From the NCBI RefSeq assembly GCF_024346395.1, contig NZ_JAGQCW010000001.1:558001-622000 (forward strand): 64,000 nt of DNA, written 5' to 3'. The stretch's first letter is position 1; every line of letters starts with the position of its first letter. Of this stretch, positions 1 through 64,000 are shown one piece after another. Made by a program: the position numbers and the translations under genes. The DNA comes from Cyanobium sp. AMD-g (GTDB taxonomy: Bacteria > Cyanobacteriota > Cyanobacteriia > PCC-6307 > Cyanobiaceae). The notes under the pieces are model-generated. The model searched no databases and was not told the origin of the DNA. It saw only the letters and a list, made by a program, of their open reading frames with translations.

Positions 1-1
1 G

Positions 2-1750
2 CGTGGCCCCGACGGGCCCCTGGAGTTCTTCATCGGCCAGGCCGTCGACATCTCCGCCGAGGTGGCAGCCCAGGGAGCCCTGACCAGGTCGGAGGAAACG
101 CTGCGCCGCATCCTGGATGAATGCAGTACGGGCCTGGCGCTGTGCGCTCCGGGAACGGGGACCATCCTGCAGGCCAATTCACATCTCTGCTCCGAACTCA
201 ACCTGACCCCAGCGGCGCTGAAGGGCAGGAGCCTGATGGATGTCGTCGGTGACCTGGAGCAGGTGTCGGCGGAGGATGCACGATCGCTCACCCCGATGAA
301 TGAGGCCCCGCTCAAGTCACTGCTGCATGGCGACATTGATTGTTACGGGGTGCGTGTGAACCTGCTGCGGGCCGGCTTCCTGAGGGGCTGGGGTGAGCTG
401 CAGCTCAGCAACCTCCGCGATGCCAGCGGAGCCGTGAGGCATGTGCTGGTGGAGCTCGATGACATCACCGAGGTCGTGTCCCAGACGGAGTATCTCCAGG
501 CCGCTGCCGCCGCGGGGGTGGTGGGCATCTGGGACTGGGACGTGCCGGCCAACGTCCTCACCTGGGATCCGGTGATGTACCGGCTCTACGGCCGCAAACC
601 GGGCGACTTCGCCGGCGCCTACCAGGCCTGGGCCGATGCGGTGCATCCGGAGGATCGGGCCTATGCGGAGGGGGAGATCCAGGCGGCCCTGCGCGGAAAG
701 CGGGAGTACGCCCCGCGCTTCCGGGTGATCTGGCCCGATGGCTCTGTGCACCACCTCCAGGCCATCTCCAACACCACCTACGACCGCGAGGGCCAGCCCC
801 TGCGCATGCTCGGAGTCAACTACGACGTGACGGAACTGGTGCAGACCCAGGAGCAGCTGGAGGCCGAACAGCACCGGCTCAGCGCCACCCTCGATGCCCT
901 GCTGGATCCACACTTGATGCTTGGCCCGGTTCGCGATGACGCGGGCTCCATCGTGGATCTGCGCATCCTGCGGGCCAACCCCGCCGCCGCCGCCTACAAC
1001 CACATGGCGCTGGAGGATTTTGTCGGGGCCAGTGTGCGGCAGTTCTGGCCTGAACATGTGGGCAATGGACTGTTCGATCGCTACCTGGAGGTGCTCAGCA
1101 ACGGCGCGCCGCTGGTGCTCGACGACTTCCCCTTTCACCATGCCCAGCAGGGCGGGCTCCGCCACTTTGACATCCGCGCCGTCAAGGTGTCCGAGGAGCT
1201 GAGCGTCACCTGGCGCGATGTGAGTGAGCGGATTGCGATGGAAGAGGCGCTGGCGCGCCGGGCCGCCACCGACAGCCTTACCACCCTGCTGAACCGTGAG
1301 GAGGTGTTCGCGCAGATGGGTCGGCTCCTGGCCGACGATCGGCGCCGGGGCGGGGAACTGGCCGTGCTCTTCTGCGACCTCGATCATTTCAAGGAGGTGA
1401 ACGACAGCTACGGCCACCAGGCCGGCGATGCGGTGCTCCAGGCCATGGCCAAGCGGATCCGCTCCTGCCTGAGGGGCTCGGATCTGGCCGCACGCATCGG
1501 TGGTGATGAGCTGATGGTGGTGCTGCCTGGCTTGCAGGGTCTCCCGGATGCGCTGACCATCGCAGAGAAGTTGCGCCGCCTGGCCAGCGAAGCGGTACCG
1601 ATCCCTCAGGGACTGGTGCACATCAGCGTCAGCGTCGGCGTGGCCCTGGCCTGTGCCGGTGAATCGCCGGACGAGCTGATCGCCCGGGCCGACACGGCGA
1701 TGTACACCGCCAAGCAGCAGGGCCGCGATCAGGTTGTGGCGGTCACCTGA
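2..1750 (+). CDS. PAS-domain diguanylate cyclase, 5' end outside the window
   Basis: The reading frame is open from the first codon of the window, and the residues before the GTG at 62 read like the end of a PAS/PAC domain, so the true start lies upstream. Counting from that GTG, at least two further PAS-like sensor domains follow (about 15-130 and 140-265), then a PAS-like segment (270-390) and a C-terminal GGDEF domain (400-560). The active-site motif is GGDEL (480-484), an accepted variant, and the metal-binding stretch CDLDHFKEVND is present. RGSD, five residues before GGDEL, fits the RxxD inhibitory site, so product inhibition by cyclic di-GMP is expected. No EAL domain is seen. It should make cyclic di-GMP from two GTP in response to an unknown signal. 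Confidence 0.93.
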   Translation, partial: RGPDGPLEFFIGQAVDISAEVAAQGALTRSEETLRRILDECSTGLALCAPGTGTILQANSHLCSELNLTPAALKGRSLMDVVGDLEQVSAEDARSLTPMNEAPLKSLLHGDIDCYGVRVNLLRAGFLRGWGELQLSNLRDASGAVRHVLVELDDITEVVSQTEYLQAAAAAGVVGIWDWDVPANVLTWDPVMYRLYGRKPGDFAGAYQAWADAVHPEDRAYAEGEIQAALRGKREYAPRFRVIWPDGSVHHLQAISNTTYDREGQPLRMLGVNYDVTELVQTQEQLEAEQHRLSATLDALLDPHLMLGPVRDDAGSIVDLRILRANPAAAAYNHMALEDFVGASVRQFWPEHVGNGLFDRYLEVLSNGAPLVLDDFPFHHAQQGGLRHFDIRAVKVSEELSVTWRDVSERIAMEEALARRAATDSLTTLLNREEVFAQMGRLLADDRRRGGELAVLFCDLDHFKEVNDSYGHQAGDAVLQAMAKRIRSCLRGSDLAARIGGDELMVVLPGLQGLPDALTIAEKLRRLASEAVPIPQGLVHISVSVGVALACAGESPDELIARADTAMYTAKQQGRDQVVAVT

Positions 1751-2083
1751 AGCGGCTTCAGCGCCCAGGGCGGCAGCGGCAGATGCAGGAGCGGCCGCAA
1801 GCCATGCCGGCTTGTCAGTCCCAACATATCTCTGGAAATGCATTGGCTCAGAGCTCACACTGGAGCTCCCGGAAGTAGCCCCAGAGCTGGCATCTGACAT
1901 CAATCCTTAGGCGCGCCCGTTCGTAGTGTCTGCAACCGATTTCACACCCATGCCTGGAATCCAGGCTCTCGCCATCAACATCATTCAACGTGAAGATACT
2001 GTTGATTTTCTATTGGCCAGATGGATCTTCTTCGGCAAGTACCGCTAAGGTGTCAAGTAGCCCGCCTGAGACTGGAGATCTAG
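1751..2083. other. Intergenic, no gene recognised
   Basis: Short open frames cross this stretch on both strands, but none has a credible start, ribosome site or recognisable protein pattern. The base composition becomes clearly richer in A+T after about 1920, marking the change from the cyclase to the next, differently composed gene. Confidence 0.5.
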
Positions 2084-2518
2084 ATGGCCGATCCCAAGAC
2101 AAAGCTAGAGCTATTGGCATCGACAGTTCAGGTTGTAAGTGTTGTATCCGGTGTGGTTATCAGTGTCCTGAGCTTCAACTCGACTAGGCTCAAAGAAGCC
2201 GAGGCTCGAAAGGTCGAGGCCGAGAGACCATTTCTCGAGCTTAGAAGGAAGACCTATCTCGACGCTGTGAAGACTGCGGCTGTACTCTCAACCCCTGAGG
2301 GGCGGAGTGCCGAAGAACTTGCGAAGGCAAAGCATCGGTTTCGTGAACTTTATGTTGCTGAGTTGACGATGGTTGAAGATGAGAGCGTTGAGCAGAAGAT
2401 GGTTTCATTGGCTGCTGCTGTTGACCCAGATCTTCGTCGTCTGAATCAAGGCCAACTAGCTGCCTTGGAGTTGGCCAAGGCACTCCGCGATAGCTTTACT
2501 ACGCACCAAGTCGAGTGA
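2084..2518 (+). CDS. Hypothetical protein with one N-terminal membrane helix
   Basis: A 144-residue protein starting at ATG with GGAG about ten bases upstream. Residues 14-33 (VQVVSVVSGVVISVLSFN) form a single predicted membrane helix, followed by a charged, mostly helical region rich in Glu, Lys, Arg and Ala that resembles a coiled coil (35-65). It resembles short membrane-anchored hypothetical proteins scattered through bacteria; I cannot assign a function. Its codon use is markedly less GC-rich than the upstream cyclase and it sits just outside the left repeat of the metal island, so it may be horizontally acquired. Confidence 0.7.
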   Translation: MADPKTKLELLASTVQVVSVVSGVVISVLSFNSTRLKEAEARKVEAERPFLELRRKTYLDAVKTAAVLSTPEGRSAEELAKAKHRFRELYVAELTMVEDESVEQKMVSLAAAVDPDLRRLNQGQLAALELAKALRDSFTTHQVE

Positions 2519-2872
2519 GCTACGTCACCGAGAATGGTATTGGCTGCAAAACCTACATTTCATCAGCATCTCAGCGAGTGATTCTTTCAGAGGATTGGGG
2601 TGGATGCCTTTCTGGCTGCAACATCCCCCAGCCCCCCCCCTGTTGAACCTGTACGCACGGCATGACGGGTTCATCCCGTGCCAACCCCTGCAGTGGCTGG
2701 CTTCGGCGTGCCTCCCCGGGGGGACCTTGCCGGGGAAACCACCAACACCCCGCAGAAAGACGCGGCGTTCCCCGTATCCATAGCGCCCTCGGCGTCGGCA
2801 GGAGACCACCCCCTTCCCAACCCGCCGTACGCCGTTCATCAATGGTTGTTCAGTCAGGGACATCGAACAGTT
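2519..2872. other. Intergenic next to left island boundary, GC-rich with inverted repeats
   Basis: No gene is recognised. From about 2590 the sequence is strongly GC-rich and contains hairpin-forming segments: one at 2655-2681 (listed separately) and one around 2717-2740 built from CCCCGG and CCGGGG arms. Overlapping open frames on both strands show no family pattern. Confidence 0.4.
2655..2681. repeat. Imperfect hairpin
   Basis: GCACGG, one mismatched base, ATGA, a five-base loop CGGGT, TCAT, one mismatched base, CCGTGC: a ten-pair stem with one C/C mismatch. There is no T-run on either side, so it is not a standard terminator. Purpose unknown. Confidence 0.45.
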
Positions 2873-2928
2873 CCTGAAAAGTCAATCGGGGCGACAGGAT
2901 TCGAACCTGCGACCTGGTGCTCCCAAAG
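2873..2928. repeat. Left attachment-site repeat: 3' fragment of tRNA-Pro
   Basis: These 56 bases match 12804-12859 with one difference (G for A at 2916). The matched part is the 3' portion of the tRNA-Pro(TGG) gene: anticodon loop, variable region, T arm, 3' acceptor strand and about a dozen bases of 3' flank. Beyond 2928 the rest of the tRNA is missing. A partial tRNA 3' end about 10 kb from the intact gene, on the side facing its 3' end, is what tyrosine-recombinase integration leaves behind. Confidence 0.8.
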
Positions 2929-3027
2929 ATCCCCGCGGAGCCAGTCAGATCGTCGGCTGCCGCGTCAGAACTGCCTTCATGACCGGCATGAACGGCACTG
3001 ATCGGGCAGAAACGGGTCGTTTGGTGC

Positions 3028-3551
3028 TCACTGCGTGAGTGAGACGGCTGCCGGCCTCCGCAAGGGTGATCCGTTCGCCAACTCAGTCTCCATCAGCCGT
3101 TCACGGAAGCAGGGTGGAGGATCAGCTATCCATGATGGTGGCCTGCGGAACGTCTTGTCGGGTAAGAGCCAGTCAACCCTGGTTGCCACCTTCATGGCCC
3201 AATACTGCCCATGCTCGATATCTTGAGGATGCTTGGTCCGAATCGCCCTTGCCTCAAAGCTGCAGCCAACGTGACGATCAAGAAACGTCTTGAAGGAGTT
3301 CGATACTACAAAAAAGTCTCCCAAGTGATAGAAGTTCTGCATGCTGACACTGCCACGAGGAGGTTGTCAAAATGAAAGACAAGACCATTCAAGAACGACG
3401 GAAGAGTCGAACGGCGACATCGATCATTCGGGCCGAATAGGCCAACGTCAGGAGTGCCTCCAATGGCGCCTTCGCGTTGTATGGTGCTGGATGACCGCAA
3501 GGGGACATGAGGCTGAATGTGGTCATTCTCGAGAATAGATTGGCCTGACAT
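3028..3551 (-). pseudogene. Broken Imm11/DUF1629-like immunity protein remnant (tentative)
   Basis: Two overlapping minus-strand frames join near 3306-3342. The first carries LPSFLNGLVFHFDNLLV and the second continues with YHLGDFFVVSNSFKTFLDRH. The FFVVS-x3-F pattern followed by a Phe-rich segment is typical of Imm11/DUF1629 proteins, which protect against contact-dependent toxins. I read it as a frameshifted remnant missing its N terminus. An ankyrin-repeat gene lies on the same strand upstream, which is common in toxin/immunity neighbourhoods. The family assignment rests on a short match and is weak. Confidence 0.3.
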
Positions 3552-3735
3552 TGCAGTCGGATCGTTGAATCAGTGCTTGCCTCTGAAGTGGGTGCTCCTG
3601 CAGCGATCAGCCAGCCATCGCCAACCAGCCTCGGTTCGCGACAATGATCGGAGTCTCGGCGAATACAGCAGATTTGGAGTTGACAGTTTTCCACTTCGCG
3701 CATCAACTCATGATATGGATGCTATCCGACGTTGC

Positions 3736-4281
3736 TCAGACCATTGATCCGCAGCCCATGTCACCAGGCGGGTCATAGGTGCCGTGCCAACCAATCAGCG
3801 TGCGTTCAAGCGAATCCACAAAGTAGCGTGAGCCAGCAGGAATCTTGACGACGCCGCCGCCATAGGCAACCAGCATCGTGTTGATTGCCTTTCGCTCTTG
3901 GGCTTCATCCCATAAGTTGCTACTTGGGAGCAGCTGGGGATCTCTTGGCGGACACCAGCACTCATCCTGATCCAGGCAAGCCCGCTGCAGGACGCTTGCC
4001 AACGCATGGTGTTGATGCCTTCTTGCAATATCAGCTGCACTCTCATTCTCATACGTGAGTGTCCCGATTGCCGAGCCAAGGCGAATCAGCTGGCGACAGG
4101 CTGCCTCATGACCGAAGCGCGCGGCCTGATGCAAAAAGGTCCATCCTGAAAATGGATTCACGTATCTGCTGCAGCCACTTGCGAACCGTGCTTCTGACTG
4201 CCAGAGGGTCAGAACATGCACCCAGTTTCCCCTTTTTGCCTCGGCGTAGGCACTCTCAACGGATTGTTGCTTCTTCTCCAC
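3736..4281 (-). CDS. Ankyrin-repeat protein
   Basis: A 181-residue soluble protein. Residues 46-85 (GWTFLHQAARFGHEAACRQL followed by a second helix and turn) match the ankyrin repeat pattern, and the next segment, with SAADIARRHQHHALASVL, looks like a second, degenerate repeat. The C-terminal third, with a CWCPP motif, is not recognised. Ankyrin repeats bind other proteins, so it may be an immunity or effector-associated factor, but no partner is intact nearby. Base composition is lower in GC than the core genes. It lies inside the tRNA-Pro-bounded island. Confidence 0.65.
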   Translation of the reverse strand: MEKKQQSVESAYAEAKRGNWVHVLTLWQSEARFASGCSRYVNPFSGWTFLHQAARFGHEAACRQLIRLGSAIGTLTYENESAADIARRHQHHALASVLQRACLDQDECWCPPRDPQLLPSSNLWDEAQERKAINTMLVAYGGGVVKIPAGSRYFVDSLERTLIGWHGTYDPPGDMGCGSMV

Positions 4282-4405
4282 GCCCCGGCTAGTTCAACAT
4301 GGCCATGAGAATTCTATGTGGCGCGTTGTCAGTCTTTCCCGGTTGGTCCATGCCACAGTTCTTCAGGGTTGAATGAGGGCGCGTCGTGACCTCTCCTGAG
4401 GTGGC

Positions 4406-4739
4406 ATGAACCAACGGCGCGCGGCGGTGGGTGTGATGGGTGCCGGAGAAGGCGCCTCCGCGGAGACGGTGACCCTGGCGGAGGCACTGGGGGAGTGCAT
4501 CAGGGCCAGGAGGTGGGTGCTGCTCACCGGTGGCCGCCCTGCGGGGGTGATGGCGGCGGCCAGCCGCGACGCGGTGCGGGTGGAGAGGCACCTGGTCGTG
4601 GGGGTGCTGCCCGATGAGAGGAACGGTGATGAGAGGCCGCGCACGACGGCTGGATCTGGCGGTGTTCACCGGTATGGGCAAGGGCCGCAACGTGAGCAAC
4701 GTGCTCAGTGCTCATGTGATGGTGGTCTGCGGGGGGGGG
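4406..4739 (+). pseudogene. TIGR00725-type Rossmann-fold protein, frameshifted and truncated
   Basis: The start (ATG with AGGTGG upstream) leads into RAAVGVMGAGEGAS and WVLLTGGRPAGVMAAASR, the signature of the TIGR00725 family, related to molybdenum-cofactor carrier and LOG-type proteins. After VVGVLPDERNGDERP the homology jumps by one base near 4635-4650 into another frame, giving LDLAVFTGMGKGRNVSNVL and VMVVCGGG. It stops at a run of nine G (4731-4739), where sequence from an opposite-strand oxidase gene begins. Roughly the last 40 residues of a normal family member are missing. Both lesions mark it as dead. Confidence 0.75.
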
Positions 4740-5080
4740 ATGTGGAGTCCATGGAAGTGCAGGTTGGTGGGCTGGTTGAGGCCATTGCGCAGGCGCAGGC
4801 GCACCGCATCGCCGGCGTTCACCTCCAGCAGCGGGCCGGGTGAGCGGCCGTTGTAAGTGAGCCGCTCGGCGGGGCCACCGGGAAGGGTCCCCCTCGTGGT
4901 CTGGGCCACCAGCTCCAGATCAGCGACGCCGCCACGGGAGAGCAGGTGGGCCGCACCGGCCGGCTGGGCCCGGGCGGCGGAGCGCTGCAACCGGTCCCAG
5001 AGAACCGGCCCGACCACGGCCGTGCCGAGGCCGGCGAGCCCCAGGCCGAGCACCTGCCGTCGCCGAAGAGGAGTGGTCAT
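4740..5080 (-). pseudogene. Multicopper oxidase, N-terminal fragment only
   Basis: The ATG at 5080 opens a twin-arginine signal (LRRRQVLGLGLAGLG), then the first cupredoxin domain of a multicopper oxidase: YNGRSPGPLLEVNAGDAVRL and the copper-ligand stretch NLHFHGLHIPP. The homology ends there, at the C9/G9 tract shared with the TIGR00725 fragment, and the frame stops at about residue 122. Intact copper oxidases of this type have three cupredoxin domains and about 450-500 residues, so over three quarters is lost, including most copper ligands. It lies 10 bases behind the DUF411 gene and would be cotranscribed from the MerR-type promoter at 5599-5629. The full enzyme would have oxidised Cu(I) in the periplasm. 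Confidence 0.85.
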
Positions 5081-5090
5081 GGTTGGGTCC

Positions 5091-5573
5091 CTATTGGGCG
5101 TGCTGGGAGAAGCTGCTGATGGCTCCGGTCCGCGTGAAGGCCATCACCGTGTACGCCTCTTTGCCGTAGGCCGATTCCATGCCTGGGGAGCCCAGGGGCA
5201 TCCCCGCCACGGGCGGCCGTTTCTGCAGCAGCCGTTTCACATCGGCAGCAGGGACGTGACCCTCAAGGGCAAAACCAGCGACTTCGGCGGTGTGGCATGA
5301 GGCCAGGCGGGCGGGGACCCCCAGGCGTCGCTTGATCACGGCGACATCCGCCACAACGACATCGCGCACAGCGAAGCCATTGGCGCGTATCTGCTGCACC
5401 CAGCGCTTGCAGCACACGCAACTCGCGGATCGGCAGGAGGTGACCGGCATCAGGGCTGGAGCACTGGCGCGTGCCGCGAGCGACCCGCCCCCTGAGACAA
5501 CGGCAGCAACAGCGCCGACCCCCAGCAGCAGGTCCAGGATCCGCGCATGACCGCGGAAGGGTGTCGCGTTCAT
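5091..5573 (-). CDS. DUF411 metal-binding protein
   Basis: A 160-residue exported protein with an N-terminal hydrophobic signal region (10-40). It shows the DUF411 pattern: Cys47, Cys52, Cys54 and Cys55 (SCRSASCVCCKRWV), then LASCHTAEVAG (Cys93), EGHVPAADVKRLL, and MPLGSPGME near 125-133. DUF411 proteins occur next to copper oxidases and efflux genes and are thought to bind Cu in the periplasm; the exact role is not settled. The ATG at 5573 sits about 20 bases past the expected transcription start of the MerR-type promoter. The gene leads an operon with the truncated oxidase. Confidence 0.88.
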   Translation of the reverse strand: MNATPFRGHARILDLLLGVGAVAAVVSGGGSLAARASAPALMPVTSCRSASCVCCKRWVQQIRANGFAVRDVVVADVAVIKRRLGVPARLASCHTAEVAGFALEGHVPAADVKRLLQKRPPVAGMPLGSPGMESAYGKEAYTVMAFTRTGAISSFSQHAQ

Positions 5574-5598
5574 GGCCTGCGATGGGGAGTTGTCTCCA

Positions 5599-5629
5599 CC
5601 GTAGAACCTCCACTTGAGTGGAGAGTCAA
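5599..5629 (-). promoter_or_regulatory. MerR-type promoter/operator driving the DUF411 operon
   Basis: On the minus strand: -35 TTGACT (5629-5624), a 19-base spacer (5623-5605) containing the perfect palindrome CTCCACT-CA-AGTGGAG, then -10 CTACGG (5604-5599). A 19-base spacer with a dyad centred in it is the hallmark of promoters activated by CueR/ZntR/MerR proteins. Very similar elements lie at 5680-5710 and 8833-8863. Confidence 0.85.
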
Positions 5630-5679
5630 GTCATGTACTGCGGCGATCTGTCGGCGCGAACCTGCTGCAGCCTTGGCCC

Positions 5680-5710
5680 TTGACTCTCCCGCCAAGTGGA
5701 GACCATACGG
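5680..5710 (+). promoter_or_regulatory. MerR-type promoter/operator driving the DUF305 gene
   Basis: -35 TTGACT (5680-5685), a 19-base spacer (5686-5704) with an imperfect dyad CTCCCGCCAAGTGGAG, and -10 ATACGG (5705-5710). It is divergent from the element at 5599-5629 and gives a transcription start just upstream of the ATG at 5734. This excludes the earlier possible starts of that open frame. Confidence 0.8.
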
Positions 5711-5733
5711 TGGGCCTTCGTGACCTTGCGGCC

Positions 5734-6453
5734 ATGCTTTTGTCTCGTTTCACCGCTCCCTTGCTCGGGCTGACTGCCGCCCTCTCCGTGGCGACCCCCG
5801 TCCTGGCCCAGATGCCCGCTGGCATGCATCACGACGGGCACCACGGCATGCCGGGCACGACCGCCCCGACCAGCGCCACCATGGACCATGCCGCCCACGC
5901 CCACGACGTGGGCCCGGCCGGTGCCACCTACGACCTGCGCTTCATCGATGGGATGGTGCAGCACCACACCGGCGCCCTGCGCATGAGCGAATTCGTCTTC
6001 AACATCGGCCAACCCGGCGTGGGCGCCCTTGGCAAGACGATCTGGCGCGATCAAGCCAACGAGATCCGGGCGATGGGCCTCTGGCGCAAGGCCTGGTATC
6101 CCCAGGCGCCCGTTTACCCGGTGGCGCTGGCCAAAGGCGGCGACCCCAATAGCCTCAGCGGCCTCACCCGCATGAGCCAGGCCCAGATCGATGGCATGCG
6201 CATGATGGGTGAGGGCCCCACCAGGGAGAACCGGGTAGTGTGGTTCCTCGAAGGGATGCTCGAGCACCACGGTGGCGCGCTGATGATGGCCCACGACGCC
6301 CTGGCAAAAAGCACCAATCCAACAATCCGGCGCTTCGCCAGGGGGGTGATCGTGGCCCAGCGCGCCGAGATCATCGAACTGCGTCGGATGCTGGCGGTGG
6401 AGGGCTTGCGCAAGCCGGAGTACAGCAAATATGACGCCCTGTTTGCTCTTTGA
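5734..6453 (+). CDS. DUF305 periplasmic metal-binding protein, CopM-like
   Basis: A 239-residue protein. The start was chosen because the frame upstream overlaps the promoter; from ATG 5734 a clean signal peptide follows (about 1-25, ending VLAQ). The region after it is His/Met-rich (MHHDGHHGMPG and similar). Two DUF305 halves follow: FIDGMVQHHTGALRMSEF (about 70-88) and FLEGMLEHHGGALMMAHDAL (about 171-190). DUF305 proteins such as Synechocystis CopM bind copper in the periplasm. MerR-type control and the divergent DUF411/oxidase operon support a copper-defence role. A deleted second copy lies at 7320-7690. Confidence 0.88.
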   Translation: MLLSRFTAPLLGLTAALSVATPVLAQMPAGMHHDGHHGMPGTTAPTSATMDHAAHAHDVGPAGATYDLRFIDGMVQHHTGALRMSEFVFNIGQPGVGALGKTIWRDQANEIRAMGLWRKAWYPQAPVYPVALAKGGDPNSLSGLTRMSQAQIDGMRMMGEGPTRENRVVWFLEGMLEHHGGALMMAHDALAKSTNPTIRRFARGVIVAQRAEIIELRRMLAVEGLRKPEYSKYDALFAL

Positions 6454-6865
6454 GCAGGACCAGATTGGGTCTAGGCGATCGTCAGACAGTGAGCAGATGA
6501 CGCCACATTCAAGTGACTATATGATCGGCTCATCTGACGTTCATAGCATGGCCCATCCAGAGGTGACTTAACCACAATGTGTGCCGTCAGGGATAGCCTC
6601 CCTGACGCATAGCCGACGTCGCGTCGCTGTGATCTCCTGGAAACGCCTGGGTTCAATGCTGGCCCGTTGGTCACGGACCCAGGTGTCGCCTTGGCTGGCA
6701 ACGTTGCTGCCGACTCCTGATACCCACTAAAAGCCTGATCCATCAAATGGGTGTGATGTGGCCCATCAATGATTAGCTCGTCACGTTGGGGCTCCATCGG
6801 TTGATGGAGCCCTCAGCCGCCTGGCGGCCTCCTGTGAGGTGATCCGCAGGGCGATTCGGGTGGAC
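6454..6865. other. Intergenic with a strong hairpin at 6789-6812
   Basis: No gene is recognised. At 6789-6798 and 6803-6812 the arms GGGCTCCATC and GATGGAGCCC form a perfect ten-pair stem with a GGTT loop. It lacks a following T-run, so it is either a weak terminator or an RNA-processing stem. Open frames here have no family pattern. Confidence 0.45.
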
Positions 6866-7235
6866 ATGATCGCAACGACCAACTTGATGGTGGTGGTGGG
6901 GCTGGTCAATCTCCAGGGGATGAGGATCCTCCAGATCGTTCAAGGTGGGCCTGACGACGAAAGCGGTGCGACACCAGACCGGCCTTTATCCCTATCTGGA
7001 GCTGCTGGTGGGGCTGGCCGTGCTGGCTGGCCAGGCCATCCCTCCGATCGGAGGGATGGCAACGTTGATGGGGTTGGAAGGCGCGATCTCGGTGATCCAG
7101 GCGGTCTACATCGACAAGCTCGATCTGAACTGCGCCTGCGTGGGCGGCAACAGTCGGACCCCGCTCGGTCTTGTCAGCGTTCTGGAGAACGTAGCGATGG
7201 TGGCGATGGGTCTATTGATGCTGAGCGGGACCTGA
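6866..7235 (+). pseudogene. MauE/DoxX-type membrane protein, probably frameshifted
   Basis: The downstream frame (GTG 6945 to 7235) encodes about 96 residues with three hydrophobic segments and the motif NCACVGGNSRTPLGLVSVLEN, a version of the Cys-containing motif of MauE-family redox-associated membrane proteins. The expected first helix is in the preceding frame from ATG 6866 (TTNLMVVVGLVNLQGM), with a stop just before the second frame opens. I read this as one four-helix gene with a one-base shift near 6920-6945. A truncated but functional protein from 6945 is possible. MauE-like proteins accompany heavy-metal genes elsewhere. Confidence 0.6.
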
Positions 7236-7319
7236 GACCGGTGCGCCGCTGCCATCCGATCAAGTCCCTGGCTTCCACCAAGGTGCCCGTCGTGAAAGTC
7301 TCTGCTCCTTCCCTTGGCG

Positions 7320-7690
7320 ATGCGCACCCCCAGCCAGCCACGGCTCGCCGCTCCTTGCCGCCCTTAACCATGGCGTGGGCCCCTCCGGTGCCAACGAGAG
7401 GACCTACAAGCAACAAACGCAGATTCCGTCGTTGCGCCCGGTATGGGGCCCTCGGAAAGACGATCTGGCGGTATCAAGACAACGAGATCCGGGCGATGGA
7501 ACGATGGCGAAAGATCCCGTCCCCCCAGGCGCCCGTTGATCCGGTACCCCTGGCCAAGAGCACCAAACCCACCGTCCGGCGCTTCCCCGGGGATTTGATC
7601 GTGGCCCAGCGCACTGAGAGCCTTGAACTACGCCGCATGCTGGCGGCCGATGGCCAGCGCAAGCCGGAGTACGGCAAAGATGACGCCCAT
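7320..7690 (+). pseudogene. Second DUF305 gene with internal deletion
   Basis: From about 7434 the frame encodes GALGKTIWRYQDNEIRAMER, then VDPVPLAKSTKPTVRRF and ESLELRRMLAADGQRKPEYG, each closely matching the intact DUF305 protein at 5734-6453. Compared with it, about 60 residues are missing between PVALAKG and ALAKSTNP, joined at a shared short CTGGC/AA sequence. Both His-His motifs are therefore lost. Degraded similarity to the upstream part (GTGGGCCC...GGTGCCA) is visible back to about 7360. This is a dead paralogue. Confidence 0.75.
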
Positions 7691-7755
7691 TTTTTGGTTG
7701 ATCAACGTCTCCTTAGACCGGCGGTAACAGACCCCAAGCATCTGAAGCGGCCAAG

Positions 7756-8020
7756 ATGAATCCGTCGACGGTCAACCAGGAACACTGCCATCACCACGGG
7801 CAGCACGACAGCCATGGAGCGCCAGGGAAAGGCCACGGCGGAAAGCGGATGGCCAAAGACCCGATCTGTGGCCTGCCGACAAGGCTGGAACGATCAAGAC
7901 CCTGCCGTTGGCGGAACAGAACGTGGCGATGGTGGGTGGTGGCCTTGAGTTCGCTGTCGGAGATCGTGAATTGCTCCTTGCTGCGTCGCTTCCCGGCAGC
8001 TTGATCAAGATGGCGGTGCT
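7756..8020 (+). pseudogene. Remnant of a copper P-type ATPase (tentative)
   Basis: ATG 7756 opens a His-rich segment (HCHHHGQHDSHG), then AKDPICGLP, which resembles the YHS-type DPVCGM motif at the N terminus of some copper-exporting P-type ATPases. In another frame the next bases encode DKAGTIKT and NVAMVGGGLEFAVGD, plausible decayed forms of the DKTGT phosphorylation motif and the VAMVGDGINDAPAL hinge motif. If so, the middle of the gene is deleted and it is frameshifted. The motifs are short, so the call is moderate, but the context of copper genes supports it. Confidence 0.5.
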
Positions 8021-8025
8021 GCCGG

Positions 8026-8292
8026 CTACCTGGCACTCCAACGGCCCAGCAACAAACCAATCCCCGAGCCGGCAATGAACAGGGTGAGGATGCCGAGGAC
8101 CGTGGAGTAGTAGGGCTGAAGATTGATGGCCCCGAAGTTGCCTGTGTGCAGTTTGATTAACCAGAAAGCTTCGATGCCGCGGGCCGACAGGGCGCCATAG
8201 AGCGAACCGGAGAGAGCCGTCAACAGGAGTGGCAAGGCGGCCATCGGCACCAGAGTGCGGTGAACGCGGCGCATCAGGTGATGGCGGTTCAC
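8026..8292 (-). CDS. Small PepSY-type membrane protein
   Basis: An 88-residue protein starting at GTG 8292, overlapping the stop of the DUF3721 gene by four bases (GTGA). It has two predicted membrane helices (about 14-34 and 64-84). RRVHRTLVPMAALPLLLTAL and the WLIKLHTGNFG / LQPYYSTVLG segments match the conserved head and tail of PepSY-associated membrane proteins, here reduced to a minimal two-helix form without the periplasmic PepSY domain. As third gene of a MerR-type operon with two secreted DUF3721 peptides it may anchor or move a metal or redox partner in the inner membrane. Function not established. Confidence 0.75.
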   Translation of the reverse strand: MNRHHLMRRVHRTLVPMAALPLLLTALSGSLYGALSARGIEAFWLIKLHTGNFGAINLQPYYSTVLGILTLFIAGSGIGLLLGRWSAR

Positions 8293-8543
8293 TCGTTCTG
8301 AAGCGCCTTGTGCAACTGCTGTTCATTGGCACAGGGCATCCACAGGGAGCCCATCGCAAAAGCTCCTTTGCACTTGAGTTCGGCGGCCCGTTGCTCTGCC
8401 TCCTGTCTGGTCTTGAACATGCCCTTCATGTGCGCGCCGGCGGGTGGGGTGATGAAGAACGGCGAGACGCTTGATGCTGCCAAGGCAGCCAGCAGAGCCC
8501 ACCGGCTTCCCTTCAGGTGTGGGATGGTGCGGTGATCGTTCAT
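8289..8543 (-). CDS. Secreted DUF3721 peptide (second copy)
   Basis: An 84-residue precursor with a long signal peptide (about 1-37, ending PPAGA). The mature part of about 47 residues carries MFKTRQEAEQRAAELKCKG and FAMGSLWMPC, the DUF3721 pattern with its WMPC motif. The two Cys and several Met residues are possible Cu(I) ligands (inference). It aligns closely with the neighbouring copy at 8589-8804. It lies 45 bases downstream of that gene and overlaps the PepSY-type gene, forming one operon. Confidence 0.8.
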   Translation of the reverse strand: MNDHRTIPHLKGSRWALLAALAASSVSPFFITPPAGAHMKGMFKTRQEAEQRAAELKCKGAFAMGSLWMPCANEQQLHKALQNE

Positions 8544-8588
8544 CGGGTGGTTGCTGGATAGATCAAAGGAACGGTTGCGATCGCCAAG

Positions 8589-8804
8589 TCACTTCTCCTT
8601 GGAGACGGCCTTTTGATAGGCCTCAAAGTTCTGACAGGGCATCCAGTCCTTGCCCATCGCAAAGACACCGCTGCACTTCAGCGCCTTGGCACGCTGCTCC
8701 GCAGCGGCTTTGCTCGGGAACATGTCGTAGTCCTGGGCGCGAGCGGCGCCGGGGGCCAATCCGCCAGCTGCCATGAGCACAAGAACCAGAGTGAAGCGGT
8801 GCAC
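8589..8804 (-). CDS. Secreted DUF3721 peptide (first copy)
   Basis: A 71-residue precursor starting at GTG 8804, about 20 bases past the expected start of transcription from the MerR-type promoter at 8833-8863. A signal peptide (1-23, ending GAARA) precedes a mature peptide of about 48 residues with MFPSKAAAEQRAKALKCSG and FAMGKDWMPC. Conserved with the second copy are the Met-Phe start, the AEQRA helix, LKC-x-G, FAMG and WMPC. No function is established for DUF3721; regulation by a metal-type MerR suggests periplasmic metal binding or sensing. Confidence 0.82.
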   Translation of the reverse strand: MHRFTLVLVLMAAGGLAPGAARAQDYDMFPSKAAAEQRAKALKCSGVFAMGKDWMPCQNFEAYQKAVSKEK

Positions 8805-8832
8805 GGACTACCAGGGAAAGGAACCACAGTCA

Positions 8833-8863
8833 GTTTAGAGTCTCCCCATAAGTGGAGAGTCAA
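8833..8863 (-). promoter_or_regulatory. MerR-type promoter/operator driving the DUF3721 operon
   Basis: On the minus strand: -35 TTGACT (8863-8858), a 19-base spacer (8857-8839) with the dyad CTCCACTTATGGGGAG, and -10 CTAAAC (8838-8833). The geometry is identical to the elements at 5599-5629 and 5680-5710. The -35 box lies only four bases from the start codon of the divergent merR-type gene, so the regulator probably also controls itself from this site. Confidence 0.85.
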
Positions 8864-8867
8864 GCCC

Positions 8868-9284
8868 ATGGCTGCCGTCAGCCTCACGACTGGGATGAAG
8901 ATCGGTGCCCTGGCCGGCCGCAGTGGCCTGCCGGTCAAGACCCTGCGCTACTACGAGGACCTGGGTCTGTTGCCGGCGATCGGTCGCAGCGAAGGTGGCT
9001 ATCGCCTGTTCGCTGAAGAGAGCCTGCGCCGTCTGGAGTTCATCCGCCGCCTCAAGACCCTTGGGCTCAGCCTGGAGGAGATCCAGGCCTGCCTGGCGGT
9101 GCACGATGCCGGTGAACTGCCCTGCGGTGACATCGAGCTCCAGCTGGGCCGTCAGATCGAGCGGATCGATGGCCAGATCAAGGAACTGCGGCAACTCAGA
9201 AAGGAACTCCACGATCTGCTGGCCGGCTGGCAGAGCCAACCCGCCAAGGACAGCAACGTGATCTGCCCCAATCTGCATGTGTGA
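8868..9284 (+). CDS. MerR-family heavy-metal-responsive regulator
   Basis: A 138-residue protein starting at ATG 8868; longer versions would read through the operator. The N-terminal winged helix-turn-helix (11-45: IGALAGRSGLPVKTLRYYED then GLL) is typical of MerR/CueR proteins, followed by a dimerisation coiled coil (about 88-120). Cys86 in GELPCGDI and Cys133 in the C-terminal VICPNLHV are candidate metal ligands of the Cu(I)/Zn group; Cys75 is a third. By family logic it distorts 19-base-spacer promoters when metal-bound. Three such promoters with a common dyad lie within 3.3 kb, making it their likely regulator. Copper is the likeliest inducer from gene content; not proven. Confidence 0.88.
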   Translation: MAAVSLTTGMKIGALAGRSGLPVKTLRYYEDLGLLPAIGRSEGGYRLFAEESLRRLEFIRRLKTLGLSLEEIQACLAVHDAGELPCGDIELQLGRQIERIDGQIKELRQLRKELHDLLAGWQSQPAKDSNVICPNLHV

Positions 9285-9779
9285 CGGCTGCTGTGTGATG
9301 CACCGTGCGGCGGCATGATCGCGTCAGCGCCTGAGACCAGAGGCCGCTCCGCCGGGACGGGAGCCGCCGCCGCAGGACGTGGCCCCTGAGCAACTGTCGC
9401 GGGTGGGAGGCCCGATGGTGGAGTGTGGCTGGCAGTGATCAGAGCCGGACCCTCTGATGCTGCGTTGAATGCTCATTCTGGCCGAGCTCCGCTCCCAGTT
9501 TGCTGTGGGTCGCCCGCCTCATAGGGCCCTCTACCTGCTGCCGAATGTGGGGGATCATCGCCGCCACGAGACATCCGGCCTGAAGGCTCCGGTAGCCCAG
9601 CTTCCCACGGACACCAGCAGGGGGTAAGGCAACCGGCCCCAGACAGGCGACGTGGCTCAGCGCACTGATGCTGAGCCGCCTCGCCAGAGAAGGTAACAGA
9701 GCGGACGCTGGCGAAGATGCGTCATGATTCGTCAGTTCGTTCATCCTTCCCAGCAGCCGGCAACGGCTGACCCCAGGGG
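9285..9779. other. Intergenic, no gene recognised
   Basis: An open frame of 101 codons runs leftward from 9744 to 9439 but shows no recognisable family, no ribosome site and no membrane or signal features. The stretch may be debris of an older insertion. Confidence 0.4.
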
Positions 9780-10097
9780 TCAGGGTGACGGATTCTCGTG
9801 GTTGGAGGCCTCCCGGCAGGCAATCATTCCGCCAGCGATGGAGGACGCATTGATGTAACCATGACGCTTCAATGCATCAGCAGCCAAAGCCCCACGGTTA
9901 CCAGCATTGCCGTAACAGCTGATGGGTAGGCTTGGATCGGATAGCTGCTCCCGAATCTTCTCAGCCAGCCGCTCACAGGGCAAAGCAGTGGCTCCGTCAA
10001 GGTGAGCAGCGGCAAACTCCTAAGAATGGCGTACGTCGAGCAGAACGGCACCGTGGCTGCGCAGTTCATCAACTTCTGCAGAGCCCAGCTCGACCAT
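9780..10097 (-). pseudogene. Rhodanese-like protein interrupted by an in-frame TAG
   Basis: From ATG 10097 the frame reads LGSAEVDELRSHGAVLLDVR, then TAG at 10020-10022, then EFAAAHLDGATALPCERLAE and ISCYGNAGNRGALAADALK in the same frame to the stop at 9780. This is one complete single-domain rhodanese of about 105 residues with a nonsense codon where the family has HSxEFAxAH. The active-site Cys (SCYGNAGNRG) is present. Sulfurtransferases of this kind are common in metal-resistance gene sets. It is non-functional unless the stop is read through or translation restarts. Confidence 0.8.
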
Positions 10098-10588
10098 TCG
10101 TAATCACGCCTCTGCGGCTTGCCGAAGAAACTCTGGATCGTGCACCTGCATGGCAGCCCCAAGCCATTGGTGGTTCGAAGTCAAATCAGGCACCTACCTG
10201 CCGCCGTGTTGCAGGATTCATGCCTAAGCCGGCTTGTCATCTAGGATAACAAGCCAGATTTTTTTGCACACAGGCCCATTATTTTCATGCTTCTCAACAC
10301 CTTCCTGTTGGTTGCTGTACCAGGCCAAATGGATCAATGGGGTTGCCAAGGCTGTCAGCGAGCAAGCTGTCAGCGAGCAGATTGACGTGGACTTGAGATC
10401 TGCGCCATGGCCCTGGTTGACGACTCGATCTGCGCTGTTTGTTCATGGCCAGGTTGATGCTATTGCGACCCCTTCTCGCATGACAATGACTTTTCGATGA
10501 CCAGCCCCATGACTCACTCTTGTGGTCGAGGAGCAGAGAAACCTGGCAGGCCCAGCACGATTTCTCCATCCATTGAGATCCCCGTCTG
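10098..10588. other. Intergenic with an orphan terminator
   Basis: No gene is recognised between the rhodanese remnant and the chromate transporter. Apart from the terminator at 10231-10265 I see only a short tandem repeat at about 10356-10377 (two copies of CTGTCAGCGAG with the intervening CAAG). It may hold the promoter of the transporter, but I could not pick convincing -35/-10 boxes. Confidence 0.4.
10231..10265 (+). terminator. Rho-independent terminator
   Basis: GGCTTGT (10231-10237) pairs perfectly with ACAAGCC (10249-10255) around an 11-base loop, followed by AGA and seven T (10259-10265). The orientation is rightward, yet no intact rightward gene ends just before it, so it probably belonged to a gene now lost from the island. 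Confidence 0.7.
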
Positions 10589-11974
10589 ATGTCCCAGTCA
10601 CTCCATCCAGGCCCGTCTCAGCTTCAGGAAAGCTCTGTTCCGTCGGTTGGCCTGGCGGAGGCCTCGCGCTTCTGGCTGCAACTCGGTCTGGTGAGCTTTG
10701 GGGGGCCGGCTGGGCAAATCGCCCTGCTGCACCGCGAACTTGTGGATCGGCGCCGCTGGCTCTCCGAGCAGCGCTACCTGCATGCCCTCAACTACTGCAT
10801 GCTGCTGCCCGGTCCGGAAGCCATGCAGTTGGCGACCTACCTGGGATGGCTGATGCACGGTGTGCCCGGCGGCCTGATCGCCGGCGGGTTGTTCGTGCTG
10901 CCCTCGGTGTTCGTGCTGACGGCGCTGTCCTCCATCTACGCCCTCTGGGGTCAGCTCCCGCTGCTCGTCTCGGTGTTCGCCGTGCTCAAGCCCGCGGTGC
11001 TGGCCATCGTGCTGATGGCCGCCTGGCGGATCGGCAGCCGCACCCTGCGCAACCCCTTTCTGGTGGGCCTGGCGATCGCCGGCTTCCTGGCCCTGACCCT
11101 GCTGAGGCTTCCCTATCCGATGCTGGTCATCACCGCCGGCCTGATCGGCCTGCTGGTCGCGTGGTGGCGGCCAGCCCTGCTGGCCACCAGCAAACCGCAT
11201 GGCCCCAGGCCGGCAGCAGCCATCCCTGAGCAGGCGCAACCTGCCGCCCTGCACGACGACGACTCCGCCAGCCCTGAGCACGCGCGCTTTTCGCGACGAC
11301 GTCTGGCGGTCACACTGCTGGTCTGGGCTCTGGCCTTGCTGGTGCCCCTGGCAGGCCTGGTGATGGCCGGTGGCTGGGCTGGTCCCCTGGCGCTGATGGG
11401 CCGCTTCTTCACCCGGGTGGCCCTGCTCAGCTTCGGGGGGGCCTACGCCGTGCTGCCCTATGTCGCCCAGGGTGCGGTGGAGCAGTTCGGCTGGCTTTCG
11501 GCTGCCCAGATGCTCGATGGGCTGGCGCTGGGTGAAACGACCCCGGGGCCCTTGATCATGGTGGTGGCCTTCGTGGGCTTCATGGGCGGCTGGAACCATG
11601 GGCCCGGGGCGGATTCCGGCAACTGGACGCTCGCCATCGCCGGCACCCTGGTGGCGGTCTGGTTCACCTTCCTGCCTTCGTTCGGCTTCATCCTTGCCGG
11701 CGCCCCCCTGGTGGAGGCCAGCCGCGGCGACCTGCGCTTCGGGGCCCCGCTGAGTGCCATCACGGCCGTGGTGGTGGGCCTGATCGCCAGCCTGGCCCTG
11801 TTCTTCGCAGGCCCCGTGCTCTGGCCGGCTGGCAGCTTCAATCCATGGGCCCTGCTGGTGGTGGCGGCAGCCCTGTTCGCTCAGCTTCGCCTGCGCTGGA
11901 GCGTCTTGAACGTCATCGGGGCCGCCGCCGTCACCGGTGCCCTGCTGGCCGTCCTGAAACAGCTGGCCGGATGA
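10589..11974 (+). CDS. chrA: Chromate transporter, ChrA family (two-domain form)
   Basis: A 461-residue integral membrane protein. The first CHR domain (about 20-195) opens with LVSFGGPAGQIALLHRELVD and contains LNYCMLLPGPEAMQLATYLG. A polar linker (about 200-240) leads to the second domain (about 245-461) with LLSFGGAYAVLPYVAQGAV and LGETTPGPLIMVVAFVGF. Both FGG and PGP motifs of the CHR family are intact, and length and layout fit the long bacterial ChrA type. It should expel chromate from the cytoplasm in exchange for another ion. It stands alone on this strand inside the metal island, with no ChrB beside it. Confidence 0.92.
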   Translation: MSQSLHPGPSQLQESSVPSVGLAEASRFWLQLGLVSFGGPAGQIALLHRELVDRRRWLSEQRYLHALNYCMLLPGPEAMQLATYLGWLMHGVPGGLIAGGLFVLPSVFVLTALSSIYALWGQLPLLVSVFAVLKPAVLAIVLMAAWRIGSRTLRNPFLVGLAIAGFLALTLLRLPYPMLVITAGLIGLLVAWWRPALLATSKPHGPRPAAAIPEQAQPAALHDDDSASPEHARFSRRRLAVTLLVWALALLVPLAGLVMAGGWAGPLALMGRFFTRVALLSFGGAYAVLPYVAQGAVEQFGWLSAAQMLDGLALGETTPGPLIMVVAFVGFMGGWNHGPGADSGNWTLAIAGTLVAVWFTFLPSFGFILAGAPLVEASRGDLRFGAPLSAITAVVVGLIASLALFFAGPVLWPAGSFNPWALLVVAAALFAQLRLRWSVLNVIGAAAVTGALLAVLKQLAG

Positions 11975-12192
11975 GTCACGGACAGCAAGCCAGGGGAACC
12001 CGCCACAGACGCCCCCAGGTCAATGGTCCATGTCCGGCATGGCCAGATCCGTGATCAGCAGGCCGGCCACCGCCCGCTCCAGAGCCGCATGGGCCTCGGA
12101 ACCGTGATGCCCCCCAGTTCAGCGCCAAGGGCGGCTTGACTCGGTGCCGGCCCGACCGGAAGCGCCAACCGCAGGCAGAAGGCGGAGGCGAT
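11975..12192. other. Intergenic between convergent genes
   Basis: The stretch separates chrA from the convergent metallothionein gene. No terminator hairpin with a T-run and no further gene is seen. Confidence 0.4.
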
Positions 12193-12354
12193 TCAGCCAT
12201 GGCCTTCACAGCCACAGCCGGCGTGGCAGGGCTCACCGTTGGGGTGCCCTTTGGCGCAGGCCTCGCTGCAGAACGGGCTGTCCGCTTGCACCGTGCAGTG
12301 GCAGCCCGGGCAGGCGCACTGCAGCGTGACGGGTGTCTCCAGGGTCGTGGCCAT
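12193..12354 (-). CDS. smtA: SmtA/BmtA-type bacterial metallothionein
   Basis: A 53-residue Cys-rich protein starting at ATG 12354 with AAGGAGAGG just upstream, which rules out longer starts. It has nine Cys in the order of cyanobacterial SmtA: four in LQCACPGCHC, two in FCSEAC, three in PCHAGCGC, plus His residues in KGHPNGEPCH and at the C terminus. SmtA binds zinc and other soft metals in a four-metal cluster in the cytoplasm. No smtB repressor gene is adjacent. It sits in the right part of the tRNA-bounded island. Confidence 0.92.
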   Translation of the reverse strand: MATTLETPVTLQCACPGCHCTVQADSPFCSEACAKGHPNGEPCHAGCGCEGHG

Positions 12355-12449
12355 GGCCTCTCCTTGCTCTGTGTGGATGGGACAAGTCTGCTGCCCCCGG
12401 CGCCGGGGAGGAACGGCTTGCCGTACTGACAAGCGGGGCTGCTGGATCT

Positions 12450-12459
12450 ATTCATGAAT
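12450..12459. promoter_or_regulatory. Possible SmtB-like operator half-site palindrome
   Basis: ATTCATGAAT is a perfect ten-base palindrome about 95 bases upstream of the metallothionein start. It resembles the TGAA/TTCA-rich inverted repeats bound by SmtB/ArsR repressors. The distance and lack of clear -35/-10 boxes around it leave the call weak. Confidence 0.3.
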
Positions 12460-12803
12460 CAGAGGCCACGACCAGGGCAGCGCGAGCCCAGACCCTGCAA
12501 CCGGCCTAAGGGCGCTCGATACGGGGCGCCCTTCCCATTGGGGAAGCGTTCGACCCCTGAGAGGGGACTGGAAGTCCGGCTGGTGACAGCAGAGCGGCTG
12601 GAGGCCCTGGGCCGCAGCAGCCCCGATGGGGTCAACCGACCATTGCGGTTTGAGGCGACACCAACCCTGCTTCTGAACATGCTTCCACTGGTCAACGGGT
12701 TGGTTCAGACGGGGATGCTGCGCAGCCCATCAGGGAGTGGGCGTTGCTCCAGCCTGACAAGGCTTCAGTCCAACCTGTGTACAACCGGCGGCGGAGGCCA
12801 ATG
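12460..12803. other. Intergenic inside right island end
   Basis: No gene is recognised. A GGGCGC...GCGCCC inverted repeat near 12510-12531 has no T-run. The open frame that runs through here into the tRNA is an artefact of reading across the tRNA gene. Confidence 0.45.
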
Positions 12804-12859
12804 CCTGAAAAGTCAATCGGGGCGACAGGATTCGAACCTGCGACCTAGTGCTCCCAAAG
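12804..12859. repeat. Right attachment-site repeat within tRNA-Pro
   Basis: Partner of the repeat at 2873-2928, with 55 of 56 bases equal. It covers the 3' part of tRNA-Pro and about 13 bases of downstream flank (12804-12816). The island lies between the two copies, on the 3' side of the tRNA gene. Confidence 0.8.
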
Positions 12860-12890
12860 CACCCGCGCTACCAAGCTGCGCCACGCCCCG
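12817..12890 (-). tRNA. tRNA-Pro, anticodon TGG
   Basis: 74 bases on the minus strand. The acceptor strand CGGGGCG (12890-12884) pairs with CGCCCCG (12824-12818), with discriminator A at 12817. The anticodon arm reads GTGCTTTGGGAGCAC, giving anticodon TGG, and the T arm contains GGTTCGAATCC. The CCA end is not encoded. The gene serves as integration target of the metal island; its sequence has been kept intact at this end. Confidence 0.95.
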
Positions 12891-13221
12891 TGGATGTCAC
12901 CTTAGTCCATGATCTGGCGAGAACGGCTCCAGTGACAGAAGGCCAGGCCCTGTGAGGCGGTCCGCGACGGCTGCTTGTGCAGAGGTTTGAAAGGCAGCGT
13001 GATGAGCGGCCTGGCGACAAACACAAGTGTTAGGCGCACGATCATCAGTGACGCAACCTTGGCCAGCGGCGACAGCACAACTCAGTCTCGAATGTCCTGA
13101 ATATGGCTACTGGTGTGTGGAGTAAAGGGTAGGAACCACCTGCTCAAGAGCAGAACTGTCGCGCTGTACGGTTCTGAGAGTGTTGCTCTCAGACGAACAG
13201 AACCAACCCGTGCCTAGCACT
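12891..13221. other. Intergenic, no gene recognised
   Basis: Nothing recognisable between the tRNA and the PilZ gene. The tRNA promoter should lie immediately right of 12890, but I see no strong consensus boxes. Confidence 0.4.
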
Positions 13222-13611
13222 TCAAACCTCCAAGGATCCAGGTGCCACCAGAGCTCTGTCAAAGTACTGATCCAGGATGGTTCCAGGCAGCAGTGGGCCC
13301 TCCGTGGAGGCAGGACCCATACGAATCTTCTGATTCCAGATCGTCATCCACCTGACGCAAGTAGACAGATAAACATTTCGGACAAGCCCCTCATCACTGA
13401 TGTTAAGGAAGACTTGATCATGGGGCTGAACCTCCAGCAATCCGCGACGAACAATGCATGCTCCAGCCCGGCTGATATCACCCAATGTTACGTAGCCCGA
13501 ATATCCCGAGGACAGATGGATGCTGGCGGGAACTCCCGATGGCAGAATTTGCCTTAGCGAACCGCGTCGATCTTTGTGCCGCTCCTCACTTGCGGCAAAC
13601 TCCGGTGGCAT
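13222..13611 (-). CDS. PilZ-domain protein
   Basis: A 129-residue protein. Arg16-x3-Arg20 (RRGSLR) and Asp45-x-Ser-x2-Gly50 (GDISRAGAC) make up the two-part PilZ signature for binding cyclic di-GMP; the segment IHLSSGYSGYVTLGDISR fits the first strands of the barrel. It ends with TAG and has no output domain beyond PilZ, so it would work by binding a partner. A diguanylate cyclase lies 11.5 kb away across the island; before the island inserted the two would have been about 1.5 kb apart. The start (ATG 13611) lacks a strong ribosome site. Confidence 0.72.
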   Translation of the reverse strand: MPPEFAASEERHKDRRGSLRQILPSGVPASIHLSSGYSGYVTLGDISRAGACIVRRGLLEVQPHDQVFLNISDEGLVRNVYLSTCVRWMTIWNQKIRMGPASTEGPLLPGTILDQYFDRALVAPGSLEV

Positions 13612-13955
13612 GGATCCAGATCAGACGCGTACATTCAAAACCAAAAGCATGCCGCTGCGTTGTCAACGACATGGGGTGTCGGGACCGATACACAAACCCA
13701 GGCGTGGCGATCGAATAGCTTCAGGCAAAGAAGTGGTTAAGCCTCCGCATGGGGATCGGGGCAGGGCCTGACCCTCTAGTGGCGATCGGCCCCAGCGGCC
13801 CTGATCAAAACCACTCCACGTCGATGAGGGCAGAGAACAATCTCATAAGCCTGTACTTTGCGATATCCAATTGAGGGTCAAGACAGTGAAAACATAGCCA
13901 TGGCAAGCATTCTCCACAGAAGTCGAATGCGTGAGGCCAGGTCCCGGCTGCGCAC
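13612..13955. other. Intergenic, no gene recognised
   Basis: No protein family pattern is seen. The stretch may contain degraded N-terminal sequence of the following nitrilase-like pseudogene. Confidence 0.4.
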
Positions 13956-15131
13956 GTGTTCTCTCCAGCAGCTTGCATCCAGTTCGCTCACCCTTCTGTT
14001 TCCAGGCCTGTGGAGACGATTCCGGGTCGCGCAACAGCATCCTTGTTGCCGGTGCTCAAGCGCACCGGTCTGATCATGGGCGTGGGTATTGCCGAGGGAG
14101 ATGCGATCACGGGCATCGTGTACAACACCACTGTCTTGATGGGCCCTGAGGGCATCATCGGCAAGTACCGCAGGAACGGATTCAATGGGCAGGATGTGCA
14201 ACTGTTCGGGCCTGGCGACACCGATGTCGGGGTATCTGACACACCGATCGGGCGCATGGCCCTGATCATTTGCCATGGCGATACCGACTGGCAATAGGAC
14301 CGGCTGGCAGCGCTCAGGGGAGCTCAGATCATTGGTTGGCACTCGGTCCCTGATCGTGTGATGCCTGAAACCACGGCGGCGAAGGCCTGCCTGAACCACT
14401 CCATGGACGCCAGCGTTCAGCACATGCGTGCGCTCCATGGCGTTTTCGTGGTTGGGGCCACCCGCAGCGGCGGCCGTCAGCTGGATGACAACGGTGGCTC
14501 CAGCAGCTGGTCGCCACAGGGGCGCAAGCTTGTCCAGGCGCCCGTGGTTCTTCCCGAGACGCATCCACCGGGGCCCAACGGATGGGTCGCGACCACCATC
14601 ATCCCCGCCGAGCTTCGCTCTACAAGCCGTTGCTGGCGCCACCGCGCGCGCCGGTCGATTCCAGTCCAGCGCCACGATGGGGAATGCGCCTCTGCCGTTG
14701 GCTGCTGTACAGCGGCTCAACGGTTCATCACAACTGGGCAGCGGCCAGCCCCTGGCCATGCAGCTGATGGTGCTCCCCGGGCTCTCGGGGCTGCCGGGAT
14801 CAGACGCCGGGCCGGGCCGATCCTGCATCCCGATCCGGCCGCCAAGTTGGGCAGTTCTGGGTGATCAGCGGTGGCAGGCGGGTTGGCGGGCGGTGCCACC
14901 GCAGCAGGGATCGACGCGCCTGAGCCGGTGGTGTTCACGGCGGCCGCGGGAACAGATGCGGTGCGCTCCGAAGCGGTGGTGCCGGCGCCTGGCACCTGGA
15001 TCAACCAACGGCTGCTGCTCATTGGTCAACGCAACGACCTTTACCGGCCTCTGATTCTGGATGCTCAGAACAGCTGCGTCCAGAACTGGAAGCAGGCCGG
15101 TCATGGAATCGTGAGCTGCCCCAGACAATAA
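13956..15131 (+). pseudogene. Nitrilase-superfamily (carbon-nitrogen hydrolase) gene, decayed
   Basis: In one frame the sequence reads LIMGVGIAEGD, YNTTVLMGPEGIIGKYRRNG (with the catalytic Lys region), GDTDVGVSDTPIGRMALIIC (the catalytic Cys region) and then TAG at 14295-14297. It continues in the same frame with LAALRGAQIIGWHSVPDRV, HMRALHGVFVVGATRSGG and GGSSSWSPQGRKLVQAPVV. After about 14620 coherent sequence moves to other frames, ending with DLYRPLILDAQNSC and KQAGHGIVSCPRQ before the stop at 15131. The N terminus with the catalytic Glu is absent. Truncation, a nonsense codon and at least two shifts make it a pseudogene. Confidence 0.7.
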
Positions 15132-15134
15132 GGA

Positions 15135-17696
15135 CTAGAACCTCACTTTCACGCCACCACCGTAGGTGAACTGGGAGCCATTGGAGAAGGCTTCATAGCC
15201 GAGGTTGGCGTATAACGCGGTACTGCTGGAAATCTGGATGTCAACACCGCCTTCTACAGCCAACGTGTTGACACCACGATTCTCGCCCTGGGTCTGGAAG
15301 CTTCCGGCGACAGGCGCCGAATTGAGCGACGAGGTCACCGAACGCACCCCGGAATCATTGGCAAGGGCATCCACCTGATAGGCAACCGCCAACCTCGGGG
15401 TGATGGACACGGTGTTGGCTTTGTTGAGGGGAATCGAGCTGGAGGCCAGCTCAAAGCCCAGGGTGCCGATCAGGCTGTCGGCCGATGCGGCCTCAACGTT
15501 GAGATCGAGCGGCCCGCCGCCGCTCTCGCTGAAGCCGCTCTGGCGGTAGCCACCCCAGGCCACCCCCACAAAGGGCTTCAGGAACACCTGGGTGCTGGCG
15601 GTCGGTTTGGAGAGATGGACCAGATAGTCAGCCTTCAGGGCCACCGTGGTGCCGCTGCCAGATGGGGAGGCCTGAACCGGAGTGCCGCCGCCCACGAAGA
15701 CGACATTGCGACTGCCGCTGCTGTTGAATCCGGAGTAACCCACCAGGCCACGGAGACTCCACTGGCTGGAAGGCTTGTACACGCCATACAGCGAGGCGCT
15801 GTTGACCTTGGAGGTGACGCTGGCGCTGATCAGGGACAGGTTGTTGAGGGAAGCCGTCCCGTAGCCGTAGGCCGCACCGACGGTCCACTTGGGCGACGGC
15901 TGGTACTCAAGACCATAGAAACTGGAGAAGTTGCCTGAGTCGTAGGACGAAAGACCATCGGATCCTCGGATGCTGCTGGAGGCATTGGCAGCACTCGCAA
16001 AGATGCAGAGGGGCTTGTGGGTCTTGGATCTCTGCTCAGCTTTCGCAGGATTGATCACCCAGCCGGTGGAGGAGCACTGTCCCGCCTGATTGAGCAGCAG
16101 TTCTCTCTGCCGCTTCAGTGTTTCAAGGCCCACACTTTGGAACGCGGCATAGGGTTCGGGTGAGAGCGAATCAATCGCGGCGGTGAGCTGGCCAGCGGAG
16201 GGAAGGGCCAGCAGTTGGGATGTGGCCAGGAGGAAGTCAGGAGAGATTCCTGCCGCCAACGCCTGGCCGGTGGTGAAGCCCGTGAAGCCGATCGGGAAGC
16301 CCACCGCGTTGGCATTGTTCGCACCCGCAAAGGCCAGCGACTGGAACACGCGGTCAAACACACCGGCTGTGGCCACCTGGTTGACGCCACCCCGGCCGAG
16401 GAACTGCATCGCCGAGGTGGTGGGGCCGAAACCGTTCGTCGGCCGCCACTGGAGATCGAAGGTTCGGGGGTTGCCGTCGGCCTCCTGGATCAGAACGGTG
16501 CCGGTACGCAGCAGGGCGCTGCTGATCCCCGTCTGATTCAGGCTCAGGCTGCTGGGGGTGGCGAAGCCGGTGCTGTTGGGGGCGTCGACGACCACATAGG
16601 AGAAACCGGGCCAGGGTCCGCCGCCGCCAAAGGCCGAAAGATCCGCGACGCCTGTGAAGTTGCTGACGTTGCCGGCGACGTTGATCCTGTCGTTCTGGGG
16701 TCCCTGGAGTTCCGCTTGAATCGTGCCGCCGTTGAGGGCCAGATTGGCGACCGACAGGGCCCCGATCGAATTGCCTGGCGCAATGATGCCGCCTGGAAGG
16801 ATGGTGGTTGAGGGCAGAAAGCCCGTGCCACCCACCATGCCGCCGGACTGGACCGTCAGGCCGGAGGAGGCGGCGATGGAACCGAGAACGCGAAGGTTGG
16901 TGCCGCCGGAGACCGTGGTCGGCCCGGTGTAGGTGCTGACGCCGGAGAGGCTCAGGGAGCCGCCGCTGCCGCTGTTGATGAAGCTGATCGTGCCACCGGC
17001 GCCGGAGAAGACACCCGAGAGCGTCGCGGTGTTTCCGGCCAGATCGATGGCATTGGTGGCCTGGGTGCCAAGGGTCCAGTTCTGCGTGAACGTCCCGGGG
17101 ATGTCCATCGTCAGCGTCCCCCCTGCGAAGGTGGTGGGGACCGCCGGGTCGCTGATCAGAAAGGTGCCTCCGGGCACGATGCCCGCCGGCGGCACCGGCG
17201 GAGCCGGCCGTGGCGCAAAGGCCGTGGGGACGGTGACGTTGAGCAGGTTGACGCCCGCCCCACCGCCGAAGAGCTGGGGGAAGAAGGTGGCGCCGGCGGG
17301 GTCTGATCCGAAAAAGAGGATGAAGGGGACGCCGCCGATGACGGCGTCATAGCGGGCATTGGCGAAGCTGACCCCTGCGGCACTGCTGCTGAAGGTGCCG
17401 AAGGTGAAGGTGAATGGCTGGTTGTCCGCCGCTCCTCCCGGGGAGGACAGCACCAGGGGGGTGGCAACGGCGCCGCTGACATTGGTGCCAGGCGTGAGGT
17501 TGAGCAGGGTCCCGGAGACCACCCCTTGGGAGGGAATGGAGCCCGGCTGCGCCGTGAAGCTCCAGAGCCAGTCGAGGGCGTGGGCCGGGGCCGGGGCCAG
17601 CAGGGCACCCGAGGCCACGACCCCGAGGGCTGCTCTCGTTGGAGACATGCGCTGCAGCAGGGTCCCTGCGGGACGTGGCGCAGCCTTGAGAGCCAT
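15135..17696 (-). CDS. Autotransporter-like outer-membrane beta-barrel protein
   Basis: An 853-residue protein from ATG 17696; ATG 17648 is a possible later start that still keeps the signal peptide (ending PAPAHA). The N-terminal two thirds are Gly/Ser/Thr-rich and hydrophobic-strand rich, with an autotransporter-type repeat (SLSGVSTYTGPTTVSGG) followed by LRVLGSI. The last 280 or so residues alternate in beta-barrel fashion and end in GGGVKVRF, with the terminal Phe typical of outer-membrane proteins. It should display its passenger on the cell surface. No protease or adhesin motif is recognisable. Confidence 0.82.
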   Translation of the reverse strand: MALKAAPRPAGTLLQRMSPTRAALGVVASGALLAPAPAHALDWLWSFTAQPGSIPSQGVVSGTLLNLTPGTNVSGAVATPLVLSSPGGAADNQPFTFTFGTFSSSAAGVSFANARYDAVIGGVPFILFFGSDPAGATFFPQLFGGGAGVNLLNVTVPTAFAPRPAPPVPPAGIVPGGTFLISDPAVPTTFAGGTLTMDIPGTFTQNWTLGTQATNAIDLAGNTATLSGVFSGAGGTISFINSGSGGSLSLSGVSTYTGPTTVSGGTNLRVLGSIAASSGLTVQSGGMVGGTGFLPSTTILPGGIIAPGNSIGALSVANLALNGGTIQAELQGPQNDRINVAGNVSNFTGVADLSAFGGGGPWPGFSYVVVDAPNSTGFATPSSLSLNQTGISSALLRTGTVLIQEADGNPRTFDLQWRPTNGFGPTTSAMQFLGRGGVNQVATAGVFDRVFQSLAFAGANNANAVGFPIGFTGFTTGQALAAGISPDFLLATSQLLALPSAGQLTAAIDSLSPEPYAAFQSVGLETLKRQRELLLNQAGQCSSTGWVINPAKAEQRSKTHKPLCIFASAANASSSIRGSDGLSSYDSGNFSSFYGLEYQPSPKWTVGAAYGYGTASLNNLSLISASVTSKVNSASLYGVYKPSSQWSLRGLVGYSGFNSSGSRNVVFVGGGTPVQASPSGSGTTVALKADYLVHLSKPTASTQVFLKPFVGVAWGGYRQSGFSESGGGPLDLNVEAASADSLIGTLGFELASSSIPLNKANTVSITPRLAVAYQVDALANDSGVRSVTSSLNSAPVAGSFQTQGENRGVNTLAVEGGVDIQISSSTALYANLGYEAFSNGSQFTYGGGVKVRF

Positions 17697-17749
17697 GGGT
17701 TTTCCGGGAAAGGTAACGTCCCGGCGACAGGGCCGCCATGGCGCCTCCA

Positions 17750-18112
17750 TCACCCCCAGCGCCGCTTGCGGCTCACCGCCACGCTGCCGTCGAAGCCAGG
17801 AACCGGCACCTGACACTTGCTCAGCTCCAGAGACAGGGGGATGGGTCCGTAGCAGGCCTCCAGCGCGTCGAGGATCAGCTCGCTGTAGTGCTCCAGGGTG
17901 AGGCAGCGGACGCTGCGGGCCTGCTGCTGCAGCGCCGCGATGCCGCGTCCGTAGTCGAAGCCCAGGCTCAGGTCGTCGCTGCGGGCCACCGCGCCCAGCT
18001 CGACCCCCAGCGAAAAGGCCAGCTCGAACCACTGGCCGTGGCGCCGCTCCTGCTCATACACCCCCACGTGGGCCCAGAGGCGCAGGCCGCGCACGTGGAT
18101 CGCCTCGGTCAC
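17750..18112 (-). CDS. folB: Dihydroneopterin aldolase
   Basis: A 120-residue protein of the usual FolB length. [20 protein letters not shown] and [11 protein letters not shown] match the N-terminal strands, [17 protein letters not shown] the central part, and [19 protein letters not shown] the C-terminal strand with the conserved catalytic-region Lys. It cleaves 7,8-dihydroneopterin to 6-hydroxymethyl-dihydropterin and glycolaldehyde in folate synthesis. The start overlaps the proA stop by four bases (ATGA), so the two are translationally coupled. Confidence 0.92.
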
Positions 18113-19440
18113 AGGGGCAGGGGGCGGTGGCTGAACTGCCGGGTGCCGTCGGCGTAGTCGGCGGCGATGTGGCCCTCGCCCCGCAGCCGGTAGCGGTAGG
18201 TGACCAGCCCCTCGAGACCCACCGGCCCCCGCGGCGGCAGGGTCTGGGTGCTGATGCCCACCTCGGCGCCGAAGCCGTAGCGGTTGCCGTCGGCGAAGCG
18301 GGTGGAGCAGTTGAGGAACACGCCGGCGCTGTCCACCGCCCGCAGGAAGCGGTCGGCGGCCGCCGGATCGGTGGTGGCGATCGCATCGGTGTGGCGGGAG
18401 CCGTGGCGGCGGATGTGATCCAGGGCCGCCTCCAGATCCTCCACCACCTTCACATTCAGGATCAGATCGGAGTACTCCGTGTCCCAGGCGCCGGGCCCGG
18501 CGGCCACAGCCACCCCCAGGGCGCAGGCGCCGGCATCACCGCGCAGCTCCACCCCCGCCGCGGCGAAGGCCGGCAGCGCCTCGCCCAGGAAGGCCGGGGC
18601 GATGGCCTGGTGCACCAGCAGGGTCTCGATGGCGTTGCAGGCCGCCGGGTACTGGGTCTTGCTGTCGAGGGCGATGCGCAGGGCCAGGGCCGGGTCGGCG
18701 GCCCGATCCACAACCAGATGGCAGATGCCGTCGGCGTGACCCAGCACGGGGATGCGGGTGTTGTCCTGGATGAAGCGCACCAGGGCGTTCGATCCCCTGG
18801 GGATGATCAGGTCCACCAGGCCATCGAGCCGCAGCAGCCCCAGGCTCTCCTGGCGGCTGGTGAGCAGCTCCAGGCAGCTGGGGTCGACGGCGCTGCCGGC
18901 CAGGCCCCGCTGCAGGGCCGCCACGATCGCCCGGCAGCTGCGGCTGGCCTCCCGGCCCCCCTTGAGCAGGGCGCCGTTGCCGGAGCGGATCGCCAGCGAG
19001 GCGATCTGCATCACCGCATCGGGGCGGGCCTCGAAGATCACCCCCAGCACCCCCAGGGGCACGCTCAGCCGCTCCAGCACCAGCCCGTCATCGAGTTCGG
19101 TGTGCAGCTGGCGCCGGCCCACCGGATCGGCCAGGGCCGCCACCTGGCGCACGCCGGCGATGGCGCCCGCCAGCTTGGGGCCATCCAGTTTGAGGCGGGC
19201 CACCAGGGCTGGCGCCAGCCCCTCGGCAGCGGCGGCGGCCAGGTCGGCCCGGTTGGCCTCCAGGATCTCGGCGCTGGCGGCTTCGAGGGCGTCGGCCATC
19301 GCCGTCACAGCTGCGCGGCGTTCGGCGTCGCTGCACTGGCCCAGGGCCATGGCGGCCCGTCGCACCGCCGCGGCCCGCTGCAGCAGCTGGGGGTCAGGCT
19401 CCGGCACGACGCTGGCGGGGGAGGTGATGGTCTGGCTCAT
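18109..19440 (-). CDS. proA: Gamma-glutamyl phosphate reductase
   Basis: A 443-residue protein from ATG 19440. It contains [32 protein letters not shown], the nucleophile region [15 protein letters not shown] (Cys268) and [20 protein letters not shown], all hallmarks of ProA. It reduces glutamyl-5-phosphate with NADPH, the second step of proline synthesis. It lies six bases after the ROK kinase stop and overlaps folB, forming a leftward operon ROK kinase-proA-folB. Confidence 0.96.
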
Positions 19441-19445
19441 GGCTC

Positions 19446-20363
19446 CTATTCTCCCAAGCGATCCAGCGCCAGCCGCACGGCCCCCAGCCGGCCGGCGCCG
19501 TTGCCCAGCTCGCAGCGGCGGATCACCAGTCCCTGGCGGCTCACGGCCAGCACCCGCTCCTCCACCTCCCGCCAGACCGCCGGCAGGAAGTGGTGGCTGG
19601 CGGCGCTGAGGCCGCCGCCGATCAGCACCAGCTCGGGGGTGAGCACGTAGAGCAACGAACTCAGCCCCACCCCGAGCAGCCGCCCATAGGCCTGCCACAC
19701 CGCCACGGCCTCCGTGTCGCCGGCATCGGCGCGGCGGCAGAGCTCGCGCGGATCGAGCCGGCTGAGGCGGGCCAGGCCGCCGATGCTGCAGAACTGTTCC
19801 AGGGAGCCCCGGTTGCCGCTGCGGCATTCGGGGCCATCGGGGTCGACGCCGATCAGGCCCGGTTCGGCCGCTGCGCCGCCGTGGCCGGTGAACAGCTGGC
19901 CGCCGAGCAGCACCGCCCCGCCCACGCCGGTGCCGAGCGTGAGCAACAACACGTCGTCGACGCCCCGGGCCGCCCCCAGCCACGCTTCGCCGAGCAGGGC
20001 ACAGTTGGCGTCATTGCCCAGGATCACCCGCCGCCCCAGTTCGGCTTCCAGCCAGGCGGCCAGGGGCACATCCCGCCAGAGCGGCAGGTTGATGGAAATC
20101 CGCGCCACCCGTCCCGCCGTATCGCAGGGCCCCGGCAGACCGATGCCCACCCGGCCGGCGAGGCGGTCGGGGTCGATCTGGCCCACGGCCTCAGCCAGGG
20201 CCACACACACCGCCCCCGGCATCGCCGGCTGGGGGGTGGCCACCTCGGCCTCAGCCAGCAGCGTGCCCTGCGGATCGCAGCGGGCCAGCTTGATGGCCGT
20301 GCCGCCCAGATCGATGCCGATCAGCTGGGCCTCACCGGGAGGTCGGGCGGGAGACGACGCCAT
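19446..20363 (-). CDS. ROK-family sugar kinase (glucokinase-like)
   Basis: A 305-residue protein. [17 protein letters not shown] is the phosphate-1 motif of ROK kinases; [19 protein letters not shown] carries the catalytic Asp; [18 protein letters not shown] and [20 protein letters not shown] follow the ROK order. The zinc motif is shortened to [13 protein letters not shown], a form seen in cyanobacterial members. It probably phosphorylates glucose with ATP; other hexoses are possible. It is first in the operon with proA and folB. Confidence 0.88.
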
Positions 20364-20415
20364 CGGCGCACCTTAAGCAGTGGGACGAGCGCCGGCAGCG
20401 GGGCGGGCGCGGGCT

Positions 20416-23400
20416 TCAGAAGCGCAGGAACACCTGCAGCAGCGACTGCCAGGCCCCTTCGGTGTCGACGGAGGTCTGCAGGTTGAAGGTGTCGGAGGCC
20501 TTGTAGGTGAGCGTCACCTGGGGGGGCACATCGGAGCGGTTCGGGGCCGCCAGCACCGACATGCTGAAGCGGTTGGTGATGTCGACCCCGATCTCGGCGC
20601 CCAGCACCAGCTGGGGCGGCACCCGCCGCCGGGTGGTGCCTTCCTGCTGGATGTCGATCGCCTGATTCACGTAGGTGGGATAGAGGGCCAGGCTCACCCG
20701 CTGGCCGAAGGCATCGCTGAGCGACGACAGCAGCGGCGAGAGCAGGGTCTGGCCCACCACCGTGGCCAGGGCCGCTCCGGCCCCGCCGCCGCTCAGGCCC
20801 GCCAGGGAGTTGCCGCCGATCAGGGCCACCAGGCGCTCCTGCGGCAGGGGCGGACTGCTGCGCAGCTTCAGGTTCTCGGCGATGCGGTCGGCCGGCCCGC
20901 TCACCGACACCACCACCAGGATCAGGTTGAGCTGGTTGAGGGCCGAGAGGCCGGCCTGGTTGGGGGCGTTCTGCACCGAGGGGCCCAGGTCCCCCACTCC
21001 GGACGGGGAGAGCACGCTGAGGCTGTCGGAGATGCGGGTGCGCAGGGCGATGTCGAGGTAGGGGACCAGCCCCAGGGAGGGGGTGAAGATCGCCACGTTG
21101 GGGGCATCGGGATCGAGGCTGAAGCTGGTGGTGAACAGGCTCAGCCGTCCCCCCAGCAGACGCACCACGCCGGAGGCCCGCAGGGAGGGGTCGAGGCGGC
21201 CATTGATGCGCAGGCGGCCGGCGGTGGTGAAGTTGGCGATGTTGGGGATCACCACCCGCAGATCCGGGCCCAGGCGCAGGGTCAGGTCCTCGAAGGCCAG
21301 GTAGGGGAAGCGGGGCACCGAGGCGCGCAGGGCTTCGGCGGTGGTGGACTCCACATCAGGGCCCAGCAGCACCAGGGGCTGCTGGAAGTTCCACTTCGCC
21401 TCCAGCAGCTCGGGCATGGTGCGCGGCTGCACCGGCTGATCGGACACCGGCGCACTGGCCGCCAGCTGGCCGGGCTGGACGTTGATCGTGCCGCGGCTGA
21501 TCGCCACATCGCCGCCGAGAACGGGAGCCACCAGGCTGCCGCTCAGGTGCAGCTGCCCATCCCCCACCGCCACCAGGCGCGGCACCGAGAAGGGGACCTG
21601 CGCCAGCTTCATCACCAGGGTCTTGTCCTGGGCCAGGGGCCGGAACAGGCCCAGACGGCCCTCGCCACCGACCAGCCCCTGCGGCCCCACCCGGGCACGG
21701 AACTCCTGCACCACCAGCTGCTCGAAGTCGAACAGGATCGTGGCCTCCACCTCCCGCACCTCCTGGCCGATAAAGCGGCAGCGGAGGTCCCGCAGGCGCA
21801 GGAAGCCGTTGGCGATCGGATCGTCGAGGCTGCCGCGCACCAGCAGCTGCAGGTCGGCGCCGCCCTCCTGCCACTCGAAGGCCTGCCCCCCCAGGCGGGT
21901 GAGGAAGCGCAGGCCATCGCCCCGGGTGGCCAGGCGCAGCTCCAGCCCCTGCTGGGACGCCACCAGCGGGATCGTGCCCGACAGGTCGACACTGCGGGAA
22001 GCCCCCTCGGCCCGCAGGGCCAGATCCAGGCCGATGCCTTCAGCCTTCAGCTCCACCCGGCCCCGCTCCAGCGCCAGGGCCTGCTCGCCGAGGCGGCCAT
22101 CGACCAGCGCCAGGTCGACGCTGAGCTCGGGGCGGGCACCGCCCAGCCGGTAACGGCCCTGGGCGGCCAGGCTGCCGCGCAGGTTCTCCGGCAGGGGCGT
22201 CAGCAGGGCCAGCAGGGAAAGGGGCAGGTCGGCGAGGCTGAAGCTGCCGCTGCCGCCGCTGAGCGGTCCCACCAGCCGCACCTCGAACGGCTTGCCAGCC
22301 AGGGACTGGGCCCGGTCGCCCTGGTCGTACCAGAGGTGACCGGTGGCCTTGAGGTCGGCTCTGGTGCGGGCGAAGTCCGGGCCGCTGAGCAGCAGATCGG
22401 CATCGATCCGGGCCTGCAGCCGCTCGAGCCGCTCCGCCCGGCTGGCCCGGCTGGCCGCCTGGACACGGGCGGCGACCCGTTGCTCCGCCTGGGCCAGGGC
22501 CAGCAGCTGGTCGGTGACCGTGCCGGCCATGGTGTCGATCACCAGGCTGCCCAGGTCGCTGGCCTGTCCGCGCTTCGGAGCCGAGGCCCCGCGCCAGATG
22601 GGCCAGGCGTCGTTGAGCTGCCGGAACAACAGGGTGGAGAGCTGGCGGGCTTCGAAGCGGGCCCGGAACGGACCGTTCCAGCGTCCGGAGACCGTGGCGG
22701 CGATGCTGCCCTCGCCAAGGGGCTCGATCCGGCCCTTCACCCGGTACTGGCGGTCGTCGTAGGCCACATCGGCCTGAATGCGGCGTCCCCCCACCCCCAG
22801 GAACTGGGGCGAGAGCAGTTCCACACGGCCGTCGAAACTGAGGGGCTGCAGCCCCAGCCGGCCACGGCCGCTGAGGTCCCCCTCCAGGGGGCGCAGGCGA
22901 CGGTTGGGTCCGGTGGCCACCGACAGGCCCCGCAGCGGGAAGGCGCGCGCCACCCAGCGGTAGCCCGCCGGCCGGCCGTCGAGGGTCAGCAGGCCACCGT
23001 CCCGCTCGATCGCGGCCCGCACCGGCTGCCAGCGCCGGTCGAGCAGGGCCGTGATGCGGCCGCTCGGCGTCGGCGCCACCGCAGCCAGATCCAGGGAACG
23101 GTTCTTGAGGCTGCCGCTCCAGGTTTCCTGCAGCAACAGGGGCCCCGCCCCGGGCTGCCGCAGGCGCAGTTGCAGGTCGGGGCGCAGTTCCGCCAGGGGC
23201 CCGGCAATGCTGCCCGCCCCATCCAGCTGGCCCTGCAGGGTGGTGCCCAGCAACGGATTGAGGCGCGCCAGGGGGTAGTCCTGGACATCGACGCGGGCCA
23301 GCAGCGGACCGGCCACCAGACCCTTGCCCGCCTGGAAGGAGAGGGGCAGCTGGGCGGTGGCCTTGAGGCGGTCGGCCTCGAAGCGCTCCAGCCGCAGCAA

Positions 23401-24774
23401 GCGGTCGCGCCAGACCATCGCCGCCTGCCAGGGCCCCAGGAGGCGCTGGGAGGCCTGGCCCGTCTCCAGCCGCAGGCGCGGCGCCGCCAGGCGGCCATCG
23501 GCCCGCAGGCGGCCGGCAAGGGGCTGCCGCAACCACTCCGGCAGCCTGGCGGCGGCGGGAAAATCATCGGGATCCAGGCGCCAGCGGGCGTCCAGGGCCA
23601 GGGAACGGCCGACGCTGCCGCTGGCCCGGACCGTGGAGGCACCCAGCCGGCCATCCAGGCGGGCGATGCGCAGCCGTCCGTCCTGCCAGCGTCCCTTGAG
23701 GTCGGCGTTCAGGGGTTTGATCCCCAGCGGGTGGCGCGGCGGCGGCTGGACGACGAGCTGGAGATCCAGGCGGCGATCCGCCTCGGCCCTGGCGGTCAGG
23801 CGACCGCCCCAGGGGCCGTAGCGCCAGGGGCTGGCGGGCAGGCTCAGGGCCCTCTGGCGGCAGTTCAGGGGGAGCCGCTGCGCCGTCAGCGGCTGCGAGC
23901 CGGTCTGCAACTGCCAGCGCAGGGCCCGCAGCTCCAGGCCGCCATCGCAGCGGGCCAGACCATCGCTGATGGTCAGCCCCAGGCGGCCATTGGCCTCGCC
24001 AGCGAGGATCCCCCCGGCACGGTCGCCGAAAGGCAGCAACGACCGCAGCGAAGCCAGGGGAAAACGGCGGGCCGTCAGCCGGCCCTGCCACTGCTGCTTC
24101 TGCCATTGGCCCCCACCGTCCACCAGCAGCGAGCCACCGCCGTTGCCGGCCGGGGGCGCCAGCCGCAGGCCCAGGTCGATCTCGCGGCGGTGCAGCCGTA
24201 TTCCCACCTGGCCCGAGAGGGCCAGATCGAGGGGCCGGGCCGTGGCTCCGGCACCCCAGATCCGCAGCGCGCCGGGCTGGAGCAGGCCCAGGCGCAGGTC
24301 GATGCGGGGCGGCTCGCGCCCGGGGGGAGCCGATCCCAGCACCCAGAACTGCCCCCTGGCATTGCGGCGCAGGTCGGCCCGGGCCCCCTGCAGGCCCAGA
24401 TCCAGCACAGGGCCACGCAGCCACAGGCTGGCCCACGGGTCGATCCGCAGCCGGATCGCCTCCACCGCCACGGTGGAACCATCCTGGGGGCCGGCCAGAA
24501 AGCGGCTGGGACCAACCCAGATGCCATCGGCGCTCAGGCCCCGGTAAGGGCCCAGGACGAGCGGACGGCCCATGGCCGTGCCGACCTGGCGCTCCAGGGT
24601 GGGCCGGAAGCGGCTGTAGATCCCGGCGACGATCCGGTCAAACCAGAAGACCCCCAGACCCAGGCCCGCCCCCGCCACACCAACGGCAAACAGTCCCTTC
24701 CACGCGCGCCGGCGGGCCAAAAGAGACTGGTTGTCAGGCTTCCAACGCATCCACCGGGGTCGGTCGCCGTCCAT
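20416..24774 (-). CDS. tamB: TamB-like translocation and assembly module protein (DUF490)
   Basis: A 1452-residue protein with one N-terminal membrane anchor (about 24-48, WKGLFAVGVAGAGLGLGVFW) and a very long region of repetitive beta-strand sequence, as in TamB and other bridge-like lipid-transport proteins. The C-terminal DUF490/TamB domain (about 1080-1452) includes GGRLSLFTTSFSLDPDAPN and ALIGGNSLAGLSGG and ends in LLQVFLRF, with a terminal Phe. It spans the periplasm and is thought to help move phospholipids or assemble outer-membrane proteins. Length fits cyanobacterial TamB proteins. Confidence 0.92.
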   Translation of the reverse strand: MDGDRPRWMRWKPDNQSLLARRRAWKGLFAVGVAGAGLGLGVFWFDRIVAGIYSRFRPTLERQVGTAMGRPLVLGPYRGLSADGIWVGPSRFLAGPQDGSTVAVEAIRLRIDPWASLWLRGPVLDLGLQGARADLRRNARGQFWVLGSAPPGREPPRIDLRLGLLQPGALRIWGAGATARPLDLALSGQVGIRLHRREIDLGLRLAPPAGNGGGSLLVDGGGQWQKQQWQGRLTARRFPLASLRSLLPFGDRAGGILAGEANGRLGLTISDGLARCDGGLELRALRWQLQTGSQPLTAQRLPLNCRQRALSLPASPWRYGPWGGRLTARAEADRRLDLQLVVQPPPRHPLGIKPLNADLKGRWQDGRLRIARLDGRLGASTVRASGSVGRSLALDARWRLDPDDFPAAARLPEWLRQPLAGRLRADGRLAAPRLRLETGQASQRLLGPWQAAMVWRDRLLRLERFEADRLKATAQLPLSFQAGKGLVAGPLLARVDVQDYPLARLNPLLGTTLQGQLDGAGSIAGPLAELRPDLQLRLRQPGAGPLLLQETWSGSLKNRSLDLAAVAPTPSGRITALLDRRWQPVRAAIERDGGLLTLDGRPAGYRWVARAFPLRGLSVATGPNRRLRPLEGDLSGRGRLGLQPLSFDGRVELLSPQFLGVGGRRIQADVAYDDRQYRVKGRIEPLGEGSIAATVSGRWNGPFRARFEARQLSTLLFRQLNDAWPIWRGASAPKRGQASDLGSLVIDTMAGTVTDQLLALAQAEQRVAARVQAASRASRAERLERLQARIDADLLLSGPDFARTRADLKATGHLWYDQGDRAQSLAGKPFEVRLVGPLSGGSGSFSLADLPLSLLALLTPLPENLRGSLAAQGRYRLGGARPELSVDLALVDGRLGEQALALERGRVELKAEGIGLDLALRAEGASRSVDLSGTIPLVASQQGLELRLATRGDGLRFLTRLGGQAFEWQEGGADLQLLVRGSLDDPIANGFLRLRDLRCRFIGQEVREVEATILFDFEQLVVQEFRARVGPQGLVGGEGRLGLFRPLAQDKTLVMKLAQVPFSVPRLVAVGDGQLHLSGSLVAPVLGGDVAISRGTINVQPGQLAASAPVSDQPVQPRTMPELLEAKWNFQQPLVLLGPDVESTTAEALRASVPRFPYLAFEDLTLRLGPDLRVVIPNIANFTTAGRLRINGRLDPSLRASGVVRLLGGRLSLFTTSFSLDPDAPNVAIFTPSLGLVPYLDIALRTRISDSLSVLSPSGVGDLGPSVQNAPNQAGLSALNQLNLILVVVSVSGPADRIAENLKLRSSPPLPQERLVALIGGNSLAGLSGGGAGAALATVVGQTLLSPLLSSLSDAFGQRVSLALYPTYVNQAIDIQQEGTTRRRVPPQLVLGAEIGVDITNRFSMSVLAAPNRSDVPPQVTLTYKASDTFNLQTSVDTEGAWQSLLQVFLRF

Positions 24775-24817
24775 GGCGGCCGCAATATAAGGGGCTTGTC
24801 ACGCCTTCCCCAGCCCC

Positions 24818-25294
24818 ATGGCCGCTGATCCGATCCTGCTTGTGGCCGGCACCTGGCTGGGTGCCGCCAGCGGCGTACTGGCGGTGCTGACCATCGCCGG
24901 TTTCCTTTCCCGCTGGGGGATTCGCTTCCGTCTGGTGGGGATCACCAGCTTCACGGCCCTGCTCTCGCTCTCCTGCCTCGCCTTCTCCATCAGCTACAAC
25001 CCGCGCGTGAGTGTGCCCGGGGCGGTCCAGGTGCCGGTCGTGTTCGACAACGGCACCGATCTGGTGATTGCCGCCGCACCGGCCGATCTGCCCAGCGAGG
25101 CCGCGGCAGCAACGGTGGAGCAGGTGGCCCGCAACCTGCGCGGCGGCGGCCGTGGCGGCAGTGGTGGTGGCGGTAGCGAAGTCCGGGTGCGGCTGCGGCG
25201 GGTCGAGGCCGTGGAGCCAGGACTGGCACGGCCCGTGGTGCTGGCGGAAACCACCCGCCAGGAGGCGACCAGCAGCCTCGACGACGCGGTCTGA
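24818..25294 (+). CDS. ycf51: Ycf51-family membrane protein (DUF2518)
   Basis: A 158-residue protein with two N-terminal membrane helices (about 7-29 and 38-58). GIRFRLVGITSFTALLSL, VPGAVQVPVVFDNG and the following helix match cyanobacterial Ycf51/DUF2518 proteins. The C-terminal part has a Gly-rich linker (RGGGRGGSGGGG). Function is unknown; the family is conserved in cyanobacteria and some algal plastids. It is divergent from tamB with a 43-base gap that must hold both promoters, and lies six bases before the next gene. Confidence 0.78.
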   Translation: MAADPILLVAGTWLGAASGVLAVLTIAGFLSRWGIRFRLVGITSFTALLSLSCLAFSISYNPRVSVPGAVQVPVVFDNGTDLVIAAAPADLPSEAAAATVEQVARNLRGGGRGGSGGGGSEVRVRLRRVEAVEPGLARPVVLAETTRQEATSSLDDAV

Positions 25295-25300
25295 CCCCTG

Positions 25301-25702
25301 GTGGCCCACCCCTTCCAGCCAGCGGCCCACATGCGGCGTGAGCAGCAGCGCCTGCGCCGGGATGGCATCGAGAGCTGGGACGCCGTGGCCGGGCTTGATG
25401 ACGGGCAGCTGCGGCAGCTGGCGGCCTCCGGGGAAGCCAGCGAGGCCAAGCTCGTCCGCCTGCGGGGTCAGGCCCGGCTGGTGAGCGCGGTGGGGCTGGC
25501 CCCGGAAGAGGCAGCCCTGTTGCTGCATGGGGGCATCGCCAGCCCCGCCGGGCTGGCCACCGCCGATCCCCAGCAGTTGCTGCTGCAGCTGGGCCGGCTG
25601 CAGCGTCGTCTCACCGGGGCCGCCGTGCCGCCGGTGGATCTGCCCCTGGTGCTGGGCTGGATCCGCCGGGCCCGGCAGGCCTCCGGTCGCTCCCCGAACT
25701 GA
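25301..25702 (+). CDS. DUF4332-type helix-hairpin-helix protein
   Basis: A 133-residue cytoplasmic protein from GTG 25301 (ATG 25331 is an alternative). It is built of short helices with hairpin-like turns: RRDGIESWDAVAGLDDGQLR and QARLVSAVGLAPEEAALLLHG are the repeated units of DUF4332-like proteins in cyanobacteria. The turns resemble helix-hairpin-helix motifs that touch nucleic acids, but no activity is known. Six bases from the ycf51 gene, so probably cotranscribed. Confidence 0.65.
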   Translation: MAHPFQPAAHMRREQQRLRRDGIESWDAVAGLDDGQLRQLAASGEASEAKLVRLRGQARLVSAVGLAPEEAALLLHGGIASPAGLATADPQQLLLQLGRLQRRLTGAAVPPVDLPLVLGWIRRARQASGRSPN

Positions 25703-25764
25703 CCCTCGCTGCCGCGCCACACCGGTGCGGATGACTGGAATGGAGAAAACGGACGGAGGCAGTG

Positions 25765-26091
25765 ATGCCCCCAACAACCCGCCTTTCTCCCCCTAAAGCC
25801 ACGACTCACCCCCTTCGCAGGCGTCTCACCGCCGTGGTCTGCGCCACCTGCCTGACGGCCGTGGCGGCGCCCATGGTCCGCGCCCAGTCCGCCCTGCTCG
25901 AATCGGTGAAGCAGAACCCTGCCCTGGCCCAGAGCCTCTGCCAGCAGTTCCGCCAGCTGAACGCCCAGGGCGTCTCGGCCACCTCCAAGGCGTCGATTTC
26001 CAGCCTGGCCAGCAGCCGCGGCCTGAGCCCGATGGATGCGGAAGTGCTGGCCACCTATGTGATCGGCCTGCACTGCTCCACGGTGTTCTGA
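25765..26091 (+). CDS. Small secreted hypothetical protein
   Basis: A 108-residue precursor from ATG 25765 (GTG 25762 directly precedes it). The signal peptide spans about 1-40 (VVCATCLTAVAAPMVRAQS). The mature part of about 67 residues is helical, with SLCQQFRQLNAQGVSATSK and a C-terminal MDAEVLATYVIGLHCSTVF; the two Cys could form a disulfide. I recognise it only as a conserved cyanobacterial type without known function. Confidence 0.7.
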   Translation: MPPTTRLSPPKATTHPLRRRLTAVVCATCLTAVAAPMVRAQSALLESVKQNPALAQSLCQQFRQLNAQGVSATSKASISSLASSRGLSPMDAEVLATYVIGLHCSTVF

Positions 26092-26096
26092 TCCCC

Positions 26097-27701
26097 GTGG
26101 TCCAGGCCCGGGACGCCACCCTGCTGCTGGCGGATGGGGTGCGGCTTGTGAGCCGTGTGTGGCACCCCGACGGGCGGGGCCCCTGGCCGGTGCTGGTGAT
26201 GCGCCAGCCCTATGGCCGGGCGATCGCCTCCACCGTGACCTACGCCCATCCCAGCTGGTACGCCGGCCACGGGTTCCTGGTGGTGGTGCAGGACGTGCGC
26301 GGCCGTGGTGCGTCCGATGGCTGCTTCGCTGGCTTCGCCCATGAAGCTGCCGATGGGGCCGCCACGATCCGCTGGGCCCGGGCGCTGGCGGGCAGCAACG
26401 GCCGGGTGGGAACCTACGGCTTCTCCTACCAGGGCCTGAGCCAGCTGCTCAACAGCGCTGGCGACGACGACGCGGCCCTGCCGGACTGCCTGAGCCCGGC
26501 CATGTGCGGCCTCGACGAACGCCTGCACTGGGCCAGCGAAGGCGGCGCCCACTGGTGGGCCCTGGGGCTGGGCTGGGCTCTGCAGCTGGCGGCGGAAGGC
26601 TGCCGGCGCCGCGGCGACGGGGCCGGCTGGCGCCAGATCCGCCGCAGCCTGGAGCTGGGCCAGTTCACCGACGAAGGGCTGGGCCTGCTGGAGCGCCACG
26701 ACCCCGGCGGCATGGGCCTGGGCTGGCTGCGGCAGGATCCCAGCCGTGCGGAGGGCTGGACGGTGCACGCCGCGGCGCCGGCGCTGCTGCGGCGGCCGAT
26801 GCTGCTGATCGGCGGCTGGCACGACCCGCATCTGAACGGTGTTCTCGATCTCTGGAGCCGGGCCCGCGCCGCCGGCGGCCGCCCCGGCCTGGTGATCGGC
26901 GCCTGGAGCCACCTCGACTGGAACGGCGGCCTCGACAGGGAGCTGCTGGCCTTCTTCCAACGCCATCTGCAGGAGCCAGGGGCTGCCCCCAGCCCGCCGG
27001 CCGCCCCCGAGACCCCCGTCCGTCTGCAGTGCTGCGCCACCGGGGCCTGGCACAGCGCGGACGACCCCAGCGAGCCGCAGGGGGCGGCCCTGAGCTGGTC
27101 GCTGCACTCCGATGGCCTGGCGGCGATCCGCTGCGACGAAGGCCAACTGCGGCCGGAACCAACGGGAAGTGGCGTGGTGGTGCTGGTGCACGACCCCTGG
27201 CGGCCGGTGCCCGGCCGGGGCGGCCATCTCGGCCTGGTGCCAGGACCGGTGGAGCGCGCCGACCTGGACCGGCGCGCCGATGTGGCCTGCTTCAGCAGCG
27301 TCCCTCTGGAGCACGACCTCTGGCTGCTGGGGACCTTCCGCCTGCAGCTGCGGGTGAGCGCCGACCAGCCCAGCTTCGATCTCTGCGCGGCCTTCTCCGA
27401 GGTGAGCCCGGATGGGCGATCCGTGCGCCAGCTGAGCACCGGCGTGGCCCGCATCGGCCCCGGGACCATCGCCGGCGACGGGTTCAGCAGCCTGACCCTT
27501 CAACCCCTGGCCACCCTGGTGGCAGCCGGCCAGCGGCTGCGGTTGTCGGTGGCGGCGGCGGCCTGGCCCCTGATCGCCGTCAACGCCGGCGACGGCAGCC
27601 TGCCGGCGGGTGGTAGCAGCGCCGAGCACCGGGTGATCAGCCTGACGCTGGACCTGGATGGCAGCGGGCTGGGCCTGGAACCCCTGGTTCGGGCAAACTG
27701 A
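26097..27701 (+). CDS. CocE/NonD-family alpha/beta hydrolase (peptidase S15-like)
   Basis: A 534-residue protein from GTG 26097. VWHPDGRGPWPVLVMRQPYG and FLVVVQDVRGRGASDG are typical of the S15/CocE family; the nucleophile elbow is GTYGFSYQGLSQ (Ser in G-x-S-x-x-G). Candidate Asp and His of the triad lie in IGGWHDPHLNGVLD and IGAWSHLDWNG. A C-terminal jelly-roll region follows (about 310-534) with FDLCAAFSEVSPDG. The family hydrolyses acyl esters or X-Pro peptides; the substrate cannot be told from sequence. Confidence 0.88.
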   Translation: MVQARDATLLLADGVRLVSRVWHPDGRGPWPVLVMRQPYGRAIASTVTYAHPSWYAGHGFLVVVQDVRGRGASDGCFAGFAHEAADGAATIRWARALAGSNGRVGTYGFSYQGLSQLLNSAGDDDAALPDCLSPAMCGLDERLHWASEGGAHWWALGLGWALQLAAEGCRRRGDGAGWRQIRRSLELGQFTDEGLGLLERHDPGGMGLGWLRQDPSRAEGWTVHAAAPALLRRPMLLIGGWHDPHLNGVLDLWSRARAAGGRPGLVIGAWSHLDWNGGLDRELLAFFQRHLQEPGAAPSPPAAPETPVRLQCCATGAWHSADDPSEPQGAALSWSLHSDGLAAIRCDEGQLRPEPTGSGVVVLVHDPWRPVPGRGGHLGLVPGPVERADLDRRADVACFSSVPLEHDLWLLGTFRLQLRVSADQPSFDLCAAFSEVSPDGRSVRQLSTGVARIGPGTIAGDGFSSLTLQPLATLVAAGQRLRLSVAAAAWPLIAVNAGDGSLPAGGSSAEHRVISLTLDLDGSGLGLEPLVRAN

Positions 27702-27723
27702 GCCGATCCGAACCCCGTCGCCC

Positions 27724-28494
27724 ATGCCGCGCCCCCAACCGCGCCGAGCCCTGATCGGCCTGACGCTGCTCGTGAGCAGCCTGGCGGTGCTGGCGCCGCG
27801 GGGGGCGTGGGCCCAGGCCGTGCCGATTCCCACCAGCACCGGCCAGCCCAGCGCCGCCCTGAGCGAAGCCAAGGCCCGCACGGCCGCCGAGCGGATCCTG
27901 ACCACGATCCGCAACGGGGATGCCCAGGCGCGCTTCAACCAGTTCTCGCCAGCCCTGCAGCGCGTCAGCAGCCCCAGCATGGTGGCCGCCACGATGAGGA
28001 CCCAGCCCAAGCTGCTGCGCTGGGAGATCCGCAGCATCCAACCCGGCTACGACTCGAGCACGGTGGAGGCCACCCTGTTCACCAGCGCCGGGCAGCGCGA
28101 TCTGCTGATGGTGATCGATGCCGAAGGCCGCATCGACGGGTACCACTTCGACGTCACCGACCAGCCCGCCGAAAAGGTGGTGCGGGACTTCATCAGTGCC
28201 CTCTCGGCGGGTCACTTCATCTCCGCCAGCAGCTTCCTGTCGCCGGTGATGCAGGAGCAGATCCCCCAGGCCCAGCTGCAGCAGAAATGGCTCAACCTGC
28301 AGCGCATCACCGGTAACTTCGTGCGGGTGAAGCGCATCAACCGCGCCGAGAGCACCCCTGACATGCGGCTGGTGATCGTCAACACCGAGTTCAACCGTCT
28401 CACCGACAACCTGTTCGTGACGCTGGACGCCCAGAACCAGATCATCGGCGTGGATTTCCCCACCGATCCCGCCCCTCCCTCGCCGCCGCGCTGA
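27724..28494 (+). CDS. Secreted DUF3887-type protein
   Basis: A 256-residue precursor from ATG 27724 with a signal peptide (about 1-31, ending RGAWA). The mature part has two related halves: ILTTIRNGDAQARFNQFSPA and VVRDFISALSAGHFISASSF each begin a DUF3887-like alpha/beta fold that resembles the NTF2 shape, so it is likely a tandem-domain protein. No catalytic residues are evident. It lies between the hydrolase and glgB, all rightward. Confidence 0.72.
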   Translation: MPRPQPRRALIGLTLLVSSLAVLAPRGAWAQAVPIPTSTGQPSAALSEAKARTAAERILTTIRNGDAQARFNQFSPALQRVSSPSMVAATMRTQPKLLRWEIRSIQPGYDSSTVEATLFTSAGQRDLLMVIDAEGRIDGYHFDVTDQPAEKVVRDFISALSAGHFISASSFLSPVMQEQIPQAQLQQKWLNLQRITGNFVRVKRINRAESTPDMRLVIVNTEFNRLTDNLFVTLDAQNQIIGVDFPTDPAPPSPPR

Positions 28495-28527
28495 GCCGGC
28501 GCGCCCACCGACGTAAGCTCCCGGCGC

Positions 28528-30840
28528 ATGCCCGCCCCATCTTCCATGGCCCTGTCCAGCCTCGAATGGATGGTCGATGATGCCCATCGGCTGGCGGAAT
28601 GTCGCCACGACCATCCCTTCTCCGTGCTCGGACCCCAGCCCCTGGACGGTGGCGGCTGGGTGGTGCGGGCCTGGATGCCGGACGCCCATGCGGTGGAGCT
28701 GCTGCTCGGGGGCGAGCGGCTGGCCATGGCCAACCCCCACCATCCCTGGATCTTCGAAACCCGCCTCGAGGCCGACCCCGGCTGTGGCTACCGCCTGCAC
28801 GTGCAACGGGGCGGCATCGAGCACGAGCAGCACGACCCCTGGGCCTTCCGCCATGAGTGGATGGGGGAGCTGGACCGGCACCTGTTCGCCGAGGGCAACC
28901 ACCACCACGTCTGGCGGCGCATGGGGGCCCACGTCGTCGAACGGGACGGCATCGCCGGGGTGCAGTTCTGTCTGTGGGCGCCCAATGCCCGCAGCGTGGC
29001 CCTGCTGGGCCATTTCAACGGCTGGGATGGCCGCCATCACCCGATGCAGCAGCGGCTCGGGGGCGCCTGGGAACTGTTCATCCCCGGGCTGGGCGTCGGC
29101 GAGACCTACAAATACGAGGTAAGGGCCCAGAACGGCCACTGCTACCAGAAGGCCGACCCCTACGGCTTCCGCCATGAGATCCGGCCGAACACCGGCTCGA
29201 TCGTGGCCCAGCTGGGCACCTACGACTGGAACGACAGCGCCTGGATCGAGGAGCGGGATGGCCGCGATCCCCTGCCCCAGCCGATCGCGGTGTACGAGAT
29301 GCACCTGGGCAGCTGGATGCATGCCGCCGCCGACCAGCCCTTCATCGAAGCCGACGGCAGCGCCCGGCCGCCGGTGCCTGCCGCCGACATGAAACCGGGG
29401 GCCCGGCTGATGACCTACCCGGAACTGGCCGACAGGGTGATCCCCTACGTGAAGGAGCGCGGCTTCACCCACATCGAGCTGATGCCGATTTCCGAGCATC
29501 CCTTCGACGGCTCCTGGGGGTATCAGGTGACGGGCTGGTACGCCCCCACCAGCCGCTTCGGCAGCCCGGACGAGTTCCGCGCCTTCGTCGACCGCTGCCA
29601 CGCCGAGGGCCTCGGCGTGATCCTCGACTGGGTGCCCGGCCACTTCCCCAAGGACAGCCACGGCCTGGCCTTCTTCGATGGCGCCCACCTCTACGAGCAT
29701 GCCGACCCCCGCATCGGCGAGCACAAGGAGTGGGGCACCCTCATCTTCAATTACAGCCGCAACGAGGTGCGCAACTTCCTCGTCGCCAACCTCATCTACT
29801 GGTTCGAGGAGTTTCACATTGATGGCATCCGGGTGGATGCGGTGGCTTCGATGCTCTACCGCGACTACCTGCGCCCGGATGGCGAATGGCTGCCCAACGA
29901 GAACGGAGGCCGCGAGAATCTGGAAGCGGTGCGCTTCCTGCAGCAGGCCAACCACGTGCTGTTCCAGCACTTCCCCGGCGCCCTGTCGATCGCCGAGGAA
30001 TCCACCACCTGGCCGATGGTGACCCAGCCCACCGACATGGGCGGCCTGGGATTCAACCTCAAGTGGAACATGGGCTGGATGCACGACATGCTCGATTACT
30101 TCGAGCTGGATCCCTGGTTCCGCCAGTTCCACCAGAACCACGTCACCTTCTCGATCTGGTACGCCTTCACCGAAAACTTCATGCTGGCCCTGAGCCACGA
30201 TGAAGTGGTGCATGGCAAGAGCAACCTGCTGCACAAGATGCCGGGGGACGACTGGCAGAAGTTCGCCAATGTGCGCGCCCTGCTGGCCTACATGTGGACC
30301 CACCCGGGCAAGAAAACGATCTTCATGGGCATGGAGTTCGGCCAGCGGGCCGAATGGAACGTCTGGGGAGATCTGCAGTGGGAGCTGCTGCAGTACGAAG
30401 CCCACAAGGGCCTGCTCAACCTGGTGGATGACCTCAACGTCTTCTACAAATCCGAGCCGGCGCTGTGGGGCGACGACTTCGATCAGTACGGCTTCCAGTG
30501 GATCGACTGCAACGACAACCGCCACTCGGTGATCAGCTTCATGCGCCGCGACAGCGGCAGCGGCAGCTGGGTGGTGGTGGTGGCCAACTTCACCCCCCAG
30601 AGCCATTCCCACTACCGCGTGGGTGTGCCGCTGGAGGGCTTCTACGCCGAGGTGTTCAACACCGACAGCAGCCGCTACGGCGGCAGCAACCTCGGCAACC
30701 TGGGCGGCCGTTTCACCGATGCCTGGGCCATCCACGATTACCAGAACTCGCTCGAGCTGTGTCTGCCACCCCTGAGCGTGGTGGTGTTCCGCCTGGACGA
30801 GTCCCGCAGCCTGCAGCGTCCGGCCATCAGCGAGGGCTGA
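28528..30840 (+). CDS. glgB: 1,4-alpha-glucan branching enzyme
   Basis: A 770-residue GH13 enzyme. An N-terminal CBM48 module (about 130-220: [20 protein letters not shown]) precedes the TIM barrel. Catalytic residues by motif: nucleophile Asp437 in [15 protein letters not shown], acid/base Glu490 in [11 protein letters not shown], with [10 protein letters not shown] and [11 protein letters not shown] as the other conserved regions; the 53-residue spacing of Asp and Glu equals that in E. coli GlgB. It makes alpha-1,6 branches in glycogen. The start is ATG 28528; ATG 28546 is a possible alternative. Confidence 0.97.
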
Positions 30841-30929
30841 GTTGGGCCCCATGCCACGACTGGTGACAGGAGCGGCCGGAGGTCGGGGGTGCTCGGTTAG
30901 GTTTCGCCGTTGACCTTCCGACCGGCGCA

Positions 30930-31988
30930 ATGACTGAATCCGCCCCCCTGCTGCTGCGCGCCGCCCGAGGTGAGCAGGTGGAGCGGCCACCGGTCTGGAT
31001 GATGCGCCAGGCGGGCCGCTACATGAAGGTCTACCGCGACCTGCGCGACCGCCATCCCGGCTTCCGCGAACGCTCCGAGAACCCCGATCTCTCCTACGAG
31101 ATCTCGATGCAGCCGTTCCACGCCTTCCGTCCCGACGGCGTGATCCTGTTCTCCGACATCCTCACGCCCCTGCCGGGCATGGGCATCGACTTCGACATCA
31201 TCGAGAGCAAGGGGCCGATCATCGAGCCCGCCATCCGCAGCCAGGCCCAGGTGGACGCGCTGCGGCCCCTGGATCCGGCCGAAGCGCTGCCCTTCGTGGG
31301 TGAAGTACTGAAGCGGCTGCGGGCCGACGTGGGCAACCAGGCGGCGGTGCTCGGCTTCGTGGGCGCCCCCTGGACCCTGGCCGCCTACGCAGTGGAGGGC
31401 AAGAGCTCCAAGACCTATTCGGTGATCAAGGCGATGGCCTTCCAGGAGCCCGCCCTGCTGCACCAGCTGCTGGGCCACCTGGCCGATCAGATCGCCACCT
31501 ACGTGCGCTACCAGATCGACAGCGGCGCCCAGGTGGTGCAGCTGTTCGATTCCTGGGCGGGCCAGCTGAGCCCGATCGACTACGACGTGTTCGCCGCCCC
31601 GTACCAGAAGCGGGTGATCGACCAGGTGAAGGCCACCCACCCCGACACCCCCCTGATCCTCTACATCTCCGGCAGCGCCGGTGTGCTGGAGCGCATGGCC
31701 ACCACGGGGGTGGATTTCATCTCGCTCGACTGGACCGTGGACATGGCCGATGGCTGTGCCCGCCTGCCCCAGCACCTGGGCGTGCAGGGCAACGTGGATC
31801 CCGGCCTGCTGTTCGGCACGCCTGAGGCGATCCGGGCGCGGATCCTCGACACGGTGCGCAAGGCCCGCGGCCGCCGCCACATCCTCAACCTGGGCCACGG
31901 CATCCTGCCCGGCACCCCGGAAGACAACGCCCGCGTCTTCTTCGAGACCGGCAAGGCCGTGAATGAGCTGCTGGGGGCCGCTGTTTGA
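30930..31988 (+). CDS. hemE: Uroporphyrinogen decarboxylase
   Basis: A 352-residue enzyme with the signature [20 protein letters not shown] near the N terminus, [18 protein letters not shown] with the catalytic Asp, and [20 protein letters not shown]. It decarboxylates uroporphyrinogen III to coproporphyrinogen III for heme and chlorophyll. The stop overlaps the next start (TTGA), so the following SDR gene is probably cotranslated. Confidence 0.97.
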
Positions 31989-33016
31989 GCGCCGCCACTT
32001 CCGGGCCCCAGCGGATCCTGATCACCGGCGCCAGCGGTTGCGTCGGCCAGTACATCGCCGACAACCTTCTGGCCAACAGCGACGCCCAGCTGCTGCTGCT
32101 GCTGCGGGATCCGTCCAAGCTCAGTGCCGTGCCCGCCGATCACCCGCGCATCACCCTGCTGGTGGGTGACCTGCGCGAGCTGGGCCCCCACGCTGAAGCG
32201 ATCGCCAGCGCCGACCGGATCATCCACACGGCCACCGCCTGGGGCGACCCGGAGCGGGCCCAGGCGGTGAATGTGGTGGCCGTGAAGGAACTGCTGCGGC
32301 TCACCGATCCGGAGCGGCTGCAGCAGGTGATCTACTTCTCCACCGCCAGCATCCTCGACCGGCAGCTGCAGCTGCTGCCGGAGGCGATGGCCTACGGCAC
32401 CGAGTACATCCAGACCAAGGCCACCTGCCTGCAGGACCTGGAGCGCCATCCCCTGGCGCCGAGGATCGTGGCGGTGTTCCCGACGCTGGTGTTCGGCGGC
32501 TCGGTGGGCACGGCCGATTCCCACCCCACCAGCTATCTCACGGCCGGGCTGAAGGAGGCCTTCGGCTGGCTGTGGCTGGCCCGCTGGCTGCGCACCGACG
32601 CCAGCTTCCACTTCATCCACGCCGCCGACATCGCCACGGTCTGCGCCCACCTGGCCACCACCCCCCATGGGCCCAACCCGGAGCCGGGCCAGGGGCCGGT
32701 GCGGCGGCTGGTGCTGGGCCAGGCGCCGGTCACGATCAACGGCGCCGTGGCGTCCCTGTGCCGCTGGCGGCGGGTGTGGGTGCCGCCGGTGGGGATCGAT
32801 CTGCGCGGCTGGCTGATCGAGGGGCTGATCAAGCTGCTGCGCATCGAGGTGAACGCCTGGGACCGCTTCTCGATCCAGCAGCGCCACTTCGTGCACCAGC
32901 CGGTGAGCCCGCCCGAGCGCTTCGGACTGGTGAGCTTCGCCCCCAACCTCGACGCGGTGCTGGAGACGGCGGGGGTGCCGCACCGGGGCCGGCTCGGGCC
33001 AGGGCGCCAGCCCTGA
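31985..33016 (+). CDS. NAD-dependent epimerase/dehydratase-family protein (SDR)
   Basis: A 343-residue extended SDR. The nucleotide-binding motif is [24 protein letters not shown] and [10 protein letters not shown] follow, and the catalytic Tyr-x3-Lys is in [10 protein letters not shown]. It uses TTG 31985, overlapping the hemE stop. Cyanobacterial relatives sit beside hemE, but the substrate is unknown; a sugar-nucleotide or lipid-linked substrate is possible. Confidence 0.85.
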
Positions 33017-33102
33017 ACCGCCAGCTGCGGCGACCAATTGTTGCGAATGTGTCGGAGGGCCCCACGGCAAGGCGGCCGTTGCCTAATTTGATCCGGTTGC
33101 AA

Positions 33103-33125
33103 GTGCCATCAGGCACCTTCTTTTG
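33103..33125 (+). terminator. Weak terminator between SDR gene and petJ
   Basis: GTGCC (33103-33107), loop ATCA, GGCAC (33112-33116), then CTTCTTTT. The stem is short (five pairs, extendable with a bulge) and the T-run is interrupted, so it may only attenuate read-through into petJ. Confidence 0.4.
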
Positions 33126-33134
33126 CACCCTCCC

Positions 33135-33476
33135 ATGCGTCGTCTTCTTTCCCTGTTCGCTCTCTGCCTGGCGCTGGTGCTGGGTGCCGCCCCGAGCTTC
33201 GCCGCCGATGCGGCCCATGGCGGCCAGATCTTCTCCGCCAACTGCGCCGCCTGCCACATGGGTGGCGGCAACGTGGTGAACGCCGAGCGCACCCTCAAGG
33301 CCGATGCCCTGGCCTCTTACCTGGCCAACTACGACGCCGACCACGAGGCCGCCATCGCCTACCAGGTCACCAACGGCAAGAACGCCATGCCCGCCTTCGG
33401 CGGCAAGCTCAGCGAAGGCGACATCGCCGACGTGGCTGCCTACGTCGAGGACATGGCCTCCAAAGGCTGGGCCTGA
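33135..33476 (+). CDS. petJ: Cytochrome c6
   Basis: A 113-residue precursor from ATG 33135; the upstream TTG in frame is unlikely. The signal peptide (1-24) ends PSFAAD. The mature protein of about 89 residues begins [20 protein letters not shown] with heme motif CAACH; the distal Met ligand is in [11 protein letters not shown]; the C-terminal helix reads [17 protein letters not shown]. It carries electrons from cytochrome b6f to photosystem I or oxidase in the thylakoid lumen. A strong terminator follows. Confidence 0.96.
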
Positions 33477-33521
33477 TCCCCGCCCCGCTGGTCCACACCG
33501 ACCGGCTCCTTACGCTGCAAC

Positions 33522-33547
33522 GCCCCGGCCCAGCCGGGGCTTTTTTT
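33522..33547 (+). terminator. Rho-independent terminator after petJ
   Basis: GCCCCGGC (33522-33529), loop CCA, GCCGGGGC (33533-33540): a perfect eight-pair GC stem followed by seven T (33541-33547). Confidence 0.9.
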
Positions 33548-33562
33548 GTGGCCGCCCAGGAC

Positions 33563-33766
33563 TCAGAGCTCGGCCCGGCAGGCGGCCAGCACCGCCAGGT
33601 ACAGGTCCTCGGGAACGTCGCGGATGTCGTACTCGGAGGGCAGCATGCCGTGGACGTGGCGGTGCACGACCCGCCAGCAGTCGCGCTCCGGTTCAAAGGC
33701 GCCACCGAGGGAGAGGGATTCGGCGGCCAGGGCGGCCACCAGGGCTTGGTCCGCGGCAGAGGGCAT
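33563..33766 (-). CDS. Small conserved hypothetical protein
   Basis: A 67-residue protein if started at ATG 33766, which gives a compact acidic helical protein containing FEPERDCWRVVHRHVHGMLP and YDIRDVPEDLYLAVLAAC. Longer starts upstream would overlap the divergent gene. No domain is recognised, but the composition is that of a real gene and its order beside petJ and clpB fits picocyanobacterial genomes. Confidence 0.6.
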   Translation of the reverse strand: MPSAADQALVAALAAESLSLGGAFEPERDCWRVVHRHVHGMLPSEYDIRDVPEDLYLAVLAACRAEL

Positions 33767-33794
33767 GGGTGACGAACGGGCTGGAGAAGCGAGA

Positions 33795-34169
33795 ATGGGG
33801 ATCAGCCGCGACCCCATCATGGCGATCCGCCCCTCCGCCGAGCTGCTGGCGGGCCTGCTGGCCGGATGGATTCCGCTGGCCTTACCCCTGGCCGTGGTGC
33901 CTGCCCTGGCCCAGGCGGTGTCGCCCAACCAACCGCTGGCGATCGAGGCCAGCCCGGGGCTGCCGCCGCCGGCCTGCCAATTGGTGGTGCCCAGGAGCGA
34001 GGCGGTGCTGCAGCCCCTGCGGATCCATCCGGCCCAGGTGGCCCAGAAGAACAGTTTTGGCTGCCTGTCGGCGGCGGATGCCCGCTACGGCCCCGACGGC
34101 TGCCCCAGGCAGCTGTGCGGCCAGAAGGACGGCTACCAGGTGCCCCTGCCGCCGCTCAACGGGCGGTAG
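33795..34169 (+). CDS. Secreted Cys-containing hypothetical protein
   Basis: A 124-residue precursor from ATG 33795 with GGAGAAG upstream (ATG 33819 also possible). The signal peptide (about 1-40) ends PALAQA. The mature part has four Cys: one in PPACQLVVPRSE, one in NSFGCLSAADARYGPDG, and two in CPRQLC, likely paired as disulfides. No family function is known to me. Confidence 0.65.
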   Translation: MGISRDPIMAIRPSAELLAGLLAGWIPLALPLAVVPALAQAVSPNQPLAIEASPGLPPPACQLVVPRSEAVLQPLRIHPAQVAQKNSFGCLSAADARYGPDGCPRQLCGQKDGYQVPLPPLNGR

Positions 34170-34259
34170 GCCTCCCCCGGCGGTTCGGTCCTCCCACTCG
34201 GCCAATTCCGACGCCATTCATACGGTTGCTGCATTGCCAGCCCCAGGGAGAGTCCAGCC

Positions 34260-36890
34260 ATGCATCCCACCGCCGAACTGTTCACCGAGAAGGCCTGGGG
34301 CGCCGTCGTCGCCTCCCAGCAGCTGGCCCAGCAGAAGCGCCAGCAGCAGATGGAGAGCGAGCACCTGTTCGCCGCCCTGCTGGCCCAGCAGGACCTGGCC
34401 AGCCGGATCCTGGAGAAGGCCGGCGTGGATCTGGGGGTGCTGAACCAGAAGCTGGAGGCCTTCATCGCCGCCCAGCCCAGCCTGGCCGCCGCCCCCGACA
34501 ACGTCTATCTGGGCAAGGGGCTGAATGCGGTGCTGGATCGGGCCGATGGGCTCAAGAAGGACTTCGACGACAGCTTCATCGCCGTGGAGCACCTGGTGCT
34601 GGCCCTGGCCGGCGATGAGCGCTGCGGCCGTCAGCTGCTCTCGCAGGCGGGCGCCGATGGGGCCAGGATCAAGGAGGCCGTTCAGGCCGTGCGAGGCAGC
34701 CAGAGAGTGACCGACCAGAACCCGGAGGGCACCTATGAGTCGCTCGAGAAATACGGCCGCGACCTGACCGCCGCCGCCCGCGACGGCAAGCTCGATCCGG
34801 TGATCGGCCGCGACGAGGAGATCCGCCGCACCGTGCAGATCCTGTCTCGGCGCACCAAGAACAACCCGGTGCTGATCGGTGAACCCGGCGTCGGCAAAAC
34901 GGCGATCGTGGAGGGGCTGGCCCAGCGGATCGTCAATGGCGATGTGCCCACGGCGCTGCAGAACCGCCAGCTGATCGCCCTCGACATGGGCGCCCTGATC
35001 GCCGGCGCCAAGTACCGCGGCGAGTTCGAGGAGCGGCTCAAGGCCGTGCTCAAGGAGGTCACCTCCAGCGAGGGGCAGATCGTGCTGTTCATCGACGAGA
35101 TCCACACCGTGGTGGGGGCCGGCGCCACCGGCGGTGCCATGGACGCCAGCAACCTGCTCAAACCGATGCTGGCCCGCGGTGAACTGCGCTGCATCGGCGC
35201 CACCACCCTCGATGAGCACCGCCAGCACATCGAGAAGGATCCGGCCCTGGAGCGCCGCTTCCAGCAGGTGTTCGTCGACCAGCCGACGGTGGAGGACACG
35301 ATCTCGATCCTGCGCGGCCTGAAGGAGCGCTACGAGGTGCACCACGGCGTGCGCATCGCCGACAACGCCCTGGTGGCGGCGGCGGTGCTCAGCAGCCGCT
35401 ACATCGCCGATCGCTTCCTGCCCGACAAGGCCATCGACCTGATGGACGAATCGGCGGCGCGCCTGAAGATGGAGATCACCTCCAAGCCGGAGGAGATCGA
35501 CGAGCTCGACCGCCGCATCCTGCAGCTGGAGATGGAGAAGCTGTCGCTGGGGCGTGAATCGGATCCGGCCAGCCGTGACCGGCTCGAGAAGCTCGAAAAG
35601 GAACTGGCCGACCTGGGCGAGCAGCAGAGCAGCCTCAATGCCCAGTGGCAGAAGGAGAAGGGCTCGATCGATGAACTCTCCGCCCTGAAAGAAGAGATCG
35701 AGCAGGTGCAGCTGCAGGTGGAGCAGGCCAAGCGCCAGTACGACCTCAACAAGGCCGCCGAACTGGAGTACGGCACCCTGGCGGGGCTGAACAAGAAACT
35801 GGCCGCCCGCACCGAGGAGCTCAGCGCCCATGCCGGCGAGAAGAACCTGCTGCGCGAAGAAGTCACCGAGGACGACATCGCCGAGGTGATCGCCAAGTGG
35901 ACGGGGATTCCGGTCAGCAAGCTGGTGCAGTCGGAGATGGAGAAGCTGCTGCATCTCGAGGACGAGCTGCACACCCGGGTGATCGGCCAGGACCAGGCCG
36001 TGACGGCGGTGGCCGATGCCATCCAGCGCTCCCGGGCCGGCCTGTCGGACCCCAACCGCCCGATCGCCAGCTTCCTGTTCCTCGGCCCCACCGGCGTGGG
36101 CAAGACCGAGCTCTCCAAGGCCCTGGCCTCGCAGCTGTTCGACAGCGAGGAGGCGATGGTGCGCATCGACATGAGCGAGTACATGGAGAAGCACGCCGTG
36201 TCCCGGCTGATCGGAGCGCCTCCTGGGTATGTGGGCTACGAGGAGGGCGGCCAGCTCACCGAAGCGGTGCGGCGCCGGCCGTATGCGGTGATCCTGTTCG
36301 ACGAAGTGGAGAAGGCCCACCCCGATGTGTTCAACGTGATGCTGCAGATCCTCGATGACGGCCGCGTCACCGATGGCCAGGGCCGCACGGTGGATTTCAC
36401 CAACACGGTGCTGATTCTGACCAGCAACATCGGCAGCGCCTCGATCCTCGATCTGGCCGGCGATCCGGCCCGCTACGGCGAGATGGAGAAGCGGGTGAAT
36501 GAGGCGCTGCGGGGCCACTTCCGCCCCGAATTCCTCAACCGCCTCGATGAATCGATCATCTTCCGCAGCCTGCGGGAGGATGAACTGCGCCAGATCGTGG
36601 CCCTGCAGGTGCAGCGGCTGACGCGGCGCCTCGAGGAGCGCAAGCTGGCCCTGAAGGTGAACAGCGACGCCCTCGACTGGCTGGCCGCCGTCGGTTACGA
36701 CCCGGTGTACGGCGCCCGGCCGCTGAAGCGGGCGATCCAGCGGGAACTGGAGACGCCGATCGCCAAGGCGATCCTGGCGGGCACCTTCCCGGCCGGCAGC
36801 ACGATCGCGGTGGATGTGGAGGTGGAGCGGCTGCGCTTCCGCCAGGCCGAACCGGCCGAGATCCAGGCGGTGGCGCCGGCGCTGGTGTGA
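34260..36890 (+). CDS. clpB: ATP-dependent disaggregase ClpB
   Basis: An 876-residue Hsp100 protein. The N domain (1-145) starts [23 protein letters not shown]1 has Walker [12 protein letters not shown] (207-) and Walker [12 protein letters not shown]; the coiled-coil middle domain spans about 405-520; NBD2 has Walker [15 protein letters not shown] (609-) and [12 protein letters not shown]. The middle domain and the absence of a ClpP-binding loop separate it from ClpC. It works with DnaK to dissolve aggregates after heat stress. It stands alone between hypothetical genes. Confidence 0.97.
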
Positions 36891-36921
36891 TCCCTGCGCC
36901 GGCGTGGGACGGATCAGCCCG

Positions 36922-37224
36922 TTACCAGAACGTGCGGCAGGGGAAGGCCAGCAGGGCGGGATCGGCCGTGAGCAGCACCAGCTGCTCGATCTCGGCCTGG
37001 GCTGCCAGCATCCGGTCAAATGGATCTCTGTGCGGTTGAAGGAAGGCCCCGGCTCGCAGCGCATGGGCGTCTGCCACCTCCGGCAACTTGCCACTGTGGT
37101 GTTTGATGCTCAGCTCCCAGACCGTGGTGGAGCTCACCCAGAGGCGGGACGCCGGATCTTGCAGAAGCGCCAGCACGTGGCTGTCGAGCAGGTAGGCGTC
37201 ATCGGTGCTGCTGCTCTGGCTCAT
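36922..37224 (-). CDS. PIN-domain toxin, short form
   Basis: A 100-residue protein from ATG 37224. The four PIN acidic positions are visible: YLLDSHVL (Asp), SSTTVWELSIKHHSGKL (Glu), RDPFDRMLAAQA (Asp) and LLTADPALLAF (Asp). It is about 25-30 residues shorter than usual members: the helix after the first strand and a loop before HRDPFDR are missing. It lies eight bases behind a Phd-type antitoxin, so it should be a VapC-like RNase toxin, active or an inactivated remnant. Confidence 0.82.
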   Translation of the reverse strand: MSQSSSTDDAYLLDSHVLALLQDPASRLWVSSTTVWELSIKHHSGKLPEVADAHALRAGAFLQPHRDPFDRMLAAQAEIEQLVLLTADPALLAFPCRTFW

Positions 37225-37232
37225 CGCTGGGG

Positions 37233-37505
37233 TCAGGGCCGCAGCGCCCCGCCATCCCAAAGGGCCAGGTCGTCGTCATCGAGGGGCCGCAACAGCCCCT
37301 CGGGATCGGCCAGCGGAGTGCCGCTGCGCAGCCGACCGGGGAGGCGCGGCGGCGGCGTGGGCTCCAAGGGCATCAACCGCGCCCAGGGCTTGCCGGCCTT
37401 GGCCACCACGATCGTTTCACCGTCATGGGCGGCATCGATCAAGCGCGACAGCTGAGTCTTGGCTTCATGGACGTTGACCAGCCGTGGCGGAGATGGTGCG
37501 TCCAT
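37233..37505 (-). CDS. Phd/YefM-family antitoxin
   Basis: A 90-residue protein. VNVHEAKTQLSRLIDAAHDG and ETIVVAKAGKPWARLMPL form the Phd/YefM DNA-binding fold (8-52), and the Asp-rich C-terminal tail (DDDDLALWDGG) is typical of the toxin-binding part. It is first in the pair and normally represses its own promoter together with the toxin. Confidence 0.87.
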   Translation of the reverse strand: MDAPSPPRLVNVHEAKTQLSRLIDAAHDGETIVVAKAGKPWARLMPLEPTPPPRLPGRLRSGTPLADPEGLLRPLDDDDLALWDGGALRP

Positions 37506-37655
37506 GGAGCGAAACTTAGTCCATGACTAAGGAAGATTCTGGTTCCGTTTGGATCACCGCGCCGGCGCTGGCGTGACGGGCCGGCGAGCCTGTGTCGGTA
37601 GCTACCAGGCTCCCGGTCGGTTTCGAGGGATTCTGGGGCGTGGCTTGCAGGTCTG

Positions 37656-38147
37656 ATGGCTGATTCGGGATCTGCCGGGGGTGGGGTCGACGCCCGAGAC
37701 ATCAAAGCCAACCCCACCGCAAACGCCAACGCCACCCCCCCTCGCCGCCGGGAGCGGGCCAAGCGGCGCGATCTGCGTTGTCCGGTGCACGCGGACACCA
37801 GCATGGTGGGCACGGGGCGGAAGTATTTCCTGCACCTGCTCACCACCGAGGAACTGAAGCAGCGGGGCCTGAGCCACAAGCGGGCCCAGCTGGTGATCCA
37901 GGCCTATCCTGTGCTGGTGCTCAGCAACGAGTGGCTGGAGCAGCTGTGGTGCCCGGAGTGCGGGCAGAGCCACTGGTGCCACATCACTCGCCACGAGCGC
38001 CATGAGCACACGGTGCGCTGGGCCTCGCGGGAGCTGTGGCAGCAGGTGGCCCACGTCGATCCGATGGTGGCCAACCCGAGCGTGAGTGAATTCAGCCGCC
38101 GGGTGGCGGGGCGGGCCGATGGCAACCGCCGTTACTGGGACAACTGA
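37656..38147 (+). CDS. Conserved cyanobacterial hypothetical protein with Cys/His pairs
   Basis: A 163-residue protein. After a low-complexity N terminus (1-35, rich in Ala, Asn, Arg) come RDLRCPVHADTSMVGTG, YFLHLLTTEELKQRGLSHKR and LWCPECGQSHWCHITRHERH. CPVH and CPEC...CHITRH could form one zinc site. The last 16 bases overlap the convergent phosphatase gene. Function unknown. Confidence 0.7.
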   Translation: MADSGSAGGGVDARDIKANPTANANATPPRRRERAKRRDLRCPVHADTSMVGTGRKYFLHLLTTEELKQRGLSHKRAQLVIQAYPVLVLSNEWLEQLWCPECGQSHWCHITRHERHEHTVRWASRELWQQVAHVDPMVANPSVSEFSRRVAGRADGNRRYWDN

Positions 38148-38605
38148 TCCAGCAGGCTGAGCTGGCCGGGCAGGGGCATGGTGCCGGGGTGCACCTGCAT
38201 GAGGTAATCGAGGGCCTGGAGGCGGCTGAGGCGGCGGCGACGCTTCAGCCAGGCCAGGCAGAGCAGGGGCGAGCGCTCCATCGCGGCGATGCAGTGCACG
38301 AACAGGGGGCCGCGCTGCTGCCGCATCTGGATCGCCAGCGCCAGGGCGGCCTCCAGCTCCTCAAGGGAGGGGTCACGGCCGCTGCGGTGATCGGGCAGGG
38401 GGTGGCGGTGCCAGAGGAAGCGCTGCTCGAGGCCCGCCAGCAGGGGCCATTCCTCGCTGCTGCAGAGGCTCAGCACGGCGCCGATGCCCTGGGCTTCGAG
38501 CTGGCTGAGGTGCTCGGGGCGGCGGGGGGCGGGCCCCAGGGCCAGTTCGCCATGGAGCACCCAGTCGATGCGGAAGCGGGTGGGCCCCTTGGGGTCAGGT
38601 GGCAT
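38132..38605 (-). CDS. Dual-specificity/tyrosine phosphatase-like protein
   Basis: A 157-residue protein with the phosphatase P-loop VHCIAAMERSPLL (HCx5RS) near residue 104 and a candidate general-acid Asp in HPLPDHRSGRD about 30 residues earlier. It has the small DSP-like fold and length. It is next to the polysaccharide locus with a Wzc-like tyrosine kinase at 41467; such phosphatases often dephosphorylate Wzc, although this one belongs to the DSP rather than the low-molecular-weight Wzb type. Partner assignment is inference. Confidence 0.83.
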   Translation of the reverse strand: MPPDPKGPTRFRIDWVLHGELALGPAPRRPEHLSQLEAQGIGAVLSLCSSEEWPLLAGLEQRFLWHRHPLPDHRSGRDPSLEELEAALALAIQMRQQRGPLFVHCIAAMERSPLLCLAWLKRRRRLSRLQALDYLMQVHPGTMPLPGQLSLLDQLSQ

Positions 38606-38622
38606 CGACGCGGCCGAGGGGC

Positions 38623-39759
38623 TCAGTTGTTGTTGTTGTTGTTGTCGGCGAGCCGCAGCAGGGTGAGGACGCTGGCGATGCCGGTGAGCGGGCGGCCTAC
38701 GGCATCGACGGCATCGGTGAGCCGAGCATAGTTGCTGCGAAAGACCACCACCACATCGCCATCGCGCAGGGGCGGGTTGAGCAGGGGGGAGGCGGGGGCA
38801 CCGAGGTTGAGGGGCACGGCCATGCGGGTGAGGGTGCCGTTGCGGTTGATGCGGATCAGGTCAACCCGGTCGGTCTTGGCGCGCTGCACGACGCTGCCAC
38901 CGGCCGCCAGCACCGCCTGCACCAGCGGGGTGTTGGGCTTCACCGTCACGGGACCGGGCCGCACCACCTCACCGATCACGTTCACGGTGATTTCCGGTGG
39001 GGCGATGACCGTGGAGGAGAGTTCGCCCAGCTCGATCACCGGCTCGGTGGCGCGGGGAATCATGACGATGTCGCCATCGAAGAGGATCGGGTTCTGCACC
39101 TGGTCGCCCTCCTGAATGAGGGTGAGCAGGTCAACCTTGGCGCGGCGGTAGCGCACCTGGTCGCCGGGGAGGCGGCGGCGCAGCACCACCTCACGGAGGT
39201 TGGCTTCACCAGTGACACCACCGGCCTTCTGGATGGCACTGACGAGGGTGGGCAGGCCGGTGATCGAGACCTCGGCCAGGCCCTTGGAGACTTCCTGGGT
39301 GCTGAGGGTGTAGACGCCAGCGCGTTCCACCTCACCCACCAGGGACACCTGGATGGGACGGGGGCGCACCAGCTGCAGGTCGAGGTCGGAACGGAGCAAT
39401 TGCTTGCGGTAGAGCGCCTGCAACCAGAAGGAGGCCTGGGCCAGGGTGAGGCCGCTGAGGCGGACGATGCCGATGTAGGGAACGGTGGCGGTGCCGTCGC
39501 TGATGATCTGGATCGGACCGGAGCGATCCAGGCGGGTGCTGAGGTTGAGGAAGCGCAGCTCGAGGCCATCGCCGGGCCCGAGGATGTAGGCATCTTCCTG
39601 GGGCACGGCCGGAAGATCCTGACCTGGCTTCAGCTCAGACTGGGATCTGGCGGACGACGTTGGGCTGCCTGACTGGGCCAGAGCAGCCGAAGAGAGCAAG
39701 GTATGGGTAACGAGTACGGCCGCCAGACAGACACTCCGAAGGCGATCGGGTCGGAGCAT
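38623..39759 (-). CDS. Polysaccharide export protein, Wza/SLBB type
   Basis: A 378-residue periplasmic/outer-membrane protein with a signal peptide (1-28, ending ALAQ; no lipobox Cys). The poly-export domain starts with AYILGPGDGLELRFLN (about 57-72) and TATVPYIGIVRLSGLTLAQA; SLBB-like segments follow: IQVSLVGEVERAGVYTL and ITVNVIGEVVRPGPVTV, each with LVSAIQKAGGV or LVQAVLAAGGS. The C terminus ends in six Asn encoded by a GTT/AAC triplet run. It should form the outer-membrane exit channel for the polymer made by this locus. Confidence 0.92.
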   Translation of the reverse strand: MLRPDRLRSVCLAAVLVTHTLLSSAALAQSGSPTSSARSQSELKPGQDLPAVPQEDAYILGPGDGLELRFLNLSTRLDRSGPIQIISDGTATVPYIGIVRLSGLTLAQASFWLQALYRKQLLRSDLDLQLVRPRPIQVSLVGEVERAGVYTLSTQEVSKGLAEVSITGLPTLVSAIQKAGGVTGEANLREVVLRRRLPGDQVRYRRAKVDLLTLIQEGDQVQNPILFDGDIVMIPRATEPVIELGELSSTVIAPPEITVNVIGEVVRPGPVTVKPNTPLVQAVLAAGGSVVQRAKTDRVDLIRINRNGTLTRMAVPLNLGAPASPLLNPPLRDGDVVVVFRSNYARLTDAVDAVGRPLTGIASVLTLLRLADNNNNNN

Positions 39760-39823
39760 GCGAAGGACTGGAAGACCAGGAACCAGAAGGGATTAGGCCA
39801 ACGTTACCGGCGGCGGCAAGCGA

Positions 39824-40105
39824 TCACCTGGGGGCTGGAGCGAAGCGAACCGTGGGCGTCAACACTGAGGTGCTGACCGAGGTGGCGCCGCTGTTGCGGC
39901 CGGCGTTGCCACGGGAGGGGTTGGGACCATTGCCGTTGTTGCCGCCCTGGAAGGGGCCCCGGCCGTTGCCCCGGCCGTTGCCGGCGTTCTGGGCCTCGGC
40001 GGGCAGGGGAGCCAGGACTTCAAGGGCCGTTGCCACCACAGCAGAGCCAAGGACCAGTGACAGCCCCGCTGCCAGTGGAAACGCCGTGATCGAGGGCAAT
40101 TTCAC
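39824..40105 (-). CDS. Small secreted Gly/Asn-rich protein
   Basis: A 93-residue precursor with signal peptide (about 1-38, ending PAEAQ). The mature part is low-complexity Gly/Asn/Arg (GNGRGNGRGPFQGGNNGNG) followed by a short Ser/Thr/Val tail. No family is recognised. It stands between the exporter and an outer-membrane protein in the polysaccharide locus and may be a matrix component. Confidence 0.55.
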   Translation of the reverse strand: MKLPSITAFPLAAGLSLVLGSAVVATALEVLAPLPAEAQNAGNGRGNGRGPFQGGNNGNGPNPSRGNAGRNSGATSVSTSVLTPTVRFAPAPR

Positions 40106-40247
40106 AACGATTATCAGATTAGTTGTGCGTATTTTAGCCTACCCGCAACGTGGTGAACAGACGCTGCCCCGCGACGCTGACGGGACGCCGCAGTTTGTAG
40201 CCAGCGCCACCAATGATCCAACCGGACCGGCTGACCAAGGCCGCGGT

Positions 40248-41279
40248 TCAGAACAGTCCACGGCGGAAGTTGTCCCCCCAGCTCACGGTGAACACCCCCA
40301 CCGTGCCGAAGGGGCTCTGGTTGAAGACATCGGCAGCCAGCAGGTTGATGGCGATGGGCACCTCGCGGAAGGGGGTGTAGGAAAGGTTGAGGTTGGCGCC
40401 GCGGCCACTGACACCGGCGGAGAGGCCGACATTGGGTGTGACCTCGACGCCGATCGCGCCGAAGAGCGACACGTCGCTGCCCTCGAAGTTCTCATCGAGG
40501 GCAGCGAAGTCACGGCCGCCCACGCCGAGGCTGATCTGCAGCACCTGGTTGAAGCGGAAGTTGGGCTTGCGCAACGGCAGGGCCACGGAGACCACACCGA
40601 AGCCGGTGGCGGCGGGGATGGTCTCACTGCTGGGGGCCTGCCGGTAGGCGTAGACGTCGAAGATGCCCCCGGCCACGCTCACCTGCAGGCGCGGCTGGTC
40701 GATGAGGGTGCGGGCCATCGCCACATCGAAGGAGCCGTTGGAGTTGAAGTTCTTGAAACTGGCGACGTTCCAGCGCAGCTCCACGGCGAGATTCCGCCGC
40801 TCGTTGCCGAATCCAAGGCCGGCACTGAACGCTGCGTCGAAGTCACCGTCGCTGAGATCGCGGCCCCCGCCAACACCAGCACTGGCCTGGACGTAGAAAT
40901 CGCCCCAGTTGGCCACATAGGCCGAGGGCACGCCGCCGCCGAGGTTGGGGGGGGCGTAGGGCTCCAGCAGCAGGGCGGCGAGATCGTCGGGCGAGAGGGC
41001 GGGCTGGGCGGCCACGGGCTCAGGGTTGTCAACAGGGGGATCGGCCACCGTCAAGGGCGCGGGTTCGAGGTCGGCAACCCAGACCAAGCCTGGGGAGGCG
41101 GGCTCGGGGCCCGGGGTGGCGCCGCTGCCGGAGAGGGCGCTCTCGGAGACAAATGGATTGCGCGCCGGGGCCAGGGCGGGCTCCTCCTGCCAGACGAGCT
41201 GGGCGCTGGCGGCCAGCGGGGTGCAGCAGAGCAGCAACGCTGTGGCCAGGGGACAACCGCACAAGGACTGGCGAAGCAT
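40248..41279 (-). CDS. Outer-membrane beta-barrel protein, uncharacterised
   Basis: A 343-residue precursor from ATG 41279 (GTG 41315 is less likely) with signal peptide (1-26, ending AASAQ). A Pro/Ala-rich linker (about 30-100) leads to a C-terminal domain of alternating polar/hydrophobic strands with Gly-rich turns: YVQASAGVGGGRDLSDGDF, LAVELRWNVASFKNF, LNLSYTPFREVPIAINLL, ending DNFRRGLF with a terminal Phe. The pattern suggests a 10-14 strand barrel. It lies divergent from the Wzc gene and beside the Wza-like gene, suggesting a role in polymer export or anchoring. Confidence 0.7.
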   Translation of the reverse strand: MLRQSLCGCPLATALLLCCTPLAASAQLVWQEEPALAPARNPFVSESALSGSGATPGPEPASPGLVWVADLEPAPLTVADPPVDNPEPVAAQPALSPDDLAALLLEPYAPPNLGGGVPSAYVANWGDFYVQASAGVGGGRDLSDGDFDAAFSAGLGFGNERRNLAVELRWNVASFKNFNSNGSFDVAMARTLIDQPRLQVSVAGGIFDVYAYRQAPSSETIPAATGFGVVSVALPLRKPNFRFNQVLQISLGVGGRDFAALDENFEGSDVSLFGAIGVEVTPNVGLSAGVSGRGANLNLSYTPFREVPIAINLLAADVFNQSPFGTVGVFTVSWGDNFRRGLF

Positions 41280-41466
41280 CGATCTTCGGCGCGGATACCC
41301 GGTAATTTCACGCACGATGCCAGAGGCCTTCAGGGGGTAGGGATCAGATCAGACAGTTCGCTTCGCCGGCAGGGCTGAGCAGCGGCCGGATGGAGACAAC
41401 GAAACCGCTGATGTTCCCTTGTCAGCGCCCCTAGAGTGACGGCCACGCCCATGCCTCCGGCTCGGA

Positions 41467-43857
41467 ATGCCCGCGCAGAAAGTCAATTCGCAGCATTCAG
41501 GATCAGCAGCGCAGGCAGGCCAGACACTGGTGGCGACGCCGGCAGGATTTGTGGTGGCGGAGTATCAAGGCGGCGAGGAAAAAGAGGGCAGCAACTTCGA
41601 TGTGGGGGATCTGCTGCGAGTGTTCCGGCGGCGGCAGAAGCCGTTTCTGATCACCCTGGCGCTTATCACGGCGGTGATGGCGGCGCGCACCCTGCAGGAG
41701 CGCTATCTGCATCCGGTGTACGCAGGCAATTTCACACTGCTGATTTCCGATCCGGTCAACGAACCGAACGAAACCTCTGGTAGTGGGGATGCTGGGGCCC
41801 TCGCCTCACTGGCACGCAACAGCTCATCGGTGGATCTGCCCACCCTGATGCAGGTGCTGCAGAGCCCGTCAGTGCTTGATCCGGTGTTCGAGGCGCTGAA
41901 GAAGGAGGGGGTGGCTGCGAACGCCCTGCCCAGCATCAGCGTGGGGATGACGAAAGAGGTGAGCCAGGAGGCGGGGCCCTCCTTTGGGGTGGTGGCGGTC
42001 CAGGCCAGGGGCCCGGATCCCCAAGCGCTGAAGCGGGGCCTGGAGCTCACGGAGAAGGCCTATCTGGCCTGGGCCACCAGCCAGCGCCAGGAACGGCTGA
42101 GCGATGGGGTGCGCTTTCTGGAGCAGCAGGAACCGCGGCTGCGCAGCAACAGTGAACGGCTGCAGCTGAACCTGCAGCGCTTCCGGGAAGCCAACACGCT
42201 GATCCAACCCAGCGAGGAGGCCGTGGCCCTGCGGACCCAGCTTGAGCAGCTGCAGCAACGGCGGCTGGCGCAGCAGGGGGAGCGGCGCAGGCTGAATGAG
42301 CTCCGGGCCGACGTAGCCAACGGCCGACTGGCGGCCAGGGGGTTCCGCATCAATGAAGAGGGGGGCAGCCAGGGTGGGACTGGAGCTGGTGCCTCGGCCT
42401 CCGGGGGCGGTTCGGTGTCGGCCAACCTGCCGGGCCAGTCGCAGCTGGATGAACTGCAGCGACTGGAGCAGGAGATCGCCGAGGCGGAGGCCAACTTCCA
42501 ACCCGGCTCGCCGGTGCTGGTGTCGTTGAAGGCGTCGCGGGCGTTGCTGCTGCCGCGGATCCAGGAGAAACAGATGCAGGCCGTGGATGCGGCCCTGCGC
42601 CAGAACGGCAATGCGATCAACACCACCCAGGTCCAGATCGGCCGTCTGGAGCGGCAGTTCCAGAGCCAACCGGAAGTGCTGCGGCAGTTCGAGAGCCTCC
42701 AGAAACGCCTGCAGATCGCCGATGGCAATCTGGAGAGCTATCTGCGGGCCCGGGAGCAATTTCAGCTGGAGATCGCCCAGCGCAGCTCCCCCTGGAAGGT
42801 GATCTCCGCCTCCCAGGTGAGTGGTGTGCCGGTGGAACCCTCCCTGGGCAGGGGACTTCTCAATGGCCTGATGTTGGGCCTGCTCGGTGGCGTCGCCGTT
42901 GCCTTCCTGCGCGAGAGGCTCGACCACGTGTTCCACAGCCCCATGGAGGTGCGGGAAGAACTGAACATGCCGCTTCTCGGCCACATGCCCTACGTGGCGT
43001 TCTTCGATGGGGTGCGGCGCGAGAAGCGCTTCCTGATCAGCGAGCTCGACCAGCAGAACTCCGGGGATGCGGGCTACCAGCGCTTCTTCTACCAGGAATC
43101 GCTGCGCAACCTGTACACGAGCCTGCGCTTTCTGAGCACCGACAAGCCGCTGCGCTCGGTGGCGATCACCAGCACGATGCCCGCGGAGGGCAAGAGCCTG
43201 CTGAACGTGCTGCTGGCCAAAACCCTCTGCGAACTGGGCCAGCGGGTGCTGCTGGTGGATGGCGACCTGCGCAAACCGCAGATCCACCACCGCCTGGGGC
43301 TCGACAACCTGCGCGGGCTGAGCAACCTGCTCACCGAGGAGGCCGCCGACTGGCGGGAGGTGGTGCAGGCGGTGCCCAACTACCCCGGCTGGAGCGTGCT
43401 CACGGCGGGCCTGCTGCCGCCCGATCCGCCGCGGCTGCTGGGCTCGGAGCGCATGGACCAGATCGTGCGGACTCTTGCCGACAGCGGCGAGTTCGATCTG
43501 ATCCTTTACGACACGCCACCGGCCCTGGGCCTGGCCGATGCGGCGCTGATCGCCCAGCATCTCGATGGCATCATCCTGCTGGTGAGCCTGAACAGGGTGG
43601 ATCGGGGGCTGCCGGCCCAGGCGCTGGAGCGGATCCGGGAAGCGGGGGCGCCGCTGCTGGGGGTGGTGACCAACGCCCGCCGCAAGAGCAACGAGAAGGA
43701 GCCTGGGTACGGCTACGGCTACGGCAGCTACGGCATGGGCACGGCCTACGGGTACTACAGCGGTGCGTCCGAAAGCCCGATCGCGTCGTCCAGCCGCTCA
43801 CCGCTGCCGCGCGCCAAGCGGGGGCTGAAGAAACTGGGACGCTGGCTGGATCGCTAA
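41467..43857 (+). CDS. Wzc-type polysaccharide copolymerase with tyrosine autokinase domain
   Basis: A 796-residue inner-membrane protein. The Wzz domain has TM1 (about 59-75) and TM2 (about 462-480), flanking a long periplasmic coiled-coil region (about 190-440). The cytoplasmic BY-kinase domain has Walker A STMPAEGKSLLN (569-), Walker A' LLVDGDLRKP (596-) and Walker B FDLILYDTPPA. The tail (about 747-762) is a Tyr/Gly cluster (GYGYGYGSYGMGTAYGYY), the expected autophosphorylation site. It sets polymer length and couples polymerisation to export. Confidence 0.94.
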   Translation: MPAQKVNSQHSGSAAQAGQTLVATPAGFVVAEYQGGEEKEGSNFDVGDLLRVFRRRQKPFLITLALITAVMAARTLQERYLHPVYAGNFTLLISDPVNEPNETSGSGDAGALASLARNSSSVDLPTLMQVLQSPSVLDPVFEALKKEGVAANALPSISVGMTKEVSQEAGPSFGVVAVQARGPDPQALKRGLELTEKAYLAWATSQRQERLSDGVRFLEQQEPRLRSNSERLQLNLQRFREANTLIQPSEEAVALRTQLEQLQQRRLAQQGERRRLNELRADVANGRLAARGFRINEEGGSQGGTGAGASASGGGSVSANLPGQSQLDELQRLEQEIAEAEANFQPGSPVLVSLKASRALLLPRIQEKQMQAVDAALRQNGNAINTTQVQIGRLERQFQSQPEVLRQFESLQKRLQIADGNLESYLRAREQFQLEIAQRSSPWKVISASQVSGVPVEPSLGRGLLNGLMLGLLGGVAVAFLRERLDHVFHSPMEVREELNMPLLGHMPYVAFFDGVRREKRFLISELDQQNSGDAGYQRFFYQESLRNLYTSLRFLSTDKPLRSVAITSTMPAEGKSLLNVLLAKTLCELGQRVLLVDGDLRKPQIHHRLGLDNLRGLSNLLTEEAADWREVVQAVPNYPGWSVLTAGLLPPDPPRLLGSERMDQIVRTLADSGEFDLILYDTPPALGLADAALIAQHLDGIILLVSLNRVDRGLPAQALERIREAGAPLLGVVTNARRKSNEKEPGYGYGYGSYGMGTAYGYYSGASESPIASSSRSPLPRAKRGLKKLGRWLDR

Positions 43858-43867
43858 TCCATACGCG

Positions 43868-45307
43868 TTAGTAGGCATTGGGAGAGCGGATCTGCAGCAG
43901 GGTCTTGAGCAGGATCTTGATGTCGCTGGCGAGCGACCAGTCGCGCTGATAGTCGAGATCGGCCGCGACGCGACGGGCCATGGCCTCAAGGCTGGCGGTT
44001 TCGCCGCGGAAGCCATTCACCTGGGCCAGGCCGGTGATGCCTGGCTTGAAGAGGTGGCGCTGCATGTAGCCGGGAATCAGCTGGCGGTATTGCTCGTTGT
44101 GATCCACCGCATGGGGGCGGGGGCCCACCAGGCTCATGTGGCCCTGCAGCACGTTGAAGAACTGGGGCAGTTCATCGAGGCTCCAGCGACGCAGCACGGC
44201 CCCCACCGGGGTGATGCGCGGATCGTCGCGGGTGGCCTGGCGCAGCCCCTTCTGGTCGCCGGGCTCCAGCACCCGCATGGTGCGGAACTTGTAGATGCGG
44301 AAGCGGCTGCCGTCGAGGCCGTAGCGATCCTGGAGGAACAGGGCCGGCCCGGGGCTGGTGAGGCGAATGGCCAGGGCAATCAGCAGCAGCAGGGGGCTGA
44401 GCACCACCACGGCGGTGCCGGCGACGGCCACATCAAACGTGCGCTTGAGCTGGCGATCGAGGATCGAATCGAGCGGCTGCCAGAGATCGATGCAGGGCTG
44501 GCCGCCCACATGCTGGGCCTTGAAGTTCATGCCGGGGGCCACCCAGGTGGGGGCGTACACCACCGGAATGCAGGTGTCGCCGAAGAAGCGAATCAGGTCC
44601 TGCATCGAGAGGTCGCTGCGGGACAGGTAGCTGAAGACGATCTGGTCAACGTTATGGCTGTTCAGGTAACTACGCAGATCGGGCAGATGGCCGCCGCAGG
44701 GCGGCATGCCGGTGGGGAGGGGCTGGTCGGGGCCGGGCGGCTGGGGGCTGAACCAGGCGGCCATGCGCAGGCCCAGGTAGGGATTGGCCTGGAGCCGCTT
44801 GTGGAACTCAATGGCGGCCTCCGGCAGGCCCCAGTACAGAATGGAGCGGGCATTGCCCCCGTGGGCGCGATGCCAGCGCAGCAGTTTGCGGCCGCCCACA
44901 TGCAGCAGGAACAGCACGCCCCAGCTGAGGAGGGCCCAGACGGTGACATCCAGGCGTGAATAAAACGTCGAGAGCTTGGTGAGGAAGGCCAGGGTGAGCA
45001 GTGCCCCGAGCACCAACAGCCAGCTGGTGGAGAGGCGGCGCATCAGCGCCACCAGGGTGACCTGCCGGTAACTCTGGTAGAGCTTGCCGTGGGGAAGGAT
45101 CAGGGCGGTGCAGAGCCCCACCACGATCGTGCGCGCGAATCCCCGCTCGCCGTCGACCGATTCGGGGAGATGGCGGCACACCAGCAGCCAGAACAACCCC
45201 ATCACCAGCAGGGGATCGGCCCAGCGCATTAACCGATGCAGGTCGCGGGCGTGGTCGCGAAGAAAACCACCCCAGGGGAATCGAATCGGTGGAGGTATCG
45301 TGACCAT
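43868..45307 (-). CDS. Undecaprenyl-phosphate sugar phosphotransferase (WcaJ/WbaP type)
   Basis: A 479-residue protein from ATG 45307 (TTG 45325 possible). Four or five N-terminal membrane helices (about 20-110) precede a Rossmann-like region (about 140-260) and the catalytic domain with the hallmark RTFDVAVAGTAVVVLSPLLL, TSPGPALFLQDRYGLDG, FRIYKFRTMRV, RRWSLDELPQFFNVL and GHMSLVGPRPH, ending KPGITGLAQVNGFRGE. It transfers a sugar-1-phosphate to undecaprenyl phosphate, the first step of repeat-unit assembly. Convergent with the Wzc gene. Confidence 0.93.
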   Translation of the reverse strand: MVTIPPPIRFPWGGFLRDHARDLHRLMRWADPLLVMGLFWLLVCRHLPESVDGERGFARTIVVGLCTALILPHGKLYQSYRQVTLVALMRRLSTSWLLVLGALLTLAFLTKLSTFYSRLDVTVWALLSWGVLFLLHVGGRKLLRWHRAHGGNARSILYWGLPEAAIEFHKRLQANPYLGLRMAAWFSPQPPGPDQPLPTGMPPCGGHLPDLRSYLNSHNVDQIVFSYLSRSDLSMQDLIRFFGDTCIPVVYAPTWVAPGMNFKAQHVGGQPCIDLWQPLDSILDRQLKRTFDVAVAGTAVVVLSPLLLLIALAIRLTSPGPALFLQDRYGLDGSRFRIYKFRTMRVLEPGDQKGLRQATRDDPRITPVGAVLRRWSLDELPQFFNVLQGHMSLVGPRPHAVDHNEQYRQLIPGYMQRHLFKPGITGLAQVNGFRGETASLEAMARRVAADLDYQRDWSLASDIKILLKTLLQIRSPNAY

Positions 45308-45384
45308 GGACGGGATGGGGCCCAAAAGGAGCGAAACCAGGGCAAGCTTGGCCCAGCTTTCGGGGAAGGGGAAGGGCCTTGAAG

Positions 45385-46596
45385 ATGTTGCTCTACGGGC
45401 TGAACTATGCCCCGGAAACTGTAGGAATCGGCAAGTTCAGTGGGGATATGGCCACCTGGCTGGCGGCGCGGGGCCACCAGGTGCGGGTGATCACGGCGCC
45501 GCCCTACTTCCCGCAGTGGCGGGCCCAGGGCAACCGCTACCGGCGCGCCCACAGCGAGGGCGTGCGGGTGTGGCGCTGCCCGTTGTGGGTGCCGATCCAG
45601 CCCACGGGGCCGACCCGGTTGCTGCACCTGGCCAGCTTCGCGGTGAGCAGCCTGCCGGTGCTGCTGGCCCATCGGCGCTGGCGGCCGGATGTGGTCCTGA
45701 CGGTGGCGCCGGCGTTCTTCTGCGCGCCGGGGGCGCTGCTGCTGGGGTGGCTGTGCGGCGGGCGCACCCGCACCTGGCTGCACATCCAGGATTTCGAGCT
45801 GGATGCGGCCTTCGAGCTGGGGATGCTGAAGGGGACGCTGCTGCGCCGCCTGGCGGAGGCCTGGGAGCGCGGCACCCTGGCGGGCTTTGATCGGGTCAGC
45901 ACGATCAGCGGGGCGATGCGGCGTCGGGTGGTGGCGAAGGGGGTGGCCGACCACCGGGCCGTGCTGCTGCCGAACTGGGTGGACCTCGAGGCCATCCAAC
46001 CCCAGGGCGAGGAGCGGCGCGCCGCCAACCCCTACCGCCGGGAGCTGGGGATCGGCGCCGAAGCGATGGTGCTGCTGTATTCGGGCTCGATGAACCGCAA
46101 GCAGGGGCTCGACATCCTGGTGGAGGTGATCCAGCAGCTGGCCGATCTGCCCCATATGGTCTGGCTGCTGGCCGGCGAGGGGCCCAACAAGGCGGAACTG
46201 GCGGCGGCGATGGCGGGCCTGCCCCAGGTGCGCTTTCTGGGGTTGCAGCCGCTGGAGCGGCTGAACGACTGGCTCAACCTGGCGGATGTGCACCTGCTGC
46301 CGCAGCGGGCGGCGGCGGCCGATCTGGTGCTGCCCTCGAAGCTGCTGGGGATCCTGGCCAGTGGCCGGCCGGTGGTGGCCAGCTCGGGGGCGGGCACGGA
46401 GCTGGGGCAGATGGCCGAGCAGGCCGGGCTGCGGGTGGAGCCCGGCGATGGGGCCGGCTTCGCGGCGGCGATCCGCCGACTGGTGGGGGATCAGCCGCTG
46501 CGGCAGCAACGGGGCCGGGCCGCGCGGCAGCTGGTGGAGCAGCGCTTCGGGCAGGAGGCGGTGCTACAGCAGCTGGAGCGGGAACTGCATCGGTGA
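45385..46596 (+). CDS. WcaI-like glycosyltransferase (GT4 family)
   Basis: A 403-residue protein from ATG 45385, with GGGGAAGGGG upstream. [20 protein letters not shown] is the typical WcaI N terminus; the C-terminal GT-B half has [20 protein letters not shown] and [20 protein letters not shown]. It should add a sugar (fucose in the colanic-acid WcaI case, unknown here) to the lipid-linked repeat unit. Its stop overlaps the Nudix gene start (GTGA). Confidence 0.88.
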
Positions 46597-47060
46597 GGTG
46601 GCTGAAACGGCTGATCACCCGTCTGCGCCTCTACTGGCTGGCAGCGCGGCTTTATGAAACCTGGCAACTGGTGGCCAAGCCCCACAACCACGGCGCCCTG
46701 GTGGCGATCTGGCACCAGGGGCGGCTGCTGCTGGTGCAGGCCAGCTACCGCCACGGCCTGGGGCTGCCGGGAGGGGGGCTGGAGCGAGGCGAAACGGCGC
46801 AGCAGGCGGCGGTGCGGGAGCTGGGCGAAGAGCTGGGGCTAAGGGTGACGCCAGACGCGCTGTTGGATCCCTGGCAGATCACCGAAATCTCGGCGCGGGG
46901 CAAGAACAGCGTGACGATCTTCACGCTGCGGGCGGCGCGGGAGCCGGCGATCCGCCTCGACGGCCTGGAGCTCGTGGCCAGCCAGTGGCTGACGCGGGAG
47001 GAGGCGCTGACGCGACCCCTCGTCAGCCATGTGCGGGAGTATCTGATTCAGACCGGCTGA
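46593..47060 (+). CDS. Nudix hydrolase
   Basis: A 155-residue protein from GTG 46593, overlapping the previous stop. The Nudix box is complete: [20 protein letters not shown] then ELGL (about 60-83), with all Glu ligands. The N-terminal 30 residues are basic and amphipathic. It hydrolyses a nucleoside diphosphate linked to another group; in colanic-acid loci a Nudix enzyme acts on GDP-mannose, so a sugar nucleotide is a reasonable guess. Confidence 0.88.
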
Positions 47061-47077
47061 GCACATCCCGTGCCACC

Positions 47078-47563
47078 TCACGCTCCCAGCGGCAGGTAGA
47101 GGCTGTTTGGGGTGTCGACGTAGGGCCGAAATCCGTAGCGCAGGTAGAAAATCTTGGCGTTGTCGCCCAGGGCGTCGACGATCAGGGCGTAGCCACCGAC
47201 CGAACGGCGGGCTTGCAAGCAACGCTCGACGGCAAGGCCGACGAGAAGAGCACCGATGCCTTCTCCATGCCAACGCAGGTCACGAGCGAGGCGACCCATC
47301 CGAAAGCAAGGGATGGGATAGGGAGGGAGGGGACGGGCATCAGCGGGCTGGAGGTTGGAGAGGCCGACCTGTGCTGGAGCCAGGGAGTAGTAACCGGCGA
47401 TCGTGCTGGGTTGGGCGGCCGGCACCAGCACCCAGGTCTGGCTGATGCCTCGGCGCATGTTCTGGTGGGCGTTTCGCTGCAAAAAGGTATCCAACATCGG
47501 TTCACCGCAGGCAAAGGCTGAGCGGTTGTGACGTTTGGGATCGAGCAGCTGCTCGTCAAACAC
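47078..47563 (-). CDS. GNAT acetyltransferase toxin, TacT/AtaT type
   Basis: A 161-residue protein from GTG 47563. FACGEPMLDTFLQRNAHQN near the N terminus, IAGYYSLAPAQVGL, the acetyl-CoA loop region RDLRWHGEGIGALLVGLAVE and IFYLRYGFRPYVDTP near the C terminus are characteristic of TacT/AtaT toxins, which acetylate aminoacyl-tRNA. The preceding gene is a DUF1778 antitoxin with an eight-base overlap. The complex should repress its own promoter. Confidence 0.87.
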   Translation of the reverse strand: MFDEQLLDPKRHNRSAFACGEPMLDTFLQRNAHQNMRRGISQTWVLVPAAQPSTIAGYYSLAPAQVGLSNLQPADARPLPPYPIPCFRMGRLARDLRWHGEGIGALLVGLAVERCLQARRSVGGYALIVDALGDNAKIFYLRYGFRPYVDTPNSLYLPLGA

Positions 47564-47828
47564 GCTGGACGCGCGCTCCGACCTGGGTCAAGGCATGGGA
47601 CATGGCCTCGTTGGGGCGGAACGGCTCGGCGAGCGCCGCGTGGAACGCTTCGTAGTCGCGACTGGAGAGGGACAGAGCCCGATTGAGCTGGATCGCCTCA
47701 GCGGCGCGCTGTTTGGCGGCACAACGAACGAATGCAGCTACCGAGATGCCTTCAATGGCGGCTGCCTGCTGAAGGAGCTGCTTGTCGGTGCTGGAAAGCT
47801 TGAGATCGAGGCGATCGGTGGTGGTCAT
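47556..47828 (-). CDS. DUF1778 antitoxin, TacA type
   Basis: A 90-residue protein from ATG 47828. DRLDLKLSSTDKQLLQQAAA and ISVAAFVRCAAKQRAAEA form the ribbon-helix-helix fold of DUF1778 antitoxins; the C-terminal part (SSRDYEAFHAALAEPFRPNE) is the segment that covers the toxin. First gene of the pair. Confidence 0.88.
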   Translation of the reverse strand: MTTTDRLDLKLSSTDKQLLQQAAAIEGISVAAFVRCAAKQRAAEAIQLNRALSLSSRDYEAFHAALAEPFRPNEAMSHALTQVGARVQRV

Positions 47829-47892
47829 CACAGCCAGCACGACTCGCTCAATGGTACGGCAGAAAGCAGTACCTCATGGGGCCAGAGGCCGT

Positions 47893-48621
47893 TCACATCC
47901 GGCCCTGCAGGCCATAGAGAACGGTGGCGGCGCTTTCCCGCAGGGCCAGGCGGTTGCTCTGGAGAGGCGGCAGGACGGGGACGGCGGGGATGGGGGTGAC
48001 GGGAAGCTGCTGGCGCTGGAAGGCGCGGCTGGCGCGGGGCAGCTGCCAGGGGTCGGTGATCAGCAGGATCGCTGGCAGCTCGGCGGCGTTGTGGTGCGCA
48101 CGGATCCAGGTGCTGGTGAGGCCGGCGTTCTCCCAGGTGGTGCGGGCGCAGCTGTCGCCGGCGATGCGCTGGGGCGGGACCCCCAGATCAAGTAGCCGCT
48201 GGGCGGTGGCCGGCCCATCTCCAGACACGTAGATCGCCTGGATGCGGCCCTGCTGCAGCAGGCGGGCGGCCAGCGCGGTGGAGGCCGCCGCGATCTCGGG
48301 GCTGCGGCCCACGAGCACGGCCAGGGCCGGGCCGGGGACTGGGGGCGGCGGCTGGGGCAGCTGGCTGCTGAGCCAGGCGGTGAGCGCTGCGGTGGTGAGG
48401 GGGCTGTAGACGAATGACACCAACGCCACGACCAGGCCACTGAGCAGGGCGGTGACGGGCCAGCGCAGGCCGGCGGCGGCGCAAAGCGCCAGGGCCAGCG
48501 CCGCGATCAGGGGCAACAACAGGACGGGGGTGGTGACCAGGTGGAGCAAGCTGTCCCGCAGGGAGAACCAGGCCATCGGCGCCGCTGGGCAACTGGTCCA
48601 GTCGACGCTGGGCGGGAGCAT
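47893..48621 (-). CDS. YdcF/SanA-family (DUF218) membrane protein
   Basis: A 242-residue protein from ATG 48621 (ATG 48576 is an alternative). Two N-terminal membrane helices (about 25-75) are followed by a DUF218 domain: LAVLVGRSPEIAAASTALAA, IQAIYVSGDGPATAQ, DSCARTTWENAGLTSTWI and ILLITDPWQLPRASRAF. The DUF218 signature of acidic and Ser/Arg residues is kept. Members act in envelope polysaccharide handling (ElyC, SanA), mechanism unclear. Confidence 0.83.
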   Translation of the reverse strand: MLPPSVDWTSCPAAPMAWFSLRDSLLHLVTTPVLLLPLIAALALALCAAAGLRWPVTALLSGLVVALVSFVYSPLTTAALTAWLSSQLPQPPPPVPGPALAVLVGRSPEIAAASTALAARLLQQGRIQAIYVSGDGPATAQRLLDLGVPPQRIAGDSCARTTWENAGLTSTWIRAHHNAAELPAILLITDPWQLPRASRAFQRQQLPVTPIPAVPVLPPLQSNRLALRESAATVLYGLQGRM

Positions 48622-48643
48622 TGGGGGGAGGAGGCTGGGGAAC

Positions 48644-49495
48644 TCAGCCTTGCAAACGCTGGGGCTGCTGCAGCTCCCGGTAGCGGCAGGCGATCTGGAC
48701 GAAATAGGCGGATTTGAGCACGGCGAAGGCAAAGCCGACGGAGCCATCCCGCCAGCCGCCCATCAGAAAAAAGCTGCCGAAGAAGAACACCAGCCCTCCC
48801 CAGGGCGTGGTAACCAGGCGGTACTTGAGCCGCTGGTTGCGGCTCCAGGTGCGCACGGCCTCAGGGTCGCGCCGGGAGGCGCGCAGGCGGTGGGCTTCCC
48901 AGGCGGCGTATTCGTTGTGCTTGCGCATGTAGGAATCGATGCCGCGCAGGTCGCGGTGGTCGATCTGGTGGCGAATGAAGCCGATGGAACCGCTGACGAT
49001 CGGATGTTCATGCACCTCCATGTCGCACTGAGACCAGGCGTCCTCCTCGATGCGTTCGTACTCCACCTCTCCCACACGGAAGAGCGCCAACTTGTGCAGG
49101 GGGTAGCCACCGCGCAGGCGGCGGCCCAGGAAGTAGTTGGTGTAGGTGAGCCGGTAGCCCTGGTGGGGGCTGTGGGGGAGAGCTTCCGCAATCTCCCGCT
49201 TCACCGCCGGCAAAAGGATTTCATCGGCATCGAGAAACAGCACCCAGGCGGTTGGCGGGCTGTGATGGCGCAGGAACCAGTTGCGCTTCTTGGGGAAACG
49301 GCCGTCCCAGTCGAAATGGACGACCTCCGCACCATGGCTGCGGGCCACGGCAACCGTGGCGTCAGTGCTGGCCGAATCGATCACCACCACCTGGCGGGCG
49401 AAGTCGGTGCCGATGGCCTGCAGGCATGTGGCGAGGTTGCTTTCCTCGTTTCGCACGGGGATGGCGACGGTGAGGTCCAGGGGGCGATCAGGCAC
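48644..49495 (-). CDS. Family 2 glycosyltransferase
   Basis: A 283-residue protein from GTG 49495; GTG 49537 would overlap the upstream gene by 50 bases and is less likely. LDLTVAIPVRNEESNLATCL is the GT2 start, VVVIDSASTDATVAVARSHG the nucleotide-binding strand, and WVLFLDADEILLP the DxD motif. YTNYFLGRRLRGGYPLHKLA resembles WaaE-like transferases. A C-terminal hydrophobic segment (about 235-262, GGLVFFFGSFFLMGG) could bind the membrane. Confidence 0.9.
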   Translation of the reverse strand: MPDRPLDLTVAIPVRNEESNLATCLQAIGTDFARQVVVIDSASTDATVAVARSHGAEVVHFDWDGRFPKKRNWFLRHHSPPTAWVLFLDADEILLPAVKREIAEALPHSPHQGYRLTYTNYFLGRRLRGGYPLHKLALFRVGEVEYERIEEDAWSQCDMEVHEHPIVSGSIGFIRHQIDHRDLRGIDSYMRKHNEYAAWEAHRLRASRRDPEAVRTWSRNQRLKYRLVTTPWGGLVFFFGSFFLMGGWRDGSVGFAFAVLKSAYFVQIACRYRELQQPQRLQG

Positions 49496-50045
49496 GGGGG
49501 ACGTCAGCAAGGAACCGAGCCGGATTGCCAGCCACAAGAGTGGCGGGCGGAACCTGTCGAGTCACCACACTGCAGGCACCCACGATCGCCCCCTCACCCA
49601 CTGTCACACCCGGCAGCAAAAAGGCACGGGCCCCAATGAACGCATCCCTTCGGATGCTGATCGGCGCCGTCTGCAGCGGTCTGTCGAAAAGCTTGAAGTC
49701 GTGCGTGCCTGTGCAGAGATAAGCCTCCTGAGCCACACAGGCTCCGGTGTGAATCTCGACCTTGCCAAGGCAATAGGCGTGAGCCCGATCCCCCAGACAG
49801 GCCTTGTGGTGAAGCGTGAGATTCCATGGATGCTCAATCCGAGCCCGCTGATGAACAAAGGGCTCCCCATGGATGGTGGTGCCAAAGCACTGCAGGATGA
49901 GGAGGCGCCAGGGATTGAACGGCTTGGGGGTCCAGGTGCAGAGCAACAGCCAGGTGTACTCCCAGAGCAGGATGCGCAGGCGGTAACGGAAGCTCCAGGG
50001 ACTGGCGTAGCGACTGGCCTGGCTGTGGGTCTGTAGATCGGCCAT
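49488..50045 (-). CDS. WcaF-like acetyltransferase (hexapeptide repeat)
   Basis: A 185-residue left-handed beta-helix acetyltransferase. FRYRLRILLWEYTWLLLCTW and PKPFNPWRLLILQCFGTTIH are the N-terminal signature of WcaF; hexapeptide repeats run from about 60 to 165 with TGTHDFKLFDRPL and DAFIGARAFLLPGVTVGEGA carrying active-site-type residues, ending VAGNPARFL. It probably O-acetylates a sugar of the repeat unit. Three bases downstream of the next GT gene. Confidence 0.9.
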   Translation of the reverse strand: MADLQTHSQASRYASPWSFRYRLRILLWEYTWLLLCTWTPKPFNPWRLLILQCFGTTIHGEPFVHQRARIEHPWNLTLHHKACLGDRAHAYCLGKVEIHTGACVAQEAYLCTGTHDFKLFDRPLQTAPISIRRDAFIGARAFLLPGVTVGEGAIVGACSVVTRQVPPATLVAGNPARFLADVPRA

Positions 50046-50048
50046 CGG

Positions 50049-51194
50049 TCAAAGATGAGGGTGCTGCTCGATCAGCTCTTCAAAGCAGCGCAAAAACTGA
50101 GCGGCGATGGTGGTGGGATGGTGGCTCTGGCGTATGTCGAGGGTTGCTTTGCTCAGAACCGAGCGCTGGAGGGGATTGGCGGCCAGTTCCAGAAACTGAT
50201 TGGTCAGCAACGTCACTGCATCGGTGGCGCGATGGTTGAACACCCTGCCATTAACGCCGGGATGGATGAAGTCGCGGAAGCAAGCGAGATCGCTCACGAT
50301 CGGCACCACGCCGCAGGCCATCGCCTCCAGAGGAGCGATGGGCATCGCTTCACCCTGCTCGGCCAGCGACGGATAGACAAAAATGGAAGCCTGCTGAAAG
50401 TGGCACTGCAGCTGCTGTACGTCGTAAATAGGCCCGAGCCACTCAATCGGCAGCCCGGCTGACTTTCGCCGGACCAGAAGGCCCTCCAGCCAGGCCAGCC
50501 CGCCGCCGCCGGCTGCCGTATCGGCCGGCCCCACCAGCCGCAGCGTCCAACCGCTGAGGCCCCATCCGCAGGCCTGGGCAAAGGCCTCGATCAGAAGCGC
50601 GATCCCCTTTTCCGGATGCAGGCGTCCGCAGTAGAGGATCACGGGCTCGCGCTCGGGCTTGAGCAGCGGCGGCGGCAGGTAGGGCAAGGGGTTCGGGATG
50701 GTGCGTACACGGTTCGCCAGGCGCGGTGCCTCCCGAAGAATGGCCTGCTGCACAGCGCTGCTGGGGGCACGCAGACAGGCGCAGCGGCCGTAAAAGCGCA
50801 TCTGCCCCTTGGGCATCCGCTCCACACTCACCATGATTCGCCCGAATTGGCGTTGACGCAGTCCAGTCAGGATCGGCATCCAAAAGGTGTTGGTGATCAG
50901 GATGTCGGCAGGGGGAAGAACCTGAAGAGCGCGAAACGAATAGAACAGATCCAGCAGCTTCAGGTGGAGGCCATTGGCGGGGGTGTCGTAGCCCCGCACG
51001 CGCAAGTGCCGCACCCCTTCGATCTCTTCCTCCAGGGGCAGACCGGCAAAACGCCGCGACACGTGGCACACGCGGTGCCCCTGCCGGCTGAACTGCTTGC
51101 CGAGCTCAAACCACAGCTTCTCCACGGCCCCACCAAGCAAGGGTGGCACGGGCAGAAAGGCACCCTGAAGAATCGTGATTCGCATCGGCATCAT
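50049..51194 (-). CDS. Family 4 glycosyltransferase, tandem copy A
   Basis: A 381-residue GT-B enzyme. MRITILQGAFLPVPPLLGGA is the nucleotide-fold start; the C-terminal half has VILYCGRLHPEKGIALLIEA, GADTAAG-type loop GPADTAAGGGGLAWLEGLL and the donor-binding stretch FVYPSLAEQGEAMPIAPLEA. It is clearly a duplicate of the gene at 51316-52458; long blocks are identical. In the family motif the catalytic-region sequence here is EQGEAMPIAPLE, whereas copy B keeps the more usual EQGETFGLAPLE. Confidence 0.9.
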   Translation of the reverse strand: MMPMRITILQGAFLPVPPLLGGAVEKLWFELGKQFSRQGHRVCHVSRRFAGLPLEEEIEGVRHLRVRGYDTPANGLHLKLLDLFYSFRALQVLPPADILITNTFWMPILTGLRQRQFGRIMVSVERMPKGQMRFYGRCACLRAPSSAVQQAILREAPRLANRVRTIPNPLPYLPPPLLKPEREPVILYCGRLHPEKGIALLIEAFAQACGWGLSGWTLRLVGPADTAAGGGGLAWLEGLLVRRKSAGLPIEWLGPIYDVQQLQCHFQQASIFVYPSLAEQGEAMPIAPLEAMACGVVPIVSDLACFRDFIHPGVNGRVFNHRATDAVTLLTNQFLELAANPLQRSVLSKATLDIRQSHHPTTIAAQFLRCFEELIEQHPHL

Positions 51195-51315
51195 GAATCA
51201 AGACATCGCAGTACTGGTGGCAACGGCGAGGCAAAGCTCAGACGATTCAGTGACACAACAGACTGGGCTTGCAGGGGCTGAATGATGGGAGAGATCAGGC
51301 ATGGCGCCTTGACGA

Positions 51316-52458
51316 TCAGCCAATCTGGTTCTGCTGGATCATCCCCTCGAAGCAACGCAGAAACTCACTGGCAATAGCGGCAGGATCGTGGCTCTGGCCA
51401 ACGCCGAGAGCCGCCTGGCTCATGGCCGCCCGTTGATCGTGATCGGTGGCCAGATCGATGATCTGGTTGGCCAGCAGCGACGCTGCGTCATCACAGCGAT
51501 GATCAAACACCATGCCGTTCACCCCGGGGGTGATGAAGTCCCGGAAGCAGGCCAAACCGCTCACGATCGGCACCGCACCACAGGCCATGGCCTCCAGCGG
51601 CGCCAGCCCGAAGGTTTCCCCCTGCTCCGCCAGCGATGGGTACACGAAGATCGCCGACTGCTGGTACTGGCAAAGCAGCTCCTGATCGTTGTAGATCGGA
51701 CCCAACCACTCGATCGGCAGTTCTGCGGCCTGGGGGGCGGACAGCAAACCCTGCAGCCACGCCTGGCCACCGCCACCGGCGGCCGTATCGGCGGGGCCCA
51801 CCAGGCGCAGCGTCCAGCCGCTCAGCCCACGGCCGCAGGCCTGGACGAAGGCTCGAATCAACAGCTCGATGCCCTTCTCGGGGTGAAGACGACCGCAGTA
51901 AAGGATCACGGCCTCGCGCCTCTGGCTTTCCTCTAGCGGAGGCAAAAAGGGAAGGGGATTGGGGATGGTGCGGATCCGATCCGCCAGACGAGGCGCTTCT
52001 AGGGCGATGGCCTGCTGCACGGCACCGCTGTTGGCGCGCAGGCAGCACGAACGGCCATAGAAGCGCATCTGCCCTTTGGGCATCCGACCGACATCCACCA
52101 TGATCTTTCCCAACTGGCGCTGGCTGCGGCACGCCAGGATTGGCATCCAGAAGGTGTTGGTGACCAGGATATCGGCTGGAGGAAGGGCGTTGAGGGCGCG
52201 CAGGGAATAGAAGAGATCGAGAAGCTTGAGATAGACAAGATTGGCGGGGGTGTCGTATCCCTGCACGCGCACATGCCGGACGCCTTCAATCTCCTCTTGA
52301 TTTGGCAATCCCGGAAAACGGCGAGACACGTGGCATACCCTGTGGCCCTGCCGGCTGAACTGCTTGCCAAGCTCAAACCACCGCTTCTCCACAGCCCCCC
52401 CACGCCGTGGCGGAACGGGCAGAAAGGCACCCTGGAGAATCGTGATGCGCAGCGGCAT
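51316..52458 (-). CDS. Family 4 glycosyltransferase, tandem copy B
   Basis: A 380-residue GT-B enzyme from ATG 52458, the position matching the start of copy A. MPLRITILQGAFLPVPPRRG, HRVCHVSRRFPGLPNQEEIE, VILYCGRLHPEKGIELLIRA and AEQGETFGLAPLEAMACG mirror copy A almost throughout. The E-x7-E motif (ETFGLAPLE) expected in GT4 enzymes is intact. Both probably add similar sugars, with different specificity possible after duplication. The 121-base gap between the copies has no gene. Confidence 0.9.
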   Translation of the reverse strand: MPLRITILQGAFLPVPPRRGGAVEKRWFELGKQFSRQGHRVCHVSRRFPGLPNQEEIEGVRHVRVQGYDTPANLVYLKLLDLFYSLRALNALPPADILVTNTFWMPILACRSQRQLGKIMVDVGRMPKGQMRFYGRSCCLRANSGAVQQAIALEAPRLADRIRTIPNPLPFLPPLEESQRREAVILYCGRLHPEKGIELLIRAFVQACGRGLSGWTLRLVGPADTAAGGGGQAWLQGLLSAPQAAELPIEWLGPIYNDQELLCQYQQSAIFVYPSLAEQGETFGLAPLEAMACGAVPIVSGLACFRDFITPGVNGMVFDHRCDDAASLLANQIIDLATDHDQRAAMSQAALGVGQSHDPAAIASEFLRCFEGMIQQNQIG

Positions 52459-52709
52459 CAATGAAGAATCATGGCCATAATGTTCAGTTCGCTGGGGCAA
52501 GGCCTACCGATTCAAATATATGCACGGGTGAGCAGGATTGATTGATTCCCAGCAGTTCCTCTTCACGCCAGGAATCTTCCAAAAGAATCTTACAGCTTGG
52601 TCGCGCCAGGGTTTCAACCTGACGGTTACAGGCGATAAAGTCTTAAGATGTCCTATATTGAAAACTAAAAGGGCGCTGCCCAGACAGAAGGGATGCCTGC
52701 TGGATGGTA

Positions 52710-53873
52710 TCAGGGATTCCGGCCTGCTGTGGGCAACAGCACTGGCAAAAGCTGCCTTGCCACAGAAGCGAAATCAAACTGTTCACGGAACAACCGCTCA
52801 GCCCTGAGGCCCATCTGAGCCCGATCTTGGGTGGGCAGTGCCAACCACTGCCGCAGAGCTTCGGTGGTGCCGGCCACCGTGTCGTCATGCACCAGCCCGG
52901 CACCGGCGGCGGCCACCTCTGCAGAGATGTTCACAGGTTCGGCAATGGCCACGGGCAGGCCGCAGGCCAGGGCCTCGGCCACCACGATGCCGAAGTTCTC
53001 CTGGTGGGATGGGAGGCAAAAGAGTTCGGCGGCGCGGAAGGCGCCCCACTTGAGATCACCGCTGAGCATGCCGGGCCAGATGATGCGATGGGCCACTCCC
53101 AGCTCAGCGGCGCGGGTCTGCAGGGCGGCCTGCCAGCCCACCTGATCGGGGCCGGCGATCACCAGGTGCAGCTGCGGATCGCTGGTGGCCACGGCGGCAA
53201 AGGCCTCAATCAGCAGATCCACTCCCTTTTTGGGGTGGATGCGGCTGAGGAAGAGCCACAGGCGCTTGCCCTGCAGGTGGGGATAGGTCGCGAGGAAGAG
53301 CTGCCGCTGGGTTTGCGCGTCACCGGCAGGGGGGCTGGTGCCGTAGCCCACCACGCGTTCCTTGGCCCGATAGAGCCAGAACGACTGACGGGCCAGCCGC
53401 CGCTCCTGCTCGGTGGTGAACAGAACGGCACGGGCATCACGCAGCACCCGGTAGTCGGCCCAGGGCCAGTAGGTCCACTTCTTGAGGTGCTTGAGGGGAT
53501 AGGTGCGCTTGAACCAGGGATCGAGCATCCCGTGGGTGTACACGAAATAGGGAATACCCGTGCCGCGCAGGGCGCGCCAGGTGGCATAGGCGTGGTACTG
53601 CCAGGTGCCCTCAATGATCACCACATCGTGTTGCTGGGCCAGATCGAGGATGCGGGCAGGCAGGCCCCGGCGGTAGCCATAGCCGCTGGCCACCGGGCCC
53701 AGGCCAATGGCTGTGAAGGGCTGGTGTTGGAGCCAGGGGGCCTCAGGAGGGTCAAGGCTGGCCACGGTGGAGACCACGCCCAGGGCCGCCAGGTGGGGGG
53801 TGATCTGGCGGACGCCCTCGGCGATGCCTCCGCCGGTGGGATTGAGTGAGCGGCTCAGGCGCAGCAGCTTCAC
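52710..53873 (-). CDS. Family 4 glycosyltransferase
   Basis: A 387-residue GT-B protein. It starts KLLRLSRSLNPTGGGIAEGV; the middle has YFVYTHGMLDPWFKRTYPLK; the donor half has LWLFLSRIHPKKGVDLLIEA and LFCLPSHQENFGIVVAEALA with the E-x7-E motif. The type is common in capsule clusters. The ATG overlaps the stop of the polymerase gene by four bases, so it is translated coupled to it. Confidence 0.91.
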   Translation of the reverse strand: MKLLRLSRSLNPTGGGIAEGVRQITPHLAALGVVSTVASLDPPEAPWLQHQPFTAIGLGPVASGYGYRRGLPARILDLAQQHDVVIIEGTWQYHAYATWRALRGTGIPYFVYTHGMLDPWFKRTYPLKHLKKWTYWPWADYRVLRDARAVLFTTEQERRLARQSFWLYRAKERVVGYGTSPPAGDAQTQRQLFLATYPHLQGKRLWLFLSRIHPKKGVDLLIEAFAAVATSDPQLHLVIAGPDQVGWQAALQTRAAELGVAHRIIWPGMLSGDLKWGAFRAAELFCLPSHQENFGIVVAEALACGLPVAIAEPVNISAEVAAAGAGLVHDDTVAGTTEALRQWLALPTQDRAQMGLRAERLFREQFDFASVARQLLPVLLPTAGRNP

Positions 53874-55231
53874 GCCGTGGGCACCAGGCTGGCGTCAGTG
53901 GGCTGTGCCCGGAGAATCCTGAGCTTCGACGTGGCGCTGCCGGTATTGCAGGCGGCAAGGGTGAGGCCGGCCGACAGCACCATGAAGCCAAGGCCGGTGG
54001 GCTGGGAGAGCTGGCCACTCAATACATCGAGAAATGAGCCACCAGCCAAGATCAACGGCAGGAGGTTCCCTTGTGTAGCAGCACGTATGGCCAGCCGAAC
54101 CATCCAAATCGCCAGGGCCACCCGCCAGAAGATGAACGGAATCCCCAGGAGAACGCCCAACTCACCGATGCTCACTTCCCAGCCACCTTCTCCCAGCAGA
54201 AACCCTTGTCCACCGCCAAGCCGCTGGGCACCGACATTGCTGCCCATGCCGATGCCATAGCCCAGGATCGGGATGCGATCGAGCGAGTTCAAGGGACCCG
54301 TGAAGCCAGGCAGCACCCGGTTCTGGATCTGGTAAGCCACGATGCCCGCATCACCTACCTCCTGGCGGTCGACGCCTCCGGCACCCTCCCAGCGGGCCTG
54401 AAAGGCCGCTGAGGTGTCCTGGAAGGCGGGAATGGTGGTGGCCAAACCGAAGGCGATCACCAGAGCTGCAACCCCCGACAGCACAGGCAGAAGCCGGGCC
54501 CGCGAGAAGCTCAGCGCAGCGATCAGCCCAATCAGCACCAATAGATAGCCAGCCAAAAGGGAGCGGCTGATCGACACAGGCAACGCCACCACCAGGGCGA
54601 TGCCGGCCGCCATGCTCAACAGGCGGCCGCGCTGGCGCACACGGGTGCCGTAGAGCACGATGAACAGCGATGCTGCGGCAAGGCCGTAGAAGGAACTGAC
54701 GCCATTGATGAAGGTGAACGTGCCCGGGGGCCGGGAGCGGCCCAACGCCCCTTCAAAGGCGGCCGTGCCGAAGCCGCCGGGCCCCACATTGAGGAAGTGG
54801 CTGTCCGGCAGGCCAGATTGGGTGGCGAGAAGCACGGTCATCGGGATGCTCAGCCAAAGCATCACCCAGGCGAAGCGGATCACATCACGGCGATCAAACA
54901 CGGCCGCAAACACGAAGATCAGCGGCAGTTGCAGCAGCATCACCCGGCTGCCATAGAGGGCCGTGAACAGATCCCCGTGGCCCACAGCCACCGCCAGCGC
55001 GAAAGACAGCGGGCCGATCAGCAGCAGGGGCAACAACCAGATCTGCCAGCGGCGCTGGCGCAGGAGCGGCCAGCCCCACCACACGGCCAGCAAGGCCACC
55101 GGATCGCGCACCAGCAGCAAAGGGGTAGATAGAGAGGGGAGGAACCATTTGCGCAGGGCCCCCTCAAAAATCAGCAGCCAGAAGTAGAGCCAAAGCAGCT
55201 GCCGGAGCTGCTTACGGCGGGTGGGGGTCAT
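53870..55231 (-). CDS. Wzy/O-antigen-ligase-like polymerase
   Basis: A 453-residue membrane protein with about ten to twelve helices, beginning LLWLYFWLLIFEGALRKWFL (about 10-29). The large periplasmic loop contains VLPGFTGPLNSLDRIPILGYGIG-like sequence (residues about 310-332), a pattern shared by O-antigen ligase-type polymerases, followed by more helices (VSIGELGVLLGIPFIFWRVA). It probably polymerises lipid-linked repeat units in the periplasm. It overlaps its upstream and downstream neighbours by four bases each. Confidence 0.85.
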   Translation of the reverse strand: MTPTRRKQLRQLLWLYFWLLIFEGALRKWFLPSLSTPLLLVRDPVALLAVWWGWPLLRQRRWQIWLLPLLLIGPLSFALAVAVGHGDLFTALYGSRVMLLQLPLIFVFAAVFDRRDVIRFAWVMLWLSIPMTVLLATQSGLPDSHFLNVGPGGFGTAAFEGALGRSRPPGTFTFINGVSSFYGLAAASLFIVLYGTRVRQRGRLLSMAAGIALVVALPVSISRSLLAGYLLVLIGLIAALSFSRARLLPVLSGVAALVIAFGLATTIPAFQDTSAAFQARWEGAGGVDRQEVGDAGIVAYQIQNRVLPGFTGPLNSLDRIPILGYGIGMGSNVGAQRLGGGQGFLLGEGGWEVSIGELGVLLGIPFIFWRVALAIWMVRLAIRAATQGNLLPLILAGGSFLDVLSGQLSQPTGLGFMVLSAGLTLAACNTGSATSKLRILRAQPTDASLVPTA

Positions 55232-56484
55232 GCCGGGGGGGGGGGTGAAGCGAGAGCCTGGCCCACAACGGCTACCAGCCCCTGTTCGTAGCCGGCCCAG
55301 CTCAGCTCAGCGGCCCTTCGCAGACAGGCATGGCGCATGGAGGTCAGCTGGTCGCGGTTGTCGACTAGCTGCTGCAGCCGTTCGGCGATCGCATGGCTGC
55401 TGCGGATGGGCACAATGAAGCCCTCCACACCGTTGCGCAGCGTCGACGTGCCACCGGAATTGGCTGTGGTGATCACGGGCAGAGCCTGGGCCAGGGCTTC
55501 ACTGATCACCAGGGCGTAGCCCTCAAACAGCGAGGGCAGCAACAACACATCGTGCTGTCGCATCTGCTCCAGGATCTGGGGATGGGGCAGGGTGGCGATC
55601 CAGTGGTGGTGTTCAAGGGCGGCAAGCAGGGGTTTGCACTGCAGGGAGGTAGGCTGACCAATCAGGGTGAGGCTGACCTGGCTGCCAAGCGCCGCAATGG
55701 CATCGAGCGCATAGGAAAGGCCTTTGCGTTGCCCTAGGGAACCCACATAGAGCACCCGTAGGGGGGCTGAAACATCGGCGCGCTCAGGGGGCGGCTCAGC
55801 CAATGCTGGAGGGGAGCCAAACGGCACCACGGAAATCAAGGCCTTGGAAATGTTGGCGCTGATGAGGGTGGAGCGCACAAACTCGCTGGGAACAATGACC
55901 AAATCGGCCAGTGCGAGCTCCTGATCCTTACGCTCCAGCTTGGCGGGGCTGTCCTGCAAGCCGGTGAGCGTACAGGCCCACTCCGGCCGTAGTTCGCTCT
56001 CCTCCCTATAGATGTGCCGGGCAGAACGCCAGTGGCCAATCGGTAAGTCATAAAGACGGGTCAGGCCCAAGTGAGCGGCCTGCTGGAAACTCTCCAGAGC
56101 GGCGTCTTCATAGAGGTAAACGCCACGAAGCCCTGATGCCTTGGGAAGGCGGCGGGCGACATGTTGATCGAAACTGCGGTACACCGCATCCACGCTCAGG
56201 GGGCCATGCTCATGGCGCGAAAGCAGTGGGAGCTTTGGCGTGCCAAGACGGGCCAGCTCACGCCATGGGTGGCTGCGCTGAAGATCGAGTGGTACGCCTG
56301 GGAACACTCGCCTGGCCATCTGGGAAGCGAGGGAGGGCGGCAGCAAGTGCGCCAAACGAGCCTGGGGATTCCAGCAGATGCAGCTGTGAAGCTCCTGGAG
56401 CCAACCCTGATGGTGGAAAGCTCTTGCAGCGGCACGGGAGAATGAGTTGCCACTGGGGTGACCGAGCAGGATCATGGTATGCAC
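55228..56484 (-). CDS. Family 4 glycosyltransferase
   Basis: A 418-residue GT-B protein. MILLGHPSGNSFSRAAARAF opens it; the donor half has LRVLYVGSLGQRKGLSYALD and LLLPSLFEGYALVISEALAQ (E-x7-E), then ITTANSGGTSTLRNGVEGFI. The last residues (ASPPPPA) are encoded by a run of eleven C just before the stop, which overlaps the polymerase ATG. Probably adds a residue to the repeat unit. Confidence 0.91.
   Translation of the reverse strand: MHTMILLGHPSGNSFSRAAARAFHHQGWLQELHSCICWNPQARLAHLLPPSLASQMARRVFPGVPLDLQRSHPWRELARLGTPKLPLLSRHEHGPLSVDAVYRSFDQHVARRLPKASGLRGVYLYEDAALESFQQAAHLGLTRLYDLPIGHWRSARHIYREESELRPEWACTLTGLQDSPAKLERKDQELALADLVIVPSEFVRSTLISANISKALISVVPFGSPPALAEPPPERADVSAPLRVLYVGSLGQRKGLSYALDAIAALGSQVSLTLIGQPTSLQCKPLLAALEHHHWIATLPHPQILEQMRQHDVLLLPSLFEGYALVISEALAQALPVITTANSGGTSTLRNGVEGFIVPIRSSHAIAERLQQLVDNRDQLTSMRHACLRRAAELSWAGYEQGLVAVVGQALASPPPPA
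55235..55245. repeat. Homopolymer tract G11
   Basis: Eleven consecutive G on the plus strand (C on the coding strand) at the very end of the glycosyltransferase gene and four bases before the polymerase start codon. Such tracts slip easily during replication. Confidence 0.9.
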
Positions 56485-57162
56485 CTACACCACATAGCCC
56501 TGGCTTCGACTGAAATAGGCAGAATCTGGATCAATTGATTTGCAGCGCCTGGCGGGCTGGCCTGCGTACAGACACCAGCTCTCAGCGAGGGGCTTGTTCA
56601 ACAACGAAAGGGCCCCAAGCACACAGTGGTTGGGTAGCACGCTGCCGCCGAGGATCACGCAGTTGCTGCCCACGAAACAATAAGCGCCAATGGTGATCGG
56701 CTCACTGTGCTGTCGATTGTGCTGCAAGTCGATCGCGTGAGTGAGCAGCTGGGACCGATAGCCAGCGATGGTGGTGAAAGGGCCGACAGTGACGCAGTTG
56801 GTGCAATCAATGTGGTGATCCTTTGTGATAGCGGCATGGGCACCGAGGTGCAGTTCGGCACACCGATCGGGCTGGTGGGAGAAGTGGGGCGAACTGGTGC
56901 CTGTGGGGAAGCCGGTGATCCAGTTGCCACGGCCAATCCGTGCCATCTCACCCATGACGAGCCGGTCGAGGTTGACAGCCACCGTGAGCGCATCAATGCG
57001 GGCGCCAGCGGCCATGGACAACTGGCGGGGGTAGACCCAGGCCAGGCCGATGTGGGCACTGGGATGAAGCTCGTAGCTGAACAAGGCTTGCAGCAAGGGG
57101 CGCTTGAGACGCCAGGGTAGGGGAAGCAGCCCCAGCCGCAGAAGGGTGCGGGGCCATCTCAT
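56485..57162 (-). CDS. Hexapeptide-repeat acyltransferase
   Basis: A 225-residue protein. The basic N-terminal 30 residues lead into left-handed beta-helix repeats: IGLAWVYPRQLSMAAGARID, IGRGNWITGF, LHLGAHAAITKDHHIDCTNC and ITIGAYCFVGSNCVILGGSV, ending LLNKPLAESWCLYAGQPARR. The layout fits sugar O-acetyltransferases of capsule clusters. His in KDHHID is a candidate catalytic residue. It sits between two glycosyltransferase genes, overlapping the one at 57159. Confidence 0.85.
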   Translation of the reverse strand: MRWPRTLLRLGLLPLPWRLKRPLLQALFSYELHPSAHIGLAWVYPRQLSMAAGARIDALTVAVNLDRLVMGEMARIGRGNWITGFPTGTSSPHFSHQPDRCAELHLGAHAAITKDHHIDCTNCVTVGPFTTIAGYRSQLLTHAIDLQHNRQHSEPITIGAYCFVGSNCVILGGSVLPNHCVLGALSLLNKPLAESWCLYAGQPARRCKSIDPDSAYFSRSQGYVV

Positions 57163-58280
57163 TGCTGCAAGGCAAAGGCAGACGTGGCCTGGCTAAAGCC
57201 ATCAAAGGTGAAGCGAGCGACATTGGCAAATCCAAGCTGGATGAGCTCTGCGCGCTGACTGGGGTTCTCAAGGGCAATCACATGCTCAGCAAAAAGGGCC
57301 ACATCGTAGGGATCGGCATAGAGGGCGCCATCGCCAGCTACCTCAGGAATGGAGGTGGTGGTGCTGGCGATGACCGGGCAGCCACAGGCCTGGGCTTCGA
57401 TCAAGGGCCAGCCGAATCCTTCGGCAAGGGAGGGGAACAACAGTGCGTGGGCCTGGCAGTAGAGAACATTCAAAAGGGCCTGGCTGGGGGCCACGATCGA
57501 AAGCAGGCGAGACCCGTAAGGGTGGCTGTCGCGAAAGGCCTGCTCAACAGCGCTGAGCCGTTCACCTGCGAACACGAGATGAAAAGAGGTGCTCGCGGCT
57601 ATACGCGAAAACAACTTGAGGGCAAGGGAGCGGTTCTTGCGTGGAAGAGCAGAACCAACCATCAGCAAGAAGGGAAAGGAAGGAAGCTTGGCTTTCTCCC
57701 GCGTAGCGAGAAGAAGACCATCTGCGCCTGGCAAGAATGGAGCATTCAAGGGAAGATGAATCACAGCATGGCGCTGCCCAGCGGGACAACCAATGAGGCG
57801 TAGGTAGTCGTCAGATGTGGCCTTAGAAATAAAGGCAACGGCTCCGGCGCGCCGGAGCCCGGCCATGATCAAACGCTGGAGCCACAATCCAATGACAGAG
57901 GGCTCACAAGCAGCACTTGGATCACCCATGGCGCCGCGCACAGCCAGTAAGTCATGACAATTTACAATGGTAGTGCTACGTGGCAAGCAGAAGGAATAGA
58001 AGGCATTACTATGATCTGCAATATGTACTAAGTCGAAACGACGGCGCCGTAGCCAAAGCCAGAGTGGAAAAAGAAACAGTTTGTCAACATAGGCGATATA
58101 CTTTTTCGCAACTAACGGCAGATAAGGAAGTCGAGCAAGCACTACAGGAGGACATGCAAGCTTGACTGATTGACCGTTACGGTCGTAAACGCGAACCAAA
58201 AGCCTTGCAACACGCAGCATGCTCTGCTGATGGTCTGCCGGATAGTTTCCAATCACCAAGATGCTATGATTAATCATCAC
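57159..58280 (-). CDS. Family 4 glycosyltransferase
   Basis: A 373-residue GT-B protein. ILVIGNYPADHQQSMLRVAR starts the acceptor half; FDLVHIADHSNAFYSFCLPR and TIVNCHDLLAVRG follow; the donor half has FLLMVGSALPRKNRSLALKL and LLFPSLAEGFGWPLIEAQAC with the E-x7-E motif, then STTTSIPEVAGDGALYADP. It overlaps the acyltransferase gene by four bases. Lower GC than genes at 45-55 kb. Confidence 0.92.
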   Translation of the reverse strand: MMINHSILVIGNYPADHQQSMLRVARLLVRVYDRNGQSVKLACPPVVLARLPYLPLVAKKYIAYVDKLFLFPLWLWLRRRRFDLVHIADHSNAFYSFCLPRSTTIVNCHDLLAVRGAMGDPSAACEPSVIGLWLQRLIMAGLRRAGAVAFISKATSDDYLRLIGCPAGQRHAVIHLPLNAPFLPGADGLLLATREKAKLPSFPFLLMVGSALPRKNRSLALKLFSRIAASTSFHLVFAGERLSAVEQAFRDSHPYGSRLLSIVAPSQALLNVLYCQAHALLFPSLAEGFGWPLIEAQACGCPVIASTTTSIPEVAGDGALYADPYDVALFAEHVIALENPSQRAELIQLGFANVARFTFDGFSQATSAFALQQ

Positions 58281-58417
58281 GCGCTAACAAATAAGAGTCG
58301 ATGATAAATAAGCAAGAAGAATGGGTACGAGAAAACCCAGAAAGAAGAAAGGAGATCACTGCGTAGAAGGTCTGTGTCAGGAACAACAGCTAAAGATTGA
58401 CAGACTGTCAGGAAACG

Positions 58418-58980
58418 TTATTTGTCAGCCGACAAATCCTGATTGATCTGCAAAATGCTGGGCAACCAATAAAGAGTCTCGCACGAAGAACCAGTAATAG
58501 AAGCCCAGGGATTCGACTGATCCAGAATGGGATCCAACTTGATCTTGCCCTCAGCATCAGATCCTACGACAATATTGACTGCTTTGGTAGTGGACAATCC
58601 ATGTCTCATCAGGTTGTCCTCTAAGACAAGAAAGGTGAGGGGATGAGCCACATTGGCGATCACAGTACCCATGTTTCAACCCGCCGTAAAGCCAACAGGC
58701 TCAGAATTCCAATATTCTCACCGACATCCACCACAGTATCCCCAGGCCACAATATCGAGGCAAGGAACAACTCACCATCGAGAATTGAGACAGGATCTGC
58801 CCAAAGATTTCTTGGAAAACCAGCGGAGCGCAGTTGAAGGAGCGAACCGTGACGTCTATAGCGAACTAACGAGCAGAAGCCAGCTTTGGCCAGTGCAAAT
58901 GCCATCATCGAACGGCTGGGGTGAGTTTGCTGAAGGTGGTGCCTCCAATTAAAAGCAACTTTGTCGATGAGCGTCTTCAT
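58418..58980 (-). pseudogene. FkbM-family methyltransferase, frameshifted and truncated
   Basis: From ATG 58980 the frame gives about 100 residues including LASILWPGDTVVDVGENIGI then LSLLALRR, the SAM-binding start of FkbM enzymes. It runs out at about 58660, and the homology resumes one base off at 58672 with GTVIANVAHPLTFLVLEDNL and TKAVNIVVGSDAEGKI. The second frame stops at 58418, before the usual FkbM core with the KIDVEG motif. A frameshift plus a missing C-terminal third make it inactive. It follows the interrupted GT2 gene by five bases. Confidence 0.78.
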
Positions 58981-58985
58981 GGAAA

Positions 58986-60044
58986 TCAATCAAAGATCGA
59001 ATTGCCCAAAAAGGCCGATGGAAGACGATGAATGTTGATGCCAGCACGGCGAGCTGCGCGCCTCTGCTGAAAAACCCTTAGAGCGATCCAGGCGACACGA
59101 GGCCATTCGTGCCACCGAATAGCAGATAGGCCTGCCAAAGCTGCCCATTGATCCCAAGAGGGATGCTGGCGAAACCTCATGCTGCGAAAAAGCCAGTTGG
59201 CAAAAAGTACAATGCGAAAGCTGTTATAACAACGCAGCCCAAGTTCCCCGGAATGAGCAGCTAAGGCGAAACAAGATAGCAAAATGAGAGGTGGGTCCAC
59301 ATTCCGCCAAGCCCAACTAACCGGGGACTGCGACAGAGAAGATTCATGAAAACGGTAGCTGTGAAGACTCTCACCGCTATAATAAAAACGCTGCCCATGA
59401 ACAGCCAAAAGAAGCCAGTAGAACCAATCCTGGCAATAACGCCAGTTGATATTGAATCGGGTAAGGATAGGGAGTGTGGACCGGCAGCGCGCCATGATAG
59501 ACGGGGTGTTAATGATGTTTCCTGCCAGGAAAAGACCAAGCAAGCGATCGGGTTCGATCACCTACTCCTCAAGTGGCTTCAAAAGATCAAAAGTCTTTTG
59601 ACACTCATCAACCCATATTTCCTCACCATGACTATCGATTTGCCTCCCCTTGCCAAACACCAAAGACACTTCAGGATGGCGGTCAAGCACTACAAGCCTC
59701 TGTTCGATGAACTGAGGGGAGAGCAGATCATCTGCACCTGGATAACACCAGAAGTCACCCCGCGCTTCCTCCATCAAGAATCGGAATGCCTGACTAACTC
59801 CACGATTGGGAGACCACCGAAAAGTACGAATACGTGAGTCTGCCAAAACCTCTTGCACGTCTGGATGATCAAGATCTCCAGATCCGTCGTCTAAGATCAG
59901 AAGCTCCCATCTCTGATAGGATTGGCACAGCATAGACTCTACCAATAGGGAGAGATACGATCCAGCTTGGTAGCTCGGCACCAAAACGGAGACGAGGGGG
60001 TGACGCGGAAGCGCATTTGGCTGAGAACTTAAGACAGTAGTCAT
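58986..60044 (-). pseudogene. Family 2 glycosyltransferase interrupted by an in-frame TAG
   Basis: From ATG 60044, HPLVSVLVPSYQAGSYLSLL, WELLILDDGSGD and FWCYPGADDLLSPQFIEQRL form a standard GT2 domain. TAG at 59562-59564 follows KPLEE, and the same frame continues for 190 more residues: VIEPDRLLGLFLAGNIINTP, INWRYCQDWFYWLLLA and further. The acceptor half of GT2 enzymes (GN.I..PS.M..R and D-W/Y-x-L) is thus beyond the stop. One single-base change restores a 352-residue enzyme, so it is a fresh pseudogene, a read-through gene or a sequencing error. Confidence 0.82.
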
Positions 60045-60087
60045 CAGCTCACGCTAACCAACTGATGCATAGTGAAGTGTCGTCTGA

Positions 60088-60960
60088 TCATGGTCGCGAA
60101 AAGGTTCGAAGTATCGTGTTCTGAAGTTTGCGCTGGCACTGGTTGAGGGCCAGTTCAGCTGCCGTCAATGGCTTGAGAGGTACAAAACGGAGCTTTGTTG
60201 ATTGTGCAGACCCATTCCGCACAGGCTGAACGAGTAGTGATTTCCATTGGGAGCGATAGGACGAGAGGAAATGGGCACCCAATGTCTGATCAGTCACTTG
60301 GGCCGAAGGATAGAGGTTGGTCACTTGAGAAGGGTCAACCGCATGGCCAAAAGCGCGCAGAGCGAGAGCCGCCCAGCAGGTGGGTTCAGTCCAGGCAGGT
60401 ATCACTCGCCAATCCATCTGGCCTAAAAACCAATCCACAAAGGCGAGATCAAACACCTGTGGATCGCAAAGGGTCAACCCTGTGTTGATGCCAGAAGCAA
60501 CCTTCAAGCCACGCCGATCCATCAGATGCCACGGACGGATCGAATAGGCATGCCAAACCGTATCGCGGAGGAAAACACAACGCCCAGCCGTGGCCTCCTC
60601 TACGAAAAGGCCTTCAAAGGGGCGAAGGAAACTGATGTCAGAATCAAGGTAAAAACACAAACCCGGCTCAGCCAATACCACATCAAGCAGCTTGAGACCC
60701 CATACCGATGCTTCACGAAAAGCCCGAGCATTGGCATACGGCCTCAGCTTTTCTGCCATGGTGGCATCTGCCTGCTGACGATCCAGAATACGAGATCCGG
60801 GCAACTCAGCTGCCAGGGAATAACGATCATGATCGGTCAACGATCCATCATCATGGATCACTAGCTCAAAAGGGTCGACCGACAATCTCTGTGCAGATCC
60901 AAGACAAAGAATGGCTAAAGAGACATCACGGTGACATAAAAGAGTGCGAAGAGTAACCAT
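60088..60960 (-). CDS. GT-A-fold glycosyltransferase-like protein
   Basis: A 290-residue protein. FELVIHDDGSLTDHD and CFYLDSDISFLRPFEGLF (DxD in DSDI) mark a nucleotide-diphospho-sugar transferase fold; SGINTGLTLCDPQVFDLAFV supports it, resembling GT8/GT32-type enzymes. The start shares one base with the upstream stop (TAATG). It probably adds a sugar to the polysaccharide; donor unknown. Confidence 0.82.
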   Translation of the reverse strand: MVTLRTLLCHRDVSLAILCLGSAQRLSVDPFELVIHDDGSLTDHDRYSLAAELPGSRILDRQQADATMAEKLRPYANARAFREASVWGLKLLDVVLAEPGLCFYLDSDISFLRPFEGLFVEEATAGRCVFLRDTVWHAYSIRPWHLMDRRGLKVASGINTGLTLCDPQVFDLAFVDWFLGQMDWRVIPAWTEPTCWAALALRAFGHAVDPSQVTNLYPSAQVTDQTLGAHFLSSYRSQWKSLLVQPVRNGSAQSTKLRFVPLKPLTAAELALNQCQRKLQNTILRTFSRP

Positions 60961-62054
60961 TATGTAGCACAGGACCCATAGCCATAAAGGGTGGTCATGA
61001 AGCGATGCCCGATAAGCCCGATCCTTGGTTGGGGTTCACGGCGAGGCGGTAAGATCTCATAAGAATCCAGTCTCTTGTCTCCAAACAACCAATAATCCGG
61101 AGCAAGATCCTGATTGGATAGCGAGACTCCCCTCACTGGAGCCCCTGCATCGATCACAATCACCGGCACCCCATGTTCCACAAATGAAACTGCAGAGCTA
61201 CTTTTTTCGATCACGATGAAAGGCGTTGTTGATAATGCACAGTCTGAATATCGCATCCATGATGAGAGTGCAGCTGGCTCCATCATCCCCTGAACAAGAA
61301 AGTGTGGTGCATCATCGTGTGGGAAGTGGTGAGCCAACGTCTTAAACGTGCTAACAGCACTAGGGCAATGGCCAAGACTGACCATCAACAACCGTTTAGC
61401 TTGAAAACGGAACTTGCTGTGCAGCCTACGTACAGCAGCAAGCAGGTTGGTACTGGGATGAATTCGTCCGAAGAACGCAGCTACAACCCAATCAGAACGA
61501 GACATGTCACGAGTGAAAGTCGTAATGAGTTCCGAATATGGGTCGGAGGTCTCAGGTTGAATGGGAATATTACCAAAAAGAGGTAGCCGAGTACTGGGGA
61601 TGCCGGATTGAAAAAGCATCGAGCAATACAAGGGGTTCGTAGAATTCACAAGGTTTGGTTGCAGCTCTCGCATCGCCCTTTTGATTCCCTCCCGCTGCAG
61701 AAGTCCAACAGCCCTCTCACGCAGTGATGCGCCGACATGGGCACCAATCCAAGGTTCATGGAACATGATATGGGTACCCAGATGCCCTCGAAGCTTCCTC
61801 CATGGAAGCGTGCTAGATCTGACAAGTCCCCGGTTCGCATAGGCGTAAGGAACAAACTGTAAACTCACCCAGTCGGGATTGTTTTGCTGAACACGCTCAG
61901 CGAGGGATGCACGCAAGGAACTATCAGGGGCTCCCAAGGATTGAACGGAAGCCTCAATACCCTGTGTGCGGAGATAGGAGCAAAGGGTGAGGGTATAGTC
62001 TCCAACGCCGCTGGCAGCAGGCTGATCAGAATCAGAAACAAAAACGATCTTCAC
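60960..62054 (-). CDS. GT-B-fold glycosyltransferase
   Basis: A 364-residue protein. KIVFVSDSDQPAASGVGDYT is the N-terminal Rossmann start with the GVGDYT acceptor loop; VVAAFFGRIHPSTNLLAAVR starts the donor half, and MRYSDCALSTTPFIVIEKSS with VSFVEHGVPVIVIDAG fits the donor-binding region. It lacks a clean E-x7-E motif (IEKSSSAVSF replaces it), so it belongs to a divergent branch or has altered activity. Confidence 0.8.
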   Translation of the reverse strand: MKIVFVSDSDQPAASGVGDYTLTLCSYLRTQGIEASVQSLGAPDSSLRASLAERVQQNNPDWVSLQFVPYAYANRGLVRSSTLPWRKLRGHLGTHIMFHEPWIGAHVGASLRERAVGLLQREGIKRAMRELQPNLVNSTNPLYCSMLFQSGIPSTRLPLFGNIPIQPETSDPYSELITTFTRDMSRSDWVVAAFFGRIHPSTNLLAAVRRLHSKFRFQAKRLLMVSLGHCPSAVSTFKTLAHHFPHDDAPHFLVQGMMEPAALSSWMRYSDCALSTTPFIVIEKSSSAVSFVEHGVPVIVIDAGAPVRGVSLSNQDLAPDYWLFGDKRLDSYEILPPRREPQPRIGLIGHRFMTTLYGYGSCAT

Positions 62055-62144
62055 TGGATAGGCGGAAGTTGAATCGCTCTCAAAGAAGCCAGTCTGCTCC
62101 GAAGCAGAGGGGAGAAATAGGGGCCATAGGCAACGTGGTGAGGA

Positions 62145-63221
62145 TCACTTATTAACTGCAGGGAGCATGGACTGATAGGTGTCTGCGTAAAAGTCAGGAG
62201 TAACAAGCTCTTGACGAAGGCTTGCATGGGCGGCTCGTGCCAAAGCCATGTAGGACTGATCATCCATGGCAGCCGCCTGTTGAAGTAATGCACGTAGCTC
62301 AAAAACATCACCAGGCTGGCAACATAGGGAATACTGCCCTGCTGCCTCAGGTACGCCCCCATCTAGTGTAATCAGGCAAGGAATTCCGAGGTGACGGGCC
62401 TCTAGTGCCACCAGACCAAAGTCCTCGGATGTATTAGGGGGTATCACAACAAAACGGCTCCTGCGAATGAATTCAGCCTTATCCACTTCACTCACAAACC
62501 CAGGCGTATTCACCAGGTGAGACAGACCCAACTCCCGTAAGCGAGCAACGATTCGCGAACGCAATGGGCCATCGCCAAGCAGCTTCAAAGGCCAACGCTC
62601 ACGGTTAAAGTCAGCAAGAGCATAGGCCTCAATTAGAGTGTCTAGTCCCTTGTTCTCAATCCAGCGAGCAATGAAAACGAAACCAGTCCTCTCTTCTACC
62701 GGCAAAGGCTTGAGAGATGAGAGTTGACAAACAGGGAACACCACATGGCTATTCGGCCAAGGAATCCTGGCACATTCCCAGCTGCGGCGAACGAAATCAG
62801 ATATGTAGAAACGGCGGGTAGCAAGATGCAAGCAAAGCTTCCACAGCTTTGCATGCAGACCTCGACTGTGCTTCGTATGATTAATGATATTGGTTAACAA
62901 TGGCTTTCTAGCAAAGCAGGCCATCGCTGTGACATCTGGACAGGGATTCTGGAGATGCACAAGGTCAGCACGACAGACCGCTCGCCACAATGCAATACTG
63001 GCACGATTGCAGAATGAGATGGTGAGCCTTGATTCAGCAACTTTCCTATTCAAATCGTCACTTAAGAAGAAGAGACGAGTCTTCTTGAAGACAATTTCAA
63101 TACTAAACCCAGGAAGGGCAGCAACTCCCGCAGCCACCGTCATGACGAAACTCTCAAGCCCACCATACTGACCCATGCAAGGGCTTATCAAAACAATATG
63201 GTGAGATTGAGACCTAGACAT
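62145..63221 (-). CDS. Family 4 glycosyltransferase
   Basis: A 358-residue protein from ATG 63221; in-frame ATGs at 63233 and 63260 are alternatives, but the first beta strand (HHIVLISPCMGQYGGLESFV) begins right after 63221. The donor half has GFVFIARWIENKGLDTLIEA and VVIPPNTSEDFGLVALEARH (E-x7-E), then LITLDGGVPEAAGQYSLC. A 90-base gap separates it from the next gene. A sugar transferase of the same locus. Confidence 0.9.
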   Translation of the reverse strand: MSRSQSHHIVLISPCMGQYGGLESFVMTVAAGVAALPGFSIEIVFKKTRLFFLSDDLNRKVAESRLTISFCNRASIALWRAVCRADLVHLQNPCPDVTAMACFARKPLLTNIINHTKHSRGLHAKLWKLCLHLATRRFYISDFVRRSWECARIPWPNSHVVFPVCQLSSLKPLPVEERTGFVFIARWIENKGLDTLIEAYALADFNRERWPLKLLGDGPLRSRIVARLRELGLSHLVNTPGFVSEVDKAEFIRRSRFVVIPPNTSEDFGLVALEARHLGIPCLITLDGGVPEAAGQYSLCCQPGDVFELRALLQQAAAMDDQSYMALARAAHASLRQELVTPDFYADTYQSMLPAVNK

Positions 63222-63302
63222 GAAGGCATCCATTAGAAGACCGAAAACAACGATCCTCATCTATCGAGAAGTGTTGTCGTCACAGCAAGTCATTAGCGGT
63301 GG

Positions 63303-64000
63303 TCATACTCTCTTATAAAAGCGGGCGATCAAAGACGCAACAGAGAGAGCAACTAGCTTCGTCTTGATCTTAAGGCTGGGGTAGACCTGTATTGGCCCAG
63401 TTGCCTGCACCCAGTAGGCCTTGTCGACTTGCCGAGGAGGCCTGCCATCGAAGGCTTCGCGGAGATAATGTCTTTTCCAAGGCTTTGACGATCCAAGCGC
63501 ATGGGGTAGACCAAGCCAACCAGCGGAGAAACCCATCAGATCAGGCCCAAATGTGCTCAGGTGATGGGGCCATGCCATCGCCGCGATGTTCAATGCATCC
63601 TGATCAGGTGCATGCATGGCATTCCAGCGCCCACCCCTCCGCCATGCCTCAATCTCACCTTCAGCATCAAGGGGATTTGCGCTAGCCCCAAATTCCTGAA
63701 TGAACTGGAGCCAAAGAACAAGAAACGCACGATCACGTCTCTGGATACCAAGTAACCCACCGTTGAAGTAGATATCCAAACTGTGTTGACAGGACTTGCC
63801 AACCTGCTCAATCATCACCTTCCACTCCTGTCGTACGGGGTGCCCAGCAGGAAGAGACCAGTTAACATCTCCAGCAACCACTGGCCCGTACTCCGTCGCC
63901 GCTTCAATCCAATGCCAAGGAGCACAAACCACAATATCAGGATCCAGATAAACGATTGAGGTGCAATCAGGATAGGCTTCCAGCACCTGCTGCATGAACC
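63303..64000 (-). CDS. GT-A-fold glycosyltransferase-like protein, 5' end beyond the window
   Basis: The frame is open to the right edge, and sequence before the first ATG (63995) still fits the family, so the start lies outside. VYLDPDIVVCAPWHWIEAAT contains the D-x-D motif; HSLDIYFNGGLLGIQRRDRA and APDQDALNIAAMAWPHHLST are typical of GT8-like or DUF-type nucleotide-sugar transferases; the C-terminal WKRHYLREAFDGRPPRQVDK segment is followed by about 40 residues of less conserved tail. It is the first visible gene of the leftward run. Confidence 0.82.
   Translation of the reverse strand, partial: FMQQVLEAYPDCTSIVYLDPDIVVCAPWHWIEAATEYGPVVAGDVNWSLPAGHPVRQEWKVMIEQVGKSCQHSLDIYFNGGLLGIQRRDRAFLVLWLQFIQEFGASANPLDAEGEIEAWRRGGRWNAMHAPDQDALNIAAMAWPHHLSTFGPDLMGFSAGWLGLPHALGSSKPWKRHYLREAFDGRPPRQVDKAYWVQATGPIQVYPSLKIKTKLVALSVASLIARFYKRV

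Follow-up and report, generated by a model that had tools for sequence, protein, structure and literature searches.

We analyzed a window of 64,000 nt from a 3.12 Mb genome, in which a MerR regulator gene is divergent from an operon encoding two mini-proteins of the DUF3721 family (DUF3721a and DUF3721b) and a small membrane protein. A MerR-type dyad lies in the promoter of the operon, and two further copies of the operator stand upstream of neighboring DUF411 and DUF305 genes. The features of the locus are as follows.

5091..5573, minus strand: DUF411 protein, presumably CopG-like; its operator is common with the DUF3721 operon
5607..5629, minus strand: operator copy 2, upstream of the DUF411 gene
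5680..5702, plus strand: operator copy 3, upstream of the DUF305 gene
5734..6453, plus strand: DUF305 protein, CopM-like; its operator is common with the DUF3721 operon
8026..8292, minus strand: mini-PepSY-like two-helix membrane protein, 88 aa; GTG start; invariant H11 and H49
8289..8543, minus strand: DUF3721b, 84 aa, whose signal peptide precedes the mature part HMKGMF...LKCKGAFAMGSLWMPC...QLHKALQNE, with a predicted N-terminal His
8589..8804, minus strand: DUF3721a, 71 aa; GTG start; signal peptide, then mature QDYDMF...LKCSGVFAMGKDWMPC..., lacking an N-terminal His
8841..8863, minus strand: MerR-type operator and promoter of the DUF3721 operon, TTGACTCTCC-N6-GGGGAGA, with a long spacer
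8868..9284, plus strand: 138-aa MerR regulator with the Cys-bearing motifs LPCGD and VICPNLHV, the latter C-terminal

The reading frames and the Pfam scores for DUF3721 (PF12518, cut-off 27; 43.5 bits for DUF3721a and 51.9 bits for DUF3721b) bear out the MerR-divergent operon of two exported DUF3721 mini-proteins and an 88-residue membrane protein that a first-pass annotation of this DNA had described. Its other structural observations also hold: the mature parts, put there at about 48 residues, are predicted to be 48 (DUF3721a) and 47 (DUF3721b) residues long, the motifs LKCxG, FAMG and WMPC are common to both peptides, and the GTGA at 8289-8292 is a four-base overlap between the stop of DUF3721b and the start of the 88-residue gene. 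The proposed dyad in a 19-base spacer was likewise found, with TTGACT at 8863-8858 separated by 19 bases from CTAAAC or by 20 from TAAACT and the dyad CTCC...GGAG inside this spacer; over 40 operator sites, the TAnnnT register fits best at spacer 20. Set against a relative (L089), the locus in the window seems to have decayed. Its multicopper oxidase frame is shortened to 122 aa, and 6815-7943 holds traces of the copper ATPase, FetB, MauE and a second DUF305; the DUF3721 operon, MerR, DUF411 and DUF305 are open frames. The neighboring DUF305 protein scores 110.7 bits against Pfam DUF305 (cut-off 27) and 82.7 bits against CopM (NF049983), below the cut-off of 90.

Among the NCBIfam models, the window MerR scored best against CadR-PbrR (88.7 bits, cut-off 151.45), followed by MerR, ZntR and CueR, and reached no cut-off. 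Its identity as CueR can be ruled out, both by a score of 76.7 bits against CueR (TIGR02044, cut-off 147.4) and by the CX7C metal loop, a feature of CueR that occurred in none of the 42 MerR sequences compared, 36 of which are operator-linked. For the same two reasons, the MerR sequence does not set the inducing metal. The Cys of LPCGD in the window MerR stands at the position where monovalent-metal sensors have Ser. Two MerR clades share one operator, one with LPC...VICPNL and the other with CTC/CHC and a final CGG.

More can be said from the operator and the genes behind it. A scan of the window's own genome for the whole dyad with up to three mismatches, a requirement by which weaker sites are missed, gave 19 matches, six with TTGACTCTCC intact. 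Three of these six lie in the window, before the DUF3721 operon, DUF411 and DUF305; one (C1:550,719), just left of the window, belongs to a second DUF3721-membrane protein operon; and two are on contig C6, one before a DUF305 remnant and a multicopper oxidase and the other before a P-type ATPase. That ATPase (CopA) scores 601.7 bits against the copper-translocating model TIGR01511, for which the cut-off is 397. The oxidase site on C6 also adjoins another DUF305 gene and a seemingly frameshifted MerR gene.

A scan for the dyad as a strict palindrome recovered five sites, of which two were the operator, and the exact half-site was used instead. In 1.04 Mb of collected loci, a deliberately cassette-rich set mostly selected for holding DUF3721, exact TTGACTCTCC occurred 42 times (a few of these overlap) and its reverse not once. 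When 300 letter orders of TTGACTCTCC were counted, one was the pattern itself and the other 299 averaged 1.15 occurrences with a maximum of 14, so the abundance of the half-site is not chance. The collection included three own-genome loci (L020, L021 and L022) because they carry the operator, and L021 was dropped from the count of distinct sites. Of the 40 distinct exact sites, 38 lie within 600 nt upstream of a gene for DUF305 (15), DUF3721 (12), DUF411 (6), MauE (2), multicopper oxidase (2) or copper ATPase (1), and two have none of these families within that distance. The operator TTGACTCTCC...GGAG marks a putative regulon, in which the sharing of sites is observed and activation is presumed. 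Because this common operator precedes genes for DUF305, DUF411, a multicopper oxidase and the copper ATPase, copper is the best guess for the metal concerned.

Within the order, 282 of 299 genomes contain DUF3721, as do 39 of 42 within the genus. In a sample of the phylum it occurred in 24 of 244 genomes, all 24 of them Cyanobiaceae, and no member of that family was among the listed genomes without a match. Given its frequency in the order and its confinement to Cyanobiaceae in the phylum sample, the domain looks like an invention of picocyanobacteria, which include Prochlorococcus. Relatives of the membrane protein reach further, into 72 of the 244 genomes at E up to 0.001 (17 in Cyanobiaceae); strong matches (E below 1e-30) were present in 16 of the 24 Cyanobiaceae genomes.

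Searching named genomes with an alignment of the membrane protein yielded 267 relatives; the 80 best, which we surveyed, come from Cyanobium, Prochlorococcus, assorted MAGs and Synechococcus, WH 5701 and WH7803 among them. Peptide and membrane protein both have relatives in Cyanobium sp. N.Huapi 1H5 and in Synechococcus WH7803. A DUF3721 gene lies directly upstream in 74 of these 80 loci; among the six others, two start at a contig edge (L200, L205), one retains only the last codons (L232) and three have none (L235, L241, L245). Within 6 kb we found DUF305 at 37 loci, MerR at 30, DUF411 at 17, MauE at 15, copper ATPase at 14 and multicopper oxidase at 9, and at least one of MerR, DUF305, DUF411, oxidase and copper ATPase at 53; the 27 loci with no listed copper gene nearby include some shortened by contig ends. 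Operator and MerR occur together: the operator is present in 29 of the 30 loci with MerR and in 2 of the 50 without it, leaving one locus with MerR alone and 48 with neither. The 22 Prochlorococcus loci are organized differently, 12 of them in the order MauE-DUF411-DUF3721-membrane protein and none with MerR, the operator, DUF305, copper ATPase or oxidase. In a study of coastal picophytoplankton, Prochlorococcus is reported to be the most copper-sensitive group (PMC13374865).

The association with copper genes depends on the membrane partner. We contrasted 51 DUF3721 loci (L106-L136, L146-L165). They come from 23 genomes, of which one belongs to the window's genus and none is the window's own; one locus whose membrane protein is a remnant (L158) was counted as partner-positive. 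DUF411, DUF305, MerR, oxidase or copper ATPase lay within 5 kb of 11 of the 20 genes with the membrane protein and of none of the 31 without it (Fisher p 3.5e-6); the remaining 9 partner-linked loci have no listed copper gene within this distance, and the 31 partner-less loci comprise 8 beside ZnuA/ZnuB and 23 beside none of the families sought. The copper link is therefore a property of the pair and not of the DUF3721 domain, which, given its occurrence beside ZnuA/ZnuB, is not copper-specific. We rejected on the same counts the idea that DUF3721 is a copper domain in general. A survey of DUF3721 neighborhoods had been proposed by the first-pass annotation, which held that finding these genes mostly away from metal genes would count against a metal role. 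The outcome is split: genes without the membrane protein do lie away from copper-type genes, and those with it, in the 80-locus survey as in the 51-locus contrast, often do not. A copper context for the pair is very probable, as judged from gene neighborhood. The other DUF3721 members form a core pair, a larger protein with GIVPMG repeats and a smaller one that is often His-rich at its end. In the window's genus, five chosen core-pair loci adjoin a different MerR.

The peptides themselves offer a candidate metal site. Signal cleavage was called from the AxA motif rather than by a predictor, and for the window DUF3721b it falls at PAGA|HMKG, so that the mature peptide would begin with His (His1). 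This predicted N-terminal His ahead of two Cys was found in 72 of the 74 DUF3721 genes upstream of a membrane protein; the pattern demanded both Cys, and its two failures are a shortened gene (L175) and a truncated one (L179). All 74 have LH after the second Cys. Across 39 aligned DUF3721 sequences, eight of them of the a type, both Cys (C-x12-C), W31 and A12 are invariant, and the 47 residues of mature DUF3721b align free of internal gaps. Freshwater DUF3721b has CxGxFxMG and lacks the histidine of the CxxxHxN found in most marine forms, which in turn lack the Met of FAMG. DUF3721a starts with Gln in the aligned sequences; sorting into a and b by the motif itself gave 36 b, 14 a and 1 unclear (n = 51). 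The second own-genome copy (L022) appears to be an a/b chimera without His1. AlphaFold2 modeled DUF3721b as a compact alpha-beta-beta-alpha fold (pLDDT 85.9); a fold search with this model found nothing above Z 2.6, and among PDB sequences, searched up to E 5, there were six weak matches, the best at E 0.1.

In a copper histidine brace, an N-terminal His contributes its amino group and a ring nitrogen, and another His takes part (PMC10952591). By analogy, His1 and the constant second His of DUF3721b could form a Cu(II) site of CopC/His-brace type. His1 alone cannot fix the metal, since proteins found through an N-terminal His include a nickel binder (PMC12537917); we lean slightly toward copper at this position. 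The first-pass annotation had suggested that conserved Cys and Met would suit Cu(I). It had overlooked the predicted mature N-terminal His, and with this His a Cu(II) site is no less likely than a sponge of Cys and Met for Cu(I).

For the membrane protein, the earlier assignment to the PepSY type stands in a qualified form. The window protein alone scores 10.8 bits against PepSY_TM (PF03929; E 0.4), below the cut-off of 28.8, but all 29 aligned members match this family at E up to 1, the best at 5.8e-5. The alignment has 17 invariant columns, including H11, R12, P21, G29, W44, H49, G51, F53, N57, Q59 and P60. The PepSY_TM His motifs, HR and HxG at both span ends, are thus present, with H11 and H49 in 29 of 29 sequences, whereas the extracytoplasmic PepSY domain is absent, as the model and the alignment have only a short stretch between the helices. 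A likeness to FtsX, seen in 9 of 29 members and in the window protein at E 0.02-0.03, was judged a helix match and set aside because PepSY_TM matches every member. The predicted structure, two long helices, is of mediocre quality (pLDDT 75.1, pTM 0.47); a fold search with it led to unrelated proteins with helical bundles, the best at Z 7.7 and none of them informative, and no PDB sequence matched at E 5 or below.

The unit was also compared with larger proteins. In a different cyanobacterium, an ordinary PepSY protein of 188 aa shares its layout, with IHK before helix 1, a PepSY region and HLHTG before helix 2; in a profile comparison the second (HTG) half of the mini protein aligns with it (E 6.3e-5, probability 64.6%) and the first half is unaligned. 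A weak alignment with FoxB (7abw) puts its LHR and IHGG at comparable positions (E 0.024 over the whole sequence; no single stretch is significant). Ten proteins of other cyanobacteria carry the unit duplicated in one chain, with four His each, and both His occur in 22 of 22 relative units, 20 from these ten proteins and 2 single ones from Cyanobiaceae genomes. Three further two-unit relatives (L248, L249 and L255) are flagged as exceeding the PepSY_TM cut-off, two only once neighboring matches are added. A dimer of the mini protein would hold four His, like the two-unit relatives. A haem and redox role for the membrane protein is a tentative suggestion from these motifs, and we regard it as doubtful.

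We picked five larger loci outside Cyanobiaceae after a first look at relatives there: two carry CopB and a multicopper oxidase (L299, L300), one CopB, MerR and glutaredoxin-MauE (L298) and one MerR and a calcium-type P-type ATPase (L297), and the neighborhood of the fifth (L296) contains nothing of the copper-gene kind. In L298-L300 a small exported protein adjoins the gene and, by eye, has a predicted mature His, with S|HEGHSH in two and A|HNGERH in one. The response regulator of L299 scores as RppA (355, cut-off 250) and not as the copper/silver type (159.6, cut-off 420), so another metal is possible there.

We favor, with some reservation, a reading in which the locus encodes a MerR-switched periplasmic copper module composed of a peptide and a membrane partner; the genes, their common operator, the linkage and the motifs are observed, and from them we infer induction, copper binding, haem, dimer and redox function. 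Under metal stress, MerR would activate the long-spacer DUF3721 promoter and, at further operator copies, the genes for DUF411, DUF305, multicopper oxidase, MauE and copper ATPase. The DUF3721 proteins would be exported and DUF3721b trimmed to His1, after which copper could be bound by His1, the His of the constant LH and both invariant Cys. Most likely, DUF3721b would be the soluble copper-binding part and the small membrane protein its inner-membrane partner. The latter resembles the two-helix half of a PepSY_TM protein, minus the PepSY domain; its conserved His motifs sit near the two ends of the span, one at each, and a dimer would place two His on each face, as in FoxB-type haem reductases. 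It might serve as a docking site, or donate electrons and so set the Cu(II)/Cu(I) state; MauE-glutaredoxin, whose two parts were seen fused, and DUF411 are possible thiol and copper redox partners. In its most specific form, this would be a minimal two-part periplasmic copper reductase or state setter, in which the 47-residue His1 peptide carries Cu(II), a dimer of the two-helix PepSY remnant forms a four-helix, two-haem electron wire, and the soluble peptide replaces the lost PepSY domain. The invariant His motifs, the ten two-unit proteins with four His, the linkage of peptide and membrane protein and the exported mature-His proteins of L298-L300 led us to this version, which we nonetheless consider rather unlikely.

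Other explanations share part of this evidence. A passive periplasmic sponge, in which Cys and Met sequester Cu(I) and the membrane protein is a mere tether, would agree with the two invariant Cys and several Met of freshwater DUF3721, with the tandem a and b copies and with DUF305/CopM as a known periplasmic copper binder (PMC4284471). A sponge has no need, however, of the constant His1 and LH, kept also in marine forms without the FAMG Met, nor of the invariant His of the membrane protein, and we judge it improbable. The first-pass annotation had offered the module as a candidate metal-defense system. It is less likely than not, though quite possible, that the module serves copper supply instead, capturing and reducing periplasmic copper for plastocyanin or cytochrome oxidase in the manner of CrpH, a PepSY_TM protein proposed as a periplasmic copper reductase (PMC13038864). 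Its retention in Prochlorococcus loci that have neither MerR nor the operator would fit such a role, but the freshwater operator is common to copper ATPase, DUF305, DUF411 and oxidase, a resistance-type set.

The same operator-linked genes bear on whether the metal is copper at all. The Cys pattern of MerR and its best score against CadR-PbrR, the ZnuA/ZnuB genes beside other DUF3721 members, the mini-PepSY relative next to an RppA-type response regulator and the ability of N-terminal-His proteins to prefer Ni (PMC12537917) could all point to a divalent-metal response (Zn, Cd, Ni or Pb). We give this little credence, as the genes at the operator belong to copper families and one copper ATPase is over its cut-off. 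If the module instead served thiol/disulfide stress in general and MauE-glutaredoxin acted on the Cys pair of DUF3721, this would account for the MauE genes of the 80-locus survey, for the glutaredoxin-MauE fusions and for the invariant Cys; such a reading leaves His1, LH and the copper genes at the operator unexplained and seems very unlikely.

The first-pass annotation knew of no described function for DUF3721, and the domain was indeed not named in the literature we searched; a search by titles and the starts of abstracts likewise did not name the module. A copper module under one operator would provide a first testable function for DUF3721, and the mini protein may represent a minimal form of the PepSY_TM reductases.

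The closest parallels lie in four known systems. The MerR-type copper regulon of enterobacteria is CueR-CopA-CueO, which the proposed regulon resembles in its long-spacer promoter and in placing copper ATPase and multicopper oxidase genes under one operator; it differs in a regulator that falls below the CueR cut-off and lacks CX7C, and it adds DUF305, DUF411, DUF3721, mini-PepSY and MauE. DUF3721b is like CopC, YcnI and other N-terminal-His copper carriers in being secreted, with a predicted His1, a further constant His and copper-gene surroundings; unlike them, it has 47 residues, a predicted alpha-beta-beta-alpha fold and two invariant Cys, and its metal binding is putative. The membrane protein shares with the PepSY_TM reductases FoxB and CrpH, the latter itself copper-linked, the HR before helix 1, the HTG before helix 2 and the two-helix unit, whereas it lacks the PepSY domain, has two helices rather than four or more and, in the window, scores below the Pfam cut-off. 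Finally, a relative of CopM (DUF305), the periplasmic copper binder of Synechocystis, adjoins the DUF3721 operon under a common operator. DUF3721 is a different Pfam family from CopM, which in Synechocystis is controlled by CopRS and not by MerR (PMC4284471).

The stretch of the window from the DUF305 gene to the DUF3721 operon (DUF3721a, DUF3721b and the mini-PepSY membrane protein) contains remnants whose counterparts are genes in relatives, for example at loci L089 and L086. Relatives also carry a longer multicopper oxidase gene at the position of a shortened frame. These features, with further DUF3721 loci, are as follows.

Window 4712-5080: multicopper oxidase frame, shortened (122 aa)
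Window 6815-7943: four gene remnants (FetB-type permease, MauE, second DUF305, copper ATPase)
Window 6945-7235: the MauE remnant
L022:12195-12741 (G000:C1, the window's own genome, left of the window): a second operon pairing DUF3721 with the membrane protein and bearing the operator
L145 / L023 (G000:C2:413066): core-type DUF3721 with GIVPMG repeats

A FetB-type gene is convergent to the second operon, whose DUF3721 looks like a chimera of DUF3721a and DUF3721b without the mature N-terminal His.

In relatives, the partner of core-type DUF3721 proteins (the L145 / L023 kind) is a shorter protein that is often His-rich. At five loci (L138, L140, L141, L142 and L144), the core pair is divergent from a different MerR gene, from which it is separated by a CTCYAG...GGAG dyad, identified by eye, that is related to the operator but longer-spaced. 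Some marine DUF3721 genes have ZnuABC-type, ArsP_1 and DUF1980_C genes close by.

Incomplete pairs were also observed. At L158:6437-10591, a DUF3721b-type gene is accompanied by a mere remnant of the membrane protein, with an AcrB/CusA-type RND efflux gene nearby; in one Prochlorococcus genome (L232), the last codons alone are left of DUF3721, immediately before the membrane protein. Picocyanobacterial cassettes also occur at L176 and L206, where the contig titles read Bifidobacterium breve and Gammaproteobacteria bacterium; binning or labelling errors are the probable explanation. In other cyanobacteria, the mini-PepSY protein forms two-unit fusions (L286-L295) in which all four His are retained.
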